Part shown: positions 1 through 64,000 of the stretch, one piece after another | How the letters are laid out: every line of letters starts with the position of its first letter | How positions within the stretch are numbered: the first letter of the stretch is position 1 | Assembly: GCF_001570885.1 (NCBI RefSeq) | Contig: NZ_BCSN01000008.1 | Span: 1 to 64,000, forward strand | Source: Micrococcus lylae NBRC 15355 | GTDB taxonomy: Bacteria > Actinomycetota > Actinomycetes > Actinomycetales > Micrococcaceae | DNA length: 64,000 nt | Direction: 5' to 3' | Notes under the pieces: generated by a model | Seen by the model: only the letters and a program-made list of their open reading frames with translations | What the model was told of the DNA's origin: nothing | Databases searched by the model: none | Position numbers and translations under genes: made by a program

Positions 1-1
1 G

Positions 2-922
2 GAGGCGGAACGGGCCCGGAACCTGGCCGGACTGGTCACGGGGCTCCCGGGGGAGGACGTGGACGCCAAGCGCTTCGACCTGCTGATTGTGCGCCGCCAG
101 CTCGCACAGCTGACGGGCGACGCCGGCACGGCCGAGCGCATCCGGTCCACCGTGCAGTCCCTGGCCGAGAACCTGCTCTCCAAGGACGCGATCCCCTCGG
201 TGCGGGAACAGCTCGTGCTCCTGGAGGCGGTGGCCGGTGACGAATGGTGGGAGGACGTCACCCTGGGCATGCTCGAACACGCCCGGAAGAAGCTGCGCGG
301 GCTCATCCAGTTCATCGAGAAGACACGGCGCTCCCTCGTGTACACGGACTTCGCCGACACCCTCACGGAGATGGAGCACGTGGAGATCCAGGCGGCGACG
401 CCCGGCGTGGACGTCGCACGGTTCTGGGCGAAGGTCACGGAGCCGCTGCGCCGCGACGAGGACACCCTCGCCCTGCAGAAGCTGCGCCGAGGGGAACAGC
501 TGACCGAACTGGACCTGGACTCCTTGGAGGACCTGCTCCGCCGTCACGGGGCCGACGACACCCTGCTCCAGGAGGCGAAGTCCGAGGCCGAGGGGCAGCT
601 GGGCCTGTTCGTGCGGAAGTTGGTGGGCCTGGACCGCAGCGCCGCGCAGGGCGTGGTCGCGGACTTCCACCAGGGCCAGACCCTCACGCAGACGCAGATC
701 CGGTTCCTCGGCCACGTGGTGGAGGAGCTGACCGCCAACGGGGTGATGGACGCCGGGCGGCTCTTTGAGTCCCCCTACACGGACGACGTGGCCGACGGCC
801 CCCTAGGGCTGTTCGAGGAGGCCCAGGTCTTCGCGTTGCGCGACCGCTTGGAACAGGTGCGCCAGGCCGCGATGGTGGGCGGGCCGTCCGGTGATGCCGC
901 TCAGGAGAACGTGGTCGCCTGA
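2..922 (+). CDS. Type I restriction enzyme R subunit (HsdR), C-terminal part, cut by window edge
   Basis: The reading frame is open from base 2, so this is the 3' end of a longer gene. It matches the C-terminal domain of EcoEI-type R (motor/nuclease) subunits: a helical region with IQFIEKTRRSLVYTDF, then LVGLDRSAA, the stretch QIRFLGHVVEELTANGVMD, and a closing LFEEAQVFALRDRL segment. In this family the domain follows the nuclease and DEAD-box translocase domains and docks the R subunit on the HsdMS methylase; those parts lie outside the window. A GTG at 59 is only an internal in-frame codon, not the start. No hsdM or hsdS is visible downstream, so any partner genes are to the left. Family assignment is fairly sure; whether the enzyme is intact cannot be judged. 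Confidence 0.8.
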   Translation, partial: EAERARNLAGLVTGLPGEDVDAKRFDLLIVRRQLAQLTGDAGTAERIRSTVQSLAENLLSKDAIPSVREQLVLLEAVAGDEWWEDVTLGMLEHARKKLRGLIQFIEKTRRSLVYTDFADTLTEMEHVEIQAATPGVDVARFWAKVTEPLRRDEDTLALQKLRRGEQLTELDLDSLEDLLRRHGADDTLLQEAKSEAEGQLGLFVRKLVGLDRSAAQGVVADFHQGQTLTQTQIRFLGHVVEELTANGVMDAGRLFESPYTDDVADGPLGLFEEAQVFALRDRLEQVRQAAMVGGPSGDAAQENVVA

Positions 923-962
923 CCTGCCCCCCTGGCACCCGCGCCAGCCCCGCCTTCCGCGC

Positions 963-2003
963 TCAGGCCAGCAGCGATGCGTCCGTCCGGTGCCGGCTGA
1001 CGATCGTGTGGATCAGCCGGGCCGCGGCCTTCGCCGTGCGGCCGTCCACGTCCAGGGCGGGGTTGAGCTCCACGACGTCGGCCAGGGCCAGCTTCCCGGA
1101 CTGGGTGGCCTCCAGCGTGCACGCGTGGATCACCTCGTACGGCACACCGAAGCCGGCCGGTGCGCTCACCCCCGGGGCGACGGCAGCCGGCAGCACATCC
1201 AGGTCGATCGTCAGGTAGAGCACGTCCACCGCGTCGATGAACGAGCGCACCCAGCGGCGGACGCCGGTGGCGTCGGCGGTCTGGGCCTGCTCGTCGGTCA
1301 CCCACGTGACCCCGTGCTCGCGCGCGGTGTCGAACAGGACACGGGTGTTGTTGGCCTCGCTGATGCCCACCACCGCGTAGGAGAGCTGATGCTCCGCCGC
1401 CTCGGCGTCCCGCAGCGCCTGCAGGAACGGGGTGCCGGAGCTGGGCCGCGGCGCCTCGCGCAGGTCGAAGTGCGCGTCCAGGTTGAGGATGCCCACGCGG
1501 GTGCCCGCACCCACGCGCGTGGACCCGGTCAGGCCCGTGATCGAGGCGTAGGCGGTCTCGTGTCCGCCGCCGAGCACCACGGCCAAATCGTGCGCGTTCA
1601 GCAGCCCGCTGACCACCGTGCCCAGCTCGGCCTGGCCCGCCTCGAGCTCGCCCGGGGCGTCGTCGTCGCCGCGGTCCACGGACACGTCGCCCGCGTCCAC
1701 GAGCGCGCCCGTGCCCTCGAGGTACGCGAGCGAGGCGAGCGCGCCGCGCAGCGCCTCCGGGCCGTCCTCGGCGCCCACGCGGCCGTGGTTCCGGCGCACG
1801 CCCTCGTCCGAGGCGAAGCCGACGAGCGCCGTGGACCGCGCGCCCGACGTCGGGGCGCCGGCGCCGGGGTGGCGCTGCGTCGTCGTGGCCTCACCGCGGC
1901 CGTCGGCGGGGCGGACCACCTGGTGCCAGCGCAGGTGCTCGGGGGTCTCACCGTCGGTGCGGCCGGTCCAGGCGGGGGAGAGGGAGGAGGACGCAGAAGT
2001 CAT
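963..2003 (-). CDS. hutG: Formimidoylglutamase (ureohydrolase/arginase family)
   Basis: 346 residues, the usual size for HutG. Binuclear Mn ligands of the ureohydrolase fold are visible: GGGHETAY, NLDAHFDLRE and LTIDLDVLP. The family member HutG hydrolyses N-formimino-glutamate to glutamate and formamide at the end of histidine degradation. The long N-terminal segment and the spacing of the metal motifs fit HutG better than arginase or agmatinase, but those remain alternatives because no other hut gene is in the window. Start ATG at 2003 has a GGGATGGAG-like ribosome site just upstream. The gene lies 53 nt downstream of the CoA-binding protein gene on the same strand and could be co-transcribed with it and metY. 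Confidence 0.85.
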   Translation of the reverse strand: MTSASSSLSPAWTGRTDGETPEHLRWHQVVRPADGRGEATTTQRHPGAGAPTSGARSTALVGFASDEGVRRNHGRVGAEDGPEALRGALASLAYLEGTGALVDAGDVSVDRGDDDAPGELEAGQAELGTVVSGLLNAHDLAVVLGGGHETAYASITGLTGSTRVGAGTRVGILNLDAHFDLREAPRPSSGTPFLQALRDAEAAEHQLSYAVVGISEANNTRVLFDTAREHGVTWVTDEQAQTADATGVRRWVRSFIDAVDVLYLTIDLDVLPAAVAPGVSAPAGFGVPYEVIHACTLEATQSGKLALADVVELNPALDVDGRTAKAAARLIHTIVSRHRTDASLLA

Positions 2004-2056
2004 GACTCCATCCCACGCCCCGGGACCCCTCGCGGGCAAGTCCGGGCCGCTCCGGC

Positions 2057-2572
2057 TCACCGGTCGATCGTCTGCCGCTTCGAGCTGATCACTCCGGTCA
2101 CGAACCCGGCCAGGTTGAGGCCGCCGTGGAAGCGGGCGTGCTCGATCTTCACGCAGCGGTCCATCACGATGTCCAGGCCGAGCTCCTCGGCCAGGTGCGC
2201 GGCGTCCTCGTTCCAGATGCCCAGCTGCAGCCAGACGGTCCTCGCACCGGCGGCGTGGGCCTCGCGGACGATCTCCGGGGCGTCGGAGGCCTTGCGGAAC
2301 ACCTCCACGAGGTCCGGCTGCACGGGCAGGTCCGCCAGGGAGGCGTAGACCTCGTGGCCCAGGATCGTCTTCCCGGCCTCGGCCAGCACCGGGTTCACGA
2401 AGTACACGTCGAACGTCGTGGAGCTCAACAGGTAGGTGGCCACGAAGTACGAGGCGCGCGCGGGCTTGTCCGAGGCGCCCACGATCGCGATGCTGCGCGT
2501 ACGGCGCAGGATCGCCAGCCGTTCCGGGGCCGTGGGGCCGGTCCAAGTGCGTTCGGGGATGACGGTGCTCAT
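2057..2572 (-). CDS. CoA-binding domain protein (YccU-like)
   Basis: 171 residues forming one Rossmann-like CoA-binding domain: SIAIVGASDKPARASYFVA near residues 27-45 is the nucleotide/CoA loop, followed by the YFVNP strand and the conserved WLQLGIWNE and VMDRCVKIEH segments typical of the YccU family. The biochemical role of these small stand-alone proteins is not established; binding of CoA or an acyl-CoA is expected. Its ATG overlaps the metY stop codon (ATGA), so the two are translationally coupled. That pairing is common in actinobacteria and hints at a link to acyl-homoserine or sulfur metabolism, which is inference. Confidence 0.85.
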   Translation of the reverse strand: MSTVIPERTWTGPTAPERLAILRRTRSIAIVGASDKPARASYFVATYLLSSTTFDVYFVNPVLAEAGKTILGHEVYASLADLPVQPDLVEVFRKASDAPEIVREAHAAGARTVWLQLGIWNEDAAHLAEELGLDIVMDRCVKIEHARFHGGLNLAGFVTGVISSKRQTIDR

Positions 2573-3984
2573 CTCAGGCCTCCTTCTTCAGTGCCGTTGC
2601 CGGCGGTCTTCTCCGGCTTCCCGACGACGGCCGCGTCCGTTCCCGGAGCCGGCTCGCCGTCGCGTGTGGTGCCGGTGGCGGCGGTGAGCGCCTGGTCCAG
2701 GTCCCAGAGGATGTCCTCGACGTCCTCGATGCCCACCGAGAGGCGGATGAGGTCCTCGGGGACGCCGCCGGCGATCAGCTGCTCGGCGGTGAGCTGCTGG
2801 TGGGTGGTGGAGGCCGGGTGCAGCACGAGGGTCTTGGCGTCGCCGATGTTGGCCAGGTGGCTGGCCAGCTGCAGGTTCGCGATGAACTCCGCGCCGGCCT
2901 CGCGCCCGCCGCGGTGCTCGCCGCCGGCCACGCCGAAGCTGAACACCGAGCCGACGCCACGGGGCAGCAGCGTCCGGGCCCGTTCGTGGTGCGGGTGCGA
3001 GGGAAGACCGGCGTAGCGGACCCAGCTCACACGCGGGTCCTCGTCCAGCCAGGCGGCCACCTGCTGCGCGTTGGCCAGGTGGGCGTCCATGCGCTGGGCC
3101 AGGGTCTCCACACCGATCAGCAGCTGGAACGCCGACTGCGGGGCCAGGGACGGACCGAAGTCCCGCAGCTGCTCCGAGCGCAGCTTGGTGAGGAAGCCGT
3201 ACTCACCGAAGTTCCCCCACCAGGAGACGTTCCCGTAGGAGGGAACCGGATCGGTCATCTGCGGGAACTTCCCGTTGTCCCACGGGAAGGCGCCGGACTC
3301 CACGACCACGCCGCCGAGGGTGGTGCCGTGGCCGCCCAGGAACTTGGTGGCCGAGTGGATGACGATGTCCGCTCCGTGCTCGATCGGCCGGATCAGGTAC
3401 GGGGGAGTGAGGGTCGCGTCCACCACGAGCGGGATGCCGTGCCGGTGCGCGACCTCCGCCAGACCCGGCAGGTCCACGATGTCCCCGGAGGGGTTGGCGA
3501 CGATCTCGGTGTAGACGGCCTTCGTGTTGGGCTGGAGGACGGCCTCGAAGTCCGCGGCCTCGGAGGAGTCCACGAAGGTGGTCTCCACACCGAAGCGGCG
3601 CAGCGAGACGTCCAGCTGGGTGACGGTGCCGCCGTAGAGCTTGGAGGAGGCCGCGATGTGGTCCCCGGCGCCGCAGAGGGCGGCGAAGGTGATGAACTCC
3701 GCGGCCATGCCGGAGGCGGTGGCCACCGCGCCGATGCCGCCCTCGAGCGTCGCGATGCGCTCCTCGAACGCCGCGACGGTCGGGTTGCCGATGCGCGAGT
3801 AGATGTTGCCGTACTTCTGCAGCGCGAACAGGTTCGCCGCGTCGTCCGCGGACTCGAACACGAAGGAGCTGCTCTGGTGGATCGGCACCGCACGGGAGCC
3901 GTGCACGGCGTCGGGGACGGCGCCGGCGTGCAGCGCCTTCGTGCGGAACCCGAACTCGTGCGGGGCGGGGCGGGGGTCTGCCAC
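2569..3984 (-). CDS. metY: O-acetylhomoserine sulfhydrylase (PLP enzyme)
   Basis: 471 residues from a GTG at 3984, chosen because GGAAGGA lies 6 nt upstream; an ATG further up (4113) adds a poorly conserved stretch and has no ribosome site. Cys/Met-metabolism PLP-dependent family, fold type I: YSRIGNPTV near residues 61-70, the PLP lysine in SATKFLGGHG (about K214) and the long mid-protein insert PVPSYGNVSWWGNFGEYGF, which separates O-acetylhomoserine enzymes from cystathionine synthases. It condenses O-acetylhomoserine with sulfide (or methanethiol), giving homocysteine (or methionine) plus acetate. The downstream CoA-binding gene overlaps by 4 nt. Upstream there is a 5' region with strong hairpins and a tetrapeptide ORF that may attenuate transcription. 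Confidence 0.9.
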   Translation of the reverse strand: MADPRPAPHEFGFRTKALHAGAVPDAVHGSRAVPIHQSSSFVFESADDAANLFALQKYGNIYSRIGNPTVAAFEERIATLEGGIGAVATASGMAAEFITFAALCGAGDHIAASSKLYGGTVTQLDVSLRRFGVETTFVDSSEAADFEAVLQPNTKAVYTEIVANPSGDIVDLPGLAEVAHRHGIPLVVDATLTPPYLIRPIEHGADIVIHSATKFLGGHGTTLGGVVVESGAFPWDNGKFPQMTDPVPSYGNVSWWGNFGEYGFLTKLRSEQLRDFGPSLAPQSAFQLLIGVETLAQRMDAHLANAQQVAAWLDEDPRVSWVRYAGLPSHPHHERARTLLPRGVGSVFSFGVAGGEHRGGREAGAEFIANLQLASHLANIGDAKTLVLHPASTTHQQLTAEQLIAGGVPEDLIRLSVGIEDVEDILWDLDQALTAATGTTRDGEPAPGTDAAVVGKPEKTAGNGTEEGGLR

Positions 3985-4123
3985 GGGGATCCTTCCGGTC
4001 GTCGGCCACAGGCACGGGCGACGGACGCGCGGCGGGGAGGCGGCCGTCGTCGTGGTGTCCATGGTGCGCCCGGCCCAGGGGGCTCGGCAGGCCGGAAGGT
4101 CGTGCGAGGTCACGCAGGGGCGG

Positions 4124-4158
4124 CCGGGCCCCGCAGCCTGCGCGGCTGCGGGGCCCGG
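4124..4158 (-). terminator. Strong hairpin in the metY leader (attenuator/terminator candidate)
   Basis: Perfect 15-bp stem, CCGGGCCCCGCAGCC pairing with GGCTGCGGGGCCCGG around a 5-nt loop, 140 nt upstream of the metY start and downstream of the C-rich hairpin element on the same strand. There is no clear T-tract, as is usual in this GC range. It could end a stand-alone small RNA or attenuate metY. Confidence 0.55.
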
Positions 4159-4175
4159 GAGGGGGTCCTGGACAG

Positions 4176-4290
4176 GCGGACGCCCCGGTGCCGACCGCGC
4201 GAGGGGGTACGCATGGTGGTCGACGCCGGGGCGTCCGCTTTTCAGTTGTCCATCATCACTCGCACCTTGATGAGGCGTCTACGACGCTAG
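4176..4290 (-). ncRNA. Leader/small-RNA-like element, copy A (tetrapeptide ORF plus C-rich hairpin)
   Basis: Read on the minus strand: a -10-like TAGCGT (4284-4289), the ribosome site AAGGTG (4263-4268), the tiny ORF MMDN-stop (4242-4256), then a 13-bp stem (4226-4238 with 4176-4188) enclosing GCGTACCCCCTCGCGC. Copy B at 5398-5511 has the same order of parts, near-identical promoter and ORF-start sequence, and a stem of different sequence that still pairs, which indicates RNA-level conservation. The C-rich loop recalls actinobacterial 6C RNA, but the architecture differs. The element lies upstream of metY, so it could be cis-acting or an independent small RNA. Confidence 0.5.
4242..4256 (-). 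CDS. Tetrapeptide leader ORF (MMDN), copy A
   Basis: ATG ATG GAC AAC TGA, with AAGGTG six bases upstream of the ATG. The ribosome site and spacer are identical in copy B (5464-5478), which encodes MNHN. Translation is inferred only from this conserved arrangement; the peptide sequence itself is not conserved beyond the first Met and last Asn. Confidence 0.35.
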   Translation of the reverse strand: MMDN

Positions 4291-4380
4291 GCGGTCACCC
4301 TTGAGGCTCTCGCAAACGAGCCTGGTCATTGCCTGGCGGTCCGGATGTCGAGTGATCTGCGTCTCAATTGTTGGAACCGC

Positions 4381-5199
4381 TCAGCCGGGCCAGGCAGTGA
4401 TCCAGAGGACCGCCGGCAGGCCGACGGCGAACACCAGGACGAAGCCCCGGTAGAGGCGCCGACCGCCCGGAGAGCCGATGTTCACGGTGGTCCCCACTCC
4501 GTAGCCCTCGCGCTTGTTCACCACGATGTTCGGCTCATCCGGGTCGTTCATCATGCCGGTGGCGGTCCAGCGTTCCTCCTCCGCCCGCTCCTGGGCAGAC
4601 GCATGGTGCCCCAGCTCGGTGGCGACGTCCTCGGACCAGCGGCGCCAGTGCCGCATGGACAGGGACAGGGCCGCGAACACGCCCACCATGACCACGGTGA
4701 AGACCAGGGGCATCAGCCACCAGGGCAGCCCGGCGGTGCGTCCGAGCAGGACGTGCACGGTGGTCGGGGCCGCGGCGAGCAGTATCAGCAGGCTGATCCA
4801 GCCCAGCGCGGAGACCATGCCGAAGTGCAGGCCGTGGCCGCGTACGCGCGCCCAGCCGGAGCGGTCCTGCGGGGTGGTGGACAGGGACGGGGCGAGGGCT
4901 GCGACGGCGGCCAGGGCGGCGGCGCTGCCCAGGCCGATGAGCGCTCCCTGGGCCACAGCGCCGAAGGACGTGCCCGCCCAGGCGTCCGGGGACCCGCTCG
5001 GGCCCCAGTGCGTCGGGATCTGCTCCGGCAGGCCCGGCAGGGCGAGGAACACCCACGCGACGAGGGCGAGGCCCAGGGCGGCGGTGACGACGAACGGCAG
5101 CCACGCCTTCGGCCTGGCCCTGCGGACGAGGCGACGCTCCTGCCTCTGGAGGCGGCCGTCGTCGGGGGAGCCGGGGGCGTGCGGCGGCTGGTGGGTCAT
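4381..5199 (-). CDS. DUF1648/DUF5808 multi-spanning membrane protein (SdpI-like)
   Basis: 272 residues from the ATG at 5199, preceded by AGGGGAGA about ten bases upstream. An N-terminal soluble tail leads to a first membrane helix (WLPFVVTAALGLALVAW), then the DUF1648 signature QIPTHWGPSGSPD, at least five further hydrophobic helices and a C-terminal DUF5808-like segment with GYGVGTTVN. DUF1648 occurs in SdpI-type immunity proteins and in small membrane proteins near GntR regulators; the function of this solitary actinobacterial form is unknown. Element copy B lies upstream on the same strand and may belong to its 5' region. Confidence 0.7.
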   Translation of the reverse strand: MTHQPPHAPGSPDDGRLQRQERRLVRRARPKAWLPFVVTAALGLALVAWVFLALPGLPEQIPTHWGPSGSPDAWAGTSFGAVAQGALIGLGSAAALAAVAALAPSLSTTPQDRSGWARVRGHGLHFGMVSALGWISLLILLAAAPTTVHVLLGRTAGLPWWLMPLVFTVVMVGVFAALSLSMRHWRRWSEDVATELGHHASAQERAEEERWTATGMMNDPDEPNIVVNKREGYGVGTTVNIGSPGGRRLYRGFVLVFAVGLPAVLWITAWPG

Positions 5200-5397
5200 C
5201 GGTAGAAGTCTCCCCTCGGGGCCGCGGCGCTGCGGCCGGATCTCATCGGGGCCTGGTCTCAACGGGCTGGTGGCCTACGAGTCTATCGAGGGGGGTCCAT
5301 GAGGGCTGCGGAAGTTCCGCGCCTGTAGAGGTGCGGGGCCCGCAGAGGTGCCGCGCCTGCAGGGCGCGGTGCCTGCGCGCGGCCCGGCCCCGGACGT

Positions 5398-5511
5398 GCA
5401 GAGCCCCGGGCTCGGTCGCGTGAGGGGGACGCGTTGATGATCGAGGCCCGGGGCTTCTGCTGTTCAGTTGTGATTCATCACTCGCACCTTGATGAGGCGT
5501 GTTCCACGCTA
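5398..5511 (-). ncRNA. Leader/small-RNA-like element, copy B (tetrapeptide ORF plus C-rich hairpin)
   Basis: Minus-strand order matches copy A: TAGCGT (5506-5511), AAGGTG, ORF MNHN-stop (5464-5478), then a long stem (5442-5460 with 5398-5414) whose inner hairpin CGCGT-ccccctc-ACGCG exposes the C-rich loop. Stem bases differ from copy A in both arms while pairing is kept. A small hairpin CCGCGCC-tgca-GGGCGCGG around 5351-5370 may end the transcript. It sits about 200 nt upstream of the DUF1648 gene and just downstream of the MFS gene. Confidence 0.5.
5464..5478 (-). CDS. Tetrapeptide leader ORF (MNHN), copy B
   Basis: ATG AAT CAC AAC TGA with the same AAGGTG ribosome site and six-base spacer as copy A. 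Its existence as a translated ORF is inferred from this parallel. Confidence 0.35.
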   Translation of the reverse strand: MNHN

Positions 5512-5641
5512 GGGGGCGGCCCTGACCGGAGGCGCAGACGCCGCTGGGCGTTCTCTGGCCGTTGCGTTGCGCTTCGATCACATCGTGACGTGCGCCACGA
5601 TCGGCTCGTGGCCACTGGGCTGTGCGGAGTGTCAGGCCGCG

Positions 5642-7129
5642 TCAGTGGGCGTCTGCGGCCTCGTTCGAGGAGCGCTTCACGAACCAGACGGCCACCACGT
5701 TGAGGCTGAACACGCAGGCGCCCGCCAGCAGGGCCAGGTGCACACCGTCCATGGTGGCGGCGACCTGGTCCGAGCCGCGGGCGGCGGACCCGGCCGTGCC
5801 CACGGTCAGCAGGGTGATGAACAGAGCGGTGCCGGCGGCCGCCGCCACCTGCTGGAGGGTGGACAGCAGCGCCGAACCGTGCGCGTAGAGGCGGCGTGGC
5901 AGAGAGGACAGGGCGGTGGTCATCAGCGGGGAGAACATCATGGACAGGCCCACGCTCATGACGATGTGCAGGGTGATCACGAACGCCGCCGTGGACTGCG
6001 GGGAGAGGAACGTGTAGCCCCAGAGCGCACCGGCGGCCAGCAGCGAGCCCGGGATGAGCAGGGGACGGGGCCCCACCCGGTCGTAGAGGTTGCCGACCAC
6101 GTAGCCGAGGACGGCCATCGCGGCACCGCCGGGCAGCAGGGCCAGGCCGGATTCCTGAGTGGTCCAGCCGAGGACCTGCTGGAAGTACATCGGCAGCAGG
6201 ATGATGACGCCGAACAGGGACATCATCGTCACGAGCATGCAGCACAGGGCCGTGGCATAGGTGGGCCGGGCGAGCGTGCGCAGGTCCAGCAGGGCGTCGT
6301 CCCCGAGGCGCACCTGCCGGTAGGCGAAGAACGCGAGGAACACGGCGCCGGCGGCGAGCGGGATCCATGGGGCGACCGGCGCGTGACCGCCGGCGGCCTC
6401 GCCGATGCTGGACAGGCCGAAGATCAGGCCGCCGAAGCCGAGCGCGCACAGCACGCCGGAGAAGCCGTCCAGGCGGATCTTCTCCGGCTCCGTGACGTTG
6501 CGGACCCACAGGGCGCCGGCCACCAGGGCGGCCAGGGCGATGGGGAACACGGCGCCGAACATCCAGCGCCACGTCAGGTGCTCCAGGATCACGCCGCCCA
6601 CGGTGGGCCCGGCGGCCGGTGCGACTGCGATGACGATCGAGATGATGCCCATGACCCGGCCGCGACGGGAGACGGGGACCACGTTCAGCACGGTGGTCAT
6701 CAGCAGCGGCATCATGATGGCCGTGCCGACGGCCTGGACGACGCGCCCGGCCAGCAGGACCGAGAACAGCGGGGCCAGGCCGGCCACCACGGTGCCGATC
6801 GTGAACGTGCTCATCGCGAAGACGAACACCTGCCGCACCGTGAACCGGTTCATCACCCACCCGGTGAACGGGATCACCACCGCCATGGTCAGCATGAAAC
6901 CGGTGGACAGCCACTGTGCGGTGGCGGCGGAGACCGAGAACTCGGCCATCAGCCGCGGCAGTGCCACGGACATGATGGTCTCGTTGAGGATCACCACGAA
7001 GGCCGCGGACACGAGCAGGCCGATGAGGCGGCCGGTGCCGGGGGCGAGGGTGACGGGGACGGGGCCGGTGGGCAGGGAGTGGGCGGAGGACTGCGCGTCG
7101 GTGCCCGGCTGCGCCTGGCCGGCGGTCAT
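5642..7129 (-). CDS. MFS drug exporter, DHA2 (EmrB/QacA) type, 14 predicted helices
   Basis: 495 residues. Membrane helices run through the whole length. Family motifs include the early LNETIMSVALPRLMAEF segment (motif D1 type, with an Asn-Glu pair in helix 1), WLSTGFMLTMAVVIPFTG and GRVVQAVGTAIMMPLL (motif B region), as in DHA2 proton-driven multidrug exporters. The ATG at 7129 has no ribosome site of its own. It overlaps the stop of a 32-codon ORF (7126-7224), so translation is probably coupled. Substrate unknown. The C-terminus runs into the region of RNA-like element copy B. Confidence 0.85.
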   Translation of the reverse strand: MTAGQAQPGTDAQSSAHSLPTGPVPVTLAPGTGRLIGLLVSAAFVVILNETIMSVALPRLMAEFSVSAATAQWLSTGFMLTMAVVIPFTGWVMNRFTVRQVFVFAMSTFTIGTVVAGLAPLFSVLLAGRVVQAVGTAIMMPLLMTTVLNVVPVSRRGRVMGIISIVIAVAPAAGPTVGGVILEHLTWRWMFGAVFPIALAALVAGALWVRNVTEPEKIRLDGFSGVLCALGFGGLIFGLSSIGEAAGGHAPVAPWIPLAAGAVFLAFFAYRQVRLGDDALLDLRTLARPTYATALCCMLVTMMSLFGVIILLPMYFQQVLGWTTQESGLALLPGGAAMAVLGYVVGNLYDRVGPRPLLIPGSLLAAGALWGYTFLSPQSTAAFVITLHIVMSVGLSMMFSPLMTTALSSLPRRLYAHGSALLSTLQQVAAAAGTALFITLLTVGTAGSAARGSDQVAATMDGVHLALLAGACVFSLNVVAVWFVKRSSNEAADAH

Positions 7130-7224
7130 GCGGCGACCCGCTGCTGAGGCAGGGCGGCCTGGAGGGTCTCGCCGGGGGCGCCGCCGGCATTCCAGGCGCG
7201 CACGAGTCCGGTCCGAGCGGTCAT
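7126..7224 (-). CDS. 32-residue leader ORF coupled to the MFS exporter
   Basis: The ATG at 7224 is preceded by GGGAAGGGA eight bases upstream, better than anything in front of the exporter. The peptide starts MTARTGLVRAWN and ends PQQRVAA; its TGA overlaps the exporter's ATG (ATGA). A -10-like TAAGAT lies upstream at about 7277-7282. The arrangement fits translational coupling or a regulatory leader peptide. No homology is recognised. Confidence 0.5.
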   Translation of the reverse strand: MTARTGLVRAWNAGGAPGETLQAALPQQRVAA

Positions 7225-7324
7225 GGTCTGTTTCCCTTCCCGGTGGTTCACAGTGGGCGGTTGAAAGCCTCCGAGGATCTTAGTGGGGCACCGCCGCCTG
7301 GTGTCCGTTCGGCCGCACAGTGGA

Positions 7325-7343
7325 TAAGGTGAGACAGACGTTT
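7325..7343 (+). promoter_or_regulatory. Possible DtxR/IdeR iron box
   Basis: TAAGGTGAGACAGACGTTT matches about 11 of 19 positions of the DtxR/IdeR operator consensus and lies 36 nt before the siderophore-interacting protein gene, an expected iron-repressed target. The right half-site is poor. Confidence 0.35.
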
Positions 7344-7378
7344 CGTATTCCCCGCCGATCCCCTGGAGGCAGCTTTCC

Positions 7379-8278
7379 GTGAAGAACGACGACGGCGCCC
7401 GCAACTCCGCCTCGACCGCCGCCCCCGCCGGGGGCGGCCGTCCGCCGCGACCGCAGACGGTGCTGGAGGTGGTCCGCACCGAGCAACTGACCCCCCACAT
7501 GGTGCGCGTGGTGCTCGGCGGCGACGGGTTCGCCGCGTTCCACGAGCGCTGGGCCGCGAAGAGGGCGACCGACCAGTACATCAAGCTGCTGTTCGCCGAT
7601 CCCGCGCTCAGGTTGGAACCGCCCTATGACATGGACGTGCTGCGGGAGCGGCTGGCCCCCGAGCAGATGCCCGTGCGCCGGACCTACACCGTCCGCGCGG
7701 TGGATGCACGGGCGCAGACGGTGGCCGTGGACTTCGTGGTGCACGGGGACGAGGGCCTGGCCGGCCCGTGGGCTGCGCAGGCGAAGCCGGGGGAGAAGGT
7801 CGCGTTCTTCGGGCCCGGCGGCGCCTACCGGCCGGACGAGGACGCGGACTGGCATGTGCTCGCCGGCGACGAGGCGGCACTGCCGGCTCTGGCCGCCGCG
7901 TGCGAGGACATGGCCGCACGGCTGCCGCAGGCGCGGGGCGTGGCACTGATCGAGGTGTCCGGAGAGCAGGACGAGCAGGAGTTCGCCGCGCCGGAGGGAG
8001 TCCAGGTCCGCTGGCTGCACCGCGGCGGGGACTTCAGCCCGCAGACCGCGCTCTGGGTGGACGCGCTCGAGGAGCTCGAGTTCGGGCCGGGCCGCGTGCA
8101 GGCGTTCGTCCACGGTGAGCGCGAGCAGGTGAAGCGGGCCCGGAGGCACCTGACCGACGTGCGTGGGCTGGACCGCAGGCAACTGTCCGTCTCCGCATAC
8201 TGGGCCCACGGCCGTGCGGAGGAGGCGTTCCAGGCGGAGAAGCGCGAGCCGATCGGCAAGATCTTCGACGACGACTGA
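7379..8278 (+). CDS. Siderophore-interacting protein (FAD/NAD(P)H ferric-siderophore reductase)
   Basis: 299 residues from a GTG with GGAGG about nine bases upstream. The N-terminal FAD-binding domain has RRTYTVRAVD and VDFVVHG, where the flavin isoalloxazine and ribityl bind. The C-terminal SIP domain has HVLAGDEAALPAL and ends in the family hallmark SAYWAHGRAEEAF. Relatives (ViuB, YqjH) reduce ferric-siderophore complexes in the cytoplasm to release Fe(II). The gene stands alone, with the MFS operon divergent to the left. A weak iron-box candidate in front fits Fe-DtxR repression. Confidence 0.9.
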   Translation: MKNDDGARNSASTAAPAGGGRPPRPQTVLEVVRTEQLTPHMVRVVLGGDGFAAFHERWAAKRATDQYIKLLFADPALRLEPPYDMDVLRERLAPEQMPVRRTYTVRAVDARAQTVAVDFVVHGDEGLAGPWAAQAKPGEKVAFFGPGGAYRPDEDADWHVLAGDEAALPALAAACEDMAARLPQARGVALIEVSGEQDEQEFAAPEGVQVRWLHRGGDFSPQTALWVDALEELEFGPGRVQAFVHGEREQVKRARRHLTDVRGLDRRQLSVSAYWAHGRAEEAFQAEKREPIGKIFDDD

Positions 8279-8322
8279 CCCGCTGCCCCGTTCTCCCGTC
8301 CCCATCCCTGGTCTCACGCCCC

Positions 8323-8426
8323 CATCCCTGGCGTTTCTCCGCTCCGCCCACCCCTGGCGTTTCTCCGCTCCGCCCACCCCTGGCGTTTCTCCCCTCCGCC
8401 CACCCCTGGCGTTTTCGCTCGTGAAA
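8323..8426. repeat. About four tandem copies of a 26-bp unit
   Basis: Units start at 8323, 8349, 8375 and 8401; the core is CCCTGGCGTTTCTCCGCTCC. The last unit is partial and grades into a palindrome. The 362-nt gap between the SIP gene and the lipoprotein gene contains only this array, the palindrome and, from about 8600, the lipoprotein's upstream region. Confidence 0.85.
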
Positions 8427-8463
8427 CGGGAAGGGGGCGCCTCCCACTTCACTAGCGAAGACG
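8410..8463. repeat. Degenerate palindrome, relative of the one at 9435
   Basis: Arms CGTTTTCGCTcGTGAAaCGGG and TCCCacTTCACtAGCGAAgACG pair imperfectly. The sequence is clearly related to the perfect palindrome at 9435-9487, so this is a dispersed palindromic repeat and may also terminate the SIP gene transcript. Confidence 0.7.
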
Positions 8464-8640
8464 CTGCGGGGAGGGGTGGGGGCGTCTGGCCGGGGAAGGG
8501 TGGAGGCGTCCGGCCACGGTGCCGGTCCACGTTCGTCAGGGGTGGACGCGGGTGGAATCCGTTGTGATTTTATGGGGGAGCATAGAGTTCGGAGGCGGGC
8601 GTCCGGCCTTCCTCCACGATCATTGACGAGGGGACCGACC

Positions 8641-9366
8641 ATGAAGAACCGTGTGTCCATCGCCGCCGGCATGTTCGCCGCCGGTAGCCTGCTGCTCACC
8701 GCCTGCGGCTCCGCGCCCACCCTGGATGAGGCCTGGCCGGAGGTTCGCAAGAACTTCGAGGAGGCCGAGAGCCTGCGTATCAACATGGAGGCTACCGGTG
8801 AGGAGGACGACAGCACGGGCACCGTCGACCTGGCCGGCGCCACGGACGACTCCCACATGAAGGGCACCATGAACATCCCCATGGGCGGAGACCCCGTGAA
8901 CATGGAGGTCATGAGGCTGGACGGGGATGCGTACCTGAAGGTGAAGTCCGACGGCGAGGACAATGCCTTCACCGAGATGCTCGGCGACAAGTGGCTCAAG
9001 ATGTCCGCCTCGGAGGCCGAGGGCATGGGCGAGTTCGCGATGTCCTCCTTGGTGGACCAGATGGTGGAGGACATGCCGAAGAGCGATCACTTCGACGGCC
9101 ACGACATCGAGGCCGAAGAGGTCGAGATCGACGGTGAGAAGTACGACAAGTACGTGATCCCTGAGGATCTCCTTGAGAGCGAGGACGCCGGGGACGTCTA
9201 CTACGTGGACCGTGATGACAACACGCTGTTCCGGGTGGAGGGCACGAAGACCGAGGACGGCGGCCAGGAAGCCGTCGTGACGTTCACCGACTGGAACGAG
9301 GTGGAGGCTCCGGAGGCGCCGGCAGAGGACGAGGTCGTCGACCAGTCCGATCTCATGAACCCCTGA
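8641..9366 (+). CDS. Secreted lipoprotein, LppX/LprG-like fold candidate
   Basis: 241 residues. A signal peptide of about 20 residues ends in a lipobox (LLTAC), so Cys is expected to be lipidated and the protein anchored outside the membrane. The mature part is very acidic with alternating beta-type segments (VDLAGATDDSHMKGTM, VEIDGEKYDKYVIP), resembling actinobacterial LppX/LprAFG-type or DUF6612-type lipoproteins. No ligand can be predicted. A paralogue lies at 22373-23245 with the same layout and a matching end (APAEDEV). ATG at 8641 has GAGGGGA upstream. Confidence 0.8.
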   Translation: MKNRVSIAAGMFAAGSLLLTACGSAPTLDEAWPEVRKNFEEAESLRINMEATGEEDDSTGTVDLAGATDDSHMKGTMNIPMGGDPVNMEVMRLDGDAYLKVKSDGEDNAFTEMLGDKWLKMSASEAEGMGEFAMSSLVDQMVEDMPKSDHFDGHDIEAEEVEIDGEKYDKYVIPEDLLESEDAGDVYYVDRDDNTLFRVEGTKTEDGGQEAVVTFTDWNEVEAPEAPAEDEVVDQSDLMNP

Positions 9367-9434
9367 CACCCACCCGTGAGGGGAGGCCGGACGTTTCCGG
9401 CGCCTGTCTCCGGCGCCCCGCCGGACTCCCCACT

Positions 9435-9487
9435 CGTTTTCGCTCGCGAAACGGGAGGCGACGCCTCCCGTTTCGCGAGCGAAAACG
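9435..9487. terminator. Perfect 26-bp palindrome between convergent genes
   Basis: Two 26-base arms (outer part CGTTTTCGCTCGCGAAAC) pair perfectly around a single central A. It lies between the lipoprotein gene and the end of acs, as expected for a two-way terminator. A degenerate relative is at 8410-8463. Confidence 0.75.
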
Positions 9488-9517
9488 TCTGGGGCGGGGG
9501 CGGAGGTCGTCAGAACC

Positions 9518-11710
9518 TCACCGGCGGGCGGCGACCGCCTTCTCGATCTCCGCCACGCACGGCTCGTTCTGCAGGCTCGTGGTGTCCCCGAGGGCGTCAC
9601 CGGTGAACAGCTGCGTGAGCAGTCTCCGCATGATCTTGCCGGACCGGGTCTTCGGCACGTCCGGCACGAACACCACGTGCGCCGGCTTCGCCACCGGGCC
9701 GATCACCCGCGCCACGTGCCGCCGCAGCTGCTCGGCCTGCTCCGCGGTCTCCTCCGGGCGGCCGGCCACGGCGAACCGCTCGTGCGCCACCACGAAGGCC
9801 ACCGCCGCATGCCCGGTCTTCGGATCCGGGACCGGGCACACCCCGGCCTCGATCACCTCCGGGTGTGCCACCAGCGCCGACTCGATCTCGATGGTGGACA
9901 GTCGGTGACCGGAGACGTTGATGACGTCGTCGATGCGCCCGAGGATCCACACGTCCGAGTCATCGTCCCGCTTGGCGCCGTCCCCGGCGAGGAACCAGCC
10001 CTGCCGCGCGTAGTCGGCCCAGTAGGAGTCGTAGAACCGCTGCGGGTTCCCCCACACGGTGCGGGCCATGGACGGGGAGGTCCGGGTGACCACGATCTTC
10101 CCCTGCAGGTGGGCGCCGACTGAGGTGCCGTCGTCGTCCACCACGTCCACGTCCACACCCGGCAGCGGGCGGGACCCGCAGCCGGGCTTGAAGACGGTGT
10201 CGGTCGGGCGCGGAGAGAGCACGGTGGAGCCGGTCTCGGACTGCCACCAGGTGTCCACCATCGGCACGCCGACGGAGCCGTCGCGGGGCACCGGCGCCCT
10301 ACCCGCCGCGGCGGCCTGACCGTCCAGCCGGTCCAGCGCGTCCCGGCCGATCTGCGTGCGCGCCCACACCCAGGCCTCCGGGTTCACCGCCTCGCCGACG
10401 GTGCCGATCAGGCGGATCGAGGACAGGTCGTACTCCGCGGGCACGCCGTCCGGGTGCCAGCCCATCAGCGATCGGATCAGTGTGGGAGCCGTGTAGTAGC
10501 TGGTCACCCCGTAGCGCTGGATGACCTCGAAGTGCCGGCCCGGGTGCGGGGCGTTCGGCACGCCCTCGTAGATGACCTGGGTGACGCCGTTGCTCAGCGG
10601 CCCGTAGATCTCATAGGTGTGGGCGGTGACCCAGGCCAGGTCCGCGGTGCACCAGTGGACGTCGTCGTCGCGCCGTGCCGGGTCCGGGTGGGAGAACAGG
10701 AAGTCGTGCGTCCACGAGGCCGCGGCGAGGTACCCGCCGGAGGTGTGCACGAGCCCCTTCGGCTGCCCCGTGGTGCCGGAGGTGTACATGATGAACAGCG
10801 GGTGCTCTGCGTCGAAGGCGCGCGGGGTGTGGGTGTCCGGCTGGCGGTCCACGACGTCGTGCCACCACAGGTCCCGGCCCTCGGTCCACGGGATGTCCCG
10901 GTGGCCGGTGCGGTCCAGGACGAGGACGTGCTCGATCGCGTTGTCCCCGGACACGGCCTCGTCCGCGTTGGCCTTCACCGGCACGGCCGTGCCCCGGCGG
11001 AACTGGCCGTCCGTGGTGACCAGCAGCTTCGCCCCGGTGTCCTCGACGCGGAACCGCAGCGCCTCCGCCGAGAACCCGCCGAACACGAGCGAGTGCACGG
11101 CGCCGATCCGCGCGCACGCCAGCGTGATGACGATCGTCTCCACGAGCACGGGCAGGTACACGACGACGCGGTCGCCCGCCTCGATGCCCAGCTCCTCGAG
11201 GGCGTTCGCGGCCTGGGCGACCTCGCGCTGCAGCTGCGCGTAGGTGACGGCGCGGCGGTCGCCGGGCTCGCCCTCGAAGTACAGCGCCACCTTCTCCCCA
11301 CGCCCGGCCTCCACGTGCCGGTCCACGCAGTTGTACGCCACGTTGAGCCGCCCGTCCGCGTACCAGCGGATCTGCGGGGCGGCCCCGGCGGCCGCGTCCG
11401 TGGGGACCGTGTCCGTCACCTGGGTGAAGTCCGTGTCCCAGGTCAGCCGGCGGCCCACCGCCTCCCAGAGGGCGAGTCGGTCGGATTCGGCGACGACGGC
11501 GCCGTCGCCCCGACCTCCATGGGCCCGTCCCGCGGGCCGTCCCGGGTGGATGTCCGGGTCCGCTGCGTCCACCAGGGACTGCGGCAGCGGACCGGGCAGC
11601 GTGGCCAGGGCGGCGGCGGGGACGCCGTCGTTCGGGCCGCGGACGGGATCCGGCGCGGGGAGGGCCGTCTCGGCGACGGTCGCGGCGGTGCCGGCTGCGG
11701 ACACGGGCAT
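9518..11710 (-). CDS. acs: Acetyl-CoA synthetase under a SAM riboswitch
   Basis: 730 residues, about 80 more than typical Acs because of an Ala/Pro-rich N-terminal extension. Makes acetyl-CoA from acetate, ATP and CoA through an acetyl-AMP intermediate. Motifs: YTSGTTGQPKG (about 309-319, P-loop-like), WWQSETG in the acyl-binding region, and KTRSGKIMRR with the catalytic/acetylatable Lys (about K692) near the C-terminus. The ATG at 11710 has GGAAGGAGA seven bases upstream, at the very end of a SAM-riboswitch-like leader. This is unusual control for Acs and ties it to the sulfur genes transcribed divergently from the same intergenic region. Confidence 0.93.
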   Translation of the reverse strand: MPVSAAGTAATVAETALPAPDPVRGPNDGVPAAALATLPGPLPQSLVDAADPDIHPGRPAGRAHGGRGDGAVVAESDRLALWEAVGRRLTWDTDFTQVTDTVPTDAAAGAAPQIRWYADGRLNVAYNCVDRHVEAGRGEKVALYFEGEPGDRRAVTYAQLQREVAQAANALEELGIEAGDRVVVYLPVLVETIVITLACARIGAVHSLVFGGFSAEALRFRVEDTGAKLLVTTDGQFRRGTAVPVKANADEAVSGDNAIEHVLVLDRTGHRDIPWTEGRDLWWHDVVDRQPDTHTPRAFDAEHPLFIMYTSGTTGQPKGLVHTSGGYLAAASWTHDFLFSHPDPARRDDDVHWCTADLAWVTAHTYEIYGPLSNGVTQVIYEGVPNAPHPGRHFEVIQRYGVTSYYTAPTLIRSLMGWHPDGVPAEYDLSSIRLIGTVGEAVNPEAWVWARTQIGRDALDRLDGQAAAAGRAPVPRDGSVGVPMVDTWWQSETGSTVLSPRPTDTVFKPGCGSRPLPGVDVDVVDDDGTSVGAHLQGKIVVTRTSPSMARTVWGNPQRFYDSYWADYARQGWFLAGDGAKRDDDSDVWILGRIDDVINVSGHRLSTIEIESALVAHPEVIEAGVCPVPDPKTGHAAVAFVVAHERFAVAGRPEETAEQAEQLRRHVARVIGPVAKPAHVVFVPDVPKTRSGKIMRRLLTQLFTGDALGDTTSLQNEPCVAEIEKAVAARR

Positions 11711-11723
11711 GGGGTGTCTCCTT

Positions 11724-11819
11724 CCATCGGTCCTGGCGGGAGCACCCGCAGCCCGCGGGGAGGCGGACCCGGGTTGCTGCGGCGTCGAAGAGCCAGGTCT
11801 CTGGTGCCGCTCCGGATGG
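11724..11819 (-). promoter_or_regulatory. SAM-I (S-box) riboswitch candidate upstream of acs
   Basis: Minus-strand RNA opens with CCATC and closes with GATGG (P1), and contains AGAGACC, the core CGACGCCGCAGCAACC and the later GGGTGCTCCCGCC (counterpart of the GGTGCTAA junction). A -10-like TACCGT lies just upstream (11831-11836), and the acs ribosome site follows P1 directly, so control could be at translation initiation. The divergent element at 12010 shares all these parts. Confidence 0.85.
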
Positions 11820-12009
11820 TGCGCGCGTCCACGGTAGGCCCGCGGTGTGCCGCAGACGCGGTGCCGGTCCGGCTGGTGGGCGTGGACGCGTTGCGCCAGG
11901 TCATCTGGGCGGCGCCGACGGACGACGCCCGTCCGGCGAGGGTGTCCATGACGGACGTGAGGCGGCTGCCTTCCGTGGCCGGGCGGGGCCGTGCTGTGCT
12001 GTGGCCGAC

Positions 12010-12108
12010 CCATCCAGAGCGGCCGAGAGATCCGGATCGACGACGCCGCAGCAACCCCCTCATCCCTGCCCGGCAGGGTCGGGACGGTGCTACCGCCGGG
12101 ACCGATGG
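12010..12108 (+). promoter_or_regulatory. SAM-I (S-box) riboswitch candidate upstream of the sulfur operon
   Basis: P1 arms CCATC and GATGG enclose CGAGAGATCCGG, the S-box core CGACGCCGCAGCAACC and GGTGCTACCGCC. AAGGAG follows within a few bases of the 3' P1 strand, so P1 formation could mask the start region. High SAM would lower expression of the monooxygenase/importer operon. Confidence 0.9.
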
Positions 12109-12122
12109 AAAGGAGCCCGCGC

Positions 12123-13529
12123 ATGTCTGCGCCCCTCACCGCACCCCACGACCCGACCGTGAACGCGGTCCCCACCCGTCCGCCGCTGGCCGTCACCCCG
12201 GACGTCCCGGACACCGACGACCTCGCTCGACTGCGGCAGCGGTTCGCCCCGATCTTCGAGCGCATCGCCGCCGGCGCCGCCGAGCGGGACGTGAACCGCA
12301 CCCTGCCGTACGAGCAGATCCGCGAGCTCAACGCCGCCGGCTTCGCCACCCTGCGCGTTCCCCGCTCCCACGGGGGACCGGAGGTGAGCGTGCGGACGCT
12401 GACCGCCCTGCTGGTGGAGCTGGCGGCCGCCGACTCGAACGTGGCCCACCAGTACCGCTCCCACTACGGGTTCCTGGAGTCCCTGCGCCACAAATCGTCC
12501 GCCCAGCAGGAGCGCTGGTACCGGTTGATCCTCGAGGGAGCCACCGTGGGCAACGCATCCACGGAGACCTCGGGCAACGCACTGGGCACCCTCAACACCC
12601 GGCTCGAGCCCCGTCCGGGCGGCGGCGCGGTCCTCACCGGGCGCAAGGGCTACGCCACCGCGTCCCTGTTCTCCACCCACACCCGGGTCTCCGCGGCCAT
12701 CACCGACGAGGACGGCAGGACGACGCCGGGCCGCTGCTTCGCCGTGGTGCCCGTCGATCACGAGGGCGTCGAGCTCTACGACGACTGGGACGGCTTCGGG
12801 CAGCGCCTCACCGCCACCGGCACCGCCGTGTTCACGTCCGTCCCCGTGGACGGCGCCGACCTCTTCGACCGTCAGGCCGGCACGGCCGAGGCCGTGATCG
12901 AGGCCGCCTACTTCCAGCAGTTCCTGCTGGCGGTCCTGGCCGGCATCGCCACCGGCGCCCGGGACACCGCCGCCGAACTGGTGCGCGCCCGCACCCGCAC
13001 CTTCAACACCGGCTCCGGCGCGCTCTACCGCGAGGACCCGCTGATCCAGGAGGCCGTCGGACGGATCGCCGCCACCGCCTTCTCCGTGACCGCCGCCGTG
13101 CTGCACGCCGCCGACGCCCTGGACGCGGCCATCGCCGCGGTCGACGCCGCCGCCGAGGGCGAGGACCTGGCCCTGGAGGTCTACGCGGCCGAGCTGGCCG
13201 TGGAACAGGCCCAGGTGACCGTCCCCGAGGCCGCGATCCGTGCCGCCTCCGAGCTGTTCCACGCCGGCGGCGCCTCCAACACCCGCTCCGGCAAGGCCCT
13301 CGACCGGTTCTGGCGCAACGCCCAGACCGTGGCCACCCACAACCCCATCCCGTTCCGCGCCCGCTCTGTGGGCGACTGGTTCGTCAACGGCACCCTGCCC
13401 GAGGGGCTGAACGCCATCGGCGACGCCGCCGGCGCGCCGAAGCACTCCGAGCAGGGCGGCGCCCCGTCGGCGTCCGGGGCCGAGGCCGGCCCGGCGGTGG
13501 GCACTGCGCCGAAGGGAGGGGCACGATGA
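12123..13529 (+). CDS. Acyl-CoA-dehydrogenase-like flavoprotein, SfnB/DszC type
   Basis: 468 residues; the ATG at 12123 follows AAGGAG directly after the riboswitch. Acyl-CoA dehydrogenase fold with helical N- and C-domains and a central beta domain; YDDWDGFGQRLTATGTAVF and RTFNTGSGALYREDPL are typical of the DszC/SfnB/thermophilic-desulfurisation branch, which uses reduced FMN and O2 to oxygenate sulfur (or nitrogen) compounds rather than dehydrogenate acyl-CoA. Substrate unknown. The end overlaps the next gene by ATGA, and the operon continues into a DszA-like enzyme and a methionine-type importer, which supports a sulfur-scavenging role. About 30 disordered residues end the protein. Confidence 0.85.
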   Translation: MSAPLTAPHDPTVNAVPTRPPLAVTPDVPDTDDLARLRQRFAPIFERIAAGAAERDVNRTLPYEQIRELNAAGFATLRVPRSHGGPEVSVRTLTALLVELAAADSNVAHQYRSHYGFLESLRHKSSAQQERWYRLILEGATVGNASTETSGNALGTLNTRLEPRPGGGAVLTGRKGYATASLFSTHTRVSAAITDEDGRTTPGRCFAVVPVDHEGVELYDDWDGFGQRLTATGTAVFTSVPVDGADLFDRQAGTAEAVIEAAYFQQFLLAVLAGIATGARDTAAELVRARTRTFNTGSGALYREDPLIQEAVGRIAATAFSVTAAVLHAADALDAAIAAVDAAAEGEDLALEVYAAELAVEQAQVTVPEAAIRAASELFHAGGASNTRSGKALDRFWRNAQTVATHNPIPFRARSVGDWFVNGTLPEGLNAIGDAAGAPKHSEQGGAPSASGAEAGPAVGTAPKGGAR

Positions 13530-14923
13530 GCACCGCCTCGTTCCGCCTCTGCGCCTTCGAGATGATGACACCGGTGCATCAGTCTCCGGGGCTGTGGCGC
13601 CACCCGGACTCCCGCATCGCGGAGTTCGACAGGCTCTCCTACTGGGCCGACCTCGCCCGCACGGCGGAGGACGGCGGCTTCTCCGCGATCTTCCTCGCGG
13701 ACATCCTCGGCCTCTACGACGTCTACGGCGCAGGCGTGGAGGCCACCGTCCGCGGCGGCGTGCAGTGGCCGCTGCTGGACCCGTTCACCGCGGTCTCCGC
13801 CATGGCCGCGGCGACGGACCGAGTGGGCTTCGGCGTCACCGCCTCGGTCACCTACGAGCAGCCCTATCTGCTGGCCCGCACCCTGGCCTCGCTGGACCAC
13901 TTCACGCACGGCCGGATCGGCTGGAACATCGTCACCAGCTACCAGGACTCCGCCGCGCGGAACCTCGGCCTCCAGGAGCAGATCCCACACGACGAGCGCT
14001 ACGACCGCGCCGACGAGTACCTGGACGCGATCTACCGCCAGTTCGAGGGATCCGTGGAGCCCGGCGCGATCCTCGCTGACGCGGACGCCGGCGTCTTCGC
14101 CGACCCCGCCAGGGTCCACCCGGTCGGGGCCGACGGCCCCCACGTGAAGCTCCCCGGCGTCACCCTTGCCCACCCCGGCCCGCAGGGCACCCCGTTCCTG
14201 TTCCAGGCCGGCGGCTCCCCGCGCGGACGGCGCTTCGCCCAGGAGCACGCCGAGGCCGTCTTCTACATCGGCCCCACCACGTCGCATGTGCGCCGGTTCG
14301 TGGAGCAGACCCGCGCCGAGCTCGCCGAGGCCGGACGGCCCGCGGACGCCATCCAGGTGTTCGCCATGGTCACGGTGGTGGTGGACGAGACGGACGAGCA
14401 AGCCCGGCAGCGGCTTGAGGACTACCGCCGGTACGTGGACGTCGAGGGGGCGCTCGCGCTCTTCGGCGGCTGGACGGGCATGGACCTGTCCGGCCTGGAC
14501 CCGGACGCCCCGCTGGAGCATGTGGAGAACGAGACCTCGCGGACGGCCTTGGCGGCCTTCACCACCCAGTCCCCGGACCGTGAGTGGACGGTGCGGGAGG
14601 TCGCGGAGTTCGTGAGCATCGGGGGCCGCGGCCCGGTGATCGTGGGTTCGCCGCAGACCGTGGCGGACGAGCTGCAGCGCTGGCAGGCCGAGACCGGGGT
14701 GGACGGGTTCAACGTCTGCGCCGCGGTCCGCCCGGCCGACCTCGAACGGTTCGCCGACCTGGTCACCCCGGAGCTGCGCCGCCGTGGTGTGCTCGCCGAG
14801 CCCGCTGCCGGCCGCACCCTGCGGGAGAACCTCACCGGTGCCGGCCCCCGGCTTCCCGAGGATCACCGCGGGGCAGGGTTCCGCCATGGCACCGACACCA
14901 TCGTCACGGAGGTCGCCCCATGA
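13526..14923 (+). CDS. FMN-dependent monooxygenase, NtaA/SnaA/DszA family (C-S bond cleavage candidate)
   Basis: 465 residues, luciferase-like TIM-barrel. Family signatures: HQSPGLWRHP near residues 17-26, GRIGWNIVTSYQDSAARN (flavin phosphate region), DERYDRADEYLDAIYR, and LFQAGGSPRGRRFA. DszA-type enzymes use FMNH2 from a separate reductase to cleave C-S bonds of sulfones and sulfonates. Relatives in Bacillus (CmoJ/YtmO-type) act on S-alkyl-cysteine derivatives imported by an adjacent ABC transporter. Same-operon MetNIQ genes make a thioether or sulfonate substrate likely. Start overlaps the previous gene (ATGA), and the end overlaps metN in the same way. No flavin reductase gene is nearby. 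Confidence 0.88.
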   Translation: MSTASFRLCAFEMMTPVHQSPGLWRHPDSRIAEFDRLSYWADLARTAEDGGFSAIFLADILGLYDVYGAGVEATVRGGVQWPLLDPFTAVSAMAAATDRVGFGVTASVTYEQPYLLARTLASLDHFTHGRIGWNIVTSYQDSAARNLGLQEQIPHDERYDRADEYLDAIYRQFEGSVEPGAILADADAGVFADPARVHPVGADGPHVKLPGVTLAHPGPQGTPFLFQAGGSPRGRRFAQEHAEAVFYIGPTTSHVRRFVEQTRAELAEAGRPADAIQVFAMVTVVVDETDEQARQRLEDYRRYVDVEGALALFGGWTGMDLSGLDPDAPLEHVENETSRTALAAFTTQSPDREWTVREVAEFVSIGGRGPVIVGSPQTVADELQRWQAETGVDGFNVCAAVRPADLERFADLVTPELRRRGVLAEPAAGRTLRENLTGAGPRLPEDHRGAGFRHGTDTIVTEVAP

Positions 14924-15732
14924 TCACCCTGCGCGACGTCACCACCGTCTTCAGCACCCCCACCGGTCCGTACACCGCCGTGGACGGGGCGCACCTCGAG
15001 ATTCCGGCCGGCAGCATCCAGGGGATCATCGGATTCTCAGGGGCGGGCAAGTCCACGCTGCTGCGCAACATCAACCTCCTCGAGAGGCCCACGTCCGGGC
15101 AGGTGGTCGTCGGCGGCACCGATCTGACCGAGCTCTCCGTGGAGGAGCTGCGCCGGGCCCGGCACGGCATCGGGATGGTGTTCCAGAACTTCAACCTGGT
15201 CAACAACCTGACCGCCGCCAAGAACGTCGAGCTGTCCCTGAAGTTCGCGGGCGTCGCCGGGACCGAGCGCCGTCGTCGTGCCCTGGAGGCACTGGCGATC
15301 GTGGACTTGGCGGACAAGGCCGATTCCTATCCGGCGGCCCTCTCCGGCGGGCAGAAGCAGCGGGTGGCGATCGCCCGGGCGCTGGCCACCGAGCCGGCCG
15401 TGCTGTTGTGTGACGAACCGACCTCCGCCGTCGATCCCCGCACCACCACCTCCGTGCTGCAGTACCTCGCGGACATCAACCGGGACCTGGGCATCACTAC
15501 CGTGATCGTCACGCATGAGATGAACGTGGTGCGGGCCCTGGCGGACCATGTGGCCGTCATGGAGGCCGGGCGAATCGTGGAGCGGTTCGCGCTCGCCGAG
15601 CTGGAGGCCGGCACGTTCACTCCGGCGACGGCGATCGGCGCCCACCTCGTGGCCGACGAGATCGTCCTGGACCGTCGTCGGACCCCTGTCGGTGCCGGGG
15701 TCACACCCGGTGAGGAGGCCCACCATGGCTGA
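14920..15732 (+). CDS. metN: MetN-like ABC transporter ATPase without NIL domain
   Basis: 270 residues. Walker A GFSGAGKST (38-46), Q-loop VFQNFN, signature ALSGGQKQRVAIARAL, Walker B VLLCDEPTSAVD and switch His in VIVTHEM are all present. The sequence resembles MetN, but only about 30 residues follow the nucleotide domain, so the C-terminal NIL domain that lets MetN sense methionine is missing. Transport would then not be feedback-inhibited by methionine, consistent with import of another sulfur compound. Overlaps the genes on both sides. Confidence 0.88.
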   Translation: MITLRDVTTVFSTPTGPYTAVDGAHLEIPAGSIQGIIGFSGAGKSTLLRNINLLERPTSGQVVVGGTDLTELSVEELRRARHGIGMVFQNFNLVNNLTAAKNVELSLKFAGVAGTERRRRALEALAIVDLADKADSYPAALSGGQKQRVAIARALATEPAVLLCDEPTSAVDPRTTTSVLQYLADINRDLGITTVIVTHEMNVVRALADHVAVMEAGRIVERFALAELEAGTFTPATAIGAHLVADEIVLDRRRTPVGAGVTPGEEAHHG

Positions 15733-16399
15733 GTTCCTCGACCGCCTCGTGGAGGTCGGCCCCGAGCTGGCGACCTCGCTCTGGCAGACCGTGCTGATGC
15801 TGCTGATCGCCATCCCGATCGCGGTTGGGCTCGGCACCCCGCTGGGGATCTGGCTGCACACCCACGGTCCGCGCGGCCTGCAGCACACGCCCCGGATCCA
15901 CCGGATCGTCGACGCGATCGTGAACGTGGTCCGTTCCTTCCCGTTCCTGATCCTGCTGATCGCGATCATCCCGTTCACCCGGTTCGTGGTCGGCACCACG
16001 ATCGGCACGGCCGCGGTGATCGTGCCGCTGACCATCAACGCGATCCCGTACTTCGCGCGCTTCGTGGAGCAGAATCTCGGCCAGCTCGACCCCGGCGTGG
16101 TCGAGGCGGCTCGGGCCATGGGAGCCACACGCGGTCAGATCATCCGCGACGTCCTCCTCGTGGACGCGAAGCCCGCGATCGTCGGCTCCGCCACGATCAT
16201 GACCGTCTCCTTCATCTCCTACTCGGCCATGGCCGGGCTGGTGGGCGGCGGCGGGATCGGCGACTTCGCCATCCGCTACGGCTACTACCGCTACGAGCTG
16301 CCCCTGATGGTGGTGGCGATCGTGCTGATGATCGCCCTGGTGGCCGTGGTGCAGACCGGCGGTGCCCGCTGGGCCCGTGCCCTGGACAAGCGGAGGTGA
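15725..16399 (+). CDS. metI: MetI-like ABC transporter permease
   Basis: 224 residues with about five membrane helices. The EAA-type coupling loop EAARAMGATRGQIIRDVLL (about 124-142) contacts the ATPase. The N-terminal TSLWQTVLMLLIAIPIAVGLGTPLGIW and the GLVGGGGIGDFAIRYGYYRY segment are typical of MetI. It forms a homodimeric inner-membrane channel with the MetN-like ATPase. Its ATG lies inside the end of metN (8-nt overlap), so translation is coupled. Confidence 0.92.
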   Translation: MAEFLDRLVEVGPELATSLWQTVLMLLIAIPIAVGLGTPLGIWLHTHGPRGLQHTPRIHRIVDAIVNVVRSFPFLILLIAIIPFTRFVVGTTIGTAAVIVPLTINAIPYFARFVEQNLGQLDPGVVEAARAMGATRGQIIRDVLLVDAKPAIVGSATIMTVSFISYSAMAGLVGGGGIGDFAIRYGYYRYELPLMVVAIVLMIALVAVVQTGGARWARALDKRR

Positions 16400-16404
16400 G
16401 GGGC

Positions 16405-17328
16405 ATGGCGCATCACAGCACGACGCCGGTCACCCGCCGCGGTCTGCTCAGGACCGGTGCGCTGGTGGTCGGCGGGATCGGCGCCGGTGGAGTCCTGAGC
16501 GGCTGCGGTGCCGTCGAGATGGTCTCCGGGACGACGGGCACCGTGCCGCCCCGGGACCCGGCGGACCGCACGCTGCGGATCATCGTGACCGAGTCCGAGC
16601 CCTACCAGGAGCCCACAAAGATCGCCCAGAAGCTGCTCGCGGCACAGGGGTGGGAGCTCAAGCCGACCTACGTCACGGACATCATCCAGCCGAACCAGGC
16701 CGTGGACGAGGGTGCTTTCGACGTGAACTTCTTCCAGCATGTGGCCTACCTGAAGCAGTTCAACAAGGACTACGACACGTCCGTGGTCCCGCTGTTCTAC
16801 GTGTACGCACTGCCGGGCGGGCTCTACTCGGACAGGCACGCGAGCATCGAGGACATCCCCGAGGGGGCGACTGTGGCACTGCCTGTGGACCCGTCGAACA
16901 ACGGCCGGGCGATCCTGCTGCTGCGGGAGGCCGGGCTGATCACCCTTCGGCGGGAGCCGGAGTCCGTCATCGAGGTCTCGCAGTCGTTGATCGCACAGAA
17001 CCCTCGGAACCTGCGGCTCGTTGAGCTCGACCAGCAGGCGTTGCTCAACACGCGCCAGGACGTGGACCTCGGGTTCCTCTCGCTGCGCAACGCCGCTGTG
17101 TTGGGGCTGACGCGCGAGGACGCGCTCGTCTTCGAGGACGGCGAATCGGAGCGGCCGTTCCGGATCCTCGTGGGGACGAGGCCCGAGTTCGCGGGGACCG
17201 AGGCGGCGCGGATGCTGCGCGAGGCCTACCAGTCGGCGGAGGTGCGGCAGTGGTTCGCGGGCTACCAGGGCGGGACCCTGCCCCTGCCGTGGGACGCCGA
17301 CGCCGAGAAGGACTACGCGCAGGTGTGA
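16405..17328 (+). CDS. metQ: MetQ/NlpA-family substrate-binding lipoprotein
   Basis: 307 residues from the ATG at 16405 with GGAGGTGAGG directly upstream; a GTG at 16396 lies inside that ribosome site. A twin-arginine-like start (TRRGLLRTGALVVGG) is followed by the lipobox LSGC, so export by Tat or Sec and lipidation are expected. The NlpA lipoprotein-2 domain follows, with VDEGAFDVNFFQHVAYLKQFN and DVDLGFLSLRNAAVLGL lining the ligand cleft in MetQ relatives. Last gene of the riboswitch operon. The ligand may be methionine or another small organosulfur compound. Confidence 0.9.
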   Translation: MAHHSTTPVTRRGLLRTGALVVGGIGAGGVLSGCGAVEMVSGTTGTVPPRDPADRTLRIIVTESEPYQEPTKIAQKLLAAQGWELKPTYVTDIIQPNQAVDEGAFDVNFFQHVAYLKQFNKDYDTSVVPLFYVYALPGGLYSDRHASIEDIPEGATVALPVDPSNNGRAILLLREAGLITLRREPESVIEVSQSLIAQNPRNLRLVELDQQALLNTRQDVDLGFLSLRNAAVLGLTREDALVFEDGESERPFRILVGTRPEFAGTEAARMLREAYQSAEVRQWFAGYQGGTLPLPWDADAEKDYAQV

Positions 17329-17410
17329 GCCCGGTGGGCGTCCCAAGGACCGCGACCTGCCCGAGCGGTCCGGACGCCCGCGCCGAACGCCCGCCCCGGG
17401 ACCCTGGACC

Positions 17411-17452
17411 CCAGCGCCTTCGGACCCAGCGCCTTCGGACCCAGCGCCTTCG
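17411..17452. repeat. 15-bp tandem repeat (almost three units)
   Basis: Unit CCAGCGCCTTCGGAC starts at 17411, 17426 and 17441; the last copy is incomplete. It opens a 330-nt gap that otherwise holds two hairpins and no gene. Confidence 0.8.
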
Positions 17453-17533
17453 ATCCGAAGCGGAGACCGCGCCGCGTACTCTCCTTCGGATCGAGGGCGC
17501 TGTCTTCTCGGGGACCCGCGAATCCGGGGTGCT

Positions 17534-17576
17534 CGATCCGTTCCGGAGCACGCCAGAAGCGCTCCGGAACGGATCG
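17534..17576. terminator. Inverted repeat after metQ
   Basis: CGATCCGTTCCGGAGC pairs perfectly with GCTCCGGAACGGATCG around an 11-nt loop, 205 nt downstream of metQ. Probably a transcription terminator. Confidence 0.6.
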
Positions 17577-17591
17577 AGGGGAGGGGCTTTC

Positions 17592-17622
17592 GGTGCGCAC
17601 CGTGAGACGCACGGTGCGCACC
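17592..17622. terminator. Second inverted repeat, just before the flavoprotein gene
   Basis: GGTGCGCACCGT and ACGGTGCGCACC form a perfect 12-bp stem around a 7-nt loop. At 38 nt before the next start it may be a terminator or, because each arm contains GGTGCGCACC, a protein-binding palindrome. Confidence 0.45.
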
Positions 17623-17659
17623 CCGCCCGAGCGGCCGTCGTCGTGTCAGCATGGATGCC

Positions 17660-18916
17660 ATGAGCAGCACCTACACCGACCTCGCCGACCGCTTCGCCGA
17701 CCTCTTCGCCGCGGTGGGGAAGGGCGACCGGGCGCGTGAGGCCGGCCGGCACCTGCCGTTCGCGGTGCAGCAGCAGCTGCGGGAGGCTGGGCTCGGGATG
17801 GTCTCCGTCGCCGCGGAGGCCGGCGGCGAGGGGGCAGGGCACGAGGACGTGCTGCGCCTGCTCATGGACCTGGCCGCCCAGGACGTGAACACCGCCCATC
17901 TGTGGCGCTCGCACCTGGTGTTCGTGGCCGCCGTGGACGACCAGCCTGCGAGGACCCGACGCCGCTGGCTCAGGCACCTGGCCTCCGGAGAGTGGGGCGG
18001 CTCCGCGCTCGCCGAGCGCTCCGGCGCCGCCCCGGGGAAGGCCGCCACCACCGCCACGAAGGACGAGGGCGGCACCTGGGTGGTCACGGGTGAGAAGTAC
18101 TACGCCACGGGCACCGCCTTCGCCACGTGGACCATCGTCACGGTCGGCATGGAGGGTGCGGACCTGGTGTCCCGCCGCAACTCCAAGCGCGCCGGCGGCG
18201 TGGTCCGGGAGCCCGAGCGTGCCGTGGCCGTGGTCCGCGTCCGCCAGCCACGGGTGCGCATCAAGGACGACTGGGACGGCTTCGGCCAGCGCATGACCGC
18301 CACCGGCTCGGTGCTGCTGGACGGCGCCGCCGCCGAGGACCTGCTGGAGATCCCGCGCCCCCACGGCCCGGTCCCGGTGCTGGAGGAGGCATCCCTGCTG
18401 GCGCTGCAGGTGGGCGTCGCCCGGGCCGCGCTCGCCGAGGGCGTGGACCTGCTGCGCCGGCGCCGTCGCACCTTCAACACCGGCACCGCCGAGCGCCCGC
18501 AGCAGGACCCGCAGCTGCTGGAGATCGTCGGGCGCATGGCCGGGCAGGTCTCGGCCGCCGAGGAGATGGTCCGCGTGGTGGGCCGGGCCATGGACGTCGC
18601 CGCCGGCCTGGAGGCGGGCGGGAACCACGACGACGGCAGCCTCGCCTCCGCCTGGGACGACGCCATGATCGCCGCCTACCGTGCCCAGGCGGTGGTGCCG
18701 CAGTTCGTGCTCGATGTCTGCACGCACATCTTCGACACCCTCGGAGCGTCGTCGACGTCCACTGTCCTGCAGCTGGACCGCCACTGGCGCAATGCCCGCA
18801 CCATCGCCACCCATGACCCGGCCTCCTTCAAGGTCCGGATCGCCGGAGACCACCTGGTCAACGGCACCGTGCCGATCGCCTACACCTCCGCCGGGGACGT
18901 GCCGGACGAACGCTGA
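17660..18916 (+). CDS. Second acyl-CoA-dehydrogenase-like monooxygenase (DszC/SfnB type)
   Basis: 418 residues. Same branch as the gene at 12123: RIKDDWDGFGQRMTATGSV, RRRTFNTGTAERPQQDPQLL and TVLQLDRHWRNARTIATHDP. Expected to oxygenate a sulfur compound with FMNH2 and O2. I chose the ATG at 17660 because CAGCAT lies seven bases upstream as a possible -10 for a leaderless message; an ATG at 17651 would add three residues. No ribosome site is visible for either. The 3' end overlaps the converging MFS gene by 37 nt. It is separated from the riboswitch operon by two hairpins, so it is probably its own unit. Confidence 0.82.
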   Translation: MSSTYTDLADRFADLFAAVGKGDRAREAGRHLPFAVQQQLREAGLGMVSVAAEAGGEGAGHEDVLRLLMDLAAQDVNTAHLWRSHLVFVAAVDDQPARTRRRWLRHLASGEWGGSALAERSGAAPGKAATTATKDEGGTWVVTGEKYYATGTAFATWTIVTVGMEGADLVSRRNSKRAGGVVREPERAVAVVRVRQPRVRIKDDWDGFGQRMTATGSVLLDGAAAEDLLEIPRPHGPVPVLEEASLLALQVGVARAALAEGVDLLRRRRRTFNTGTAERPQQDPQLLEIVGRMAGQVSAAEEMVRVVGRAMDVAAGLEAGGNHDDGSLASAWDDAMIAAYRAQAVVPQFVLDVCTHIFDTLGASSTSTVLQLDRHWRNARTIATHDPASFKVRIAGDHLVNGTVPIAYTSAGDVPDER

Positions 18917-20280
18917 GGCGGGCGGGTCAGCAGGAAGAAGGCCGCCGCCGCGATCAGTGCCAGCGCCGGCCAGAGCACCAGGGGAGCGGCCAGGCCGGCG
19001 AGCTCGCCCAGCAGCCCTCCGCCGAGGGCGGCCACGGGCACGCACCCCATGGTCACCATGCGCCGTGCAGCAAAGGTGCGGCCGAGGGATGCCGGGGGCA
19101 CCGTCTGTGCCGCAAAGGCGGCCCCGGCCACGTTGGTCACCGTCAGGGTGAGGGCCCACAGGGCGGCGAAGAGAGCCATGAGCACGCTCCCGGCCTCCGG
19201 ACGCAGATACGCGGCCAGCGGCAGTGTGGCCACCCCGGCCTGGACCAGCGCCCCGAACGCGAACAGCCTCCGCGGTGCCACTGCCTCGGTGATCCGTGAG
19301 GCCACGGCGCTCGCCGCCAGCGCCGAGACGGCGGCCACCGTGCCCAGCAGGCCGAAGAACGCCGGCCCGAGGTCCAGGTGCCGCAGCACCAGCAGCGGCT
19401 CCACCGTGTCCCCGATCGCCAGGCCGATGTTGCCGGCGGTGACGAGCAGAGTGGTCGCCAGCAGCAGGCGGTTCCCGGCGATGATCCGGAATCCGTGCAG
19501 CAGGCCGGGCCTCGGTGCTTCTGGTGTGCAGCCCTCGCGCAGACCCTGGCCGTCGGTGTCTGGTCCGTCACCGGTCTCGACGTCGGCGTCTGCATCTGTG
19601 GCGACCACGTCGTCCGCCCCGCCGTCCGCGTCCTGGCGGCCGACACTGCTGACTCTGCGCACCAGCGCACGGACCCCGACCAGGGCGAGGACGAAGAGCC
19701 CGACAGCCACGCCCCACGGCACCCCCGGAGCGGACAGGGCGAGCAGGAGACCTGCGCCGCCCGGTGCCACGATCCCGGCGACAGCGTCTGCGGCCGCCAT
19801 CCGCGAGACGAGGGCGGACACCTGATCCCGGCCGGTCACCTGCGGGACCACCGCAGTCTGCGCATTCTCGCTCGCCACCGTGCAGACGCCCAGCAGCGTG
19901 GCCAGCACCAGCACCGCCGCTGTGGACAGCACCCCGCTCACGTAGAGGCCGAGCATGGTCCCGGCCAGCACGGTCTTCGTCGCCAGTGAGGCGACGAGCA
20001 TGCGGGCCGGTCCCCAGGCGTCGGTGGCGGCGCCGATCGGCACGGCGAGCAGCACGAAGGACAGTGAGCTGAGGGCGTTCAGCAGGCCGAGTTCGGCTGC
20101 GCCGAAGCCGAGCGAGGTGACCACGACGACCGCCAGCACAGTGTCCAGCAGCTGCACGCCGGCGGCATCGAGGCCGTTGGAGGCCAGAAGTCTGCGGCGA
20201 GTTCCGAGGTCGGCGGCGGCACGCCCGCCAGAGTGATGAGCAGGGGCAGGATGCGGCCCCGGCAGGGGAGGGGTGTTCAT
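18880..20280 (-). CDS. MFS transporter, 12-helix MFS_3-like
   Basis: 466 residues. Hydrophobic helices in two halves are separated by a long acidic cytoplasmic loop rich in Asp and Gly (around residues 215-260, QDADGGADDVVATDADADVE). LSFVLLAVPIGAATDAWGPARMLV carries the MFS motif A-like turn between helices 2 and 3. Substrate unknown; the position between two organosulfur flavoenzymes hints at a related export or import role, which is weak inference. ATG at 20280 with a poor AGAGAG site. A leaderless nonapeptide ORF and a hairpin sit upstream at 20354-20383. Confidence 0.82.
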   Translation of the reverse strand: MNTPPLPGPHPAPAHHSGGRAAADLGTRRRLLASNGLDAAGVQLLDTVLAVVVVTSLGFGAAELGLLNALSSLSFVLLAVPIGAATDAWGPARMLVASLATKTVLAGTMLGLYVSGVLSTAAVLVLATLLGVCTVASENAQTAVVPQVTGRDQVSALVSRMAAADAVAGIVAPGGAGLLLALSAPGVPWGVAVGLFVLALVGVRALVRRVSSVGRQDADGGADDVVATDADADVETGDGPDTDGQGLREGCTPEAPRPGLLHGFRIIAGNRLLLATTLLVTAGNIGLAIGDTVEPLLVLRHLDLGPAFFGLLGTVAAVSALAASAVASRITEAVAPRRLFAFGALVQAGVATLPLAAYLRPEAGSVLMALFAALWALTLTVTNVAGAAFAAQTVPPASLGRTFAARRMVTMGCVPVAALGGGLLGELAGLAAPLVLWPALALIAAAAFFLLTRPPQRSSGTSPAEV

Positions 20281-20316
20281 GGAAGAGCTCTCTATGGGAT
20301 CCGGACACGGTCAAGA

Positions 20317-20337
20317 CCCCTCGCACGGGGCGAGGGG
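20317..20337. terminator. Hairpin in the MFS leader
   Basis: CCCTCGC and GCGAGGG pair around a short loop, between the MFKLHA-type leader ORF and the MFS start on the minus strand. It is followed on that strand's upstream side by GCGATCGCACCCCCTCG, so alternative pairings are possible. Function as an attenuator is inference. Confidence 0.35.
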
Positions 20338-20353
20338 GTGCGATCGCGTCGGA

Positions 20354-20383
20354 TCAGGCGTGGAGCTTCATCACATGGAACAT
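20354..20383 (-). CDS. Nonapeptide leader ORF upstream of the MFS gene
   Basis: ATG at 20383 lies seven bases after TAGGGT (20391-20396), the geometry of a leaderless actinobacterial message. It encodes MFHVMKLHA and stops 71 nt before the MFS start. A C-rich segment (ACCCCCTCG) follows, as in elements A and B near 4.2 and 5.4 kb. Confidence 0.35.
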   Translation of the reverse strand: MFHVMKLHA

Positions 20384-20427
20384 GGCCGTCACCCTACCGG
20401 ACTGCGCTTCCGGCTCGCCGCCGTCGT

Positions 20428-20560
20428 CGAGCCAGAGACTTCGGTCCCTTCGCGGCATGCCGAAGTGACCACTTCCTCTGGTTCGGCCCGCCGCCGTCGC
20501 CGAGCCAGAGACTTCGGTCCCTTCGCGGCATGCCGAAGTGACCACTTCCTCTGGTTCGGC
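20428..20560. repeat. Two 60-bp direct repeats, each palindromic
   Basis: Copies 20428-20487 and 20501-20560 are identical or nearly so. Each begins CGAGCCAGAGACTTCGG and ends CTTCCTCTGGTTCGGC, so the ends pair as an imperfect hairpin with CCGAAGTGACCACTTC inside. A fragment of the end (CTGGTTCGGC) recurs near 20575. Resembles REP/BIME-type repeats. Confidence 0.85.
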
Positions 20561-20599
20561 GCGATGGCCCCCCCCTGGTTCGGCCCGACGGCGACGTCA

Positions 20600-20716
20600 C
20601 GAACCCGGCGCCGGAGGCACGCGAGGCGACGGCGCCGCCGTCGTGAAGCCTCTGCGGCAACCGACTACCGCAGCACACCGGCGGAGGCGTTGCATGGTCC
20701 CAGCCGCCCGGACTCG
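20600..20716 (+). promoter_or_regulatory. Possible third SAM-riboswitch-like leader
   Basis: The segment has GTGAAGCC, GCGGCAACC and later GTTGCATGGTCCCAGC, in the order and spacing of the S-box core (TGAAGCC, GGCAACC, GGTGCTAATTCC). CGAACCCGG and CCGGACTCG could form an imperfect P1. It lies 51 nt before a DszA-like gene, a sensible target. The match is much weaker than at 11724 and 12010. Confidence 0.35.
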
Positions 20717-20767
20717 CACACCCCGCCGAGGCCGGTTCCCGCACCAGAAGCGCTGAAGGAGCACCCC

Positions 20768-22183
20768 ATGAGCACTGCCGAGAAGGCCGGAGCCGCAGCA
20801 TCCGCCGGACCGCACACGAACCGCGAGATCCTCTTCAACGCGTTCGACATGAACTGCGTGGCCCACCAGTCGCCCGGGCTGTGGCGGCACCCGGAGGACC
20901 GCGCCCGGGACTACAACACCCTCGGCTACTGGACGCACCTGGCGCAGACGCTGGAGAAGGGCCTGTTCGACGGGCTGTTCATCGCCGACGTCCTCGGCCC
21001 GTACTCCGTGTACGGAGGCACCTCCGAGGCCGCCGTCAGGACCGGGGCGCAGACCCCCGTGAACGATCCGTTCCTGCTCGTCTCCGCGATGGCCGCGGTC
21101 ACCGAGCACCTCGGCTTCGGCGTCACCGCCGGCACCGCCTATGAGCACCCCTACCCATTCGCACGCCGCCTCGCCACGCTCGACCACCTCACGGGCGGCC
21201 GCGTGGGCTGGAACGTGGTCACCGGCTACCTGCCCTCCGCCGCCCAGAACATGGGCCAGGACGACCAGATGGAGCACGACGAACGGTACGACCACGCGGA
21301 TGAGTACCTCGACGTCGTGTACAAGCTGCTCGAGAAGTCCTGGGAGGAGGACGCCGTCGTCTATGACAAGGCCTCCGGTGTGTTCGCGGACCCGGCCAAG
21401 GTCCACGACATCGCCCACGAGGGCACGTGGTTCAAGGTCCCCGGCCACGCCGTCACCGAGCCGTCCGTGCAGCGCACCCCCGTGATCTACCAGGCCGGCG
21501 CCTCCACACGCGGCCGCGCCTTCGCCGGCAAGCACGCCGAGGCCGTGTTCATCAACTCCCCCACGAAGGAGCTGGCGGCGGCCACTGTGAAGAAGATCCG
21601 CCAGGCGGTGGCGGAGGCCGGCCGCGACCCGTACGACGTGAAGATCTTCGCGATGCAGACCGTGGTCACCGGCGCCACCGACGAGGACGCGCGGGCCAAG
21701 TACGACGACCTGGCACAGTACGTGGACCCGCTGGGCGGCCTCGTGCTGATGTCCGGCTGGATGGGCATCGACCTGTCCCGGTACGAGCTGGACGAGCCGA
21801 TCGGAGACGTGGAGTCGAACGCCATCCAGTCCACCGTGGAGACCTTCCAGAAGGCCTCCGGCACGGACGAGGAGTGGACGGTGCGCAAGCTCGCCGAGTG
21901 GGTGGGCATCGGCGGCTTCGGTCCCGTGATCGTGGGCGGCGGTGAGTCCGCGGCCCGTCAGCTCGCCGACTGGGCCGATGAGACGGACGTGGACGGCTTC
22001 AACCTCGCCTACCACATCACCCCCGGCACCTTCGAGGACATCGTGGAGTTCGTGGTGCCTCAGCTGCAGAGACTCGGCCGCTACAAGACCGCGTACACGG
22101 ACGGCACGCTGCGCCACAAGCTCTTCGGCGCCGGAGACCGGGTGAAGCCGACCCACCGGGCCGCGCAGGTCACCCTGGGCTGA
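20768..22183 (+). CDS. FMN-dependent monooxygenase, DszA/NtaA family (second copy)
   Basis: 471 residues from the ATG at 20768, GAAGGAG seven bases upstream. Luciferase-like barrel with HQSPGLWRHPEDRA, GRVGWNVVTGYLPSAAQNMG, DERYDHADEYLDVVYKLLE and IYQAGASTRGRAFA. It resembles the enzyme at 13526 in motifs but differs in loops, so the two probably act on different substrates or in sequence. Expected to use FMNH2 from an unlinked reductase to cleave a C-S (or C-N) bond. A possible riboswitch and a pair of palindromic repeats precede it. Confidence 0.88.
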   Translation: MSTAEKAGAAASAGPHTNREILFNAFDMNCVAHQSPGLWRHPEDRARDYNTLGYWTHLAQTLEKGLFDGLFIADVLGPYSVYGGTSEAAVRTGAQTPVNDPFLLVSAMAAVTEHLGFGVTAGTAYEHPYPFARRLATLDHLTGGRVGWNVVTGYLPSAAQNMGQDDQMEHDERYDHADEYLDVVYKLLEKSWEEDAVVYDKASGVFADPAKVHDIAHEGTWFKVPGHAVTEPSVQRTPVIYQAGASTRGRAFAGKHAEAVFINSPTKELAAATVKKIRQAVAEAGRDPYDVKIFAMQTVVTGATDEDARAKYDDLAQYVDPLGGLVLMSGWMGIDLSRYELDEPIGDVESNAIQSTVETFQKASGTDEEWTVRKLAEWVGIGGFGPVIVGGGESAARQLADWADETDVDGFNLAYHITPGTFEDIVEFVVPQLQRLGRYKTAYTDGTLRHKLFGAGDRVKPTHRAAQVTLG

Positions 22184-22372
22184 TCCGGGCCTTCTTCCCG
22201 ACGACGGCCCCTCGCCCCCGACGGACCCTCGCCCCCGGCGGGCGCCCCGCCTTCGGCCGCTGCGCCCGCCTCCGGCTGCAGCGCCCCGCCGACGGTCCCC
22301 CGCCTCCGGCCGCAGCGCCCGCCGGGTACCGTGGAAGGGCAGATCCCTGCACCCCGACGGAAGGATCCCCGC

Positions 22373-23245
22373 GTGATCTCCTCGACGCCCCGCACCGCCG
22401 CCGACCGTTCCGCCGCAGGTGCGCTGTCCCGCCTCGGCCTGGGCGCCCTGGCCGTCACGGCCGCCCTGACGCTCTCCGCCTGCGGCGGCCCGGACTCCGC
22501 CGGTGAGGCATGGGACGGCGCCCGGGAGCAGCTCGCGGAGGCCGAGTCCTTCCGGCTCACGGCGGAGCTTCCCGAGGAGGCGCTGCAGGGCGGTGCGGCC
22601 TCCGGCACCCTCGAGGCCTCCGGGAGCACCGGGGAGCCGAACGGCCAGCTGACCATGCGCATGAAGGCCGACCAGGGGGACTTCTCCATGGAGGTGCGCG
22701 AGGTCGGAGAGAAGGGCTACATCCGCATGGACGTGGACGGCGAAGACCTGGACCAGAACGCCAAGGCGATGATGGGCCTGGGGGACAAGTGGATCGCCCA
22801 GGACGTCCCGGAAGACCAGAGGGGCATGATCGGCTCTCTGCGTGAGTCGATGCTGGCCAAGCTCCCTGACGCCGGCGCCCTCGAGGGCGTTGACGCGGAG
22901 GCGCAGGAGGTCGACCGCGACGGTGAGAAGGCCTACCGCTATGAGATCCCCCAGGACATCGCCGAGTCCGCTGCCCAGGAGGCGGAGACCGAGGGGGAGG
23001 ACTCCGACGGTCTGGACCAGGGTGCGGCCGCCCTGAACGAGCTCGACATGTCCCTGGTGCACGCCTTCGTGGTGGACGGGGACGGCGAGCTCCTCGCCCT
23101 GGAGCTCCGGGGTGAAGAGGGTGAGGACGGTGAGAAGGCCCCTGCCACCGAGATGACGTTCTCCGGCTGGGATTCGGTGGAGGAGGTCGAGGCCCCCGCG
23201 GAAGACGAGGTCCGCGAGGCGCCTGGCATCGACGGTCAGGGCTGA
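22373..23245 (+). CDS. Secreted lipoprotein, paralogue of the one at 8641
   Basis: 290 residues from a GTG at 22373, with GGAAGGA seven bases upstream; in-frame codons further up lack a site. The N-terminal signal peptide ends in the lipobox LSAC. The mature part shares the plan of the 8641 protein: AGEAWDGAREQLAEAESFRL near the start, beta-rich acidic middle with IRMDVDGEDL, VDRDGEKAYRYEIP, and a WDSVEEVEAPAEDEV ending. LppX/LprAFG-like fold is suggested but not proven. Between 22184 and 22372 there is only a Pro/Gly-codon-like repeat-rich spacer. Confidence 0.78.
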   Translation: MISSTPRTAADRSAAGALSRLGLGALAVTAALTLSACGGPDSAGEAWDGAREQLAEAESFRLTAELPEEALQGGAASGTLEASGSTGEPNGQLTMRMKADQGDFSMEVREVGEKGYIRMDVDGEDLDQNAKAMMGLGDKWIAQDVPEDQRGMIGSLRESMLAKLPDAGALEGVDAEAQEVDRDGEKAYRYEIPQDIAESAAQEAETEGEDSDGLDQGAAALNELDMSLVHAFVVDGDGELLALELRGEEGEDGEKAPATEMTFSGWDSVEEVEAPAEDEVREAPGIDGQG

Positions 23246-23298
23246 CCGCCCGGACTCGACGGCCAGGGCTGACCGCCCGGCTGGTGTGCATGCGCACA

Positions 23299-23330
23299 AA
23301 GGCCCCCGACCGGGAACGATCGGGGGCCTT
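23299..23330. terminator. Terminator between convergent genes
   Basis: AAGGCCCCCGA and the matching TCGGGGGCCTT form an 11-bp stem around a short loop, placed between the lipoprotein gene and the YtxH-like gene. Just before it, 23231-23276 is a two-copy, roughly 32-bp tandem duplication of the lipoprotein's end. Confidence 0.8.
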
Positions 23331-23356
23331 CGCATCGCGCCTCAGGCGCAGACGGC

Positions 23357-23704
23357 TCAGTTCTGAGCGCCGGCCGGGCCTTCGGAGGACATCGGGGTGG
23401 ACGGGTCGGAGACCACGTCGGCGTCGGCCTTGACGGCGCTGTCGCCGTTGCCGGAGACCTTGGCCTTCGCGTCGTCCACCTTGTGCTGGACGGTGGAGGT
23501 CAGGTTCTGGACCTTCTCGTTGGACTTGGCCTCCTCCCACTTCTGGGTGGCCTGGCCCTGGACCTGCGAGACCTTCTCCTGGGTCTTCGGGTCGTTCCAG
23601 AACTTCTGGGCGTTGTTGGTCATCTTGTTCAGGTTCTGGCGGCCCTCACGGGAACCGAGGAAGTAGCCGAGGGCGGCACCGACGCCAAGGGTGATCAGAC
23701 GCAT
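23357..23704 (-). CDS. YtxH-like small membrane-anchored protein
   Basis: 115 residues. One N-terminal hydrophobic helix with the YtxH hallmark LGVGAALGYFLGSREGRQ, then a charged helical tail (FWNDPKTQEKVSQVQGQATQ) likely to be amphipathic, and a disordered acidic end. YtxH-type proteins are general-stress-associated, of unknown mechanism. AAGGAG is seven bases before the ATG at 23704 but only one base before the ATG at 23710, so I place the start at 23704. Confidence 0.75.
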   Translation of the reverse strand: MRLITLGVGAALGYFLGSREGRQNLNKMTNNAQKFWNDPKTQEKVSQVQGQATQKWEEAKSNEKVQNLTSTVQHKVDDAKAKVSGNGDSAVKADADVVSDPSTPMSSEGPAGAQN

Positions 23705-23856
23705 GTCCATTCTCCTTCTGTAGGAACGGGGGCGGTGGGCTGCGGAGCCGAGGCGGCCCCCCTCGTCAGGCCCATCCGCCGTTTGAGTCCCACTTTTGCC
23801 GTACCGAGGCCGCCAGGTCAACGTCTGGGCGCGGATTCAGCCCAGGGCGTGTGGTG

Positions 23857-26520
23857 TCAGGCCTGCGAAGCCGCAGATGGGACGGGGTGGAGCGTGGGCC
23901 TCACCACTCTTGCGTGGTGGACGCGGTGGACCAGCTCGATCAGGGCGCATCCGGCCACGGCGATCGTCACCGCGGCGGCCAGCAGGTCCGGGGCCGGCAC
24001 CTCGATCAGGTGGTACCAGCGGGACGCCGGCACGGCCAGCACCAGGGCGAGCAGGGCGTACATGGCCAGCACGAGGACCGCCGTGCGCTTCGTGAACGGT
24101 CGCGTCATCACCGTGAGCACCCACAGGCCCATGAGCGTCAGCGTGATCATGGCGGCCGCCTGCTGCTGGGCGGGCGAGGCCGGGACGGCGGCGAACAGGC
24201 GGATGTAGGCGCCGAGGGCGAGCAGGCCGAGCAGGATCACCGTGCCGGACGGGACCGCGAACAGCAGGGCCCGCTTCAGGAATCCGGGCACGTAGCGGCG
24301 CGGGTTGGACAGCAGTGCCAGGAAGAACGTCGGCAGGCCGATCATCAGGAAGTCCACCGTGGAGGCCTGACGCGGCAGCAGCGGGAACTGCCAGAACAGC
24401 AGGGAGAAGACCACCCCGAAGAAGGCGGCGTAGGTGGTCTTGGTCAGATAGATGTGCGCCAGGCGCTCCATGTTCGCGATGACCTGGCGGCCCTCTTTGA
24501 GCACGGAGGGCAGGCGCGCGAACCTCCCGTCCAGCAGCACGAGGCGGGAGACCGCCTTCGTGGCGGGCGCCGCGTTGCCCATGGCGATGCCGAGGTCCGC
24601 GGACTTCAGCGCCAGGGCGTCGTTCACGCCGTCGCCGGTCATGGCCACCACGTGGCCGCGTGCCTGCAGGGCCTTCACCATGGACTGCTTCTGCTCCGGG
24701 CTCACCCGGCCGAACACCTCGTGGGCGTCCATGACGTCGGCGAGCTCGTCCGCATCCTCCGGCAGCCGACGGGCGTCCACGGCCTCCCCGGCCAGCTCCA
24801 TGCCGACCTCGCGGGCGACGGCCGCCACCGTGCGGGGGCTGTCTCCGGAGATCACCTTGATCTGCACGCCCTGCTCCCGGAAGTAGTCCAGGGTCTCCGC
24901 GGCGTCCTCGCGCACGTCCTCGGCGAAGGTCAGGATCGCGACCGGGCGGATGCCCGAGGGCAGGCGGTCGCCGTCCAGCGGGCGGTCCGTGCGGCACAGC
25001 AGGATCGTGCGCAGCCCCGCGTCCGCGGTGATCGTGCAGCGGGCGGTCAGCTCCTCCGCACCCTGCACACCGATCGTCTCCACATCCACCAGCGCCTCCG
25101 GGGCACCCATCAGCCAGGTGCCCGCCAGGCCGGGGACCTGCTCTTCGGCGGCCGCGTCGAAGGCGAGCGCGGACCAGCGGCGGGCGCTCGAGAACGCCAC
25201 CGCCTGCGCCGGGCGCACGTCCGGGACCTCGGCGAACGGCTCCCGCAGGGCGGCGGCCGTCGGATTGGCGTCCGGGTCCGCGCCGGCCACGGCCAGCACG
25301 GCCCGGGCAGCGGGGGAGAGGGTGGAGGCCCCGGCCGGCTCGGCAGCCGTGAGCAGCTCTCCGGCGGAGGCGACGTCCCCGTCCCGGGCGCGGCCCGAGG
25401 CGGAGGCACGGGCGCCGTCGTCGTCAAGGGCGGACGGAACCGCAGGATCCGTGTCCCAGGGGTGGGCGCCGTGGAAGACGATGCCGCCCTCGGTGAGCGT
25501 GCCGGTCTTGTCCACGCAGACCACGTCCACGCGGGCGAGGATCTCCACCGCCGGCTGCTCCTGGATCAGCACCTGCTCACGAGCCAGCTTCAGCGCGGCC
25601 ACGGCGAAGGAGATGGTGGTCATCAGCGCCAGGCCCTGCGGGATCATGCTGGTCACCGCGGCCACGGACGCCACCAGGGCCGGCTCCAGGGCCGCCTCGC
25701 GCGGGTTCGCCAGGGCGTAGGACCAGCCCCCGAAGGCCTGCACCTGGCCGTGGACGATGACCGCCACGATCGGGATCAGGGCGAACGTGATCCAGGAGGC
25801 CACCTTCTCCAGGGCTCCGCGCAGCTCGGAGGAGATCTTGGTGAAGCGGCGGGCCTGTGCCGCGAGCCTGGAGGCGTGCGAGTCCGCGCCGACCGCGGTG
25901 GCCCGCACCAGGCCGGCGCCGGCGATCACCGCGGACCCGGAGAGCACGGTGTCCCCCGGGCGCTTCGGCACCGCGTCCGACTCGCCGGTGAGCAGGGACT
26001 CGTCCAGGTCCAGACCCTCCGCGGTGAGGACCTCGGCGTCCACCGGCACCTGGTCGCCGCGGCGCAGCGCCACCAGGTCGTCCAGGACCACATCCGCCAG
26101 GGCGACGGTCTTCCGGGAGCCGTCCCGGACCACCGTGACGCCGTCCTGGTGCAGCAGCGCGATCTTCTCCAGCTTCCGCTTGGCCGAGTACTCCTGGACC
26201 ACACCGATGACCACGTTGGCCACGGCGGCCAGGCAGAACAGCAGGTCCAGCCATCGGCCGAGCACGATCACCACAGCGGCGGCCAGGCCGATCGTGAGGT
26301 TGAACAGGGTCAGGACGTGGACACGGAGGATCATGGCCAGCGAGCGAGACGTGTCGTCTGGCTGGGCGTTGGTCTTGCCGGCGGCCACACGCTCGGCGAC
26401 CTGCGCCGAGGTCAGGCCGGTCAGGTCCCCGGCGGGTACGCCGGTGGGCATGCCGGAGGACCGGGAGGGGCCGGAGGCGTGGAGGCCGGTGGCCGACGTC
26501 GTCCCGTCCTCGGCTGTCAT
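23857..26520 (-). CDS. Cation-transporting P-type ATPase, CtpE-like
   Basis: 887 residues. Actuator domain with LTGESDAVPK, phosphorylation site DKTGTLTEGG, nucleotide domain, hinge TGDGVNDALALKSADLGIAMG and about ten membrane helices. EYSAKRKLEKIALLHQD and the Pro-rich helix MIPQGLALMT match CtpE/Exp7-type ATPases; mycobacterial CtpE is reported to import Ca2+. A variable loop around residues 360-385 (DDDGARASASGRARDGD) is low-complexity. ATG at 26520 with AGGAGGGA upstream; a -10-like TAGAGT lies at 26597-26602. Confidence 0.88.
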   Translation of the reverse strand: MTAEDGTTSATGLHASGPSRSSGMPTGVPAGDLTGLTSAQVAERVAAGKTNAQPDDTSRSLAMILRVHVLTLFNLTIGLAAAVVIVLGRWLDLLFCLAAVANVVIGVVQEYSAKRKLEKIALLHQDGVTVVRDGSRKTVALADVVLDDLVALRRGDQVPVDAEVLTAEGLDLDESLLTGESDAVPKRPGDTVLSGSAVIAGAGLVRATAVGADSHASRLAAQARRFTKISSELRGALEKVASWITFALIPIVAVIVHGQVQAFGGWSYALANPREAALEPALVASVAAVTSMIPQGLALMTTISFAVAALKLAREQVLIQEQPAVEILARVDVVCVDKTGTLTEGGIVFHGAHPWDTDPAVPSALDDDGARASASGRARDGDVASAGELLTAAEPAGASTLSPAARAVLAVAGADPDANPTAAALREPFAEVPDVRPAQAVAFSSARRWSALAFDAAAEEQVPGLAGTWLMGAPEALVDVETIGVQGAEELTARCTITADAGLRTILLCRTDRPLDGDRLPSGIRPVAILTFAEDVREDAAETLDYFREQGVQIKVISGDSPRTVAAVAREVGMELAGEAVDARRLPEDADELADVMDAHEVFGRVSPEQKQSMVKALQARGHVVAMTGDGVNDALALKSADLGIAMGNAAPATKAVSRLVLLDGRFARLPSVLKEGRQVIANMERLAHIYLTKTTYAAFFGVVFSLLFWQFPLLPRQASTVDFLMIGLPTFFLALLSNPRRYVPGFLKRALLFAVPSGTVILLGLLALGAYIRLFAAVPASPAQQQAAAMITLTLMGLWVLTVMTRPFTKRTAVLVLAMYALLALVLAVPASRWYHLIEVPAPDLLAAAVTIAVAGCALIELVHRVHHARVVRPTLHPVPSAASQA

Positions 26521-26682
26521 CCCGGTGCGTCCCTCCTGTGGTCCTGGCGGGCGGATCCCCGCCCGGCCCGCGGGGCAGAAGGCGGGCCGGTGACCCACTC
26601 TAATCGGGGGCTGTGGGCCGCCGTATCCGACTCAGGGAGGAGATCCGGCGGCGGTGGTGCGCCCGGCCCGCACCGCAGGCGC

Positions 26683-27366
26683 TCAGCGGGCGTCGTCCAG
26701 CAGGAGGAGGCCGCCGAACAGCAGCAGGACGCCGCCGGTGACACGGTCGATCCAGTCGGTCGCACGCGTGCCCGTCAACAGCCGGCGGAAGGCGTGCGCA
26801 GCGGCGATGAGCACGGCGAAGAACACCAGTGTCAGCGCCGCGTGCACGCCGGCCAGCGAGAGCCCCATGAGCCAGGCGGGCACGCCCTGCGCCATGAACT
26901 GCGGGATCAGCGCCAGATAGAAGACGCCCACCTTCGGATTCAGCAGGTTCGTGGTGAACCCGCGCAGGAAACCGCGGGAAAGCCTTTCCGCAGGTGCGGC
27001 AGCGGGGGCCGGGCCGGGGCCCGCGGGGACCGTCTCCAGCATGTCCGTCACGGGGTCGGGCTCCTGCCCGCCTCGCCTGAGCGTTGCGCGGATCATGGAG
27101 ACGCCGAGCCAGATCAGGTAGGCGGCACCGACCGCCTTGAGAGCCGTGTAGGCCAGGTCCGAGGCCGCGAGCAGTGCGGCGATGCCCACCGCCGCGGCCA
27201 GCCCCCAGATCAGGGCGCCGGCACAGACGCCCAGACCCGTGACGAGCGCGTGGGAGTGTCCCCTCGTCAGCGCTGAGCGCAGCACCAGGGCCATGTCCAA
27301 CCCCGGCGTGACCGTCAGCAGCAGGGCGACGCCGGTGAACGCCAGCAGCGCCTGGCCGTACTCCAT
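26683..27366 (-). CDS. LysE/RhtB-family amino-acid exporter
   Basis: 227 residues, six predicted helices. N-terminal LLLTVTPGLDMALVLRSAL is the family signature (TPGPxxxxVxxxSL); GFLRGFTTNLLNPKVGVFYLALIPQF is the second conserved block. Exports amino acids or homoserine/threonine-type substrates by proton exchange; substrate unknown. GGAAGGAGG precedes the ATG at 27366. A Pro/Ala-rich loop (about 115-140) is an insertion relative to short members. Confidence 0.9.
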   Translation of the reverse strand: MEYGQALLAFTGVALLLTVTPGLDMALVLRSALTRGHSHALVTGLGVCAGALIWGLAAAVGIAALLAASDLAYTALKAVGAAYLIWLGVSMIRATLRRGGQEPDPVTDMLETVPAGPGPAPAAAPAERLSRGFLRGFTTNLLNPKVGVFYLALIPQFMAQGVPAWLMGLSLAGVHAALTLVFFAVLIAAAHAFRRLLTGTRATDWIDRVTGGVLLLFGGLLLLDDAR

Positions 27367-27493
27367 GCCGGTCCTCCTTCCGGAACGGGGTCTGCGTGCG
27401 CCGTGAGGCCGATTCGCGTGGGCCTGCGAGCAGGATAGGGCCGGTGCAGGCGGCCCGCGGCGCGGCGCCCGGACACGGTCCACCGGACGGACG

Positions 27494-27550
27494 ACGACGG
27501 CCGCCCACCTCGGTCCCGCAGGTGCGGAACCCGTGGTGAGCGGCCGTCGT
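27494..27550. terminator. Inverted repeat downstream of purL
   Basis: ACGACGGCCGCCCACC pairs with GGTGAGCGGCCGTCGT (one or two mismatches) around a 25-nt loop. It terminates purL transcription on the minus strand, and each arm carries the CGACGACGG-type motif discussed in the findings. Confidence 0.65.
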
Positions 27551-27605
27551 CGGGACGCCGGCGTCAGCCGGCCCGCACGGCGGCCCGGTGCGCCGGCGGT
27601 GCGGC

Positions 27606-29912
27606 TCAGCCGAAGTGCTTCGGCAAGGTGGCCTCCCAGGCCTCGCGCAGCTCGGCGATCGGCAGGGTGAACTGGTCCTGCACCTCGAGGGCCCCGGACT
27701 CCGCGTCCACCACGCCGATGCGCAGCGCCGGGTAGTTCCGGGCCGTGGTCATGTCCGTGAAGCGGACCTCCTCGGTGCGCGGCACCGAGACCACCGCGCG
27801 GGCCTGCGACTCGGAGAACAGGGCGGTGAACGCGTCCACGCCGTCGCGCTCCATGATCCCGTCCAGCACGATCCGGGCGCCCACGCCGAAGCGCAGCACC
27901 ATCTCGGACAGGGTCGCCGCCAGGCCACCGCCGGAGAGGTCGTGCGCGGCGTCGATCATGCCGTCGCGCGAGGCGTTGACCAGCAGGTCTCCCAGCAGGC
28001 GCTCCTTCGCCAGGTCCAGCGTCGGCGGCAGGCCGCCGAGGTGGTCGCGCAGGCGGGCGAACTCCGAGCCGTCCAGCTCGTCCGCCGTGGTGCCGAGCAG
28101 GTAGATCGCCTGGCCGTCCGCGTCCTGGCCGAAGCCGGACGGGGTGCGGCGGGAGACGTCGTCGAACTGGCCGAGCACGGCCACCGTGGGGGTGGGGTGG
28201 ATCGGCGTGCTGCCCGTCTGGTTGTACAGGGACACGTTGCCGCCGGTCACCGGGATGCCGAGGGCCTGGCAGCCGTCCGCCAGGCCGCGCACGGCCTCCG
28301 CGAACTGCCACATCACATCCGGGTCCTCGGGGGAGCCGAAGTTCAGGCAGTCGGACACGGCCAGGGGCACGGCCCCGGCGGTGGTGACGTTGCGGTACGC
28401 CTCGGCCAGGGAGGCCTGCGCGCCCGTGTAGGGGTCCAGGTAGGTGAACCGGTCGTTGCAGTCCGTGGCCAGGGCCACGCCCATGCCGGTCTCCTCGTCC
28501 ACGCGCACCACGCCGGCGTCGTCCGGGGAGGCCAGGGCGGTGTTGCCGCGGACGTAGCGGTCGTACTGGCGGGTGATCCAGGAGGTGTCCGCCAGGTTCG
28601 GCGAGCTCATCAGCTCCACGACGGCGGCGCGCAGCTCCTCGCCCGTGGCGGGCAGGTGCTGACCGGCCTCGGAGGAGCGGAACGTGTCCGCCTGGAGCTC
28701 GTCCTGCCAGGCCGGGCGGGCGTAGGGGCGCTCGTAGACCGGGCCGTCGTGGGCCACGGTGCGCGGGTCCACATCCACGATGACCTCGCCGTCCCAGGTG
28801 ATGACCAGCCGGCCGTCGCCGGTGACCTCGCCCAGCCAGGAGTACTCGACGTCCCACGTGGCCATGACGGCCTCGAACGCGGCGACGTTCTCCGGCGTCA
28901 CCACGGCCATCATGCGCTCCTGCGACTCGGACATGAGGATCTCGCCCGGGGTCAGCGTGGAATCGCGCAGCAGCACGTCCGTCAGCTCCACGCGCATGCC
29001 GCCCTCGCCGTTGGAGGCGAGCTCGGAGGTGGCGCAGGAGATGCCGGCGGCGCCGAGGTCCTGGATGCCCTCGACGAGGGAGCCGCGGAACAGCTCGAGG
29101 CAGCACTCGATGAGCACCTTCTCGGAGAAGGGGTCGCCGACCTGCACCGAGGGGCGCTTGGCGGGCTTGCCGTCGCCGTCGAAGGACTCGGAGGCCAGCA
29201 CGGAGGCGCCTCCGATGCCGTCCCCGCCGGTGCGGGCACCGAACAGGACCACCTTGTTGCCCACGCCGGAGGCGTTGGCCAGGCGCAGGTCCTCGTGCTT
29301 GAGCACGCCCACGGCGAGGGCGTTGACGAGCGGGTTGCCCTGGTAGATCGGGTCGAAGCGGGTCTCGCCGCCGATGTTCGGCAGACCCAGGGAGTTGCCG
29401 TACCCGCCGATGCCGGCCACCACACCGTGGAACACGCGGGCGGTGTCCGGGTGGTCGATCGCGCCGAAGCGCAGCGGATCCATCACGGCCACCGGGCGGG
29501 CGCCCATGGAGATGATGTCACGCACGATGCCGCCGATGCCCGTGGCAGCTCCCTGGTAGGGCTCCACGTAGGAGGGCGAGTTGTGGGACTCGACCTTGAA
29601 CGTCACGGCCCAGCCGTCGCCGAGGTCGGTCACGCCGGCGTTCTCGCCGATGCCCACCATCAGGTTCTTCTTCATCTCGTCGGTGAGCTTCTCGCCGAAC
29701 TGGCGCAGGTGCACCTTCGAGGACTTGTACGAGCAGTGCTCGGACCACATGACGGAGTACATGGCCAGCTCGGCGGCGGTGGGGCGGCGGCCGAGGATCG
29801 TCTTGATCTCGGCGTACTCGTTCTCCTTCAGGCCCAGCTCGGCCCAGGGCTGCTCGACCTCGGGGGTGGCGGCGGCGTGCTCGACGGTGTCGATGTTGAA
29901 CTGCTGGCTCAT
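27606..29912 (-). CDS. purL: Phosphoribosylformylglycinamidine synthase, large catalytic subunit
   Basis: 768 residues, the size of the small-type PurL that works with PurQ and PurS. ATP-dependent conversion of FGAR and glutamine-derived ammonia to FGAM in purine synthesis. Seen: [15 protein letters not shown] near the N-terminus, [28 protein letters not shown] and [14 protein letters not shown] of the AIR-synthase-like repeat. The ATG overlaps the purQ stop (ATGA). Operon order purS-purQ-purL on the minus strand. Confidence 0.96.
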
Positions 29913-30703
29913 GCGGCACCTCCGGAGGCGAGGGTGGACAGGACGGACGTGAAGAACGGCAGGCCGTCGAGGCCGGTGCGCAGGCCGTGCTCGGTGTCCG
30001 GGCCGAAGCCGGGCTCCACGGCGTGCTCCGGGTGCGGCATGAGGCCCACCACGTTCCCGGCGGCGTTGGTGATGCCCGCGATGTCACGGCGGGAGCCGTT
30101 CGGGTTCACGTCCAGGTAGCGGAAGACCACGCGCCCCTCGCCCTCGAGCATGTCGAGCGTGGGCTCGTCCGCCACGTACTGGCCATCCTGGTTCTTCAGC
30201 GGGATGGTGATCCGCTGGCCCGGGGCGAAGTCGCGGGTCCAGGCGGTCTCGTTGTTCTCGACGGCGAGGGCCTGGTCGCGGCAGATGAAGTGCAGGTGGT
30301 CGTTCTTGATCATCGAGCCCGGCAGCAGGTGGGACTCGGTGAGGATCTGGAAGCCGTTGCAGATGCCGAGGACCGGCAGGCCCCTGGTGGAGCCGGCCTC
30401 GCCGCCGGCGGCCGCGGCGATGGCGTCCATCATGGGGGCGAAGCGGGCGATGGCACCGGCGCGCAGGTAGTCGCCGTAGGAGAAGCCGCCGGGGATCACC
30501 ACGGCGTCCAGGTCCTTGAGCGAGCCGGCGGCGTCCTCGTCCGCATGCCACAGGGACACGGGGGTGGCGCCGGAGAGGCGGACGGCGCGGGCGGCGTCGA
30601 CGTCGTCGAGCGTGCCCGGGAAGGTCACGACGCCGATTCTGGCGCCGTTGAGCTCTGTGCCGGGAGTGGAGTAGTCCCCGATCAGCGGGATCTCGGTGGT
30701 CAT
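29909..30703 (-). CDS. purQ: Phosphoribosylformylglycinamidine synthase, glutaminase subunit
   Basis: 264 residues. Class I glutamine amidotransferase: [17 protein letters not shown] (oxyanion region), nucleophile Cys in [10 protein letters not shown], and catalytic His-Glu in [11 protein letters not shown]. Supplies ammonia to PurL. Its ATG shares one base with the purS stop (TGATG) and its end overlaps purL, so the three subunits are translationally coupled. Confidence 0.97.
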
Positions 30704-30969
30704 CAGGCGGAGGCCTCCGACTCGTCCAGGACGGCGACGTTCACGACGTCCTCGATCACCGGGTTGGACAGCAGCTCGGCTGCGGCGGTGCGGGCCTGCT
30801 CGAGGATCTGGTCGGTGACCTCGCCCTCCACGTGCAGCTCGAAGCGCTTGCCCTGGCGGACCTGCTCGAACGCGGTGAAGCCGAGGCGGGGGAGGGCTCC
30901 GGCGATGGCCTTGCCCTGCGGGTCGAGGATCTCGGGCTTGGGCATGACGTCGACGACGATGGTGGGCAT
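30703..30969 (-). CDS. purS: Phosphoribosylformylglycinamidine synthase subunit PurS
   Basis: 88 residues. Starts [20 protein letters not shown]; the two-strand/helix repeat bridges PurL and PurQ and helps ammonia channelling. AGGAG lies seven bases upstream of the ATG. First gene of purSQL; a -10-like TAGACT (31102-31107) lies about 130 nt upstream. Confidence 0.97.
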
Positions 30970-31101
30970 CCACTGCTCCTGATGTGCCTGGTGCGCCCCG
31001 CGCGGCGGGGCCTGCTGACGGTGCTGGAAGCACGGCGGCGCGCCGTCTCGTGCCGTCTCACGTCGGCCTGGGCGCCGGACGCTCCGCGTGCTTGCCCGCC
31101 C

Positions 31102-31107
31102 AGTCTA
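31102..31107 (-). promoter_or_regulatory. Candidate -10 box for purSQL
   Basis: TAGACT on the minus strand fits the actinobacterial TANNNT pattern and would give a leader of about 125 nt. No convincing -35 or purine riboswitch is visible. Confidence 0.4.
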
Positions 31108-31155
31108 GCCGGGGGCGTGAGGCCGGGTGGGTGCCGGTGCCTGCCCTCTGCTGCT

Positions 31156-31222
31156 GATAATCGACGGTTCGTCACGAGATCGAGGAGATTCTCCGCGATC
31201 CCCTGACCAACCGTCGATTATC
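31156..31222. repeat. Palindromic repeat, left copy flanking the DUF559 gene
   Basis: Perfect 14-base ends GATAATCGACGGTT and AACCGTCGATTATC; the interior pairs partly (GATCG with CGATC). A close copy lies at 32545-32608, on the other side of the single gene between them. Confidence 0.85.
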
Positions 31223-31339
31223 CGGCCCACCGCAGCCGCCACGACACCGGTGCAACCCGCCCGTGCATCGAGCCGACTGCCGGCGGGAGTTGTCCACAGC
31301 CGATCGGAGTCGTCCATCCGGACCCCGCAGGCTGGGCAC

Positions 31340-32494
31340 ATGGACGACGTTCTCGAACAACGGACCGCTCGGCTTCGGTCGGAGGGTCTCCTCATTCCCG
31401 GACATGGGCCGCTGCTCCGGCTGGCGGACGGAGCGCCCAAGTCGGCCGCGAACCTGCTCGGCAAGCTGTGGACGACCGGGCGCGTCGCCCGGCTCTGCCC
31501 CGGGGTCTACATCGGTCTCGAGCGCTGGGCCGCCATGGCGCCATGGGACCGATACACCGCGGCGTGCGCGGCCTATGCGCTCACTCATCCGGCGGCCCGG
31601 TTCACCGGTGTGACAGCGGCCCACCTGCACGGCCTCCCGCTCGCGGAGACGCCACGCGAGATCTGGCTTCGATCCCGCGTGCCCGGGCACCGTGCCAAGC
31701 GGGCGATGACCGCCTCGCCCTTCTCAGACGCTGCTCGAGGGCGGAACCGGCAGAAGCTGTGGGCGCTGCCCGTGGTGCGCTGGACCTGGAACGGCGTCGA
31801 GGCCCCGGTCGAAGAGAAGCCGCGGCGCTGGCGTGGCCGGCTTGCGTTGGCTGCCATCGGGTGGACCGCCTGGCCGGCGGCGCCCCTGGCACCGGCCACG
31901 GTCGAGGCGCAGCTGAAGGATGGTACGCCGCTCGGTGCTGTCACGGTCGATCCGCTGCCGACGCTGCAGCTTCTCCTGGGGTCCACCCTTCCGTTCCGAG
32001 AGGCCGTGGTCGCCCTGGATGGGCTTCACCGCCGTCTGCCCGGTCCCTCTCAGACGTGGGCGGAGAACCATGTCCACAGGCTCAGGAGCAGGGCTGCGAC
32101 GCAGAGGTTCACCCGGGCCTGGTCCTTCTCGGACGCCCGTGCGGAGTCGGCCGGAGAGTCCCTCGCCCGGGCACTCATCCACGAACTGGGGTTCGTGGCG
32201 CCGCAGCTCCAGCGGCGCTTCTTCGCGCCGGACGGGCGGGAGATCGCGCGAACCGACTTCTGGTGGGAGGACGTCCGGGTCGCCGGCGAGTTCGACGGGA
32301 TCGGCAAGTATGACGTGGACCTCCACGCGGACCCCCGAGACAGGAGGAATTCCATCAACAGAGAGAAGCAACGGGACGTGGAGCTTCGGAGGGTTTGCCG
32401 CGACGTCACGCACTGGACGTGGGCTGACCTGAAGGACCCGCGGCGTCTGGAGGCTGAGCTGCTGCGTGTCGGAGTGCCGCGCAGGCAGGCGTGA
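31340..32494 (+). CDS. AbiEi-like winged-helix plus DUF559/Vsr-like nuclease-fold protein
   Basis: 384 residues. The N-terminal part (LRSEGLLIPGHGP to LCPGVYIGLERW) looks like the AbiEi-antitoxin-type winged helix. The middle has FTGVTAAHLHGLPL, usual in actinobacterial proteins of this type. The C-terminal part (ARTDFWWEDVRVAGEFDG, KYDVD, INREKQRDVELRR) resembles the DUF559/very-short-patch-repair endonuclease fold, with the Asp-Glu pair in place. Substrate and function are unknown. No AbiEii partner is adjacent. The ATG at 31340 has CAGGCT six bases upstream, suggesting a leaderless message. The gene is bracketed by two matching palindromes. Confidence 0.7.
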   Translation: MDDVLEQRTARLRSEGLLIPGHGPLLRLADGAPKSAANLLGKLWTTGRVARLCPGVYIGLERWAAMAPWDRYTAACAAYALTHPAARFTGVTAAHLHGLPLAETPREIWLRSRVPGHRAKRAMTASPFSDAARGRNRQKLWALPVVRWTWNGVEAPVEEKPRRWRGRLALAAIGWTAWPAAPLAPATVEAQLKDGTPLGAVTVDPLPTLQLLLGSTLPFREAVVALDGLHRRLPGPSQTWAENHVHRLRSRAATQRFTRAWSFSDARAESAGESLARALIHELGFVAPQLQRRFFAPDGREIARTDFWWEDVRVAGEFDGIGKYDVDLHADPRDRRNSINREKQRDVELRRVCRDVTHWTWADLKDPRRLEAELLRVGVPRRQA

Positions 32495-32544
32495 CGACGC
32501 CGCCCGGGTTCCGCGGTGAGCGTGCGCGGGCAGCCCCCCGCCAG

Positions 32545-32608
32545 GATCGACGGTTTGTCATGGGATCGCGGAGAATCTCTGCGATCCCATGACGAACCGT
32601 CGATTATC
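32545..32608. repeat. Palindromic repeat, right copy flanking the DUF559 gene
   Basis: 24-base arms (ATCGACGGTTtGTCATGGGA... and its complement) pair with a single mismatch around an 11-nt loop. End CGATTATC matches the left copy; the lost GATA at its outer left is the main difference. Confidence 0.85.
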
Positions 32609-32646
32609 AGCACTGGGGAGCAACGCGGGAGCATGCCCCGACCGCC

Positions 32647-33261
32647 TCATCCCAACCTGCGGGCCAGCACCTCGGCGGCGTCGTCGATGAGGGCGCGGAA
32701 CAGGGCGTCGTCGCGGTGCTCGAGCCAGCCGACGGCCGCCCCGAACAGCCCGGACAGCGCCTGCTCGGCCACCAGGGCGACGTCCGCGTCCCGGGCCAGG
32801 CCGGTCCGCGCGGCCATGTCCTCCAGCAGCTGCGCCACCACGGCGCGATACTCGCCCTGGCTCTGCCCGGACAGCGCACGCAGCTCCGGATCCCGCGCCG
32901 CCATCAGGGACAGCTCGAAGTACGCGGTCTCGGTGTCCGGGTCCGCCATCACCGAGTCCGCATATGCCGTGAACACCTCGGCCACCGCGTGCCGCACGTC
33001 CTGTGCCGAGGAGATCTCGCGCTCCCGCTGCGTCGCCGCCAGGTCGTTGAGGTGGCTGATGTCCAGCCGCATGACCTCGCGCAGCAGCTCGTTCTTCGAG
33101 GAGAACGCATAGTGCACGGTGCCGTGCGGCACGCCAGCCTCTTTGGCCACAGCGCGGGTGGTCAGGGCCCAGGCGCCGTCGCGCGCCATCACCCGCACGG
33201 CGGTCTCGGTCAGCTCCTGACGCCGCTGCTCCAGGGGGACATGGGTGCGCTTCTCAGCCAC
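32647..33261 (-). CDS. TetR-family repressor of the adjacent MFS exporter
   Basis: 204 residues from a GTG at 33261 with GGAAGGAG eight bases upstream. N-terminal helix-turn-helix TTRAVAKEAGVPHGTVHYAF (about 34-53) followed by SSKNELLREVM; the rest is a helical ligand/dimer domain. Its GTG overlaps the end of the MFS gene (GTGGCTGA), so the two are one operon. The likely operators are the paired TTGGCC-N4-GGCCAA sites upstream of the MFS gene. Inducer unknown; autorepression with the exporter is expected. Confidence 0.9.
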   Translation of the reverse strand: MAEKRTHVPLEQRRQELTETAVRVMARDGAWALTTRAVAKEAGVPHGTVHYAFSSKNELLREVMRLDISHLNDLAATQREREISSAQDVRHAVAEVFTAYADSVMADPDTETAYFELSLMAARDPELRALSGQSQGEYRAVVAQLLEDMAARTGLARDADVALVAEQALSGLFGAAVGWLEHRDDALFRALIDDAAEVLARRLG

Positions 33262-34981
33262 GGGTCTGCTCCTTCCCGACGGCGGCGCCTGCCTCGTCCT
33301 GCACCGCACCGCAGGTGCCGCCCGGCCGGTCCCCGACGAAGGCTCGTGCCTGCGCCTGTCCCTCGCCTCGCGCGGGGGTCGGCTCGGCGGCGCCCCGGCG
33401 CACCTCGTGCGCCTCGACCCGCCGCATCTGCGCGGTGTCCCGTGCGGCCGCGGCCTCGGCGATGAACTGCCGGGCGGCGGCCGGCTGCCCCTGTCTGCCC
33501 TCCGAGCGCAGGCCGTGCCAGGCCAGCAGCAGGGTGAGCGCGGCCGTGCCGATGCCGATCGCGGCGACGAGGTCCATGCCGGCCATGAACGCGCCGTCGG
33601 CGATCTCGAGGAGACGGGTGCCGCCGTCGGGAAGGGACTCGGCGATCCGGTGGGCGGCGGCGAGGGTCTGGGAGGCGGCGTCCGCGGAGGCCGCGTCCAT
33701 GCCGGGCAGGTCCGCGGTCTCGCGCACCTGCGCCGCATAGAGGGCCATGCCGGCGGTGCCCAGCACCGCGGTTCCCATGGCACCGCCGAACTCATAGCCG
33801 GTCTCGGAGATCGCGGCGGCCGCGCCGGCGCGCTCGGGTGGGGCTGCGGTGAGGATGACGTCGTTGGTGAGGGTCTCGGCCAGGCCCACGCCGAGGCCGA
33901 ACAGGCAGGACAGCAGCGTGAACAGGAGCATGGTCTCGTCCCCGTGCATCTGTGTGCCCGCCCCGAAGCCGCAGATCACCAACCCCAGACCGACCATGAT
34001 CACGGTGCGCACGGAGACGGTCTTCGCCAGGGCAGGGGCGAGCAGGGTGCCCACTACGGAGGCCGCCGCCAGCGGAAGCATCCACAGGCCGGCCGCAGCC
34101 GAGCCCATGCCCTCCACCAGCATCAGGTACTGGGGGAGGAAGAACATCAGGCCCATCAAGGCGAACATGGAGATCACGTTGATGGACACCGCGGAGGTGA
34201 AGGCGATGTTCGCGAACAGGGACACGTCGATCATCGGGTTCGCCAGGCGCCGCTGCCGCAGGATGAACCAGGTCAGTGCCGCGCCGCCGGCCGCCAGGCC
34301 CACCAGCACGGTCCAGTCCGGGGACTTCGCGGCGGTCTTCAGGGCGTAGACGACGCCGATCAGGCCCACGATGGACAGCAGTGCGGACAGCGGGTCGAAG
34401 GGGCCCGGGTGTGGGTCCTTGGACTCCGGCAGCAGGAACGGGGCGAGCAGCAGGAACGCCGCCATGACCGGGACGTTCATGAGGAACACCGAGCCCCACC
34501 AGAAGTGCTCGAGCAGCGCACCGCCCACCACGGGGCCGAGCGCGGCTCCGCCGGAGAATGCGGTGGCCCACACGGCGATCGCGGTGCGGCGCTCAGTGCG
34601 GTCCGGGAAGATCGTGCGGATCAGGCCGAGGGTGGAGGGCATGAGGGTGGCGCCGCCGATGCCGAGCAGGGCGCGGGCGAGGATCAGCGTCTCCGGGGTG
34701 GTGGCGAACGCCGCCACCAGGGAGGCGGCGCCGAACAGCGGGGCGCCGATGAGCAGCAGACGCCGGCGCCCGATCCGGTCGCCGAGGGACCCCATGAAGA
34801 TCAGCAGTCCGGCCAGCAGGAACGAGTAGAGGTCGATGATCCACAGCAGCTGGGTGGAGCTCGGCTGCAGGTCGGCCGACAGAGACGGCACGGCGATGCC
34901 GAGCACGGACATGTCGATGGAGATCAGCAGCACGGGCAGGACCAGCACGGCCATCGCGGTCCAGCGGCGGAGTGCGGACAC
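33254..34981 (-). CDS. MFS drug exporter, DHA2 (EmrB/QacA) type with long C-terminal tail
   Basis: 575 residues from a GTG at 34981, GAGGTG a few bases upstream; an upstream start would add about 24 unconserved residues. Fourteen helices are expected: LISIDMSVLGIAVPSLSADL, WIIDLYSFLLAGLLIFMGSLGDRIGRR (motif A), ARALLGIGGATLMPSTL (motif B). This is the SmvA/QacA-like branch active on cationic drugs and detergents. About 70 charged or low-complexity residues follow the last helix. First gene of the MFS-tetR operon. Confidence 0.9.
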   Translation of the reverse strand: MSALRRWTAMAVLVLPVLLISIDMSVLGIAVPSLSADLQPSSTQLLWIIDLYSFLLAGLLIFMGSLGDRIGRRRLLLIGAPLFGAASLVAAFATTPETLILARALLGIGGATLMPSTLGLIRTIFPDRTERRTAIAVWATAFSGGAALGPVVGGALLEHFWWGSVFLMNVPVMAAFLLLAPFLLPESKDPHPGPFDPLSALLSIVGLIGVVYALKTAAKSPDWTVLVGLAAGGAALTWFILRQRRLANPMIDVSLFANIAFTSAVSINVISMFALMGLMFFLPQYLMLVEGMGSAAAGLWMLPLAAASVVGTLLAPALAKTVSVRTVIMVGLGLVICGFGAGTQMHGDETMLLFTLLSCLFGLGVGLAETLTNDVILTAAPPERAGAAAAISETGYEFGGAMGTAVLGTAGMALYAAQVRETADLPGMDAASADAASQTLAAAHRIAESLPDGGTRLLEIADGAFMAGMDLVAAIGIGTAALTLLLAWHGLRSEGRQGQPAAARQFIAEAAAARDTAQMRRVEAHEVRRGAAEPTPARGEGQAQARAFVGDRPGGTCGAVQDEAGAAVGKEQTRG

Positions 34982-35034
34982 AGGGCACCTCACGGGGAAG
35001 TTCGGGTTAGGACGCGGACCATCCTGACACAGAG

Positions 35035-35072
35035 TTGGCCGGGCGGCCAAGTCCTTTTGGCCATCTGGCCGA
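35035..35072. promoter_or_regulatory. Two TetR-type operators upstream of the MFS-tetR operon
   Basis: TTGGCCgggcGGCCAA (35035-35050) and TTGGCCatctGGCCGA (35057-35072) are palindromes of the same design, centres 22 nt apart. The first can overlap a minus-strand -35 (TTGGCC) with CAGGAT 18 nt further as -10. Repressor binding would block this promoter. Confidence 0.7.
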
Positions 35073-35238
35073 AAGTGTGGTGGGCGGCGCCTGCGGCCGG
35101 TGCCCCGTCGGTGCGTGCTCAGGCGGATGGGCGCGGGCCGGGGGCCTGCTCGGCGTCCTTCGTCTGTCCCCGGGCGAACCGCTCCGCCCTCGGCGGAGGG
35201 GCCTGCTCGGACGCCTTGCCCGGGCCTAGCCTGGTGCC

Positions 35239-35442
35239 ATGATCACTGCACGTCCCCCGAAGGGTGCCCGCCCGCCGGCCTCCGCCACGGACCGCGCTCG
35301 GCGTCCCCGCATCAGCCCGCTCCTGCCGACCATGGCCCTCGCCCTGGCCGGCGTCATCGGTGCCGCGATCCGCGGTTCGAAGAACACCTCCGCCCCGACC
35401 GCCCGCGAGCGCCGTCAGGCCGGCCGCGGCGGGAAGGCGTGA
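35239..35442 (+). CDS. Small basic protein with one membrane segment, leaderless
   Basis: 67 residues: a basic, Pro/Ala-rich N-terminus, one hydrophobic stretch (LLPTMALALAGVIGAAI) and a basic tail. TAGCCT lies six bases before the ATG, so the message probably starts at the ATG. The stop overlaps the start of the YchJ-like gene (GTGA). No family recognised; likely a small inner-membrane protein. Confidence 0.55.
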   Translation: MITARPPKGARPPASATDRARRPRISPLLPTMALALAGVIGAAIRGSKNTSAPTARERRQAGRGGKA

Positions 35443-35900
35443 GCGCCGGGGCCTGCCCCTGCGGGCTCGGCCTGCCCTACGCCGAGTGCTGCGGGAGGGC
35501 ACACCAGCGCTTCGCGGCCACCGGGAAGCTGACCGCGCCCACCGCGGAGGCCCTCATGCGCTCGCGCTTCGCCGCGTTCGCCCGCCTCGGCGAGGCGGAT
35601 CCGAACCACGACGACGGCGCGGCGGAGTCTGCCGCGATGGTCGCCTATCTGCGGGCCACCTGGGCCGCCGAGCATCGCCCCTCCGCCGCGGACCTCACCC
35701 CGACGCCGGCGGAGCCGGCGGCGCGCTTCACGGGCCTGGCCGTGCTCTCCACCCAGGACGGCGGGCCGTTCCAGGACCGCGGTGTGGTCGAGTTCGTGGC
35801 GGTCGGCGAGGGCGAGGGCGGCCGGTTCCGCCTGCACGAGACCAGCCGCTTCCGCCGTGAGGGCGGGGCCTGGGTCTACGTCGACGGCGAGGTGCGCTGA
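35439..35900 (+). CDS. YchJ/UPF0225-family protein with N-terminal SEC-C zinc motif
   Basis: 153 residues from a GTG at 35439. CPCGLGLPYAECCG is the SEC-C-type metal site, followed by the UPF0225 region (TAEALMRSRFAAF, RFTGLAVL, VVEFVAV, ETSRFRREGGAWVYVDG), a cystatin/NTF2-like domain. Function unknown. Coupled to the small ORF upstream by a 4-nt overlap. Confidence 0.88.
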   Translation: MSAGACPCGLGLPYAECCGRAHQRFAATGKLTAPTAEALMRSRFAAFARLGEADPNHDDGAAESAAMVAYLRATWAAEHRPSAADLTPTPAEPAARFTGLAVLSTQDGGPFQDRGVVEFVAVGEGEGGRFRLHETSRFRREGGAWVYVDGEVR

Positions 35901-35983
35901 CCGGAGGGCGTCGGTCTGCCTCGGGGTGGGCCGGCATCTGACGCCGGCACGTCTCGAATGCGTGCGTCGGCCCGGTCCCGACC

Positions 35984-36274
35984 TCAGAGGAAGAGGCCGG
36001 AGAGGGCCGAGAGGACCAGCGCGGCCAGGCAGAGGACCGCCACGATCGTGACGATCGGCTTCGGACGGCGCGGGGCGTCGTCCTCCTCGAATCCGTGGTG
36101 GCGCAGCTCCGGGGGCATCTCGCCCATGGCGGGTCTCCTCATTCCTCGTCCGGGGTGAAACAGGTCCTCGATCCGCCGCTCGAACACCGCGGCGAGGCGG
36201 AAGGCGAGCGGGAGCGAGGGGTCGTAGCGGCCCTTCTCCAAGGAGATCACGGTCTGGCGGCAGACGCGATCGCG
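35984..36274 (-). pseudogene. Truncated XRE-family regulator with C-terminal membrane helix
   Basis: The frame reads DRVCRQTVISLEKGRYDPSL, the second half of the helix-turn-helix of small XRE regulators, then IEDLFHPG and a C-terminal hydrophobic helix (IVTIVAVLCLAALVLSAL). An in-frame TGA lies directly upstream (36275-36277), and none of the three frames holds the expected first helices. A GTG at 36250 could give 88 residues but has no ribosome site. Probably a deletion remnant. Confidence 0.65.
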
Positions 36275-36336
36275 TCAGGAGGAAACCATGAGGTGGGCCG
36301 CTGAAGGCTATGCAGCCGAGGTTGCAGGCACGGCGA

Positions 36337-36377
36337 GGCCCCCGCACCGCCGCCGGGAAGGCGGAGGTGCGGGGGCC
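36337..36377. terminator. Terminator after the aminopeptidase-like gene
   Basis: GGCCCCCGCACC and GGTGCGGGGGCC form a perfect 12-bp stem around a 17-nt loop, 41 nt beyond the stop of the minus-strand hydrolase gene. Confidence 0.8.
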
Positions 36378-36417
36378 GTCGTCGTGAAGGGGGAGACGCT
36401 CCCCCGTCAGCAGAGGA

Positions 36418-38232
36418 TCAGCGGTTCAGGAAGTCCTCGACCGAGGGAACCACCGCACGGGAGTCAAGCAGCTCGCGCTGCATGGCGGCCTCGGTGATGC
36501 GGTTGGCGGCCTTGACGGCCTCGGTGCGCATCGTGATCTTGATGTCGTTCTTGTGGGTCGGGGTGCCGGCCACCTGGTGGGCCTCGGTGTCCATCGGCAG
36601 CGGCAGGGCCTCGCAGAGCGTGTACTCGTCCGGCATCTCACCGGTCAGGAAGTACTCGCGCACCGGGGCGTCCACACATTCGGAACCGTACGGGAAGACG
36701 CCGTGCGAGCCCTCGTTGTCCACGGAGATCAGCGAGGTGTTGCGCAGTACGCCGGCAGCACGGTGGCTGCCCTCATACGGGGTGGCGGCGTCCAGCTCCG
36801 TCTGGATGATGACGGCGTCCTGGGCCTTGGCACCACCCGGCTGCTTCGGCATGGAGGTCTGGGCGGGCCAGTACATGCACTCGGACGGGCCCATCATGAC
36901 GCCGATCCACGGGGCCTTGCGGATCAGGTCCTTGACCCACGAGGTCCAGTAGCCCTTCGACTGGTTCCACTGGCCGTCCTGGCAGCGGATGGCGGAGAAG
37001 GTGCCGGAGAAGGTCACCTGATCGCCGGTCTTCACGGCCTCGGCGATGCGGCCGCGGTTCTCCACGGACTCCATGCCCCGGGCGGCGAAGCGGTCGAAGG
37101 CCGCGACCTGGTCGGCCGGCATCTCCGCGCGCGCCTGGGCGACGACCTCCTCGAGCTGGGCCTTCGCCTCCTCCGGGGTCTCCGCCTCGGCCTCCTCTGC
37201 AGAGATCTTCAGGAACATGCGGATCATCACGCCGGCGAACGGGTAGTCGGCGGTGTTGTACATCGCCGGGAGGATGAACGAGCCGGCGACCATCTGGCCG
37301 AGCATCGAGCGGGTGCCGCCGGCGGCCTCCCACTGCTCGCGGATCTCCATCGCGTCGGTGCCCAGGCCGAACTCGTCGTCATGGCGGGCCACCCACGGGA
37401 GCATCATGTCCTGGAACTGGCGGTCACGGGAACGCGGTTGCAGGTCCCAGGTGGTCTGGAGGCCGTCACGGGAGACGTCCACGGCGGAGTCCAGCAGGAA
37501 GCGGTGGGCGCGCTGCGGGAACTCGCGCTGGTACCAGGAGCCCAGCCAGGTGCCGTAGGAGTAGCCGATGTAGGACAGCTGCTCCTCGCCGAACAGGGCG
37601 CGGATGAAGTCCATGTCATACACGGTCTGCTCGGTGGTGATGTACGGGGTGAGCGGGTTCTCGAGGCAGGCCTCGGTCTGAGCCTTCTGGTCCTCCCAGA
37701 TGTCCGCGTCCGGGTCCGGGGTGTACGTGCACTCCAGCGGAGTGGACTCGCCCACGCCTCGCGGGTCGAAGCCGATGAAGTCGTAGGACTCCGCCAGCTC
37801 GGGGGCGCGTTCGGCCATGGCCGGACCCCAGGGCAGGCCGGAGCCGCCCGGGCCGCCCGGGTTCACGAGGGCGATGCCCTGGCGGTTCGGGTTGCCCTTC
37901 GAGGTCTCGGTCTTGGCGACCCGCAGGGTGATGGTGTTGCCGTCGGTCGGGTTGTGCCAGTCCCGCGGCACGGTCACGTCCGCGCAGGCGGTGCCCGGGA
38001 TGGCGCCGAAGCGCTCGTTGAGGGACTCCGAGCCGAAGTCGCAGTCCTCCCAGTTCAGCTCTTGGTCCAGCAGGTGCGCGCCGAGGACGCCGGCGTCGTT
38101 CACCTGGTTGCCCTTGCCGTTGTTGCCGTTGCCGGGTGCGGCGCTCGCCGGGGCGACGCCTCCCAGGCCCAGGGCGGCGACTGCCGCCACGGCCGCCGAG
38201 ATCTTCATGTAGCGCGACTTCTTCAGGCTCAT
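36418..38232 (-). CDS. Secreted tripeptidyl-aminopeptidase-like alpha/beta hydrolase
   Basis: 604 residues from the ATG at 38232, chosen because GAGGA stands eight bases upstream; two earlier in-frame ATGs (38238, 38247) overlap that site. Sec signal peptide ends near ASA (about residue 31). Alpha/beta-hydrolase with the TAP C-terminal domain: oxyanion region NPGGPGGSG, FDPRGVGES, nucleophile Ser in GYSYGTWLG (about S225), Asp in ELDAATPYEG and His in NEGSHGVF. Relatives (Streptomyces Tap, SlpD/E) release tripeptides from protein N-termini outside the cell. Fits with the extracellular subtilase encoded nearby. Confidence 0.9.
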   Translation of the reverse strand: MSLKKSRYMKISAAVAAVAALGLGGVAPASAAPGNGNNGKGNQVNDAGVLGAHLLDQELNWEDCDFGSESLNERFGAIPGTACADVTVPRDWHNPTDGNTITLRVAKTETSKGNPNRQGIALVNPGGPGGSGLPWGPAMAERAPELAESYDFIGFDPRGVGESTPLECTYTPDPDADIWEDQKAQTEACLENPLTPYITTEQTVYDMDFIRALFGEEQLSYIGYSYGTWLGSWYQREFPQRAHRFLLDSAVDVSRDGLQTTWDLQPRSRDRQFQDMMLPWVARHDDEFGLGTDAMEIREQWEAAGGTRSMLGQMVAGSFILPAMYNTADYPFAGVMIRMFLKISAEEAEAETPEEAKAQLEEVVAQARAEMPADQVAAFDRFAARGMESVENRGRIAEAVKTGDQVTFSGTFSAIRCQDGQWNQSKGYWTSWVKDLIRKAPWIGVMMGPSECMYWPAQTSMPKQPGGAKAQDAVIIQTELDAATPYEGSHRAAGVLRNTSLISVDNEGSHGVFPYGSECVDAPVREYFLTGEMPDEYTLCEALPLPMDTEAHQVAGTPTHKNDIKITMRTEAVKAANRITEAAMQRELLDSRAVVPSVEDFLNR

Positions 38233-38410
38233 GCCCATCGTCCTCATCTGTCGTGTTGTGTTGCCGGGAGTGACACAGGCTTCCCCTCAGACAGTCTGTG
38301 TGTGCGCCACATTACAGATCGACGCGAACTGAATGTGGTGGGAATCACTCCGGGGTCATGGTTCCACGGTGCCAGTGCATGGATATTCGACGCCTGACCA
38401 GGGCTGTCCG

Positions 38411-38453
38411 GGCGGTGTGCAACCAGCCGGAGGGCGGTGTGCAACCAGCCGGT
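38411..38453. repeat. 21-bp direct repeat, two copies
   Basis: GGGCGGTGTGCAACCAGCCG occurs at 38411 and 38433 (period 22), upstream of the aminopeptidase-like gene and past the end of the glycosylase-like gene. Possible paired regulator sites. A minus-strand TAATGT at 38314-38319 is a candidate -10 for the hydrolase gene. Confidence 0.6.
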
Positions 38454-38483
38454 CACAGTGTGTCGCGGGGTGCACAGCCGTCG

Positions 38484-39461
38484 TCAGGCCAGGCGCGAGG
38501 TCGCCTCCAGCAGCCGTGCCCGCAGAGCCTGGCCGCGGACTGCGAACTCGCGCTGGCGTCGCGCGTACTCGGCCCGGCCCGCGGGCGTCTCGATGCGGAT
38601 CGGCTCGAAGCCCCAGTCCACGAGGTCGTAGGGCGAGGCCTTCATGTCCATCTCCCGGATCTCCCAGGCCAGCTCGAAGCAGTCCGCCGCGAGCTCCGAG
38701 GGGACCGCCGGCGTGAGCTTGCCGGCCCACTTGTGGAGGTCCATGTTGCCGTGCAGGCATCCGGGCTGCTCCATGTCCCGCATCGTCTGGCGGGTCGGCT
38801 GCTCCTCGTTCAGGGCGCGGGCCTCGGGGGCGAAGAAGCGGAAGGCGTCGAAGTGCGTGCAGCGGATCCGCTGGCCCTCCACCACGGCGTTCGTACCCTT
38901 GGCGCCGAGGCGCAGGGGCACGGTCGAGTGGCGCACCCCGTGGACCTCGGAGCGATAGGCCATGGCCCACTCGTGGAGGCCGAAGCAGCCGAGGCGGGCC
39001 TGGCGGCCGGCGGTGCGGCCGAGCAGGTCACGGATGAAGGCGATCCCCGTGGCACGGTCCGCGGCGAAGGTCTCCTGGTCCACGGTCCAGCCGCCCTCCG
39101 GGGCGTCAGGGTGCTCGCCGGGGGCGACGCGGCGGTAGTGCGTCCAGCTGTGCCGCGGGGCCTGCGCGAACTCCTCGGCCTCGGCCGCCGCGGCCGAGCC
39201 GGCCGAGTCGTCGGCGAGGATGACGCCCAGCCCCGGGTGCCAGCGCTGCAGTGAGCCTGCGGACTGGCTGTAGTACGTGAAGAGGAAGTCGTACACGGGG
39301 TGGCGCAGGCCGTCGTTGTGCAGTGCCATGAGCGGATCGGTGCGCTCGGCGATGCGGGCCCGATGCGCCCGGGCAGCGGCGCGCCACTGGGTGGCGGGCA
39401 GGACGACGTCGGCCTGCTGGGGTGTGGCAGGGCGGCGGTGGAGGTCAGAGGGGGAGTGCAT
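38484..39461 (-). CDS. Conserved protein of the family annotated as 3-methyladenine DNA glycosylase
   Basis: 325 residues. The sequence (MALHNDGLRHPVYDFLFTYY, RWHPGLGVIL, PGCLHGNMDLHKWAGKL, EIREMDMKASPYDL) matches a widely conserved actinobacterial family usually labelled 3-methyladenine DNA glycosylase; I see no helix-hairpin-helix or classic glycosylase motif, so that name may be an inherited label. The HGNMDLHKW and ETFAADRATGIAF segments look like an active site. Start ATG at 39461 is preferred over 39473, but ribosome sites are weak for both. Transcribed divergently from the subtilase gene. Confidence 0.7.
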   Translation of the reverse strand: MHSPSDLHRRPATPQQADVVLPATQWRAAARAHRARIAERTDPLMALHNDGLRHPVYDFLFTYYSQSAGSLQRWHPGLGVILADDSAGSAAAAEAEEFAQAPRHSWTHYRRVAPGEHPDAPEGGWTVDQETFAADRATGIAFIRDLLGRTAGRQARLGCFGLHEWAMAYRSEVHGVRHSTVPLRLGAKGTNAVVEGQRIRCTHFDAFRFFAPEARALNEEQPTRQTMRDMEQPGCLHGNMDLHKWAGKLTPAVPSELAADCFELAWEIREMDMKASPYDLVDWGFEPIRIETPAGRAEYARRQREFAVRGQALRARLLEATSRLA

Positions 39462-39541
39462 GACTCCGCCCATTCTTCCCGAATCGCGGGTCCGAGCCGG
39501 CTCTCTCCGGACGCCCGGCCCCCGTTGCGTGGCGCGTTCAG

Positions 39542-39566
39542 ATCACATTCAGGTAACGGTTGTGAT
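39542..39566. promoter_or_regulatory. Inverted repeat and promoter region before the subtilase gene
   Basis: ATCACA and TGTGAT are separated by 13 nt, a possible regulator site; TTAGATT, about 20 nt downstream (39584-39590), is a -10 candidate for the subtilase message, giving a leader of about 120 nt. The repeat could also serve the divergent gene. Confidence 0.35.
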
Positions 39567-39714
39567 GTCCAGGGCTTACCCAGGTTAGATTTGCACTCGC
39601 GTGTATGGCCTGGATCACGCCCTGAGGGGAAACAAGGGCGCCAGTCGCCGCACCCGCACCGCCCGCCCGGTCCCGGGTGGGGAATCCACATCATTGGTGA
39701 GGAAAGGCGAGGTT

Positions 39715-42700
39715 ATGTCTGATAACCCCCAGCGCACCCGGAGGTTCCGGGCCCTGGCCGCCGCCGTCGCCGGTGCCGGCCTGGTCGTGGCGCCCATCGC
39801 GGGCGCTCCGGCCATGGCGGCCCCGAACGACGTGCAGGCCAGCTCGACCACCGGCGTGCCGACGATCTCGGACAAGTACGAGGCCGGTCGTTACTTCGTG
39901 GTCCTCAAGGACCAGCCCTCGGTGACCTACACCGGCGGCACCGCCGGCTTCGAGGCCACCGCCACGGGCAAGGGCAAGCCGTTCGACGCGAACCGCCCGT
40001 CCGTGGCCAAGTACGAGCAGCACCTGGCCATGCGTCAGGAGGCCGTCGCCAAGGGCGCCGGCGTCAAGACGCAGATGAAGTTCAAGCGTGCGCTCAACGC
40101 GTTCGTCGCCGAGCTGACCCCGGCCCAGGCCATGCAGCTGGCGAAGGACGACCGCGTCCTCGGCATCGCCAAGGACGAGCAGAACGCTCCGGACTACTCG
40201 TCCACCGAGTTCCTGGGCCTGCCCGGTTCCAAGGGCGCCTGGAACAGCACCTACGGCGGTGCGGCGCAGGCCGGCAAGGGCGTCGTGGTCGGCGTCATCG
40301 ACTCCGGCATCTACCCGGACCAGCCGTTCGTGTCCGGCGAGCCGGTCAAGCCGCTGTCCGGCACCCCGAAGGTCGGCGAGCCGTACAAGACGGCCGACGG
40401 GCGCACCGCCATGCTCAAGGCCGACGGCACCACCGCCTACGCCGACTGTGAGACCGGCCCGGACTTCCCCGCCGAGTCCTGCAACGACAAGATCCTGGGC
40501 GCGTACGCGTTCTCCGAGGACTTCGAGGCCTTCGTGCCCGCCGAGAACCGTCACCCGTCCGAGCGCATCTCGCCGCTGGGCGTGTTCTCGCACGGCACCC
40601 ACGTGGCCACCACGATCCTCGGCAACCACGGCACCGAGCAGATCATGAACGACGAGTCCTACGGCGAGGGCTCCGGCGTGGCTCCGGAAGCCAAGCTGAT
40701 CTCCTACAAGATCTGCTGGGAGGACAACGACCCGAACACCGGCGGCTGCTACACCTCCGCCTCCGTGGCCGCCATCGAGCAGGCGATCGCCAACAACGTG
40801 GACGTGCTCAACTACTCGATCTCCGGCAACAACAACTCGATCGTGGATCCGGTGGCCATGGCCTTCCGCTCCGCGGCCGAGGCCGGCATCTTCGTGGCTG
40901 CCTCCGCCGGCAACTCCGGCCCGGGCCCGAACACGGTCAACCACTCCTCCCCGTGGCTCACCACGGTCGCCGCCCAGACGTTCTCCAACGAGCTGACCGG
41001 CACCATCGAGTTCGAGGACGGCACCAAGGTCCGCGGCGCCTCCGCCGCCACCTCTGAGGCCGGTCCGGCCGAGGTCGTGCTCGCCTCCGAGGTCGCCGCC
41101 GGCTCCGACGAGAAGGCCGCGCGCCTCTGCGTGCCGGGCGGACTCTCCGACGAGGCCGCCGGCAAGATCGTGGTCTGCGAGCGCGGCGAAATCGCGCGCG
41201 TGGACAAGTCTGCGGCCGTGGCGGAGGCCGGCGGCGTCGGCATGATCCTGGTCAACATGACCGAGGGCTCGCTGGACGCGGACCTGCACTCCGTGCCGAC
41301 CGTCCACACCAACGACACCTCCGTGATCGACAAGGTGCGTGACAAGGACATCAAGGCCACCATCGTCCCTGAGGACACCACCGGCCTGCCGGAGGAGCCG
41401 CTGCCGCAGGTCGCCGGCTTCTCCTCGCGCGGCCCGTCCAACGCGGAGAACCAGGAGTTCCTGAAGCCGGACGTGGGCGCCCCGGGCGTCGCCGTCCTGG
41501 CCGGCGTCTCCGCCCTGGACCCGGACTACGGCGGAGACACCTTCGGCCTGATGTCCGGCACCTCCATGGCCTCGCCGAACGTGGCGGGCATGGGAGCCCT
41601 GCTGGCCGGCAAGCACACCGACTGGTCCCCGATGGCCATCAAGTCCGCCCTGATGACCACCGCCGACCCGGTGAAGAACTCCGACGGTTCGGACAACCAG
41701 GACAACTTCGCCACCGGCGCCGGCTCCGCCAACCCGAAGGCCGCCGCGGCCCCGGGCCTGGTGTACGAGTCCGACGCCAAGCAGTGGGACTCCCTGCTGT
41801 TCGGCGACATCGCCGGCCGTGACGTCAACGTCCCGTCCGTCGTGGTCCCGGACGTGGTGGGCTCCACTGAGGTGAAGCGCACCGTGACCGCCACCCAGGC
41901 AGGCACCTGGAAGTTCACCTCAGACGTTCCGGGCTTCGAGATCAAGGCCTCCCCGTCGACCGTGACCCTCGCCAAGGGGCAGTCGGCCGAGGTCACCCTG
42001 ACGATCTCGCGCACCGACGCCGAGCTGGACACCTGGACCCACGGCTCCATGTCCTGGGAGCGCCCGGCCGCCCAGTCGGTGACCTCCCCGGTCACCCTGA
42101 AGGCCAAGGCCGCCTCGGTCACCGCCGAGAACGGCACCGCCGACATCGTCGACGAGGGCGCCTCCGGTTCCCACGACGTGGAGGTCAAGGCCGGCATCAC
42201 CGGCGAGCTGACCCCGACCATCGCGGGTCTGAACCAGAGCGAGTCCGAGGCCATCACCAAGAAGCCGGGCGGTGAGCTCGATGTCGCGGAGAACGAGTCG
42301 ACCGCCATCCGTGAGGTGAACGTGGCGGAGGGCGTGGAGTCCTTCTCCGTCGCCATCAACTCCGGCCGTGCCGGCTCCGACTGGGACCTGTTCGTCTTCA
42401 CCCCGTCCGGCCAGCTCATCGAGCGGGCCACCGCTGCGGAGTCCGAGGACGTCACCATCAACTCCCCGGCGGCCGGTCAGTACATCGTCATCGCGCACCT
42501 GTACAGCACCGACGACGGATCCAGCGACGACGCCACCCTGGAGACCCTCCAGCTGACCGCCGACGCCGGCAACCTGACCGTGGACCCGAACCCGGTCCCG
42601 GTCGTGAAGGGCCAGACCACCAAGACCACCGTCTCCTGGTCCGGCCTGACCGAGGGCACCTGGCGCGGTGTGATCACCTGGGCTCCGGGTGTGACCTCCA

Positions 42701-43299
42701 ACGTCACCATCACCGTGGGTGAGGGCGGCGGCCAGCCGGGCGACCCCGAGGTCTGCGACGTCGAGGACTTCTCGGACAACCCGGAGGGCTCGCAGTTCTA
42801 CGGAGCCGTGCGCTGGATGCAGTGTGCGGAGATCACCTCCGGCTATGTCGACGGCACGTACAAGAAGCACCGCGACATCACCCGTGGTGAGTCCATTGCC
42901 TTCCTGTACCGCTACATCAAGCCGGAGCACACTGCTCCCGCCACCTCGCCGTTCTCTGACCTCTCCACGCGCTTCACGCACTACGAGGCCATCACCTGGG
43001 CGGCCCAGGCCGGCGTGACCACCGGCTACCTGGACGGCACCTTCCGTCCGAAGCGCGACGTGAGCCGCGGCGAGTTCGCCTCGTTCATGTACCGCGCCGC
43101 CGGTGAGCCGGAGTACACCGCCCCGGCCGAGTCCCCGTACACGGACGTGCTTCCGGGCTCGACCCACTACAAGGCGATCGCCTGGCTGCATGACCAGGGC
43201 ATCGTGGAGGGATACGGTGACGGCACCTTCCGTCCGGGCACCGACATCTCCCGCGGTGAGGTCGCCGTGATCATGGAGCGCTTCGACGGCACCCGCTGA
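39715..43299 (+). CDS. Secreted subtilisin-like serine protease with PA domain and SLH-like C-terminal repeats
   Basis: 1194 residues. Signal peptide to about AMA-A (35); inhibitor I9-like propeptide with YFVVLKDQPSVTY; peptidase S8 domain with the triad in VVGVIDSGIYP (D196), SHGTHVATT (H293) and SGTSMASPN (S617); PA insert around 440-560; then Fn3-like and pre-peptidase-type beta domains (SDWDLFVFTPSGQLIERA). The last 180 residues contain three S-layer-homology-like repeats (GYVDGTYKKHRDITRGE, GYLDGTFRPKRDVSRGE, GYGDGTFRPGTDISRGE), which anchor proteins to cell-wall polymers. An extracellular protein-degrading enzyme, probably retained at the cell surface. Confidence 0.95.
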   Translation: MSDNPQRTRRFRALAAAVAGAGLVVAPIAGAPAMAAPNDVQASSTTGVPTISDKYEAGRYFVVLKDQPSVTYTGGTAGFEATATGKGKPFDANRPSVAKYEQHLAMRQEAVAKGAGVKTQMKFKRALNAFVAELTPAQAMQLAKDDRVLGIAKDEQNAPDYSSTEFLGLPGSKGAWNSTYGGAAQAGKGVVVGVIDSGIYPDQPFVSGEPVKPLSGTPKVGEPYKTADGRTAMLKADGTTAYADCETGPDFPAESCNDKILGAYAFSEDFEAFVPAENRHPSERISPLGVFSHGTHVATTILGNHGTEQIMNDESYGEGSGVAPEAKLISYKICWEDNDPNTGGCYTSASVAAIEQAIANNVDVLNYSISGNNNSIVDPVAMAFRSAAEAGIFVAASAGNSGPGPNTVNHSSPWLTTVAAQTFSNELTGTIEFEDGTKVRGASAATSEAGPAEVVLASEVAAGSDEKAARLCVPGGLSDEAAGKIVVCERGEIARVDKSAAVAEAGGVGMILVNMTEGSLDADLHSVPTVHTNDTSVIDKVRDKDIKATIVPEDTTGLPEEPLPQVAGFSSRGPSNAENQEFLKPDVGAPGVAVLAGVSALDPDYGGDTFGLMSGTSMASPNVAGMGALLAGKHTDWSPMAIKSALMTTADPVKNSDGSDNQDNFATGAGSANPKAAAAPGLVYESDAKQWDSLLFGDIAGRDVNVPSVVVPDVVGSTEVKRTVTATQAGTWKFTSDVPGFEIKASPSTVTLAKGQSAEVTLTISRTDAELDTWTHGSMSWERPAAQSVTSPVTLKAKAASVTAENGTADIVDEGASGSHDVEVKAGITGELTPTIAGLNQSESEAITKKPGGELDVAENESTAIREVNVAEGVESFSVAINSGRAGSDWDLFVFTPSGQLIERATAAESEDVTINSPAAGQYIVIAHLYSTDDGSSDDATLETLQLTADAGNLTVDPNPVPVVKGQTTKTTVSWSGLTEGTWRGVITWAPGVTSNVTITVGEGGGQPGDPEVCDVEDFSDNPEGSQFYGAVRWMQCAEITSGYVDGTYKKHRDITRGESIAFLYRYIKPEHTAPATSPFSDLSTRFTHYEAITWAAQAGVTTGYLDGTFRPKRDVSRGEFASFMYRAAGEPEYTAPAESPYTDVLPGSTHYKAIAWLHDQGIVEGYGDGTFRPGTDISRGEVAVIMERFDGTR

Positions 43300-43337
43300 T
43301 CACAGTTCGGATCACCCGGTGATCTGACCTGACGCAG

Positions 43338-43369
43338 AGGGCCCCGCACCGGCAACGGTGCGGGGCCCT
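43338..43369 (+). terminator. Terminator of the subtilase gene
   Basis: AGGGCCCCGCACC and GGTGCGGGGCCCT form a perfect 13-bp stem with a 6-nt loop, 38 nt after the stop. Confidence 0.85.
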
Positions 43370-43408
43370 CCTGCATGTCCGGGAGCGGCACTCCCTAGAA
43401 TCCTGTCC

Positions 43409-44128
43409 ATGCCCTCGCACGCCGCCCCTGCGCCCTCCGCACCGTTCACGCGCCGTCAGGGACTCTTCGCCGTGAGCCTGACGGGTGTCGCCGGCTTCGT
43501 GGACGGGCTGGCCTTCATCCATCTCGGCGGCTACTTCGTCTCCTTCATGTCCGGCAACTCGTCCCGCGCCGGTGCGGATCTGGCCGAGGGGTTCGTGGAG
43601 GGCTGGGCGAAGGCGATGGGTCTCGTGGCCGCCTTCGTGGTCGGCGTGATGCTCTCCTCGCTTGTGCTGGGACGCCGACGCCGTCGGCATCGGACGCCGG
43701 AGGACGGCCCACAGCTGCCCGCAGTGGCCCTCACCCTCGGCATCCTCGTGGTCGCCGCGCTGCTGGCCGTCGTGGTCGACGTCGCCCCCGAGCCGCTCGC
43801 GGGTGCCGCCGACGTCGTGGCCCCGCCGATCATGGCCGCTGCCATGGGTGCCGTGAACGGCACCTTCACCCGCGGGGGAGAGGTGACGGTCGGCCTCACC
43901 TACATGACCGGCACCCTGGTGAAGGTGGGACAGCACCTGGTCGCCGCGTTCTCCGGCGGCAGTCGCACGCTGTGGCTGCACTACCTGGGGCTGTGGGCGG
44001 CGATCGCCCTGGGCTCCATCCTCGGAGCGGTGGCCTACCTGCAGGTCGGTCTGCAGGCTCTGTGGTTCGCGGTGGCCTCGCTCGCCCTCTCCCTCGCCCT
44101 GGCACAACGACGACGGCGACGCGCCTGA
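43409..44128 (+). CDS. DUF1275 (YoaK-like) membrane protein, leaderless
   Basis: 239 residues with about six helices. VTGVAGFVDGLAFIHLGGYFVSFMSGN-type opening (GFVDGLAFIHLGG, SFMSGNSS) and TYMTGTLVKVGQHL are DUF1275 hallmarks. Function unknown; some relatives are proposed transporters. TAGAAT lies seven bases before the ATG at 43409 and no ribosome site is present, so the transcript is probably leaderless. Confidence 0.85.
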   Translation: MPSHAAPAPSAPFTRRQGLFAVSLTGVAGFVDGLAFIHLGGYFVSFMSGNSSRAGADLAEGFVEGWAKAMGLVAAFVVGVMLSSLVLGRRRRRHRTPEDGPQLPAVALTLGILVVAALLAVVVDVAPEPLAGAADVVAPPIMAAAMGAVNGTFTRGGEVTVGLTYMTGTLVKVGQHLVAAFSGGSRTLWLHYLGLWAAIALGSILGAVAYLQVGLQALWFAVASLALSLALAQRRRRRA

Positions 44129-44168
44129 GCAGGGTGCGGAGGCGTCACGCCGGCGTCCGGCGACCCGC

Positions 44169-44687
44169 TCAGCGGCCGGTGCCGCCGTACACGGTGGCCT
44201 CCACGTCCGTGTCCATGCCGAAGGCCGAGTGGATGGCCCTCACGGCGGTGTCCAGCTTGTCCTCGCCGGTCACCACGGAGATGCGGATCTCCGAGGTGGA
44301 GATCATGTCCACATTCACGCCGGCCTCGTGCAGGGCCTTGAAGAAGGTCGCGGAGATGCCCGGGTTCGAGCGCATGCCGGCGCCGATCAGGGAGAGCTTG
44401 CCGATGGCATCGTTGTAGACGATGTCCTCGAAGCCGACCCGCTCCTGGGCGGCGCGCAGGGCCTCGCGGGCCTCCTTGCCCTCCACGATCGGCAGGGTGA
44501 AGGAGATGTCCGTGCGGCCGGTGCCCTCGCGGGAGACGTTCTGCACGATCATGTCCACGTTCGCGTTGGCCTCGGCGATCACCGCGAAGATCTCGGCGGC
44601 CTTGCCCGGGATGTCCGGGACGCCGACGACGGTGACCTTGGCCTCGGAGCGGTCGTGGGCGACGCCGGAGACGATCGGCTGTTCCAT
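44169..44687 (-). CDS. lysC: Aspartate kinase beta subunit from an internal in-frame start
   Basis: ATG at 44687 within lysC is preceded by GGAAGG seven bases upstream, better than the site of the full gene. It would yield 172 residues (MEQPIVSGVAHDRSEA...) containing only the regulatory ACT domains. In Corynebacterium and Bacillus the alpha2beta2 enzyme uses exactly such an internal product; here it is inferred from sequence. Confidence 0.65.
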   Translation of the reverse strand: MEQPIVSGVAHDRSEAKVTVVGVPDIPGKAAEIFAVIAEANANVDMIVQNVSREGTGRTDISFTLPIVEGKEAREALRAAQERVGFEDIVYNDAIGKLSLIGAGMRSNPGISATFFKALHEAGVNVDMISTSEIRISVVTGEDKLDTAVRAIHSAFGMDTDVEATVYGGTGR

Positions 44688-45455
44688 GGGTTCGCCTTCC
44701 TTGATGGTGATGGTGTCCTCGGGGTCGGGGATCACCCAGGTCCCCTCGTGCTGGGAGAAGGAGGAGCGCACGTGCAGCGGCACGCCGAAGCGTCGGGCGT
44801 ACTCCACGGAGCGCAGGTGCAGGATCTTGGAGCCGGACGCGGCCATCTCGAGCATCTCCTCGGAGGAGATCCGGTCGATCTTCTTCGCGGAGGGGACCAC
44901 GCGCGGGTCGGCGGTGTAGACGCCGTCCACGTCCGTGTAGATCTCACAGACGTCGGCCTTCAGTGCGGCGGCCAGGGCCACAGCGGTGGTGTCCGAGCCG
45001 CCCCGGCCCATGGTGGTGATGTCCCGGGACTCCGGGCTCATGCCCTGGAATCCTGCGACGATCGCCACGTGGTCCGTGTCCAGGGCGGTCTTCACGCGGT
45101 CCGGATTCACCGAGATGATGCGGGCACGGCCGTAGCTGGTGTCCGTCATCATGCCGGCCTGGGAGCCGGTGTAGGACCGGGCCTGGGAGCCCTCGGCGTG
45201 GATCGCCATGGCCAGCAGCGCCATCGAGATGCGCTCGCCGGCGGACAGGAGGATGTCCATCTCGCGGGCGGGGGCGTCGTCGGTGAGCTCGGCGGCGAGG
45301 TCGAGGAGCTCGTCCGTGGTGTCGCCCATCGCGGAGACCACCACACACACCTGGTGTCCGGCGCGCTGGGTCTCCACCACGCGCTTGGCCACACGCGTGA
45401 TGCCGGCGGCGTCCGAGACGGACGAGCCGCCGAACTTCTGCACGATCAGACTCAT
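44169..45455 (-). CDS. lysC: Aspartate kinase, alpha subunit (full length)
   Basis: 428 residues. Amino-acid-kinase domain: KFGGSSVSD at the N-terminus, FQGMSPESRDITTMGRGGSDTTAVALA and YTDVDGVYTADPRVV; two C-terminal ACT domains with VNVDMISTSEIRISVVT bind lysine/threonine effectors. Phosphorylates aspartate at the start of Lys, Met and Thr synthesis. A strong internal start (see 44169-44687) would make the beta subunit, as in Corynebacterium. asd does not follow directly; the downstream neighbour is convergent. TACGAT at 45560-45565 is a candidate -10. Confidence 0.96.
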   Translation of the reverse strand: MSLIVQKFGGSSVSDAAGITRVAKRVVETQRAGHQVCVVVSAMGDTTDELLDLAAELTDDAPAREMDILLSAGERISMALLAMAIHAEGSQARSYTGSQAGMMTDTSYGRARIISVNPDRVKTALDTDHVAIVAGFQGMSPESRDITTMGRGGSDTTAVALAAALKADVCEIYTDVDGVYTADPRVVPSAKKIDRISSEEMLEMAASGSKILHLRSVEYARRFGVPLHVRSSFSQHEGTWVIPDPEDTITIKEGEPMEQPIVSGVAHDRSEAKVTVVGVPDIPGKAAEIFAVIAEANANVDMIVQNVSREGTGRTDISFTLPIVEGKEAREALRAAQERVGFEDIVYNDAIGKLSLIGAGMRSNPGISATFFKALHEAGVNVDMISTSEIRISVVTGEDKLDTAVRAIHSAFGMDTDVEATVYGGTGR

Positions 45456-45697
45456 GGTGTCCTGCCCTTGCGGTTCGGGGTCGGTAAAGCCGGGAACCGG
45501 TCCGTGCCCGCACACCGGAAGGGGTGCGGAGCCCATGCTGACCGGGGCCGTTCGGGGTCATCGTAGGCACGGTGCCGGGGCAGGTCCGACATGTGAGGTC
45601 GAATGTGTCCAGCCGGTGGACGTCGGTGGCCCGGCCCGCCTCCAGCTCAGACCTGAGACTGATGTGGGCCCGGGCTGGAAGGTGTCATTATGAGTCC

Positions 45698-46750
45698 ATG
45701 ACACAGATCACCTCGGCCTCGATCCCGGAGGTCCCGCAGCGGCGGGTACCCGGCGGGATCGACGCGCACGGCCTGTCGCGCTCCTTCGGGGACGTGAAGG
45801 CCGTGCGGGAGATGGCCCTCTCGGTCCCGCCCGGGAAGGTCACCGCACTGGTAGGGCCGAACGGCTCCGGCAAGACGACGCTCATGCTGATCCTGGCCAC
45901 GCTGCTGCGCCCGGACACCGGCTTCGTCACCGTCGACGGGATCGACGCGATGCGCGACCCGCAGGGCGCCCGCCGGCGGATCGGCTGGATGCCGGACACC
46001 CTGGGCGTCTGGGAGTCGCTGACCTGCCTGGAGATCCTGGGGACCATGGGCCGGCTGTACGGCATGTCCGGCGCCGAGGCCGACGCGCGGGCCGCCGAGC
46101 AGCTCGAGTGGGTGCAGCTCACCGAGTTCGCCAAGCGCCCCGCCCGTGTGCTCTCTCGCGGCCAGCAGCAGCGGCTGTCCCTGGCTCGAGCCACCGTGCA
46201 CCGCCCGTCCGTGCTCCTGCTGGACGAGCCGGCCAACGGCCTGGACCCCGGCTCCCGGCTGCGCCTGCGCGACGACGTCCGCCAGATGGCCGCGGACGGG
46301 GTGGCCGTGCTGGTCTCCTCCCACGTGCTCTCGGAGCTCGAGGAGATGTCCGACCGCGCGGTGGTCGTCCGCGACGGCACCACGGTCTCCGCCTCGGAAC
46401 TGGACGACGCCGCGGACCGAGAGCTGCGGTACCGCATCGCCGGCCCGGAGAACGCCCAGGGTGCGGCCCTGACGCGGGCGCTCGAGGAGCGAGGCATCCC
46501 CTACACCCACGGCAGGGGACGGCAGCGTGCCGGTGTGGTCGTTGCCGTGTCCGGTCGCCAGGCGGCAGCGCAGCTGCTGGCCGAGCTGGTCGGTGCCGGC
46601 GTGCCGATCGCCCACTTCGCGGAGGAGGGCTCCCGTCTGGAGGATGCGTACCTCGCCGCGGAGCGTCCGGCCGCGCAGGGCTCGTCCGGCGCCGGCACGG
46701 CGGCCGGGCCGGCAGCGAACGCCGCCCCGCAGGAAGGAGAGACCGCATGA
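45698..46750 (+). CDS. ABC transporter ATPase (exporter type), leaderless
   Basis: 350 residues. Walker A GPNGSGKTT, Q-loop replaced by a GWMPDTLGVWESL region, signature LSRGQQQRLSLARA, Walker B VLLLDEPANGLD and switch SSHVLSE. The C-terminal 90 residues (regulatory) end in a disordered Ala/Gly tail. It works with the permease that overlaps its stop. CATTAT lies six bases before the ATG at 45698, so the message is probably leaderless. Substrate unknown. Confidence 0.88.
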   Translation: MTQITSASIPEVPQRRVPGGIDAHGLSRSFGDVKAVREMALSVPPGKVTALVGPNGSGKTTLMLILATLLRPDTGFVTVDGIDAMRDPQGARRRIGWMPDTLGVWESLTCLEILGTMGRLYGMSGAEADARAAEQLEWVQLTEFAKRPARVLSRGQQQRLSLARATVHRPSVLLLDEPANGLDPGSRLRLRDDVRQMAADGVAVLVSSHVLSELEEMSDRAVVVRDGTTVSASELDDAADRELRYRIAGPENAQGAALTRALEERGIPYTHGRGRQRAGVVVAVSGRQAAAQLLAELVGAGVPIAHFAEEGSRLEDAYLAAERPAAQGSSGAGTAAGPAANAAPQEGETA

Positions 46751-47814
46751 GCCACGTCGGCACCCTCGTGGGGATGGAGCTGCGCCAGCGGATGCGCTCG
46801 CGCGGCTGGTACGTGATGCTGGCCGTCTTCTTCGTGCTCACCGGCCTGGTGACCCTCGGCGCGCTGGGCCTGTTCGGCCTGTCCGGGGCGGGGCCGGAGG
46901 AGCGGCAGGCCTCCGGCCGGCTGATGTTCGACTTCGTCGCGTTCTTCGTGCTCCTGCTGTCCCTGCTGATCTCCCCGGCGCTGTCCGCGAACGCCATCAC
47001 GGGCGACCGCGCCGGCGGCACCCTGGCGATCGTCCAGGTCACGCCGGTGCGGACCTGGCAGCTGATGCTCGGCAAGTGGATCGCCGCATGGATCCCCTCG
47101 GTGGCGTTCCTGTTGGCGGCGCTGCCCTGGTTGATCGTGACCCTCGTGTTCGGTGACCTGCCGGTGTCCATGCTGCTGCTGGCCTGCCTGGTGCTCATGG
47201 TGGAGTTCGCCGTGGTCACCGGACTCGGCGTCGCCGTCTCGGCGATCTCCGGCCGCACCCTGTTCGCCGTGGTGGTGACCTACCTGCTGGTGGCCCTGCT
47301 GGGGATCGGCACGCTCATCGGCTTCGGCCTGGGCACCCAGTTCACCAAGACCACGGTGAAGGCCAACTACCCGGACTACTCCTCCACCGCAGATGTCGAC
47401 TGGCAACCCGGACAGGTAAAGGAGTGCACCGGGCGGCTTCGGGACCAGGAGGTCTCGGACATGCGGCGGATCGGCTGGGCGCTGGCGCCGAACCCGTTCG
47501 TGCTCATGTCGGATGCCGTGGCTCCGGCCAGCCGGCTCCTGGACGAACGGGACGCCGCGGTCAATTCCCTCATGACCACGATCTCTGCGGGCACCCGCAT
47601 CACCCAGCTGTCCCCGGAGGAGACCATCTACTGCGTGGACGGCATCCCGCGGACCACCGGCGAGCCGCTGCTGGTCGAGCGCGGGGGCCTCACCCCGGTC
47701 TGGCCGCTCGGCCTGGCCGTGCAGGTCGGGTTCGTGGCGGTGCTGATGGTGTTCGGACACCGGCGGCTGAACACTCCGGCCGGACGTCTTCCCCGCGGCC
47801 TGCGGGTCGCCTGA
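46747..47814 (+). CDS. ABC-2 type transporter permease
   Basis: 355 residues: six predicted helices in the ABC-2 arrangement with ISPALSANAITGDRAGGTLAIVQVTPVRTWQLMLGK-type coupling region (seen as NAITGDRAGGTLAIVQVTP), and a large extracellular loop of about 130 residues before the last helix, containing two Cys. ATGA overlap with the ATPase gene. Exported substrate unknown. Confidence 0.85.
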   Translation: MSHVGTLVGMELRQRMRSRGWYVMLAVFFVLTGLVTLGALGLFGLSGAGPEERQASGRLMFDFVAFFVLLLSLLISPALSANAITGDRAGGTLAIVQVTPVRTWQLMLGKWIAAWIPSVAFLLAALPWLIVTLVFGDLPVSMLLLACLVLMVEFAVVTGLGVAVSAISGRTLFAVVVTYLLVALLGIGTLIGFGLGTQFTKTTVKANYPDYSSTADVDWQPGQVKECTGRLRDQEVSDMRRIGWALAPNPFVLMSDAVAPASRLLDERDAAVNSLMTTISAGTRITQLSPEETIYCVDGIPRTTGEPLLVERGGLTPVWPLGLAVQVGFVAVLMVFGHRRLNTPAGRLPRGLRVA

Positions 47815-47823
47815 GCGGCCTCG

Positions 47824-48423
47824 TCAGCCGTTGAGGAGGCGGCGTCCCTCGAAGGCCCGTCCGAGCGTGACCTCGTCCGCGTACTCGAGGTCGCCGCCGA
47901 CGGGCAGGCCGGAGGCCAGCCGGGTGACGCGGATGCCGGTGGCGCCGAGCATCCGGCCCAGGTAGGTGGCGGTGGCCTCGCCCTCGAGGTTGGGGTCGGT
48001 GGCGAGGATGACCTCGTGGATGACGTCGTCCTGGAGGCGGGTGAGCAGTTCGCGCACGTGCAGCTGCTCCGGGCCGATGCCGGCGATCGGATTGATGGAG
48101 CCGCCGAGCACGTGGTACCTGCCGCGGTAGGCGCGGGTGCGTTCGATCGCCATCACGTCCTGCGACTCCTCCACCACGCAGAGCAGGGACGTGTCCCGCT
48201 TGTCGTCACGGCAGATGGCGCAGCGCTCCTGTTCGGAGACGTTGAAGCAGAGCTCGCAGAGCTTCACCTTCTCCTTCACGGTCCGGATCGCGTCGGACAG
48301 ACGCAGCATGTCCTCGGACTCGGCTTCCAGGATGTGGAAGGCGATGCGCTGCGCGGACTTCGGGCCGATGCCCGGCAGCCGGCCGAGCTCGTCGATGAGG
48401 TCCTGGACGGCACCGTCGTACAC
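47824..48423 (-). CDS. recR: Recombination protein RecR
   Basis: 199 residues from a GTG with AGGTG five bases before it. Helix-hairpin-helix [15 protein letters not shown], four-Cys zinc finger ([18 protein letters not shown]) and Toprim domain ([14 protein letters not shown]). Works with RecO and RecF in loading RecA at gaps. Downstream of dnaX by 74 nt, the usual bacterial order. Confidence 0.96.
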
Positions 48424-48497
48424 GTGTCACCTGTGGCTTTCTCGCGGCGTGTGGGGTGCCGCGTGGATGGAGTGTCCGCGTCGGCGGCGCGGGCAGG

Positions 48498-51400
48498 TCA
48501 GCTGTTCGGCTGCTCTTCGATGAGGCGGGCGCCGAGGATCCGCTCGACCACGGCGCGGCCGACGAGGCCGGATTCCTCGAGCGAGATGTCGTCGTCGCTG
48601 GCGACCTCGTCCTCCCAGGATACGGAGGGCTTGGCCTCGGCCGGCGGGGTCGTCGGCTCGGGGCGGGGTGCCCGGCCGCGGGCGGCATCACGGGCCGCCT
48701 GGACGGCCGCCGCACGCGGGTCGAGTGCCGGCCTCTCGCTTCCCGACGACGGCTCCTCGCCGCCGCCTGCCTCCCCGCCTCGAGGACGGGACAGGTCGGC
48801 TGCGCTGGGACGGCCGCCCTGAGACGGGTCCGCGGCGCCGGGTCCGCCCGGTGCGCGGGAGCCGGGCACGCCTCCGGGACCACCGGATCCCTCGTTCACC
48901 GGGGGATCGGCCGATCCGCCCTCGGCCATGCGCTGCATCAGGGCACCGAACCAGGAGGCGGGGTGCCCTCCACCGCGCTCGGCGAGGGCCTTCGGGTCGT
49001 TGCCGGCGGCGGCCTCGGCGAAGGCGACCTCCCGGGCGGAACGGGCACCGGTGGAGCGCTCGCCGGACGGGGAGCCCGCCGAGTCCTTCCCGGGGCGGCC
49101 GGGGACTCCGGGCTTCTGCGTCGCGGACGAGTCGTCGTGGTCCGGGGCGGGGACGCCCGGGTCCGGGGAGTCGTCACTGCTGGGGCGGCGGGAGGATGGA
49201 CCCTCTGAATCGGCAGCCGAAGCGTTCGGGCGCGGGTCGTCCTCGGCGGAGCGGTCGAAGCCCTGCGGTCTCAGGTTGCCGAAGCGGGCGGCGAACTCGG
49301 CGCGCAGCTCGGACTCGGGCCGCGCGAACACCGGGATCGAGTGCTCGACCTCCGGGACCAGGGGGCCCGGGTCGTAGGCCGGCAACGGGGAGCCCTCGGT
49401 CGAGGACGACGGGCCGGCCGGGTCGGTGCCCTGCGGTGCGGACGACTCGGCGGACGGGTCGACCTTGCCGCCCTGGTCGGAGGCCGATGCGTCCTCCAGA
49501 GCCTGAGGGTCCTGAGGGTCCTGACGGTCCTGAGGGTCCTGACGGTCTTGTCGGTGCTCGTCAGCGGTGGTGTCGTCGTCCGCGTCGTCCGCGTCGTCTG
49601 CGGCGGACGCGGAAGGCGCGGAGGAACCGGAGGCGCCGAAGGTCTGCTCGGCCTCGGAGCCGGTGTCCTCCGGGCTCCAGCCCTCGGGACCGGCCGAGTC
49701 CTCCATGTCCGAATCCGGGTCGAACTCGGGGATGTCGGCCCACGGGTCGTCACCTGGGGACCCGGAGGGGCCGCCCCAGTCCGGGGCGGTGTCCTGCGGG
49801 GTGCCCCAGGCGTCTGGGGAGGGCGCCGGCGGGGGAGTGGTCTCACGATTGGCCGGCCGCTGGCGCTGCTCGTGCTCAGGCGGGGCCGGTCGCTCGGGCT
49901 GCGGCGTCTGAGGGCGCGGACGCTCGGGGTGCTGCGGGCTTGGGCGCTCGGGCTGCTGCGGCACCATGGGGGCCGAGTCCTGCGCGGGCTGGGGGCCTGG
50001 ATTCTGTGGCGTTCCGCCGTTCACAGGTCCGGCCGCCGGGGAGGGGCGGCCCTCAGCTTTTGGGTGCCGGTCTCCCTGGGGGCCGTCGCCGCCGAGGATC
50101 AGGTCCAACTCGGGACGGATGCCGAGGACGCGGTGCACGGCCTCCGCGAGCACCTGGTCGCCGCGGCGGTTCAGCAGGGAGCGTCGCGGGCCGTCCTGGG
50201 TGAAGCCGACGGTGAGCAGACGGCCGTCGAAGCCGGCGACGGACGCGTTGTCCTTGACCAGCATCCACACCAGGCGGGAGGAGTCCTCGAGCGCGGCGAG
50301 GATGTCCGGCCAGGCGCGGCGCACCATCTCCACAGAGTTCGTGGCCTGGCCGCCGGACGGCGGCTGCTCCGAGGCGGGGGTCGAGGAGTCTGTGCCCTCG
50401 GCGGCGTCCGGTGCGCCGGGGGTCTCCACCGGCGGGGCCTCGCTCTGCGGCCCCTGCGTCGAGGGAGCCTCGGTCGACGGTGTCTGCGGAGCCTCGGCTG
50501 GCGACCCTTGCGTCGAGGGAGCCTCGGCCGTCGGAGCCTCGGCCTGCGGTGCCTGCGGTGCCTGCGGTGCCTGTGGACGCTGCGAGACCTGCGGCGCCTC
50601 CTGAATCTGCTGGGCCGCTGGGGCCTGCTCGGCCGCCGGAGCGCCCTGACCGCCCGGCGCGGTGTCCTGCCGGCGCATGGCGGCACGGGCGAGCGCGGCG
50701 CCGGACAGTCCGGCCGCGGCGGCCACGCCACCGCCGCCGTCTGCACCGTCACCGGCGGCTTCGGCGCTGCGGGCCACACCGTCCGGGGTGCGCCCTGCAG
50801 CCGCTGCATCGGCGGCAGGCGAGGCGGGCTGGGAGGGCGCGGGGCCGTCGTCGGGAAGGGAGCCGCCGGCGTAGGCGAGGCGACGCTCCAGGGCCTCCAG
50901 GCGCGCGGACAGGCCGCGGTGGGTGTCATCGGAGGCGGGCAGCAGCAGACGGGCCATGAGCAGCTCGAGGTGCAGGCGTGGGCTGGTGGCGCCGACCATC
51001 TCGGACAGGGCCTCATTGGTGATGTCCGCGAGCCGGGAGAGCTCGGCGCGGCTCAGCTGGGCGGCCTGCGCGGCCAGACGCCGGACCTGGTCCTCCGGCA
51101 CCCCGTGGAGCACCGCGGACGCCTGGTCCGGCATGGCGCGGGCGATCACCAGGTCACGGAAGCGGTCCAGGAGGTCCTCCACGAACCGTCGCGGATCCTG
51201 TCCGGACTGCACCACGCGGTCCACGGCCTTGAACACGGTCTGCGAGTCGTCCGCGGCGAGGGCGTCGATGACGTCGTCCAGCAGGGCCTCGGGGGTGAAG
51301 CCGAGCAGGTTCACCGCGAGGTCGTAGTCCACGCGCCCCTCGGCGGCGCCGGCGATCAGCTGGTCCAGCACGGACAGGGTGTCTCGCACCGAGCCGGTGC

Positions 51401-52031
51401 CGGCGCGCACCACCAGCGGCAGCACGCCCGGGTCCACCTGCGTCTGCTCGGAGGCGCACAGCTGCTCCAGGTACGCGATCAGCGGCTCCGGCGGCACCAG
51501 CCGGAACGGGTAGTGGTGGGTGCGGGAGCGGATGGTGCCGATGACCTTGTCCGGCTCCGTGGTGGCGAAGATGAACTTCAGGTGCTCCGGCGGCTCCTCC
51601 ACGATCTTCAGCAGGGCGTTGAAACCCGCCGAGGTGACCATGTGGGCCTCGTCGATGATGAGGATCTTGTAGCGGTCCCGGACCGGGGCGAACGTGGCGC
51701 GCTCGCGCAGGCCGCGGGCGTCCTCCACGCCGCCGTGCGAGGCGGCGTCGATCTCCAGCACGTCCAGCGAGCCGGGGCCGCCGGTGGCGAGGTCCCGGCA
51801 CGAGTCGCACTCGCCGCACGGGGTGGACGTCGGGCCCTGGGCACAGTTCAGGCAGCGGGCCAGGATGCGTGCCGAGGTCGTCTTGCCGCAGCCGCGCGGA
51901 CCGGAGAACAGGTACGCGTGGTTCACCCGGTCCTTGGACAGGGCAGTCCGCAGCGGGACGGTGACGTGGTCCTGCCCGATGACGTCCTCGAACCGGTCAG
52001 GGCGGTAGCGGCGATACAGGGCGGTGCTCAC
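48498..52031 (-). CDS. dnaX: DNA polymerase III gamma/tau subunit with giant disordered tail
   Basis: 1177 residues from a GTG at 52031: TAGTGT lies seven bases upstream, so the message looks leaderless; the upstream ATG (52064) is not conserved. Residues 1-370 are the AAA+ clamp-loader module: Walker A GPRGCGKTT (44-52), zinc Cys in CLNCAQGPTSTPCGECDSC, DEAHMV and SRC-like SVRDTLSVLDQL. After that comes about 800 residues rich in Ala/Pro/Gln/Asp with short tandem repeats (QAPQAPQAP; QDPQDRQDPQ). One ordered island (EMVRRAWPDILAALEDSSRL to LGIRPELDLILGG) and a conserved C-terminus (SLEESGLVGRAVVERILGAR) remain. Most of the extra length is probably unstructured. Confidence 0.93.
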   Translation of the reverse strand: MSTALYRRYRPDRFEDVIGQDHVTVPLRTALSKDRVNHAYLFSGPRGCGKTTSARILARCLNCAQGPTSTPCGECDSCRDLATGGPGSLDVLEIDAASHGGVEDARGLRERATFAPVRDRYKILIIDEAHMVTSAGFNALLKIVEEPPEHLKFIFATTEPDKVIGTIRSRTHHYPFRLVPPEPLIAYLEQLCASEQTQVDPGVLPLVVRAGTGSVRDTLSVLDQLIAGAAEGRVDYDLAVNLLGFTPEALLDDVIDALAADDSQTVFKAVDRVVQSGQDPRRFVEDLLDRFRDLVIARAMPDQASAVLHGVPEDQVRRLAAQAAQLSRAELSRLADITNEALSEMVGATSPRLHLELLMARLLLPASDDTHRGLSARLEALERRLAYAGGSLPDDGPAPSQPASPAADAAAAGRTPDGVARSAEAAGDGADGGGGVAAAAGLSGAALARAAMRRQDTAPGGQGAPAAEQAPAAQQIQEAPQVSQRPQAPQAPQAPQAEAPTAEAPSTQGSPAEAPQTPSTEAPSTQGPQSEAPPVETPGAPDAAEGTDSSTPASEQPPSGGQATNSVEMVRRAWPDILAALEDSSRLVWMLVKDNASVAGFDGRLLTVGFTQDGPRRSLLNRRGDQVLAEAVHRVLGIRPELDLILGGDGPQGDRHPKAEGRPSPAAGPVNGGTPQNPGPQPAQDSAPMVPQQPERPSPQHPERPRPQTPQPERPAPPEHEQRQRPANRETTPPPAPSPDAWGTPQDTAPDWGGPSGSPGDDPWADIPEFDPDSDMEDSAGPEGWSPEDTGSEAEQTFGASGSSAPSASAADDADDADDDTTADEHRQDRQDPQDRQDPQDPQALEDASASDQGGKVDPSAESSAPQGTDPAGPSSSTEGSPLPAYDPGPLVPEVEHSIPVFARPESELRAEFAARFGNLRPQGFDRSAEDDPRPNASAADSEGPSSRRPSSDDSPDPGVPAPDHDDSSATQKPGVPGRPGKDSAGSPSGERSTGARSAREVAFAEAAAGNDPKALAERGGGHPASWFGALMQRMAEGGSADPPVNEGSGGPGGVPGSRAPGGPGAADPSQGGRPSAADLSRPRGGEAGGGEEPSSGSERPALDPRAAAVQAARDAARGRAPRPEPTTPPAEAKPSVSWEDEVASDDDISLEESGLVGRAVVERILGARLIEEQPNS
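49500..49560. repeat. Short tandem repeats inside dnaX
   Basis: Repeated GGGTCCTGA/CGGTCCTGA units encode the QDPQDRQDPQ stretch of the DnaX tail. Confidence 0.7.
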
Positions 52032-52038
52032 CCGTAGA

Positions 52039-52044
52039 ACACTA
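52039..52044 (-). promoter_or_regulatory. -10 box of leaderless dnaX
   Basis: TAGTGT on the minus strand, seven bases before the GTG start, matches TANNNT and the usual spacing to a transcript beginning at the start codon. Confidence 0.6.
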
Positions 52045-52111
52045 TCCGGTGTGCCGGACGTCATGGAACGGCCACGGAATACCTGTGGACGGCCGTTCCG
52101 TTGCGCCCATC

Positions 52112-52783
52112 ATGACTCAGACCACCGCAGACCTGCGCAACGACGCCGAGCAGCACGCCCGCTCCACCGCCCCCGAGGACATGGGGGTGCGGCTGGACCG
52201 TGAGGCGCTCGACGCCCTGTTCGAGGGCTCCCACACCACCCAGCTGTTCACCGATGAGAGGGTGGACCCCGAGCTGATCCGCCGCGTCTACGAGGACCTG
52301 CGCTGGGCCCCGACCGCCATGAACAATCAGCCCCTGCGCCTCGAGCTGATCGAGTCGGAGGAGGCCAAGGCCCGGCTGCTGCCGCACATGATCGCCTTCA
52401 ACCAGGAGAAGACGCGGCGGGCGCCGCTGACGCTGATCGCCTCCTATGACCTGGACTGGCACCGCCACATGCCGCACCTCGCCCCGTTCCGCGAGGGCTT
52501 CGCCGAGGACGCGGAGGACAAGCCGGGCATGCGCGAGGGCATGGGCCGAACGAACGGCTGGCTGCAGATCGGCTACCTGATCCTCGCGCTGCGCGCCCAC
52601 GGCCTGCAGGTCGGCCCCATGGCCGGCTTCGACGGCGACGGCATCGACGCCGAGTTCCATGGGGACACCAACTGGAAGTCCCTGCTCGTGCTCAACGTGG
52701 GTCACGCCCCGGCCGGCCACGAGAAGGCCCAGCAGCCCCGCCAGGGCCGCCTGGAGTTCGACCAGGTCGCCACGGTCCTCTGA
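52112..52783 (+). CDS. Nitroreductase-family NAD(P)H:FMN oxidoreductase, RutE/malonic semialdehyde reductase-like
   Basis: 223 residues. Nitroreductase fold: LRWAPTAMNNQPLRLELIES binds FMN phosphate, and the GWLQIGYLILALRAHGLQVGPMAGFD core is the RutE/HadB-type signature. RutE relatives reduce malonic semialdehyde in pyrimidine breakdown, but no other rut gene is here, so the substrate is open. No clear ribosome site in front of the ATG at 52112; a short frame could extend upstream to 52085. Confidence 0.85.
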   Translation: MTQTTADLRNDAEQHARSTAPEDMGVRLDREALDALFEGSHTTQLFTDERVDPELIRRVYEDLRWAPTAMNNQPLRLELIESEEAKARLLPHMIAFNQEKTRRAPLTLIASYDLDWHRHMPHLAPFREGFAEDAEDKPGMREGMGRTNGWLQIGYLILALRAHGLQVGPMAGFDGDGIDAEFHGDTNWKSLLVLNVGHAPAGHEKAQQPRQGRLEFDQVATVL

Positions 52784-52813
52784 CCGTCCCGCGGACACAG
52801 GGACGACGACGGC

Positions 52814-52847
52814 ACAGGGCCCCGGAGCGCATGCTCCGGGGCCCTGT
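52814..52847. terminator. Two-way terminator between the nitroreductase gene and gluQ
   Basis: ACAGGGCCCCGGAGC and GCTCCGGGGCCCTGT form a perfect 15-bp stem with a 4-nt loop. The two genes converge on it. Confidence 0.9.
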
Positions 52848-52898
52848 GGTCGTCTGGGGAGGAGTGCTCGGCGGTCGGAACGGTGGCGAACCGTGGGC

Positions 52899-53915
52899 TC
52901 AGGCGGTGAAGGCGGTCTCGTCGAAGACCCAGGCCCGGCGGGGCAGCGCCCGGGGGTCGAACACGGCGACCGCGTCCTCGAGAGGCCCTGCCGGCAGGCC
53001 GACGGAGGCGAGCATGACGTCCCGCACGCGCTCGCCGACCGCGCTCAGGTTCGCGGGGGCGCCGACGGCGGCGAGGTCCTCGAGGGTGACGGCCCCGTCC
53101 CGCTTGGCCAGGCGACGGCCCTCGGCGTTCACCACGAGCGGGACGTGCAGGTACTCGGTGTCCGGGCAGTCGTCGCCGCGGGCGACGCAGAGCGCCTCGG
53201 CCAGCCAGCGCTGCCGCGGGGCGGAGTCGAGCAGGTCGTCACCGCGGACGACCTGGTCGACGCCCTGCTCGAGGTCGTCCACCACCACGGCGAGGTTGTA
53301 GGCGTAGGCGCCGTCGTTGCGGCGGAGGACCACGTCGTCCACCAGCCCCGTGACGGTGCCGTGGAGCAGGTCACGGGCGGAAGCCTCCGGGAACTGCCCT
53401 GAGGGGAGCCCTTCGATCCGGGCGGCGTCCACGCGAAGTGCCGCAGGGCGCTCGGCACGGCGGCGGACCCGCTCGGCCGCGGACAGGTTCCGGCAGGTGC
53501 CCGGGTAGAAGCCGGGTGGACGAAGAGGCGCCGGGGAGGCGGAGGAGGGGCCGTCGTCGTGCTGCCCGGCGGGTCCGTTGGGCGCGGAGGAGGCCTCTGC
53601 GATGTCCTTGCGGGAGCAGTAGCACTCGTAGACGGCGTCCTCGCCGAAGCGGGCGCGCAGGGCTGCGACGGCGTCCGCGTACAGGGCGGTGCGCTCGGAC
53701 TGCCGGACCGGCTCGGCGTCCCAGGTGATGCCGACGGCCGCCAGCTCGGCGAGCTGCTCCTCCTCGGCGCCGGAACGGACACGGTCCAGGTCCTCCACAC
53801 GGAGCAGGAACGGGCGGCCGGAGGCGCGGGCGGCGATCCAGGCGAGCATCCCGGTGCGCAGATTGCCCACGTGGAGTCGGCCGGTGGGGGAGGGGGCGTA
53901 GCGACCGGCGGGCAT
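52899..53915 (-). CDS. gluQ: Glutamyl-Q tRNA(Asp) synthetase
   Basis: 338 residues from the ATG at 53915 with GAGGAG eight bases upstream. Truncated GluRS-like class I synthetase without anticodon-binding domain: HIGH-like motif SPTGRLHVGNLRTGM, zinc Cys in YECYCSRKD and TCRNLS, RRNDGAYAYNLAVVVDDLEQG, and KMSKS-like RRLAKRDGAV. Attaches glutamate to queuosine in tRNA-Asp. A Gly/Pro/Ser-rich insert at about 125-145 (NGPAGQHDDGPSSAS) is unusual and carries the CCGTCGTCG motif. Confidence 0.92.
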   Translation of the reverse strand: MPAGRYAPSPTGRLHVGNLRTGMLAWIAARASGRPFLLRVEDLDRVRSGAEEEQLAELAAVGITWDAEPVRQSERTALYADAVAALRARFGEDAVYECYCSRKDIAEASSAPNGPAGQHDDGPSSASPAPLRPPGFYPGTCRNLSAAERVRRRAERPAALRVDAARIEGLPSGQFPEASARDLLHGTVTGLVDDVVLRRNDGAYAYNLAVVVDDLEQGVDQVVRGDDLLDSAPRQRWLAEALCVARGDDCPDTEYLHVPLVVNAEGRRLAKRDGAVTLEDLAAVGAPANLSAVGERVRDVMLASVGLPAGPLEDAVAVFDPRALPRRAWVFDETAFTA

Positions 53916-53978
53916 CGTCAGGCTCCTCGGTGTGCGGGCCGGAGACGCCGTGCGGCGCATGGCTCCGGGGAAAGTGAA

Positions 53979-54066
53979 GGCCCCCCACGCACCTGCCAGA
54001 GCCCACCTACCCTTGCTACCTTCCGGTCCTGGGGGAGTTCAGCGAGATGACACCACGTGAGGGGCC
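53979..54066 (-). ncRNA. ffs: Bacterial small signal recognition particle RNA (4.5S-type)
   Basis: The minus strand carries the conserved SRP domain IV: CCAGGACCGGAAGGTAGCAA, followed by GGGTAGGTGGGC, closed by a terminal helix (GGCCCC at 54061-54066 with GGGGCC at 53979-53984). About 88 nt, the bacterial small type. TAGACT at 54074-54079 is a good -10. It pairs with Ffh to target membrane proteins. Position next to dnaX/recR is typical. Confidence 0.93.
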
Positions 54067-54186
54067 GTCGATGAGTCTAGCAGTGAACCGGGGGGCGAGC
54101 GATTCAGTGGTCGATTGGCGTCGTCGGGAATCTGTGGTGTAGGCTCATCTGTGCCCTTGGCCGGTTCGCCGGCAAGGGCGAGCCAA

Positions 54187-54272
54187 GGAGGATTCGCCTA
54201 GCGGCCTATGGCGCACGCCTGGAACGCGTGTTGGGTTAACAGCCCTCGGGGGTTCAAATCCCCCATCCTCCG
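54187..54272 (+). tRNA. tRNA-Ser(GGA)
   Basis: Class II tRNA of 86 nt: acceptor GGAGGAT/ATCCTCC, anticodon loop CTGGAAC giving anticodon GGA (Ser, TCC codons), long variable arm and T-loop GGTTCAAATC. CCA is not encoded. Confidence 0.96.
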
Positions 54273-54282
54273 CGGAAGAAGA

Positions 54283-54306
54283 GCCCTCGGACTTCGGTCC
54301 GGGGGC
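54283..54306 (+). terminator. Terminator after tRNA-Ser
   Basis: GCCCTCGGAC and GTCCGGGGGC form a stem around TTCG, followed by TTTT; an intrinsic terminator. Confidence 0.9.
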
Positions 54307-54466
54307 TTTTCGCATGTCCGAGAACTCCTGAAAGACGCGTTGTGTCCCACTCGGTGACGTATGCTTCACCACCAACCGAGGGTGTTCTGCCTCACATATC
54401 GCCAGACCGGCGAGAGGGGGAGCAGCGGCTCCCTCACACTGTTCTCTTCATCTCGGAGGCCACAGC

Positions 54467-56053
54467 ATGTCGTTTGAGGAACTCATCGAACTCACCAACA
54501 AGTACGTCTGGTCCTCGGCCCTGGTGTACCTGTGTCTGGCCGCAGGCGTCTACTTCTCCCTGCGCACCGTCTTCCTGCAGGTGCGCTGCATCCCGGACAT
54601 GCTCACTCAGCTGAAGGCCGGCGAGAAGTCCGCGGACGGCACGTCTTCCATGCAGTCGCTGATGATGTCCCTGGCCGGCCGCGTGGGCATGGGAAACATC
54701 GGCGGTGTGGCCACCGCGATTGCCTTCGGTGGCCCCGGTGCCGTGTTCTGGATGTGGACCGTGGCCTTCCTGGGGGCGGCGACCTCCTTCATCGAGTGCA
54801 CCCTCGGCCAGATCTTCAAGGAGAAGGACCTGGACACCGGTGAGTATCGTGGCGGCCCGGCCTACTACCTCTCCAAGGCGTACCAGCACACCTCCTTCGG
54901 CGGCGCCCTCAAGGTCTACGCCGTGGTCTTCGCGATCGTGACCGTGTTCGCCACCTCGTACTTCCTGCCGGGCGTCCAGGCCAACGGCATGGCCGCCGCC
55001 ATGGGCGAGGCGTGGGGCGTGGCGCACTGGGTCGTGGCCCTCGGCGCCGTGATCCTGCTGGCCTTCATCGTCATCGGCGGTGTGAAGCGCATCGCCACCT
55101 TCGCCGTCTACGTGGTGCCTGTGATGGCGGTGCTGTACATCGTCCTGGCGCTGATCGTGTTCTTCGTGAACTTCGACCAGATCCCGCACGTCTTCTCCCT
55201 CATCTTCTCCTCGGCCTTCGGCGCCCACGCCGTGTTCGGCGCGATCCTCGGCATGGCCGTCCAGTGGGGCGTCCAGCGCGGCATCTACTCGAACGAGGCC
55301 GGCCAGGGCACCGGCCCGCACGCCGCGTCCGCCGCCGAGGTGTCCCACCCGGCCAAGCAGGGCTTCGCCCAGTCCTTCGCCGTGTACATCGACACCCTGT
55401 TCGTCTGCACCGCCACCGCGTTCATCATCATCTCGACGAACATGTACAACGTGTTCTCCGAGGGCAAGGAGGACTCCGCGAAGCTGTTCACCGGCAGTGT
55501 GGCGGACTCCGTGAAGGTCGGGCCCGGCTACGTGCAGAACGGCTTCGACACCGTGTTCGGCGGCTGGGGCCCGTCCTTCGTGGCGATCGCCCTCGCGTTC
55601 TTCGCCTTCACCACGATCGTGGCCTACTACTACATGGCCGAGGTCAACACCTCGTTCCTGGTCCGCAACCTGAAGAACCCGATCCTGCGGCGCGGGGCCA
55701 TCCGCGCCGTCCAGGGCCTGATCCTGATCTCCGTCGCCTATGGCGCCGTCACCACCACCGGTGCCGCATGGGGCCTCGGTGACATCGGCGTGGGCTCCAT
55801 GGCCTGGCTGAACATCGTGGGCATCCTCCTGCTCCAGGGGCCGGCGTTGAAGGCGCTGAAGGACTACCAGCAGCAGAAGAACGCCGGGCTGGACCCGCAG
55901 TTCGACCCGCGCAAGGTCGGCATCCGGAACGCGGAGTTCTGGGAGCTGCGCGCCGACGGGCTGGTGAAGCAGGGCATGACCGGCGAGGAGCTTGCGGCCA
56001 CGGCTGACACCGCGGACGCCCCGCGCCGCGACGGAGGTGCTCATACCAACTGA
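54467..56053 (+). CDS. Sodium:alanine symporter family protein (AGCS)
   Basis: 528 residues with about eleven helices. Conserved AGCS blocks: SLAGRVGMGNIGGVATAIAFGGPGAVFWMW and GMAVQWGVQRGIYSNEAGQGTGPHAAS. Na+-coupled uptake of alanine or glycine is the family role. GGAGG lies eight bases before the ATG. TATGCT (54360-54365) is a candidate -10 giving a 95-nt leader. Confidence 0.93.
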   Translation: MSFEELIELTNKYVWSSALVYLCLAAGVYFSLRTVFLQVRCIPDMLTQLKAGEKSADGTSSMQSLMMSLAGRVGMGNIGGVATAIAFGGPGAVFWMWTVAFLGAATSFIECTLGQIFKEKDLDTGEYRGGPAYYLSKAYQHTSFGGALKVYAVVFAIVTVFATSYFLPGVQANGMAAAMGEAWGVAHWVVALGAVILLAFIVIGGVKRIATFAVYVVPVMAVLYIVLALIVFFVNFDQIPHVFSLIFSSAFGAHAVFGAILGMAVQWGVQRGIYSNEAGQGTGPHAASAAEVSHPAKQGFAQSFAVYIDTLFVCTATAFIIISTNMYNVFSEGKEDSAKLFTGSVADSVKVGPGYVQNGFDTVFGGWGPSFVAIALAFFAFTTIVAYYYMAEVNTSFLVRNLKNPILRRGAIRAVQGLILISVAYGAVTTTGAAWGLGDIGVGSMAWLNIVGILLLQGPALKALKDYQQQKNAGLDPQFDPRKVGIRNAEFWELRADGLVKQGMTGEELAATADTADAPRRDGGAHTN

Positions 56054-56073
56054 GCACCCGCTGACCGTCAGGG

Positions 56074-56118
56074 ACGACGGCGGCCACGCACCTTTCACAG
56101 GTGCGTGGCCGCCGTCGT
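56074..56118 (+). terminator. Terminator of the symporter gene
   Basis: Perfect 20-bp stem (ACGACGGCGGCCACGCACCT and its complement) around TTCAC, starting 20 nt after the stop. A second hairpin, GCGGGGCC-gtcc-GGCCCCGC, lies at 56123-56142, toward the convergent oxygenase gene. Confidence 0.92.
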
Positions 56119-56148
56119 GTGTGCGGGGCCGTCCGGCCCCGCGGGTGG

Positions 56149-57204
56149 TCAGCCCAACAGGTGCGGGTGGAACTTCTCCGTCACCTTCGGGTGCGCCCGG
56201 GCGAAGCCCTTGAGCATGTTGGCCCCGAAGGAGGAGAGCATCGGGTTGTCCGGGTCGTCCGAGGCGCCACGGGCCTCGGCGGCCAGCTCGGCGGGCAGCT
56301 CCACCTGGTCCACCACGGCGTCCAGGCGCGGGGAGTAGAAGAACGGCACAGAGTAGCGGTCCACGCCCTCCGGAGGGGACTGGACCCGGTGGATGGTGGC
56401 CATGAGGTACCCGTCTGTGGCCACCTCGAGCATCTCGCCGAGGTTCACCACCAGGGCTCCCGGGATCGGCTCCACCGGCAGCCATGCGTCCTGGCCGTAG
56501 GGGCGCACTTCGAGGCCGCCGACCTCGTCCTGCAGCAGCAGGGTGATGAACCCGTAGTCCGCGTGCAGGCCCACGCCCTGGGAGCCGGCCTCGGTCACGC
56601 CGCCCACGTAGTGGGCGAGCTTCGCCATCCAGGCGCGGTCGCCGGAGAAGGCGTCGGCGAAGTGGTCCTCGTCCAGGCCGATGGCCACGCACAGCGCGCC
56701 GAGCAGCTCCTCGCCCACGTGGTCCATCAGCGTGGCCCAGGCCATGGCCTGCCGCTCCAGCTCCGGCATCTGCTCCGGCCACTGGTTGCGGCCCTGCAGA
56801 TGCCAGTACTGGTCGTCCGGGCCGATCCGCTCGGCCGGCACCGGCTCGCGGTCCGGGGAGAAGTCCAGCTGCTCGCGGGAGTCTGGCCGCCCCTGGGTGC
56901 GCTCGGCGGCGATCGCCGAGTAGCCGCGCCAGTGCGGCGAGTTCTGGTTGTGCAGCGCCATCTTCTCCGCCTCCGGGCGGGCGAAGAACTCGGCGGTCAC
57001 GCGGAACAGGTCGTCCACCTGGCCGGGCTGCGCTCCGTAGCCGACGATCTGGAAGAACCCGACTGTGTGCGCCGCATGCCGCAGCTGCTCCAGGAACTCG
57101 GGGTTCCGGGAGCCGTCCGGCAGGCGCAGCGTGGACATGTCCAGCACGGGGACCTCAGTGGGGGCCGGCTCCGTGCGCTGGTCCTGTGTGGTGAAGGTGG
57201 TCAT
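56149..57204 (-). CDS. 2-oxoglutarate/Fe(II)-dependent dioxygenase, isopenicillin-N-synthase-like
   Basis: 351 residues. N-terminal DIOX_N domain (VPVLDMSTLR, AAHTVGFFQIVGYG) and the double-stranded beta-helix with Fe ligands in GLHADYGFITLLLQD (His, Asp) and ATIHRVQSP (His), and YSVPFFYSPRLD, where Arg binds the 2-oxoglutarate carboxylate. Hydroxylates or oxidises a small molecule; the substrate is unknown. Stands alone. No ribosome site is visible at the ATG; a leaderless transcript is possible. Confidence 0.88.
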   Translation of the reverse strand: MTTFTTQDQRTEPAPTEVPVLDMSTLRLPDGSRNPEFLEQLRHAAHTVGFFQIVGYGAQPGQVDDLFRVTAEFFARPEAEKMALHNQNSPHWRGYSAIAAERTQGRPDSREQLDFSPDREPVPAERIGPDDQYWHLQGRNQWPEQMPELERQAMAWATLMDHVGEELLGALCVAIGLDEDHFADAFSGDRAWMAKLAHYVGGVTEAGSQGVGLHADYGFITLLLQDEVGGLEVRPYGQDAWLPVEPIPGALVVNLGEMLEVATDGYLMATIHRVQSPPEGVDRYSVPFFYSPRLDAVVDQVELPAELAAEARGASDDPDNPMLSSFGANMLKGFARAHPKVTEKFHPHLLG

Positions 57205-57323
57205 GCCCACTATGAGACGCCCGGGCCGGTCTCCGGCGCACATCGCGTTGCGCCGCATGTCCTGCGGTGACTCCGTGTGTCCGACGGTGACCCCGCGTGA
57301 CGGGTTCGGAGCCCGCGCCCAGG

Positions 57324-58223
57324 TCAGTGTCCCCGCAGCTCCTGCTCCACCCACTCCAGCAGGGACGCCCCGACGGCTTCGTGCACGTCCTCGGCGTCGC
57401 CGAAGCCCCGTTCCGCCAGGTCGGCCGCCGTCAGCACCGGGTAGGGCGTGTCCGGGACGCCGTCCGCCGGGCGCACGTCCACATGGTCCACGCGGGCGCC
57501 GCGGCCGTGCAGCCAGTCCGCCATCGTGTAGTCGGAGCGCGAGTCGCCGGCGGTGAGCCAGCGTGCCGGCAGCTGCACGCGCGCCTCGGCCATCATCTCC
57601 AGGGTGTGGGAGGCGCCGAGCGCCTTCCCGGAGTCTGCGTGCTGTACATCCACCGAGATGACGGTCGCCTCGACCTCGTAGTCCTCGGCCAGGCCCTCGG
57701 CCGCCAGGAACTCCTCGACGCGCCGGGCCACCGCGTCCCGGGCGGGTTCGTAGCGGCCCGTGTCCGCGTCGACCTCCTTCTCCAGGGAGATCATCGCCAG
57801 CTTCGTGTGGTCCTCGAACTGCAGCCCGTCCGCCAGCTCGGCGTTCACCTTCCCGACGACGGTCCGGAGCCTCTGAGGGACCGCCATCGGCGGCGACGTG
57901 CGCACCCAGGCCGGCAGGCCGTCGTCGTGGGTCACCCGCGGCAGGTCCCCGGAGGGGACCTCGGAGAAGGGGAACCACACGGCGCCCTTCTCGCAGACTG
58001 CGAAGGCCGGGGCATCCGCGGCGATGCCGGCGTCCCTGAGCGGGGAGAGGACGCGGCGCAGGAGGAAGTCGGCCGAGCGGCCCGTGTTGAAGCAGACCGG
58101 CACCCCGGAGGCGAGGAGGCGGGCCAGGGAGCCCACGATCGGCTCGGGCACGGTGCGGGTCTCGGTGGAGGCCACGGGGCCGTCCACGTCCAGCAGGAGT
58201 CCGACGGGGGAGATGTCGCGCAT
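57324..58223 (-). CDS. HAD-superfamily hydrolase, leaderless
   Basis: 299 residues. HAD motif I LLLDVDGPV (nucleophile Asp), motif II NTGRS, motif III Lys near VVGKVN, and motif IV GDSRSDYTM, with a Cof/SPP-type cap between. Likely a phosphatase of unknown substrate. TAGTGT lies six bases before the ATG at 58223 and no ribosome site is present, so the message is probably leaderless. A collapsed copy of this gene is at 60508-60633, and an IS remnant abuts the promoter. Confidence 0.82.
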   Translation of the reverse strand: MRDISPVGLLLDVDGPVASTETRTVPEPIVGSLARLLASGVPVCFNTGRSADFLLRRVLSPLRDAGIAADAPAFAVCEKGAVWFPFSEVPSGDLPRVTHDDGLPAWVRTSPPMAVPQRLRTVVGKVNAELADGLQFEDHTKLAMISLEKEVDADTGRYEPARDAVARRVEEFLAAEGLAEDYEVEATVISVDVQHADSGKALGASHTLEMMAEARVQLPARWLTAGDSRSDYTMADWLHGRGARVDHVDVRPADGVPDTPYPVLTAADLAERGFGDAEDVHEAVGASLLEWVEQELRGH

Positions 58224-58237
58224 GTACCCACACTAGG

Positions 58238-58622
58238 TGTTGTGGGTCATGAGGTTCTTGACATGGGTGCCGGGCTGAGATGAGACGAGTGGGCCTCTCC
58301 CGCAGGATGGAAGTTCCTACACCACCGACCTGCTCGAAAAGACCCACTCATGACTCACGCTAACGCACCCCTGACCCCCCCTGGCCGTCTCAGGATGGTC
58401 CACCGCCACCTGAACGACCGGATCCCGCAGGCACACGTGGCCGCTTAAGTTCCGGGTCTCACGGCCCACGGTGGCCACCTGGGTGGCCCGTTACAAGGCT
58501 CAGGGCGAGGCAGGACTTCAGGACCTGCCCAGCCGGCCGCACCGTTCACCTGCCCAGCTCGATCCGGTCCTGGTCGCCCAGATCCACGCCTTGAGAAGGC
58601 AGAAGAAGTGGTCGGCATCACC
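58238..58622 (+). mobile_element. IS481-family transposase remnant (5' part only)
   Basis: From the ATG at 58350 the frame reads MTHANAPLTPPGRLRMVH and RIPQAHVAA. A one-base excess T at about 58445 then breaks the frame, and sequence continues in the next frame as KFRVSRPTVATWVARYKAQ and LRRQKKWSAS. This is the helix-turn-helix half of an IS481-type DDE transposase; the catalytic half and the right end are missing, and the remnant runs straight into the poxB terminator region. TGTGGGTCAT at 58241 may be the left end. Confidence 0.78.
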
Positions 58623-58661
58623 GGATCCGTCCGTGTCAGGGCCGTCGTCGTGCGCGACAGG

Positions 58662-60377
58662 TCAGAACAGCTGGCGCAGGTTCGCCTTCGCGAGGTCGAG
58701 CAGCTTGGTGCCCTTGCCGTCGAGGACGGTGCGCATGGCGTAGAGCGCGAAGCCCTTGGCCTGCTCGAGCTCGATGCTCGGCGGGATCGTCAGCTCCTGA
58801 CGCTCGGTCTTGACCACCAGCAGGGCAGGCCCGTCGTGGGCCAGGAAATCGCCCATCACCGCGGGCAGGTCCGTCGTGTGGTCCGCGCGGAAGCCCTTGA
58901 TGCCGACTGCCTCCGCGATCGCTGCGAAGTCCGGGTTCTCCAGGCCCGTCCCATAGGGGACGAACCCGGCGGCCATCATCTCGAGCTCCACGAAGTTCAG
59001 CGAGTCGTTGTCGAACACGAGCGTCTTCACGGGCAGGTCGTTCTGCACGAACGACAGCAGCTCGCCGAGCATCATGGCCAGCCCGCCGTCGCCGGCCATC
59101 GCCACCACCTGGCGCGTGGGCTCGACCGCCTGGGCGCCGACCGCCTGGGTGACCGCGTTGGCCATGGAGCCGTGGGACATCGAGCCGATGATCCGGCGGC
59201 GCCCGTTCATCGTCAGGTACCGGGAGGCCCAGATCACCGGGGAGCCGACGTCGGGCAGGAACACCGCGTCATCGTCGGCCATCTCGTCGAGGAGGCGGGC
59301 CACGTACTGCGGGTGCACGCGTCCGCGTCCCGGGCTGGCCAGCTGGTCGAGGTCCTTGCGGGTCTTGGCGTAGTGCTTGAGCGCCTTGTTCAGGAACGCC
59401 GACGACGAGTTCCCGCGCAGCAGCGGCAGCAGGGCCTGGGCCGTCTCCTTCACCCCGCCCACGAGCGGCACGTCCACGGCCACCCGCCGGCCGATCTGCT
59501 CGCCGCGCACGTCCACCTGGATGACCGTGGCGTCCTCGGGGTAGAACTGCCGGTACGGCAGGGAGGAGCCGAGGATCAGCAGCGTCTCGGCCTCCTTGAG
59601 CGCGTGGTAGCCGGAGGCGAAGCCGAGCAGGCCGGTCAAGCCGACGTCATACGGGTTGTCGTACTCGATCCGGTCCTTGCCGCGCAGCGCGTGGACGATC
59701 GGGGCCTGCAGACGTTCCGCCAGGGCCACGACCTCGTCGTGGGCACCGGCCGCACCCGCACCGGCCAGGATGGTGATCCGCTTGGACGAGTCCAGGGCCT
59801 CGGCCGCCTCGCGCAGCACGGAGTCCGCCGGGATGACGCGGGACGGCGTGTGACGGATCACCTCGGGCTTCGCGGAGAGCTCGGTGAGGGCCACGTCGCC
59901 CGGGATCACGAGCACGGCCACGCCCCGCTGCTCGACGGCGGCCCGCATCGCCGTGCGCAGCATGCGGGGCATCTGGTCCGCCGAGGAGACGTGCTCCACG
60001 TAGACGGAGCACTCGCGGAACAGGTCCTGCGGGTGGGTCTCCTGGAAGTAGCCCGAGCCGATCTCCTCCGACGGGATGTGCGCGGCAATCGCGAGCACCG
60101 GGGTGCGGGAGCGCTGGGCGTCGAACAGGCCGTTGATCAGGTGGAGGTTGCCCGGACCGCACGAGCCCACGCAGACCGCGAGCTCATCCGTGAGCTGGGA
60201 CTCGGCGGAGGCTGCGAAGGCCGCGGTCTCCTCGTGCCGGGTGTGCACCCACTGGATGCCGCCGTGGGAGCGCAGGGCCTCGGTCAGCCCGTTGAGGGAG
60301 TCCCCGGGCACGCCGTACATGCGGCGCACGCCCGAGGCGTGGAGGGTCTCGACGATGTTCTGGGCGACAGTGGCCAC
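58662..60377 (-). CDS. poxB: Thiamine-pyrophosphate enzyme, pyruvate oxidase (PoxB)-like
   Basis: 571 residues from a GTG at 60377 with AGAGG eight bases upstream. N-terminal TPP domain YGVPGDSLNGLTEAL with the catalytic Glu in RHEETAAFAA, central FAD/DHON-type domain, and C-terminal TPP-binding GDGGLAMMLGELLSFV...N motif. PoxB decarboxylates pyruvate to acetate and CO2, feeding electrons to quinones at the membrane. The C-terminus (PSIELEQAKGFALYAMRTVL) matches the membrane-binding end of PoxB. Could supply acetate for Acs, encoded elsewhere in the window. Confidence 0.9.
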   Translation of the reverse strand: MATVAQNIVETLHASGVRRMYGVPGDSLNGLTEALRSHGGIQWVHTRHEETAAFAASAESQLTDELAVCVGSCGPGNLHLINGLFDAQRSRTPVLAIAAHIPSEEIGSGYFQETHPQDLFRECSVYVEHVSSADQMPRMLRTAMRAAVEQRGVAVLVIPGDVALTELSAKPEVIRHTPSRVIPADSVLREAAEALDSSKRITILAGAGAAGAHDEVVALAERLQAPIVHALRGKDRIEYDNPYDVGLTGLLGFASGYHALKEAETLLILGSSLPYRQFYPEDATVIQVDVRGEQIGRRVAVDVPLVGGVKETAQALLPLLRGNSSSAFLNKALKHYAKTRKDLDQLASPGRGRVHPQYVARLLDEMADDDAVFLPDVGSPVIWASRYLTMNGRRRIIGSMSHGSMANAVTQAVGAQAVEPTRQVVAMAGDGGLAMMLGELLSFVQNDLPVKTLVFDNDSLNFVELEMMAAGFVPYGTGLENPDFAAIAEAVGIKGFRADHTTDLPAVMGDFLAHDGPALLVVKTERQELTIPPSIELEQAKGFALYAMRTVLDGKGTKLLDLAKANLRQLF

Positions 60378-60507
60378 GGTGGAACCTCTTCTCTGGTCGG
60401 GAGGCGCCCGGGCCGGTTCGGCAGTGGGCGCCGCATTGCCTTCCACGCTAGGGGTCGAGGTCCCGGCCCGGCGAGGGGCGGCCGCCCGCAGGGGGCGTCC
60501 GACCCGG

Positions 60508-60633
60508 TCAGCGCAGCAGGTCGCGCTCGACCCAGCGCAGCAGGGACTCGCCCGCGGCGACGTCGGGCAGGTCCGCGGAGGCCACGGGGCCGTCCACGTC
60601 CAGCAGGAGTCCGATCGGGGAGATGTCGCGCAT
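60508..60633 (-). pseudogene. Collapsed copy of the HAD hydrolase gene (41 codons)
   Basis: ATG at 60633 begins MRDISPIGLLLDVDGPVAS, nearly identical to the start of the HAD gene at 58223, then jumps to GESLLRWVERDLL, matching that gene's end (ASLLEWVEQEL). About 250 codons are lost but the frame is open. The promoter copy TAGTGA lies just upstream. Likely an internally deleted duplicate; without the cap and motifs II-IV it cannot be a phosphatase. Confidence 0.75.
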
Positions 60634-60767
60634 GTACTTTCACTAGGGGGCGGTGAATCCACAGTCCCCGCATGGACTTCTCGTCGGTGTGGATGCCTAG
60701 GATGGCGGCGAACGAACGGGCCGGGGTGCCTGCGCCCCGGCGCCTCCGTCTGGCCAGGGAGCACCCC

Positions 60768-61646
60768 ATGAGCACGCACGTCGACAGCACTCAGGCGGGT
60801 CGCGCACTCGACTCGACCGTCGGGCGCATCGTCACCGCCGTCGTGGTGGTGGCCGCGCTGATTTTGATGATGGTCGGCATGGGCCTGTTCGGCGGCACGC
60901 GTGTGACCCACGCCGTCGGCGGCTGGCTCGATGAGGACGCCACCTGGCTGTCCGCCGGAGAGGCAGCCGGCTACATCTGGGGGCTCATCTACGCCGGCTT
61001 CGTCGGCTATGCGGTGTGGCAGCTGATGACTCCCACCCCCAGCCGGCGGCACGTGCGCATGCGCCCCTGGATCCTCGCGGGCATCGCCTTGAACATCGTG
61101 TGGCTCGCCGCCGTCGAGGCAGGGCTGCTGTGGGCCAGCGTGGCGGTGAGCATCGTGCAGCTGGCCGTCCTGCTGGTGATCCTGGTCCAGATGGAACGGC
61201 TTCCCGCGCCGGGTTGGGGCGAGCGGATCGCCGTGGACTGCGTCCAGGGGTTCTACCTCGGTTGGACAATGGTGTGCGTCTTCGTGAACGTCGCCGCGGG
61301 CCTGGCCTCCTCCGGCTGGGATGGCGGCCCCCTGATGCCTGTCACCTGGGCCGTGATCGCCGTCATCGCCCTCACCATTCTGAGCGCACTGCTCTCCGCC
61401 TATGACGGCGGACGGTTCTGTGTGGTCCTCGCCGTGGCCTGGGGCCTGTTCTGGATCGGGGTGAACCGTTCCGACGGCCGCGGCCTGCAGTCCGGCAGCC
61501 TGGCAGTCACCTCCTACGGCTGCGCTGTGGTGGTCATCCTCGCCTGGGCCGGCGCCCGTTGGCTGTCCGCGAAGTCGCCCACCGGCGAGGCCCGTGACCT
61601 CATCGCCGACGCCCTCGACGGCGACGGTCAGATCACCACGCGCTGA
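60768..61646 (+). CDS. Multi-spanning membrane protein, TspO/MBR-like (tryptophan-rich) candidate
   Basis: 292 residues with about eight helices; AGGGAG seven bases before the ATG. Segments such as GYIWGLIYAGFVGYAVWQL, NIVWLAAVEAGLLWASVAV and YLGWTMVCVFVNVAAGL resemble long TspO/MBR-type sensory proteins, but the classic short TspO signature is not clear. Function unknown. TAGGAT (60698-60703) is a candidate -10. Confidence 0.65.
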   Translation: MSTHVDSTQAGRALDSTVGRIVTAVVVVAALILMMVGMGLFGGTRVTHAVGGWLDEDATWLSAGEAAGYIWGLIYAGFVGYAVWQLMTPTPSRRHVRMRPWILAGIALNIVWLAAVEAGLLWASVAVSIVQLAVLLVILVQMERLPAPGWGERIAVDCVQGFYLGWTMVCVFVNVAAGLASSGWDGGPLMPVTWAVIAVIALTILSALLSAYDGGRFCVVLAVAWGLFWIGVNRSDGRGLQSGSLAVTSYGCAVVVILAWAGARWLSAKSPTGEARDLIADALDGDGQITTR

Positions 61647-61843
61647 CGCCTGGGCAACGTGGCCGACTGCGGCGGGCGGCCCCTATGGAGTTGGTCACAG
61701 TGATGCGGTTCTGACCTGGGAAGATGCTCGCACCAAGGTAAACTGGGAAAGTCCTGTACGGCCGCTCCTCAAAAACTTGGAGGCCGAAGGGCATCTCCCC
61801 TTGGCGAGGGCTCATCCCCTCTTCGCAGAAAGGACACAGCGTC

Positions 61844-63211
61844 GTGCCCGTTTCCCCCTCCCCCTCCAGCTCTCTGCGTCTTGCCGCCGCCCTCGGCCTC
61901 GGTCTGTCCCTGGTCCTCACCGGCTGCAATGTGGACCCGAACCCCTCGTCTGCCGCCGGGAGCTCTTCCTCGGAGTGGGCCAGCGAGACCAATGACTCGT
62001 CCTCCAGTGCGTCCGCCGACCGGTCCGCCGAAGCCCGTGAGTCCGAGCGGGTGGAAGACGGTCGCGGGGACGACGTCTCTGAGGAGTCGGCCCGTGAGTC
62101 CGAGAAGGCCGAGCGCGCCGAGAAGGAGCGTCAGGAGCGCGAAGCGCGCAAGGAGCAGGAGCGTGAGACGCAGGCCCGCGCCGAGGCCAAGAAGTCAGCC
62201 GCCGCCGAGCGCGAAGCCGAGCAGGCCGAGGCGAGCCGAAAGGCTGAGGCGTCAGCGGCCGCTGAGCGCAAGGCCGAGCAGGCCGCGGCTCAGCAGCGTG
62301 AGCGCGAGGCGGCTGACAAGAAGGCAGCCGAGGCGAAGGCCACCGAGCAGAAGACGGCCGAGCAGAAGACGGCCGAGCAGGCCGTCGCGACGGACGCTGC
62401 CCAGGCTGCCGCTCCGGCCCCTTCCCAGGCCTCCGCGAAGCCGGCTTCCCCTGCGTACGTGGACGGGGAGCGCGGCATCGTGGTCTCCGTGACCGACGGC
62501 GACACCCTGCGCATCCGCATCAACGGCGTGGAGGAGCGGGTCCGCCTGCTGAACATCGACACCCCGGAGACCAAGCATCCCTCGCACGGTGTGCAGTGCC
62601 TCGGTCCGGAGTCCACGGCCGCCCTCAAGAGCCTGGTCTCCCCGGGACAGCCCGTCACCCTGCGCTATGACAAGGAGCGGCGCGACCGCTACGACCGGGT
62701 CCTCGCCGGCGTCTGGGTCGGAGACACCTTCGTCAACGCCGAGATGGCCCGCCTGGGCCTGGGCGAGCCGGTGATCTTCCAGCCGAACGTCCGCTTCTAC
62801 AACGAGGTCCACGCCGCCTGGCAGGAGGCCAAGGCCGCCGGCCGCGGCCAGTTCGCCTCCGGCCCCGGCTGCACTCCGGGCACGGCGTCCGCACCGGCCC
62901 AGGCCGCTCCGGCTCCGCAGCAGTTCGCCGCTCCCGCATCGAAGCCGGCCCCGGCCCCGGCCCCGGCATCGAAGCCGGTGGCAGCCCCGGCCCCGGCCCC
63001 GGCGCCGAAGCCCGCAGCGGGCGGCTCGGGCCCGGTGGCAGGCAACACGGCCACCAAGACCTGCCCGGCCTCCCACCCGGTCAAGGCCAATGACAACTCG
63101 GGCATCTACCACCTGCCGCACAACCAGGCGTACTCGCAGACCAACGCCCGCAACTGCTACGCCACCGCCGCGGCCGCCCAGGCCGCCGGCTACCGCGCGG
63201 CCAAGCGCTGA
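61844..63211 (+). CDS. Secreted thermonuclease-family lipoprotein with sunset domain
   Basis: 455 residues from a GTG; AAAGGA ten bases upstream. Lipobox LTGC, an acidic Ser-rich stretch, a long Glu/Ala/Lys coiled-coil-like region (about 65-190), then a staphylococcal-nuclease domain: VVSVTDGDTLRIRINGVEERVRLLNIDTPE (Asp/Arg/Glu active-site pattern), RYDKERRDRYDRVLAGVWVG and VNAEMARLGLGEPV. A Pro/Ala linker leads to a C-terminal sunset domain (CPASHPVKANDNSGIYHLP, NCYATAAAAQAAGYRAAK). Expected to degrade extracellular nucleic acids at the cell surface. Confidence 0.93.
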   Translation: MPVSPSPSSSLRLAAALGLGLSLVLTGCNVDPNPSSAAGSSSSEWASETNDSSSSASADRSAEARESERVEDGRGDDVSEESARESEKAERAEKERQEREARKEQERETQARAEAKKSAAAEREAEQAEASRKAEASAAAERKAEQAAAQQREREAADKKAAEAKATEQKTAEQKTAEQAVATDAAQAAAPAPSQASAKPASPAYVDGERGIVVSVTDGDTLRIRINGVEERVRLLNIDTPETKHPSHGVQCLGPESTAALKSLVSPGQPVTLRYDKERRDRYDRVLAGVWVGDTFVNAEMARLGLGEPVIFQPNVRFYNEVHAAWQEAKAAGRGQFASGPGCTPGTASAPAQAAPAPQQFAAPASKPAPAPAPASKPVAAPAPAPAPKPAAGGSGPVAGNTATKTCPASHPVKANDNSGIYHLPHNQAYSQTNARNCYATAAAAQAAGYRAAKR

Positions 63212-63259
63212 CCCGCCTCACCTCCCGCGCCGCTGCGGCTGCGGAGGGGGGCGACACAA

Positions 63260-63308
63260 GCCGGGCCCCGGTCCTGCCTGACGCTGTCAGGAAGGACCGG
63301 GGCCCGGC
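63260..63308. terminator. Two-way terminator between the nuclease gene and the BrkB gene
   Basis: GCCGGGCCCCGGTCCT pairs perfectly with AGGACCGGGGCCCGGC around a 17-nt loop. Confidence 0.9.
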
Positions 63309-63332
63309 GTGTGTGGGGTGTCCGTCGAGGAA

Positions 63333-64000
63333 TCAGGAGTCGGCGCGCAGGGCGTATCCGGCCTCCTCCAGCTTCTCCTGGGCCTCGGCCTTCTTCACGA
63401 GGGCGGAGGTGTCCTTCGGAGGCAGGCTGAGGTGGCTCTCGGCGGCCACACCGGCGCGCAGCTGCTTGGCGCGTTCCCATTCGGCGTCCACGGACAGGCC
63501 GAGCAGCAGCACGATGTTGAAGACCCAGAGCGCGAACAGCAGGGCCATGACACCGCCGATGGCGCCGTACGAGGAGTAGCCGGCCAGGGTGGCGAAGTAG
63601 ACGGACAGGGCCACGGCGGCCAGGATCATGCCGACGAAGGCGACGATGTTGCCCGGGCCGAAGACGGTGAACTTCGGCTTCTGCACGTTCGGGGTCAGGT
63701 AGTACAGGACGGCGATCATCAGCAGCACGAGCACGACGATGACCGGCCACTTCACCCACGTCCAGATCGGCAGGAACGAGTCCGTGAGGAAGCCCATGAG
63801 GTCATCGGCGCCGAGCGGCTCGGCGATCGGCTTCACGAGACCCTCCACCAGGGTGCGGTTCACGGCGAGGCAGATGAGGACGACCACGATGCCCACGAGC
63901 ACCACCAGGGTGGCCAGCAGGTTGGCGGCGGTGAGCTTCACGAAGCCGCGGCCCTCCTCGTAGCCGTAGAGCTGGTTCGCGGCGCGGTTGAAGGCCTTCA
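63333..64000 (-). CDS. YihY/BrkB-family membrane protein, C-terminal part, cut by window edge
   Basis: The frame is open to the window end, so the start lies beyond 64000. Seen: FNRAANQLYGYEEGRGFVKL (the family's conserved loop), followed by hydrophobic helices and YYLTPNVQKPKF, GPGNIVAFVGMILAAVALS and YSSYGAIGGVMALLFALWV, the BrkB/UPF0761 hallmarks. About 70 charged residues end the protein. Envelope protein of uncertain function. Confidence 0.88.
   Translation of the reverse strand, partial: KAFNRAANQLYGYEEGRGFVKLTAANLLATLVVLVGIVVVLICLAVNRTLVEGLVKPIAEPLGADDLMGFLTDSFLPIWTWVKWPVIVVLVLLMIAVLYYLTPNVQKPKFTVFGPGNIVAFVGMILAAVALSVYFATLAGYSSYGAIGGVMALLFALWVFNIVLLLGLSVDAEWERAKQLRAGVAAESHLSLPPKDTSALVKKAEAQEKLEEAGYALRADS

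Follow-up and report, generated by a model that had tools for sequence, protein, structure and literature searches.

A multicopy family of predicted small regulatory RNA genes with a dedicated promoter in Micrococcaceae

Introduction

A contig of Micrococcus lylae NBRC 15355 (NZ_BCSN01000008.1) carries two closely related elements, which raises the question of whether they are leaders of the genes that follow them or genes in their own right. The window analysed here is the stretch of 64,000 nucleotides from position 1 of this contig. An earlier note, made from the sequence alone, had described both elements as leaders in which a tetrapeptide reading frame (MMDN or MNHN) precedes a hairpin with a C-rich loop, upstream of metY and a DUF1648 gene. 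On comparative sequence evidence, both elements are members of an apparently undescribed multicopy family of predicted small regulatory RNA genes of the Micrococcaceae.

Results

Two elements on the minus strand

The earlier note gave no strand; both elements read from the minus strand, and inspection of the sequence recovered every feature attributed to them: TAGCGT, AAGGTG-N6-ATG, the two reading frames, the long stems and the C-rich loops (Table 1). The 21-mer CTCATCAAGGTGCGAGTGATG is identical in the two copies and is preceded by TAGCGT in each, and both read AAGGTG-CGAGTG-ATG. The hairpin arms differ in sequence between the copies and pairing is kept; the folding z-scores are -5.4 for copy 1 and -4.1 for copy 2, with no shuffled sequence equally stable. 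The neighbouring genes are as the earlier note named them, with a metY-like gene (PF01053) and a gene for a DUF1648 protein (PF07853) downstream of the elements. Same-strand genes begin ~190 nt downstream of both copies, and read-through into them may be possible.

Between copy 1 and metY is another very strong hairpin, CGGGCCCCGCAGCC...GGCTGCGGGGCCCG, preceded by GACCCCCTCC; this hairpin may serve as an additional terminator or as a structure in the metY leader. Elsewhere the window holds a bacterial small SRP RNA and a SAM (S-box) riboswitch; the gene 3' of the riboswitch is acyl-CoA-dehydrogenase-like and is accompanied by a luciferase-like monooxygenase (names assigned by eye), an arrangement that looks like a sulfur-scavenging operon.

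Table 1 Features of the two elements and other structured RNAs in the window.
Feature	Position	Strand	Basis
Copy 1 direct-repeat box CCAGGCAATGACCAGG, CAG-N8-CAG, 11-bp spacing, probable response-regulator site	4321..4336	-	Motif counts and promoter-only search
Copy 1 -10 box TAGCGT	4284..4289	-	TANNNT at fixed distance
Copy 1 predicted small RNA gene, predicted 5' end ~4276, terminator end ~4176	4176..4276	-	Covariance models: R1 71.3 bits, E 1.2e-11; R2 70.8 bits, E 1.6e-13
Copy 1 conserved 5' module CTCATCAAGGTGCGAGTGATG	4254..4274	-	Near-invariant AAGGTGYGAGTGAT in 87 distinct copies
Copy 1 MMDN reading frame	4242..4256	-	Subtype of Micrococcus; not conserved family-wide
Copy 1 covarying GC-rich hairpin/terminator	4176..4238	-	Folding, pair counts
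Copy 1 C-rich loop ACCCCCTC	4208-4201	-	Predicted loop accessibility 0.91
Copy 2 direct-repeat box CCAGAGAACGCCCAGC, probable response-regulator site	5543..5558	-	Motif counts and promoter-only search
Copy 2 -10 box TAGCGT	5506..5511	-	TANNNT at fixed distance
Copy 2 predicted small RNA gene, predicted 5' end near 5498	5398..5498	-	Covariance models: R1 68.3 bits, E 5.4e-11; R2 67.1 bits, E 1.2e-12
Copy 2 conserved 5' module CTCATCAAGGTGCGAGTGATG	5476..5496	-	21-mer search, alignment
Copy 2 MNHN reading frame	5464..5478	-	Not conserved family-wide
Copy 2 covarying hairpin/terminator	5398..5460	-	Folding, pair counts
Copy 2 C-rich loop TCCCCCTC, GCGT-CCCCCTC-ACGC	5429-5422	-	Predicted loop accessibility 1.00
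Second strong hairpin, CGGGCCCCGCAGCC...GGCTGCGGGGCCCG	4110-4160	-	
SAM (S-box) riboswitch	12007-12111	+	Just above gathering score
Bacterial small SRP RNA	53973-54069	-	66.2 bits

Extent of the family

The 21-mer occurs four times in the M. lylae genome and a fifth copy was located by covariance model only (G000:C74:3336-3412), giving five copies in total. Allowing up to two mismatches, it was matched in 5 of 10 other Micrococcus genomes. Named GTDB genomes carry its central 21 bases in 17 stretches, each from a member of the Micrococcaceae (Micrococcus, Citricoccus, Auritidibacter, Arthrobacter CAU 1506 and another Micrococcaceae bacterium). This recurrence is well in excess of chance.

The earlier note had proposed a covariance model and a search of related genomes. 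A model built on 18 copies (R1) matched 89 of 197 Micrococcaceae genomes, including 11 of 11 from the genus Micrococcus, with zero matches in genomes from other families of the order. A second model (R2), built on 99 matches (alignment A4), matched 173 of the 197 genomes, spread over 31 of 32 genera and carrying 1-9 copies apiece. Since R2 was trained on R1 matches from the same genomes, this count measures extent and the genomes outside the family serve as the specificity control. Among the latter (~295 genomes of the class), R2 gave three marginal matches only, all judged on inspection to be chance: one resembles coding sequence (L141), one is a terminator and nothing more (L142), and the third has a core-like stretch with an unconvincing remainder (L143).

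The family appears to be undescribed, in agreement with the earlier note. Rfam 15, searched with E values up to 10 at seven loci with copies, returned unrelated or chance matches only, none of them at the elements. The 6C model (RF01066) had no match at the elements or anywhere in the M. lylae genome, and 6C and the other Rfam families were thus ruled out as the identity of these RNAs. Our search of the literature on the core sequence and on small RNAs of these genera, which covered the main texts of open-access papers, found no description. With further copies found and no Rfam family matched, two of the outcomes that the earlier note had named as refuting did not arise.

Tandem copies lie 170-280 bp apart and each has its own promoter and hairpin. 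At one locus (L005), a segment comprising the 3' end of a thymidine kinase gene, a terminator-like hairpin and the small RNA gene is duplicated 2.4 kb apart (4010-4260 and 6350-6680); such segment duplication can be one route for copy-number growth. Decay is seen as well. Core repeats GGTGCGAG, GGTGCGAGTGAG and GGGGCGAGTGATGA are found without a hairpin downstream of the fifth copy (L104 3480-3530), and one copy (L151, G004:C15:1912-1964) has an intact promoter and core, lacks the terminator hairpin and is seemingly a decaying gene. Two copies without annotation are plasmid-borne, in Citricoccus SGAir0253 (L145 2530-2599) and on pTC1 of Paenarthrobacter aurescens TC1 (L146 2515-2601), which is typed as a conjugative plasmid. 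The phage and viral sequences searched contained zero copies, and a phage or viral origin was therefore dropped.

Structure and conserved 5' module

Each copy consists of an 11-bp direct repeat, a -10 box, a 5' module and a terminator hairpin. Alignment of 87 distinct copies shows a predicted RNA that starts at (A/G)CCUC with a near-invariant module, (A/G)CCUCWUS-AAGGUGYGAGUGAU. A linker that varies among copies separates this module from the GC-rich hairpin, and lower-GC genera have T-rich tails 3' of the hairpin.

The earlier proposal that compensatory changes reflect a selected RNA structure is borne out by this alignment. Across the 87 distinct rows, pairing holds in 98.2% of alignment cells, and changes on both sides are seen for 20 of the 24 pairs, compared with 13.9 in shuffles; sliding the partner strand lowers pairing to 33-53% of cells. 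Double-sided covariation is confined to the terminator hairpin. For a 5' hairpin, ACCU:AGGU, 98.3% of cells still pair, with one-sided changes only, and its predicted pairing ranges from 0 to 0.93 among copies; this stem is plausible and the predicted 5' fold uncertain. A different 5' stem suggested by RNAalifold, UCAUCA:UGAUGA, was rejected: although 93.2% of its cells pair, divergent copies break several of its pairs.

The hairpin of many lineages carries an apical YCCCCUC loop, which stays constant as the closing stem changes (GCGU/ACGC, AGUGU/ACACU, GACGU/ACGUC) and which, in the Citricoccus plasmid copy, appears as UCCCCUC directly within a simple terminator loop. In predicted ensembles the loop is unpaired at 0.87-1.00, as anticipated for a loop exposed for pairing. 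It is absent from most Micrococcus copies and from several other lineages, and thus cannot be the universal active part; the part common to the family is the 5' module.

We propose that the module base pairs with mRNAs (see Discussion), and weighed this against two readings in which it is recognised as a ribosome-binding site. The module could mimic such a site (AGGUG-N6-AU[G], in many cases duplicated) and so engage the 30S subunit or a protein recognising ribosome-binding sites, with the C-rich loop mimicking the anti-Shine-Dalgarno sequence. We consider this unlikely; if true, a multicopy RNA under response-regulator control would tune translation globally across a whole bacterial family. 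Decidedly unlikely is a decoy, whose AAGGUG-N6-AUG-like module would titrate 30S subunits or an RNA-binding protein and would not be an antisense seed. The likeness of the module to a ribosome-binding site fits such a decoy, as do its near-invariance and the tandem duplication of a 15-nt unit, AGGTGCGAGTGATGA, in several copies. No perfect complement to any 12-nt stretch of the core exists in the M. lylae genome outside the RNA genes themselves, which also favours a decoy over antisense pairing; the one-mismatch complements inspected by eye lie mostly inside coding sequence. However, 27 of 87 copies lack the AUG while keeping the remainder of the module, and the 6-nt spacer is conserved as strongly as the Shine-Dalgarno-like part, a constraint that ribosome binding alone does not need.

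Reading frames and downstream genes

The tetrapeptide reading frame did not hold up as a working part of the elements. ATT, ATA or ATC replaces the start codon in 27 of the 87 distinct copies, and where a start is present the frame runs from 2 to >100 codons. A conserved leader peptide, sought across all 87, is ruled out by this variation in start codon and length. MMDN and MNHN are restricted to a subtype of Micrococcus. MMDN-like peptides are confined to four Micrococcus copies, of which three follow the same MFS-like gene and the remaining one is window copy 1.

The leader role is likewise unsupported, given the genes that follow. In 45 of 75 copies the nearest gene downstream is encoded on the opposite strand, and in 30 on the same strand. 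These genes were called by a simple codon-composition finder, which may err in individual cases, and copies that are close relatives do not count as independent. The neighbours vary from copy to copy and include genes for thymidine kinase, CN hydrolase, alpha/beta hydrolase, an S4-domain protein and a metallo-beta-lactamase fold, among others. A same-strand gene for an S4-domain RNA-binding protein stands downstream of a copy in a single genus and in Micrococcus terreus (L037, L044, L045, L047, L048, L101, L016), which may be simple synteny.

These data bear on a cis-acting attenuator, in which the tiny frame would be translated in the metY or DUF1648 leader and the position of the ribosome would set termination at the hairpin. 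Viewed by themselves, the window copies suit this well, with a Shine-Dalgarno-like AAGGTG, a 6-nt spacer and an ATG in each, and a same-strand gene a short distance downstream. Across the family it is very improbable, since loss of the start, varying frame length and opposite-strand downstream genes leave neither cis-attenuation nor a conserved upstream frame supported, and a cis leader was rejected on the orientation of those genes.

A predicted promoter nearly exclusive to the RNA gene

Upstream of 64 of 77 distinct copies we found CAG-N8-CAG, for which shuffles gave an expectation of 0.34 and a maximum of 3, and all 77 have TANNNT at -10 at a fixed distance (4.4 expected from shuffles). Weaker half-sites follow in 11-bp steps at -37 and -26, so that the -35 region is covered. 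A search of 11 genomes with the promoter pattern alone returned 19 sites, 18 of which lead into the RNA core, while the nineteenth adjoins a TetR-like gene (by eye). As the pattern was derived from these same promoters, the result speaks for near-exclusivity to the RNA and not for generality; within the 11 genomes, it shows a predicted promoter that is nearly exclusive to the RNA gene.

Repeats of 11 bp are used by PhoP and also by other OmpR-family regulators. In M. tuberculosis, PhoP sites consist of 7-bp TCACAGC motifs with a 4-bp spacer and are extendable to tetramers (PMC4832192), and the direct-repeat box has the same layout of 7 bp, 4-bp spacer and 7 bp. The promoter suggests a two-component signal.

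With its own promoter and its own terminator, independent of its neighbours, each copy is organised as expected of a trans-acting small RNA gene, judged by sequence. The least probable reading of all is that the copies are not RNA genes and act at the level of DNA, as dispersed repeats, recombination sites or small mobile elements. Copies are multiple, some within duplicated segments and some plasmid-borne, which fits this reading. Against it, the promoter-to-core spacing is fixed, the hairpin covaries with both arms changing and is followed by T-tails, transposases are absent beside the copies examined, and the phage sequences searched hold no copy.

Discussion

Very probably, the two elements are separate genes for trans-acting small RNAs that an OmpR/PhoP-type regulator activates and that pair with mRNAs by means of the 5' module and, where present, the C-rich loop. 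Each gene would give a short untranslated RNA of ~65-115 nt. An OmpR/PhoP-type response regulator would bind the phased CAG half-sites, at 11-bp spacing over the -35 region, and recruit RNA polymerase to the TANNNT -10 box. The RNA would begin at (A/G)CCU, which could form a short 5' hairpin with AGGU, and would then present the invariant stretch GYGAGUGAU, ending in the GC-rich terminator hairpin with, in many lineages, its C-rich apical loop. Several mRNAs would most likely be controlled by base pairing through the 5' module, and the C-rich loop, where present, would pair with G-rich ribosome-binding sites. The dose would rise with the number of copies (1-9) and with duplication in tandem.

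The small RNAs RsaE, LhrC, Qrr and the cuckoo RNAs are short, independently transcribed and often multicopy, with exposed C-rich or conserved pairing regions; the new family is alike in style, whereas phyla, sequences and promoters differ. Closer to hand is 6C/B11 (RF01066), an actinobacterial small RNA whose C-rich hairpin loops pair with G-rich stretches of mRNAs or 5' UTRs (PMC8628891, PMC10470900). The earlier note had named it as the nearest in style, and the likeness holds for an actinobacterial RNA with a C-rich hairpin loop. However, 6C has two hairpins with six-cytosine runs, whereas copies of the new family have at most one C-rich loop, in the terminator (alignment A4), and the conserved 5' module sets them apart from 6C. 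Mcr7 of M. tuberculosis is reported to be induced by PhoP (PMC8628891), an OmpR-family regulator with TCACAGC-N4-TCACAGC sites (PMC4832192), so that PhoP-driven expression of a small RNA has an actinobacterial precedent. Compared by description only, Mcr7 is listed as 350-400 nt from one locus, versus a predicted multicopy RNA of ~65-115 nt here. Actinobacterial leaders with an upstream frame, such as the ilvB-II motif of Corynebacterium (PMC10272879), resemble the two window copies in having a Shine-Dalgarno sequence and a very short frame near a hairpin, but the new family has neither a conserved peptide nor a fixed downstream gene.

Two large surveys of structured RNAs do not mention these genera in their main texts, and one of them, a recent one, states that it favoured low-GC genomes. 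The RNA is apparently undescribed, yet 31 of the 32 Micrococcaceae genera sampled have it (Micrococcus, relatives of Arthrobacter, Citricoccus and others), with as many as nine copies and a dedicated promoter. The family offers an entry point to small RNA regulation in a high-GC group, and the hint of a two-component signal in its promoter makes the signal, the regulator and the targets directly testable.
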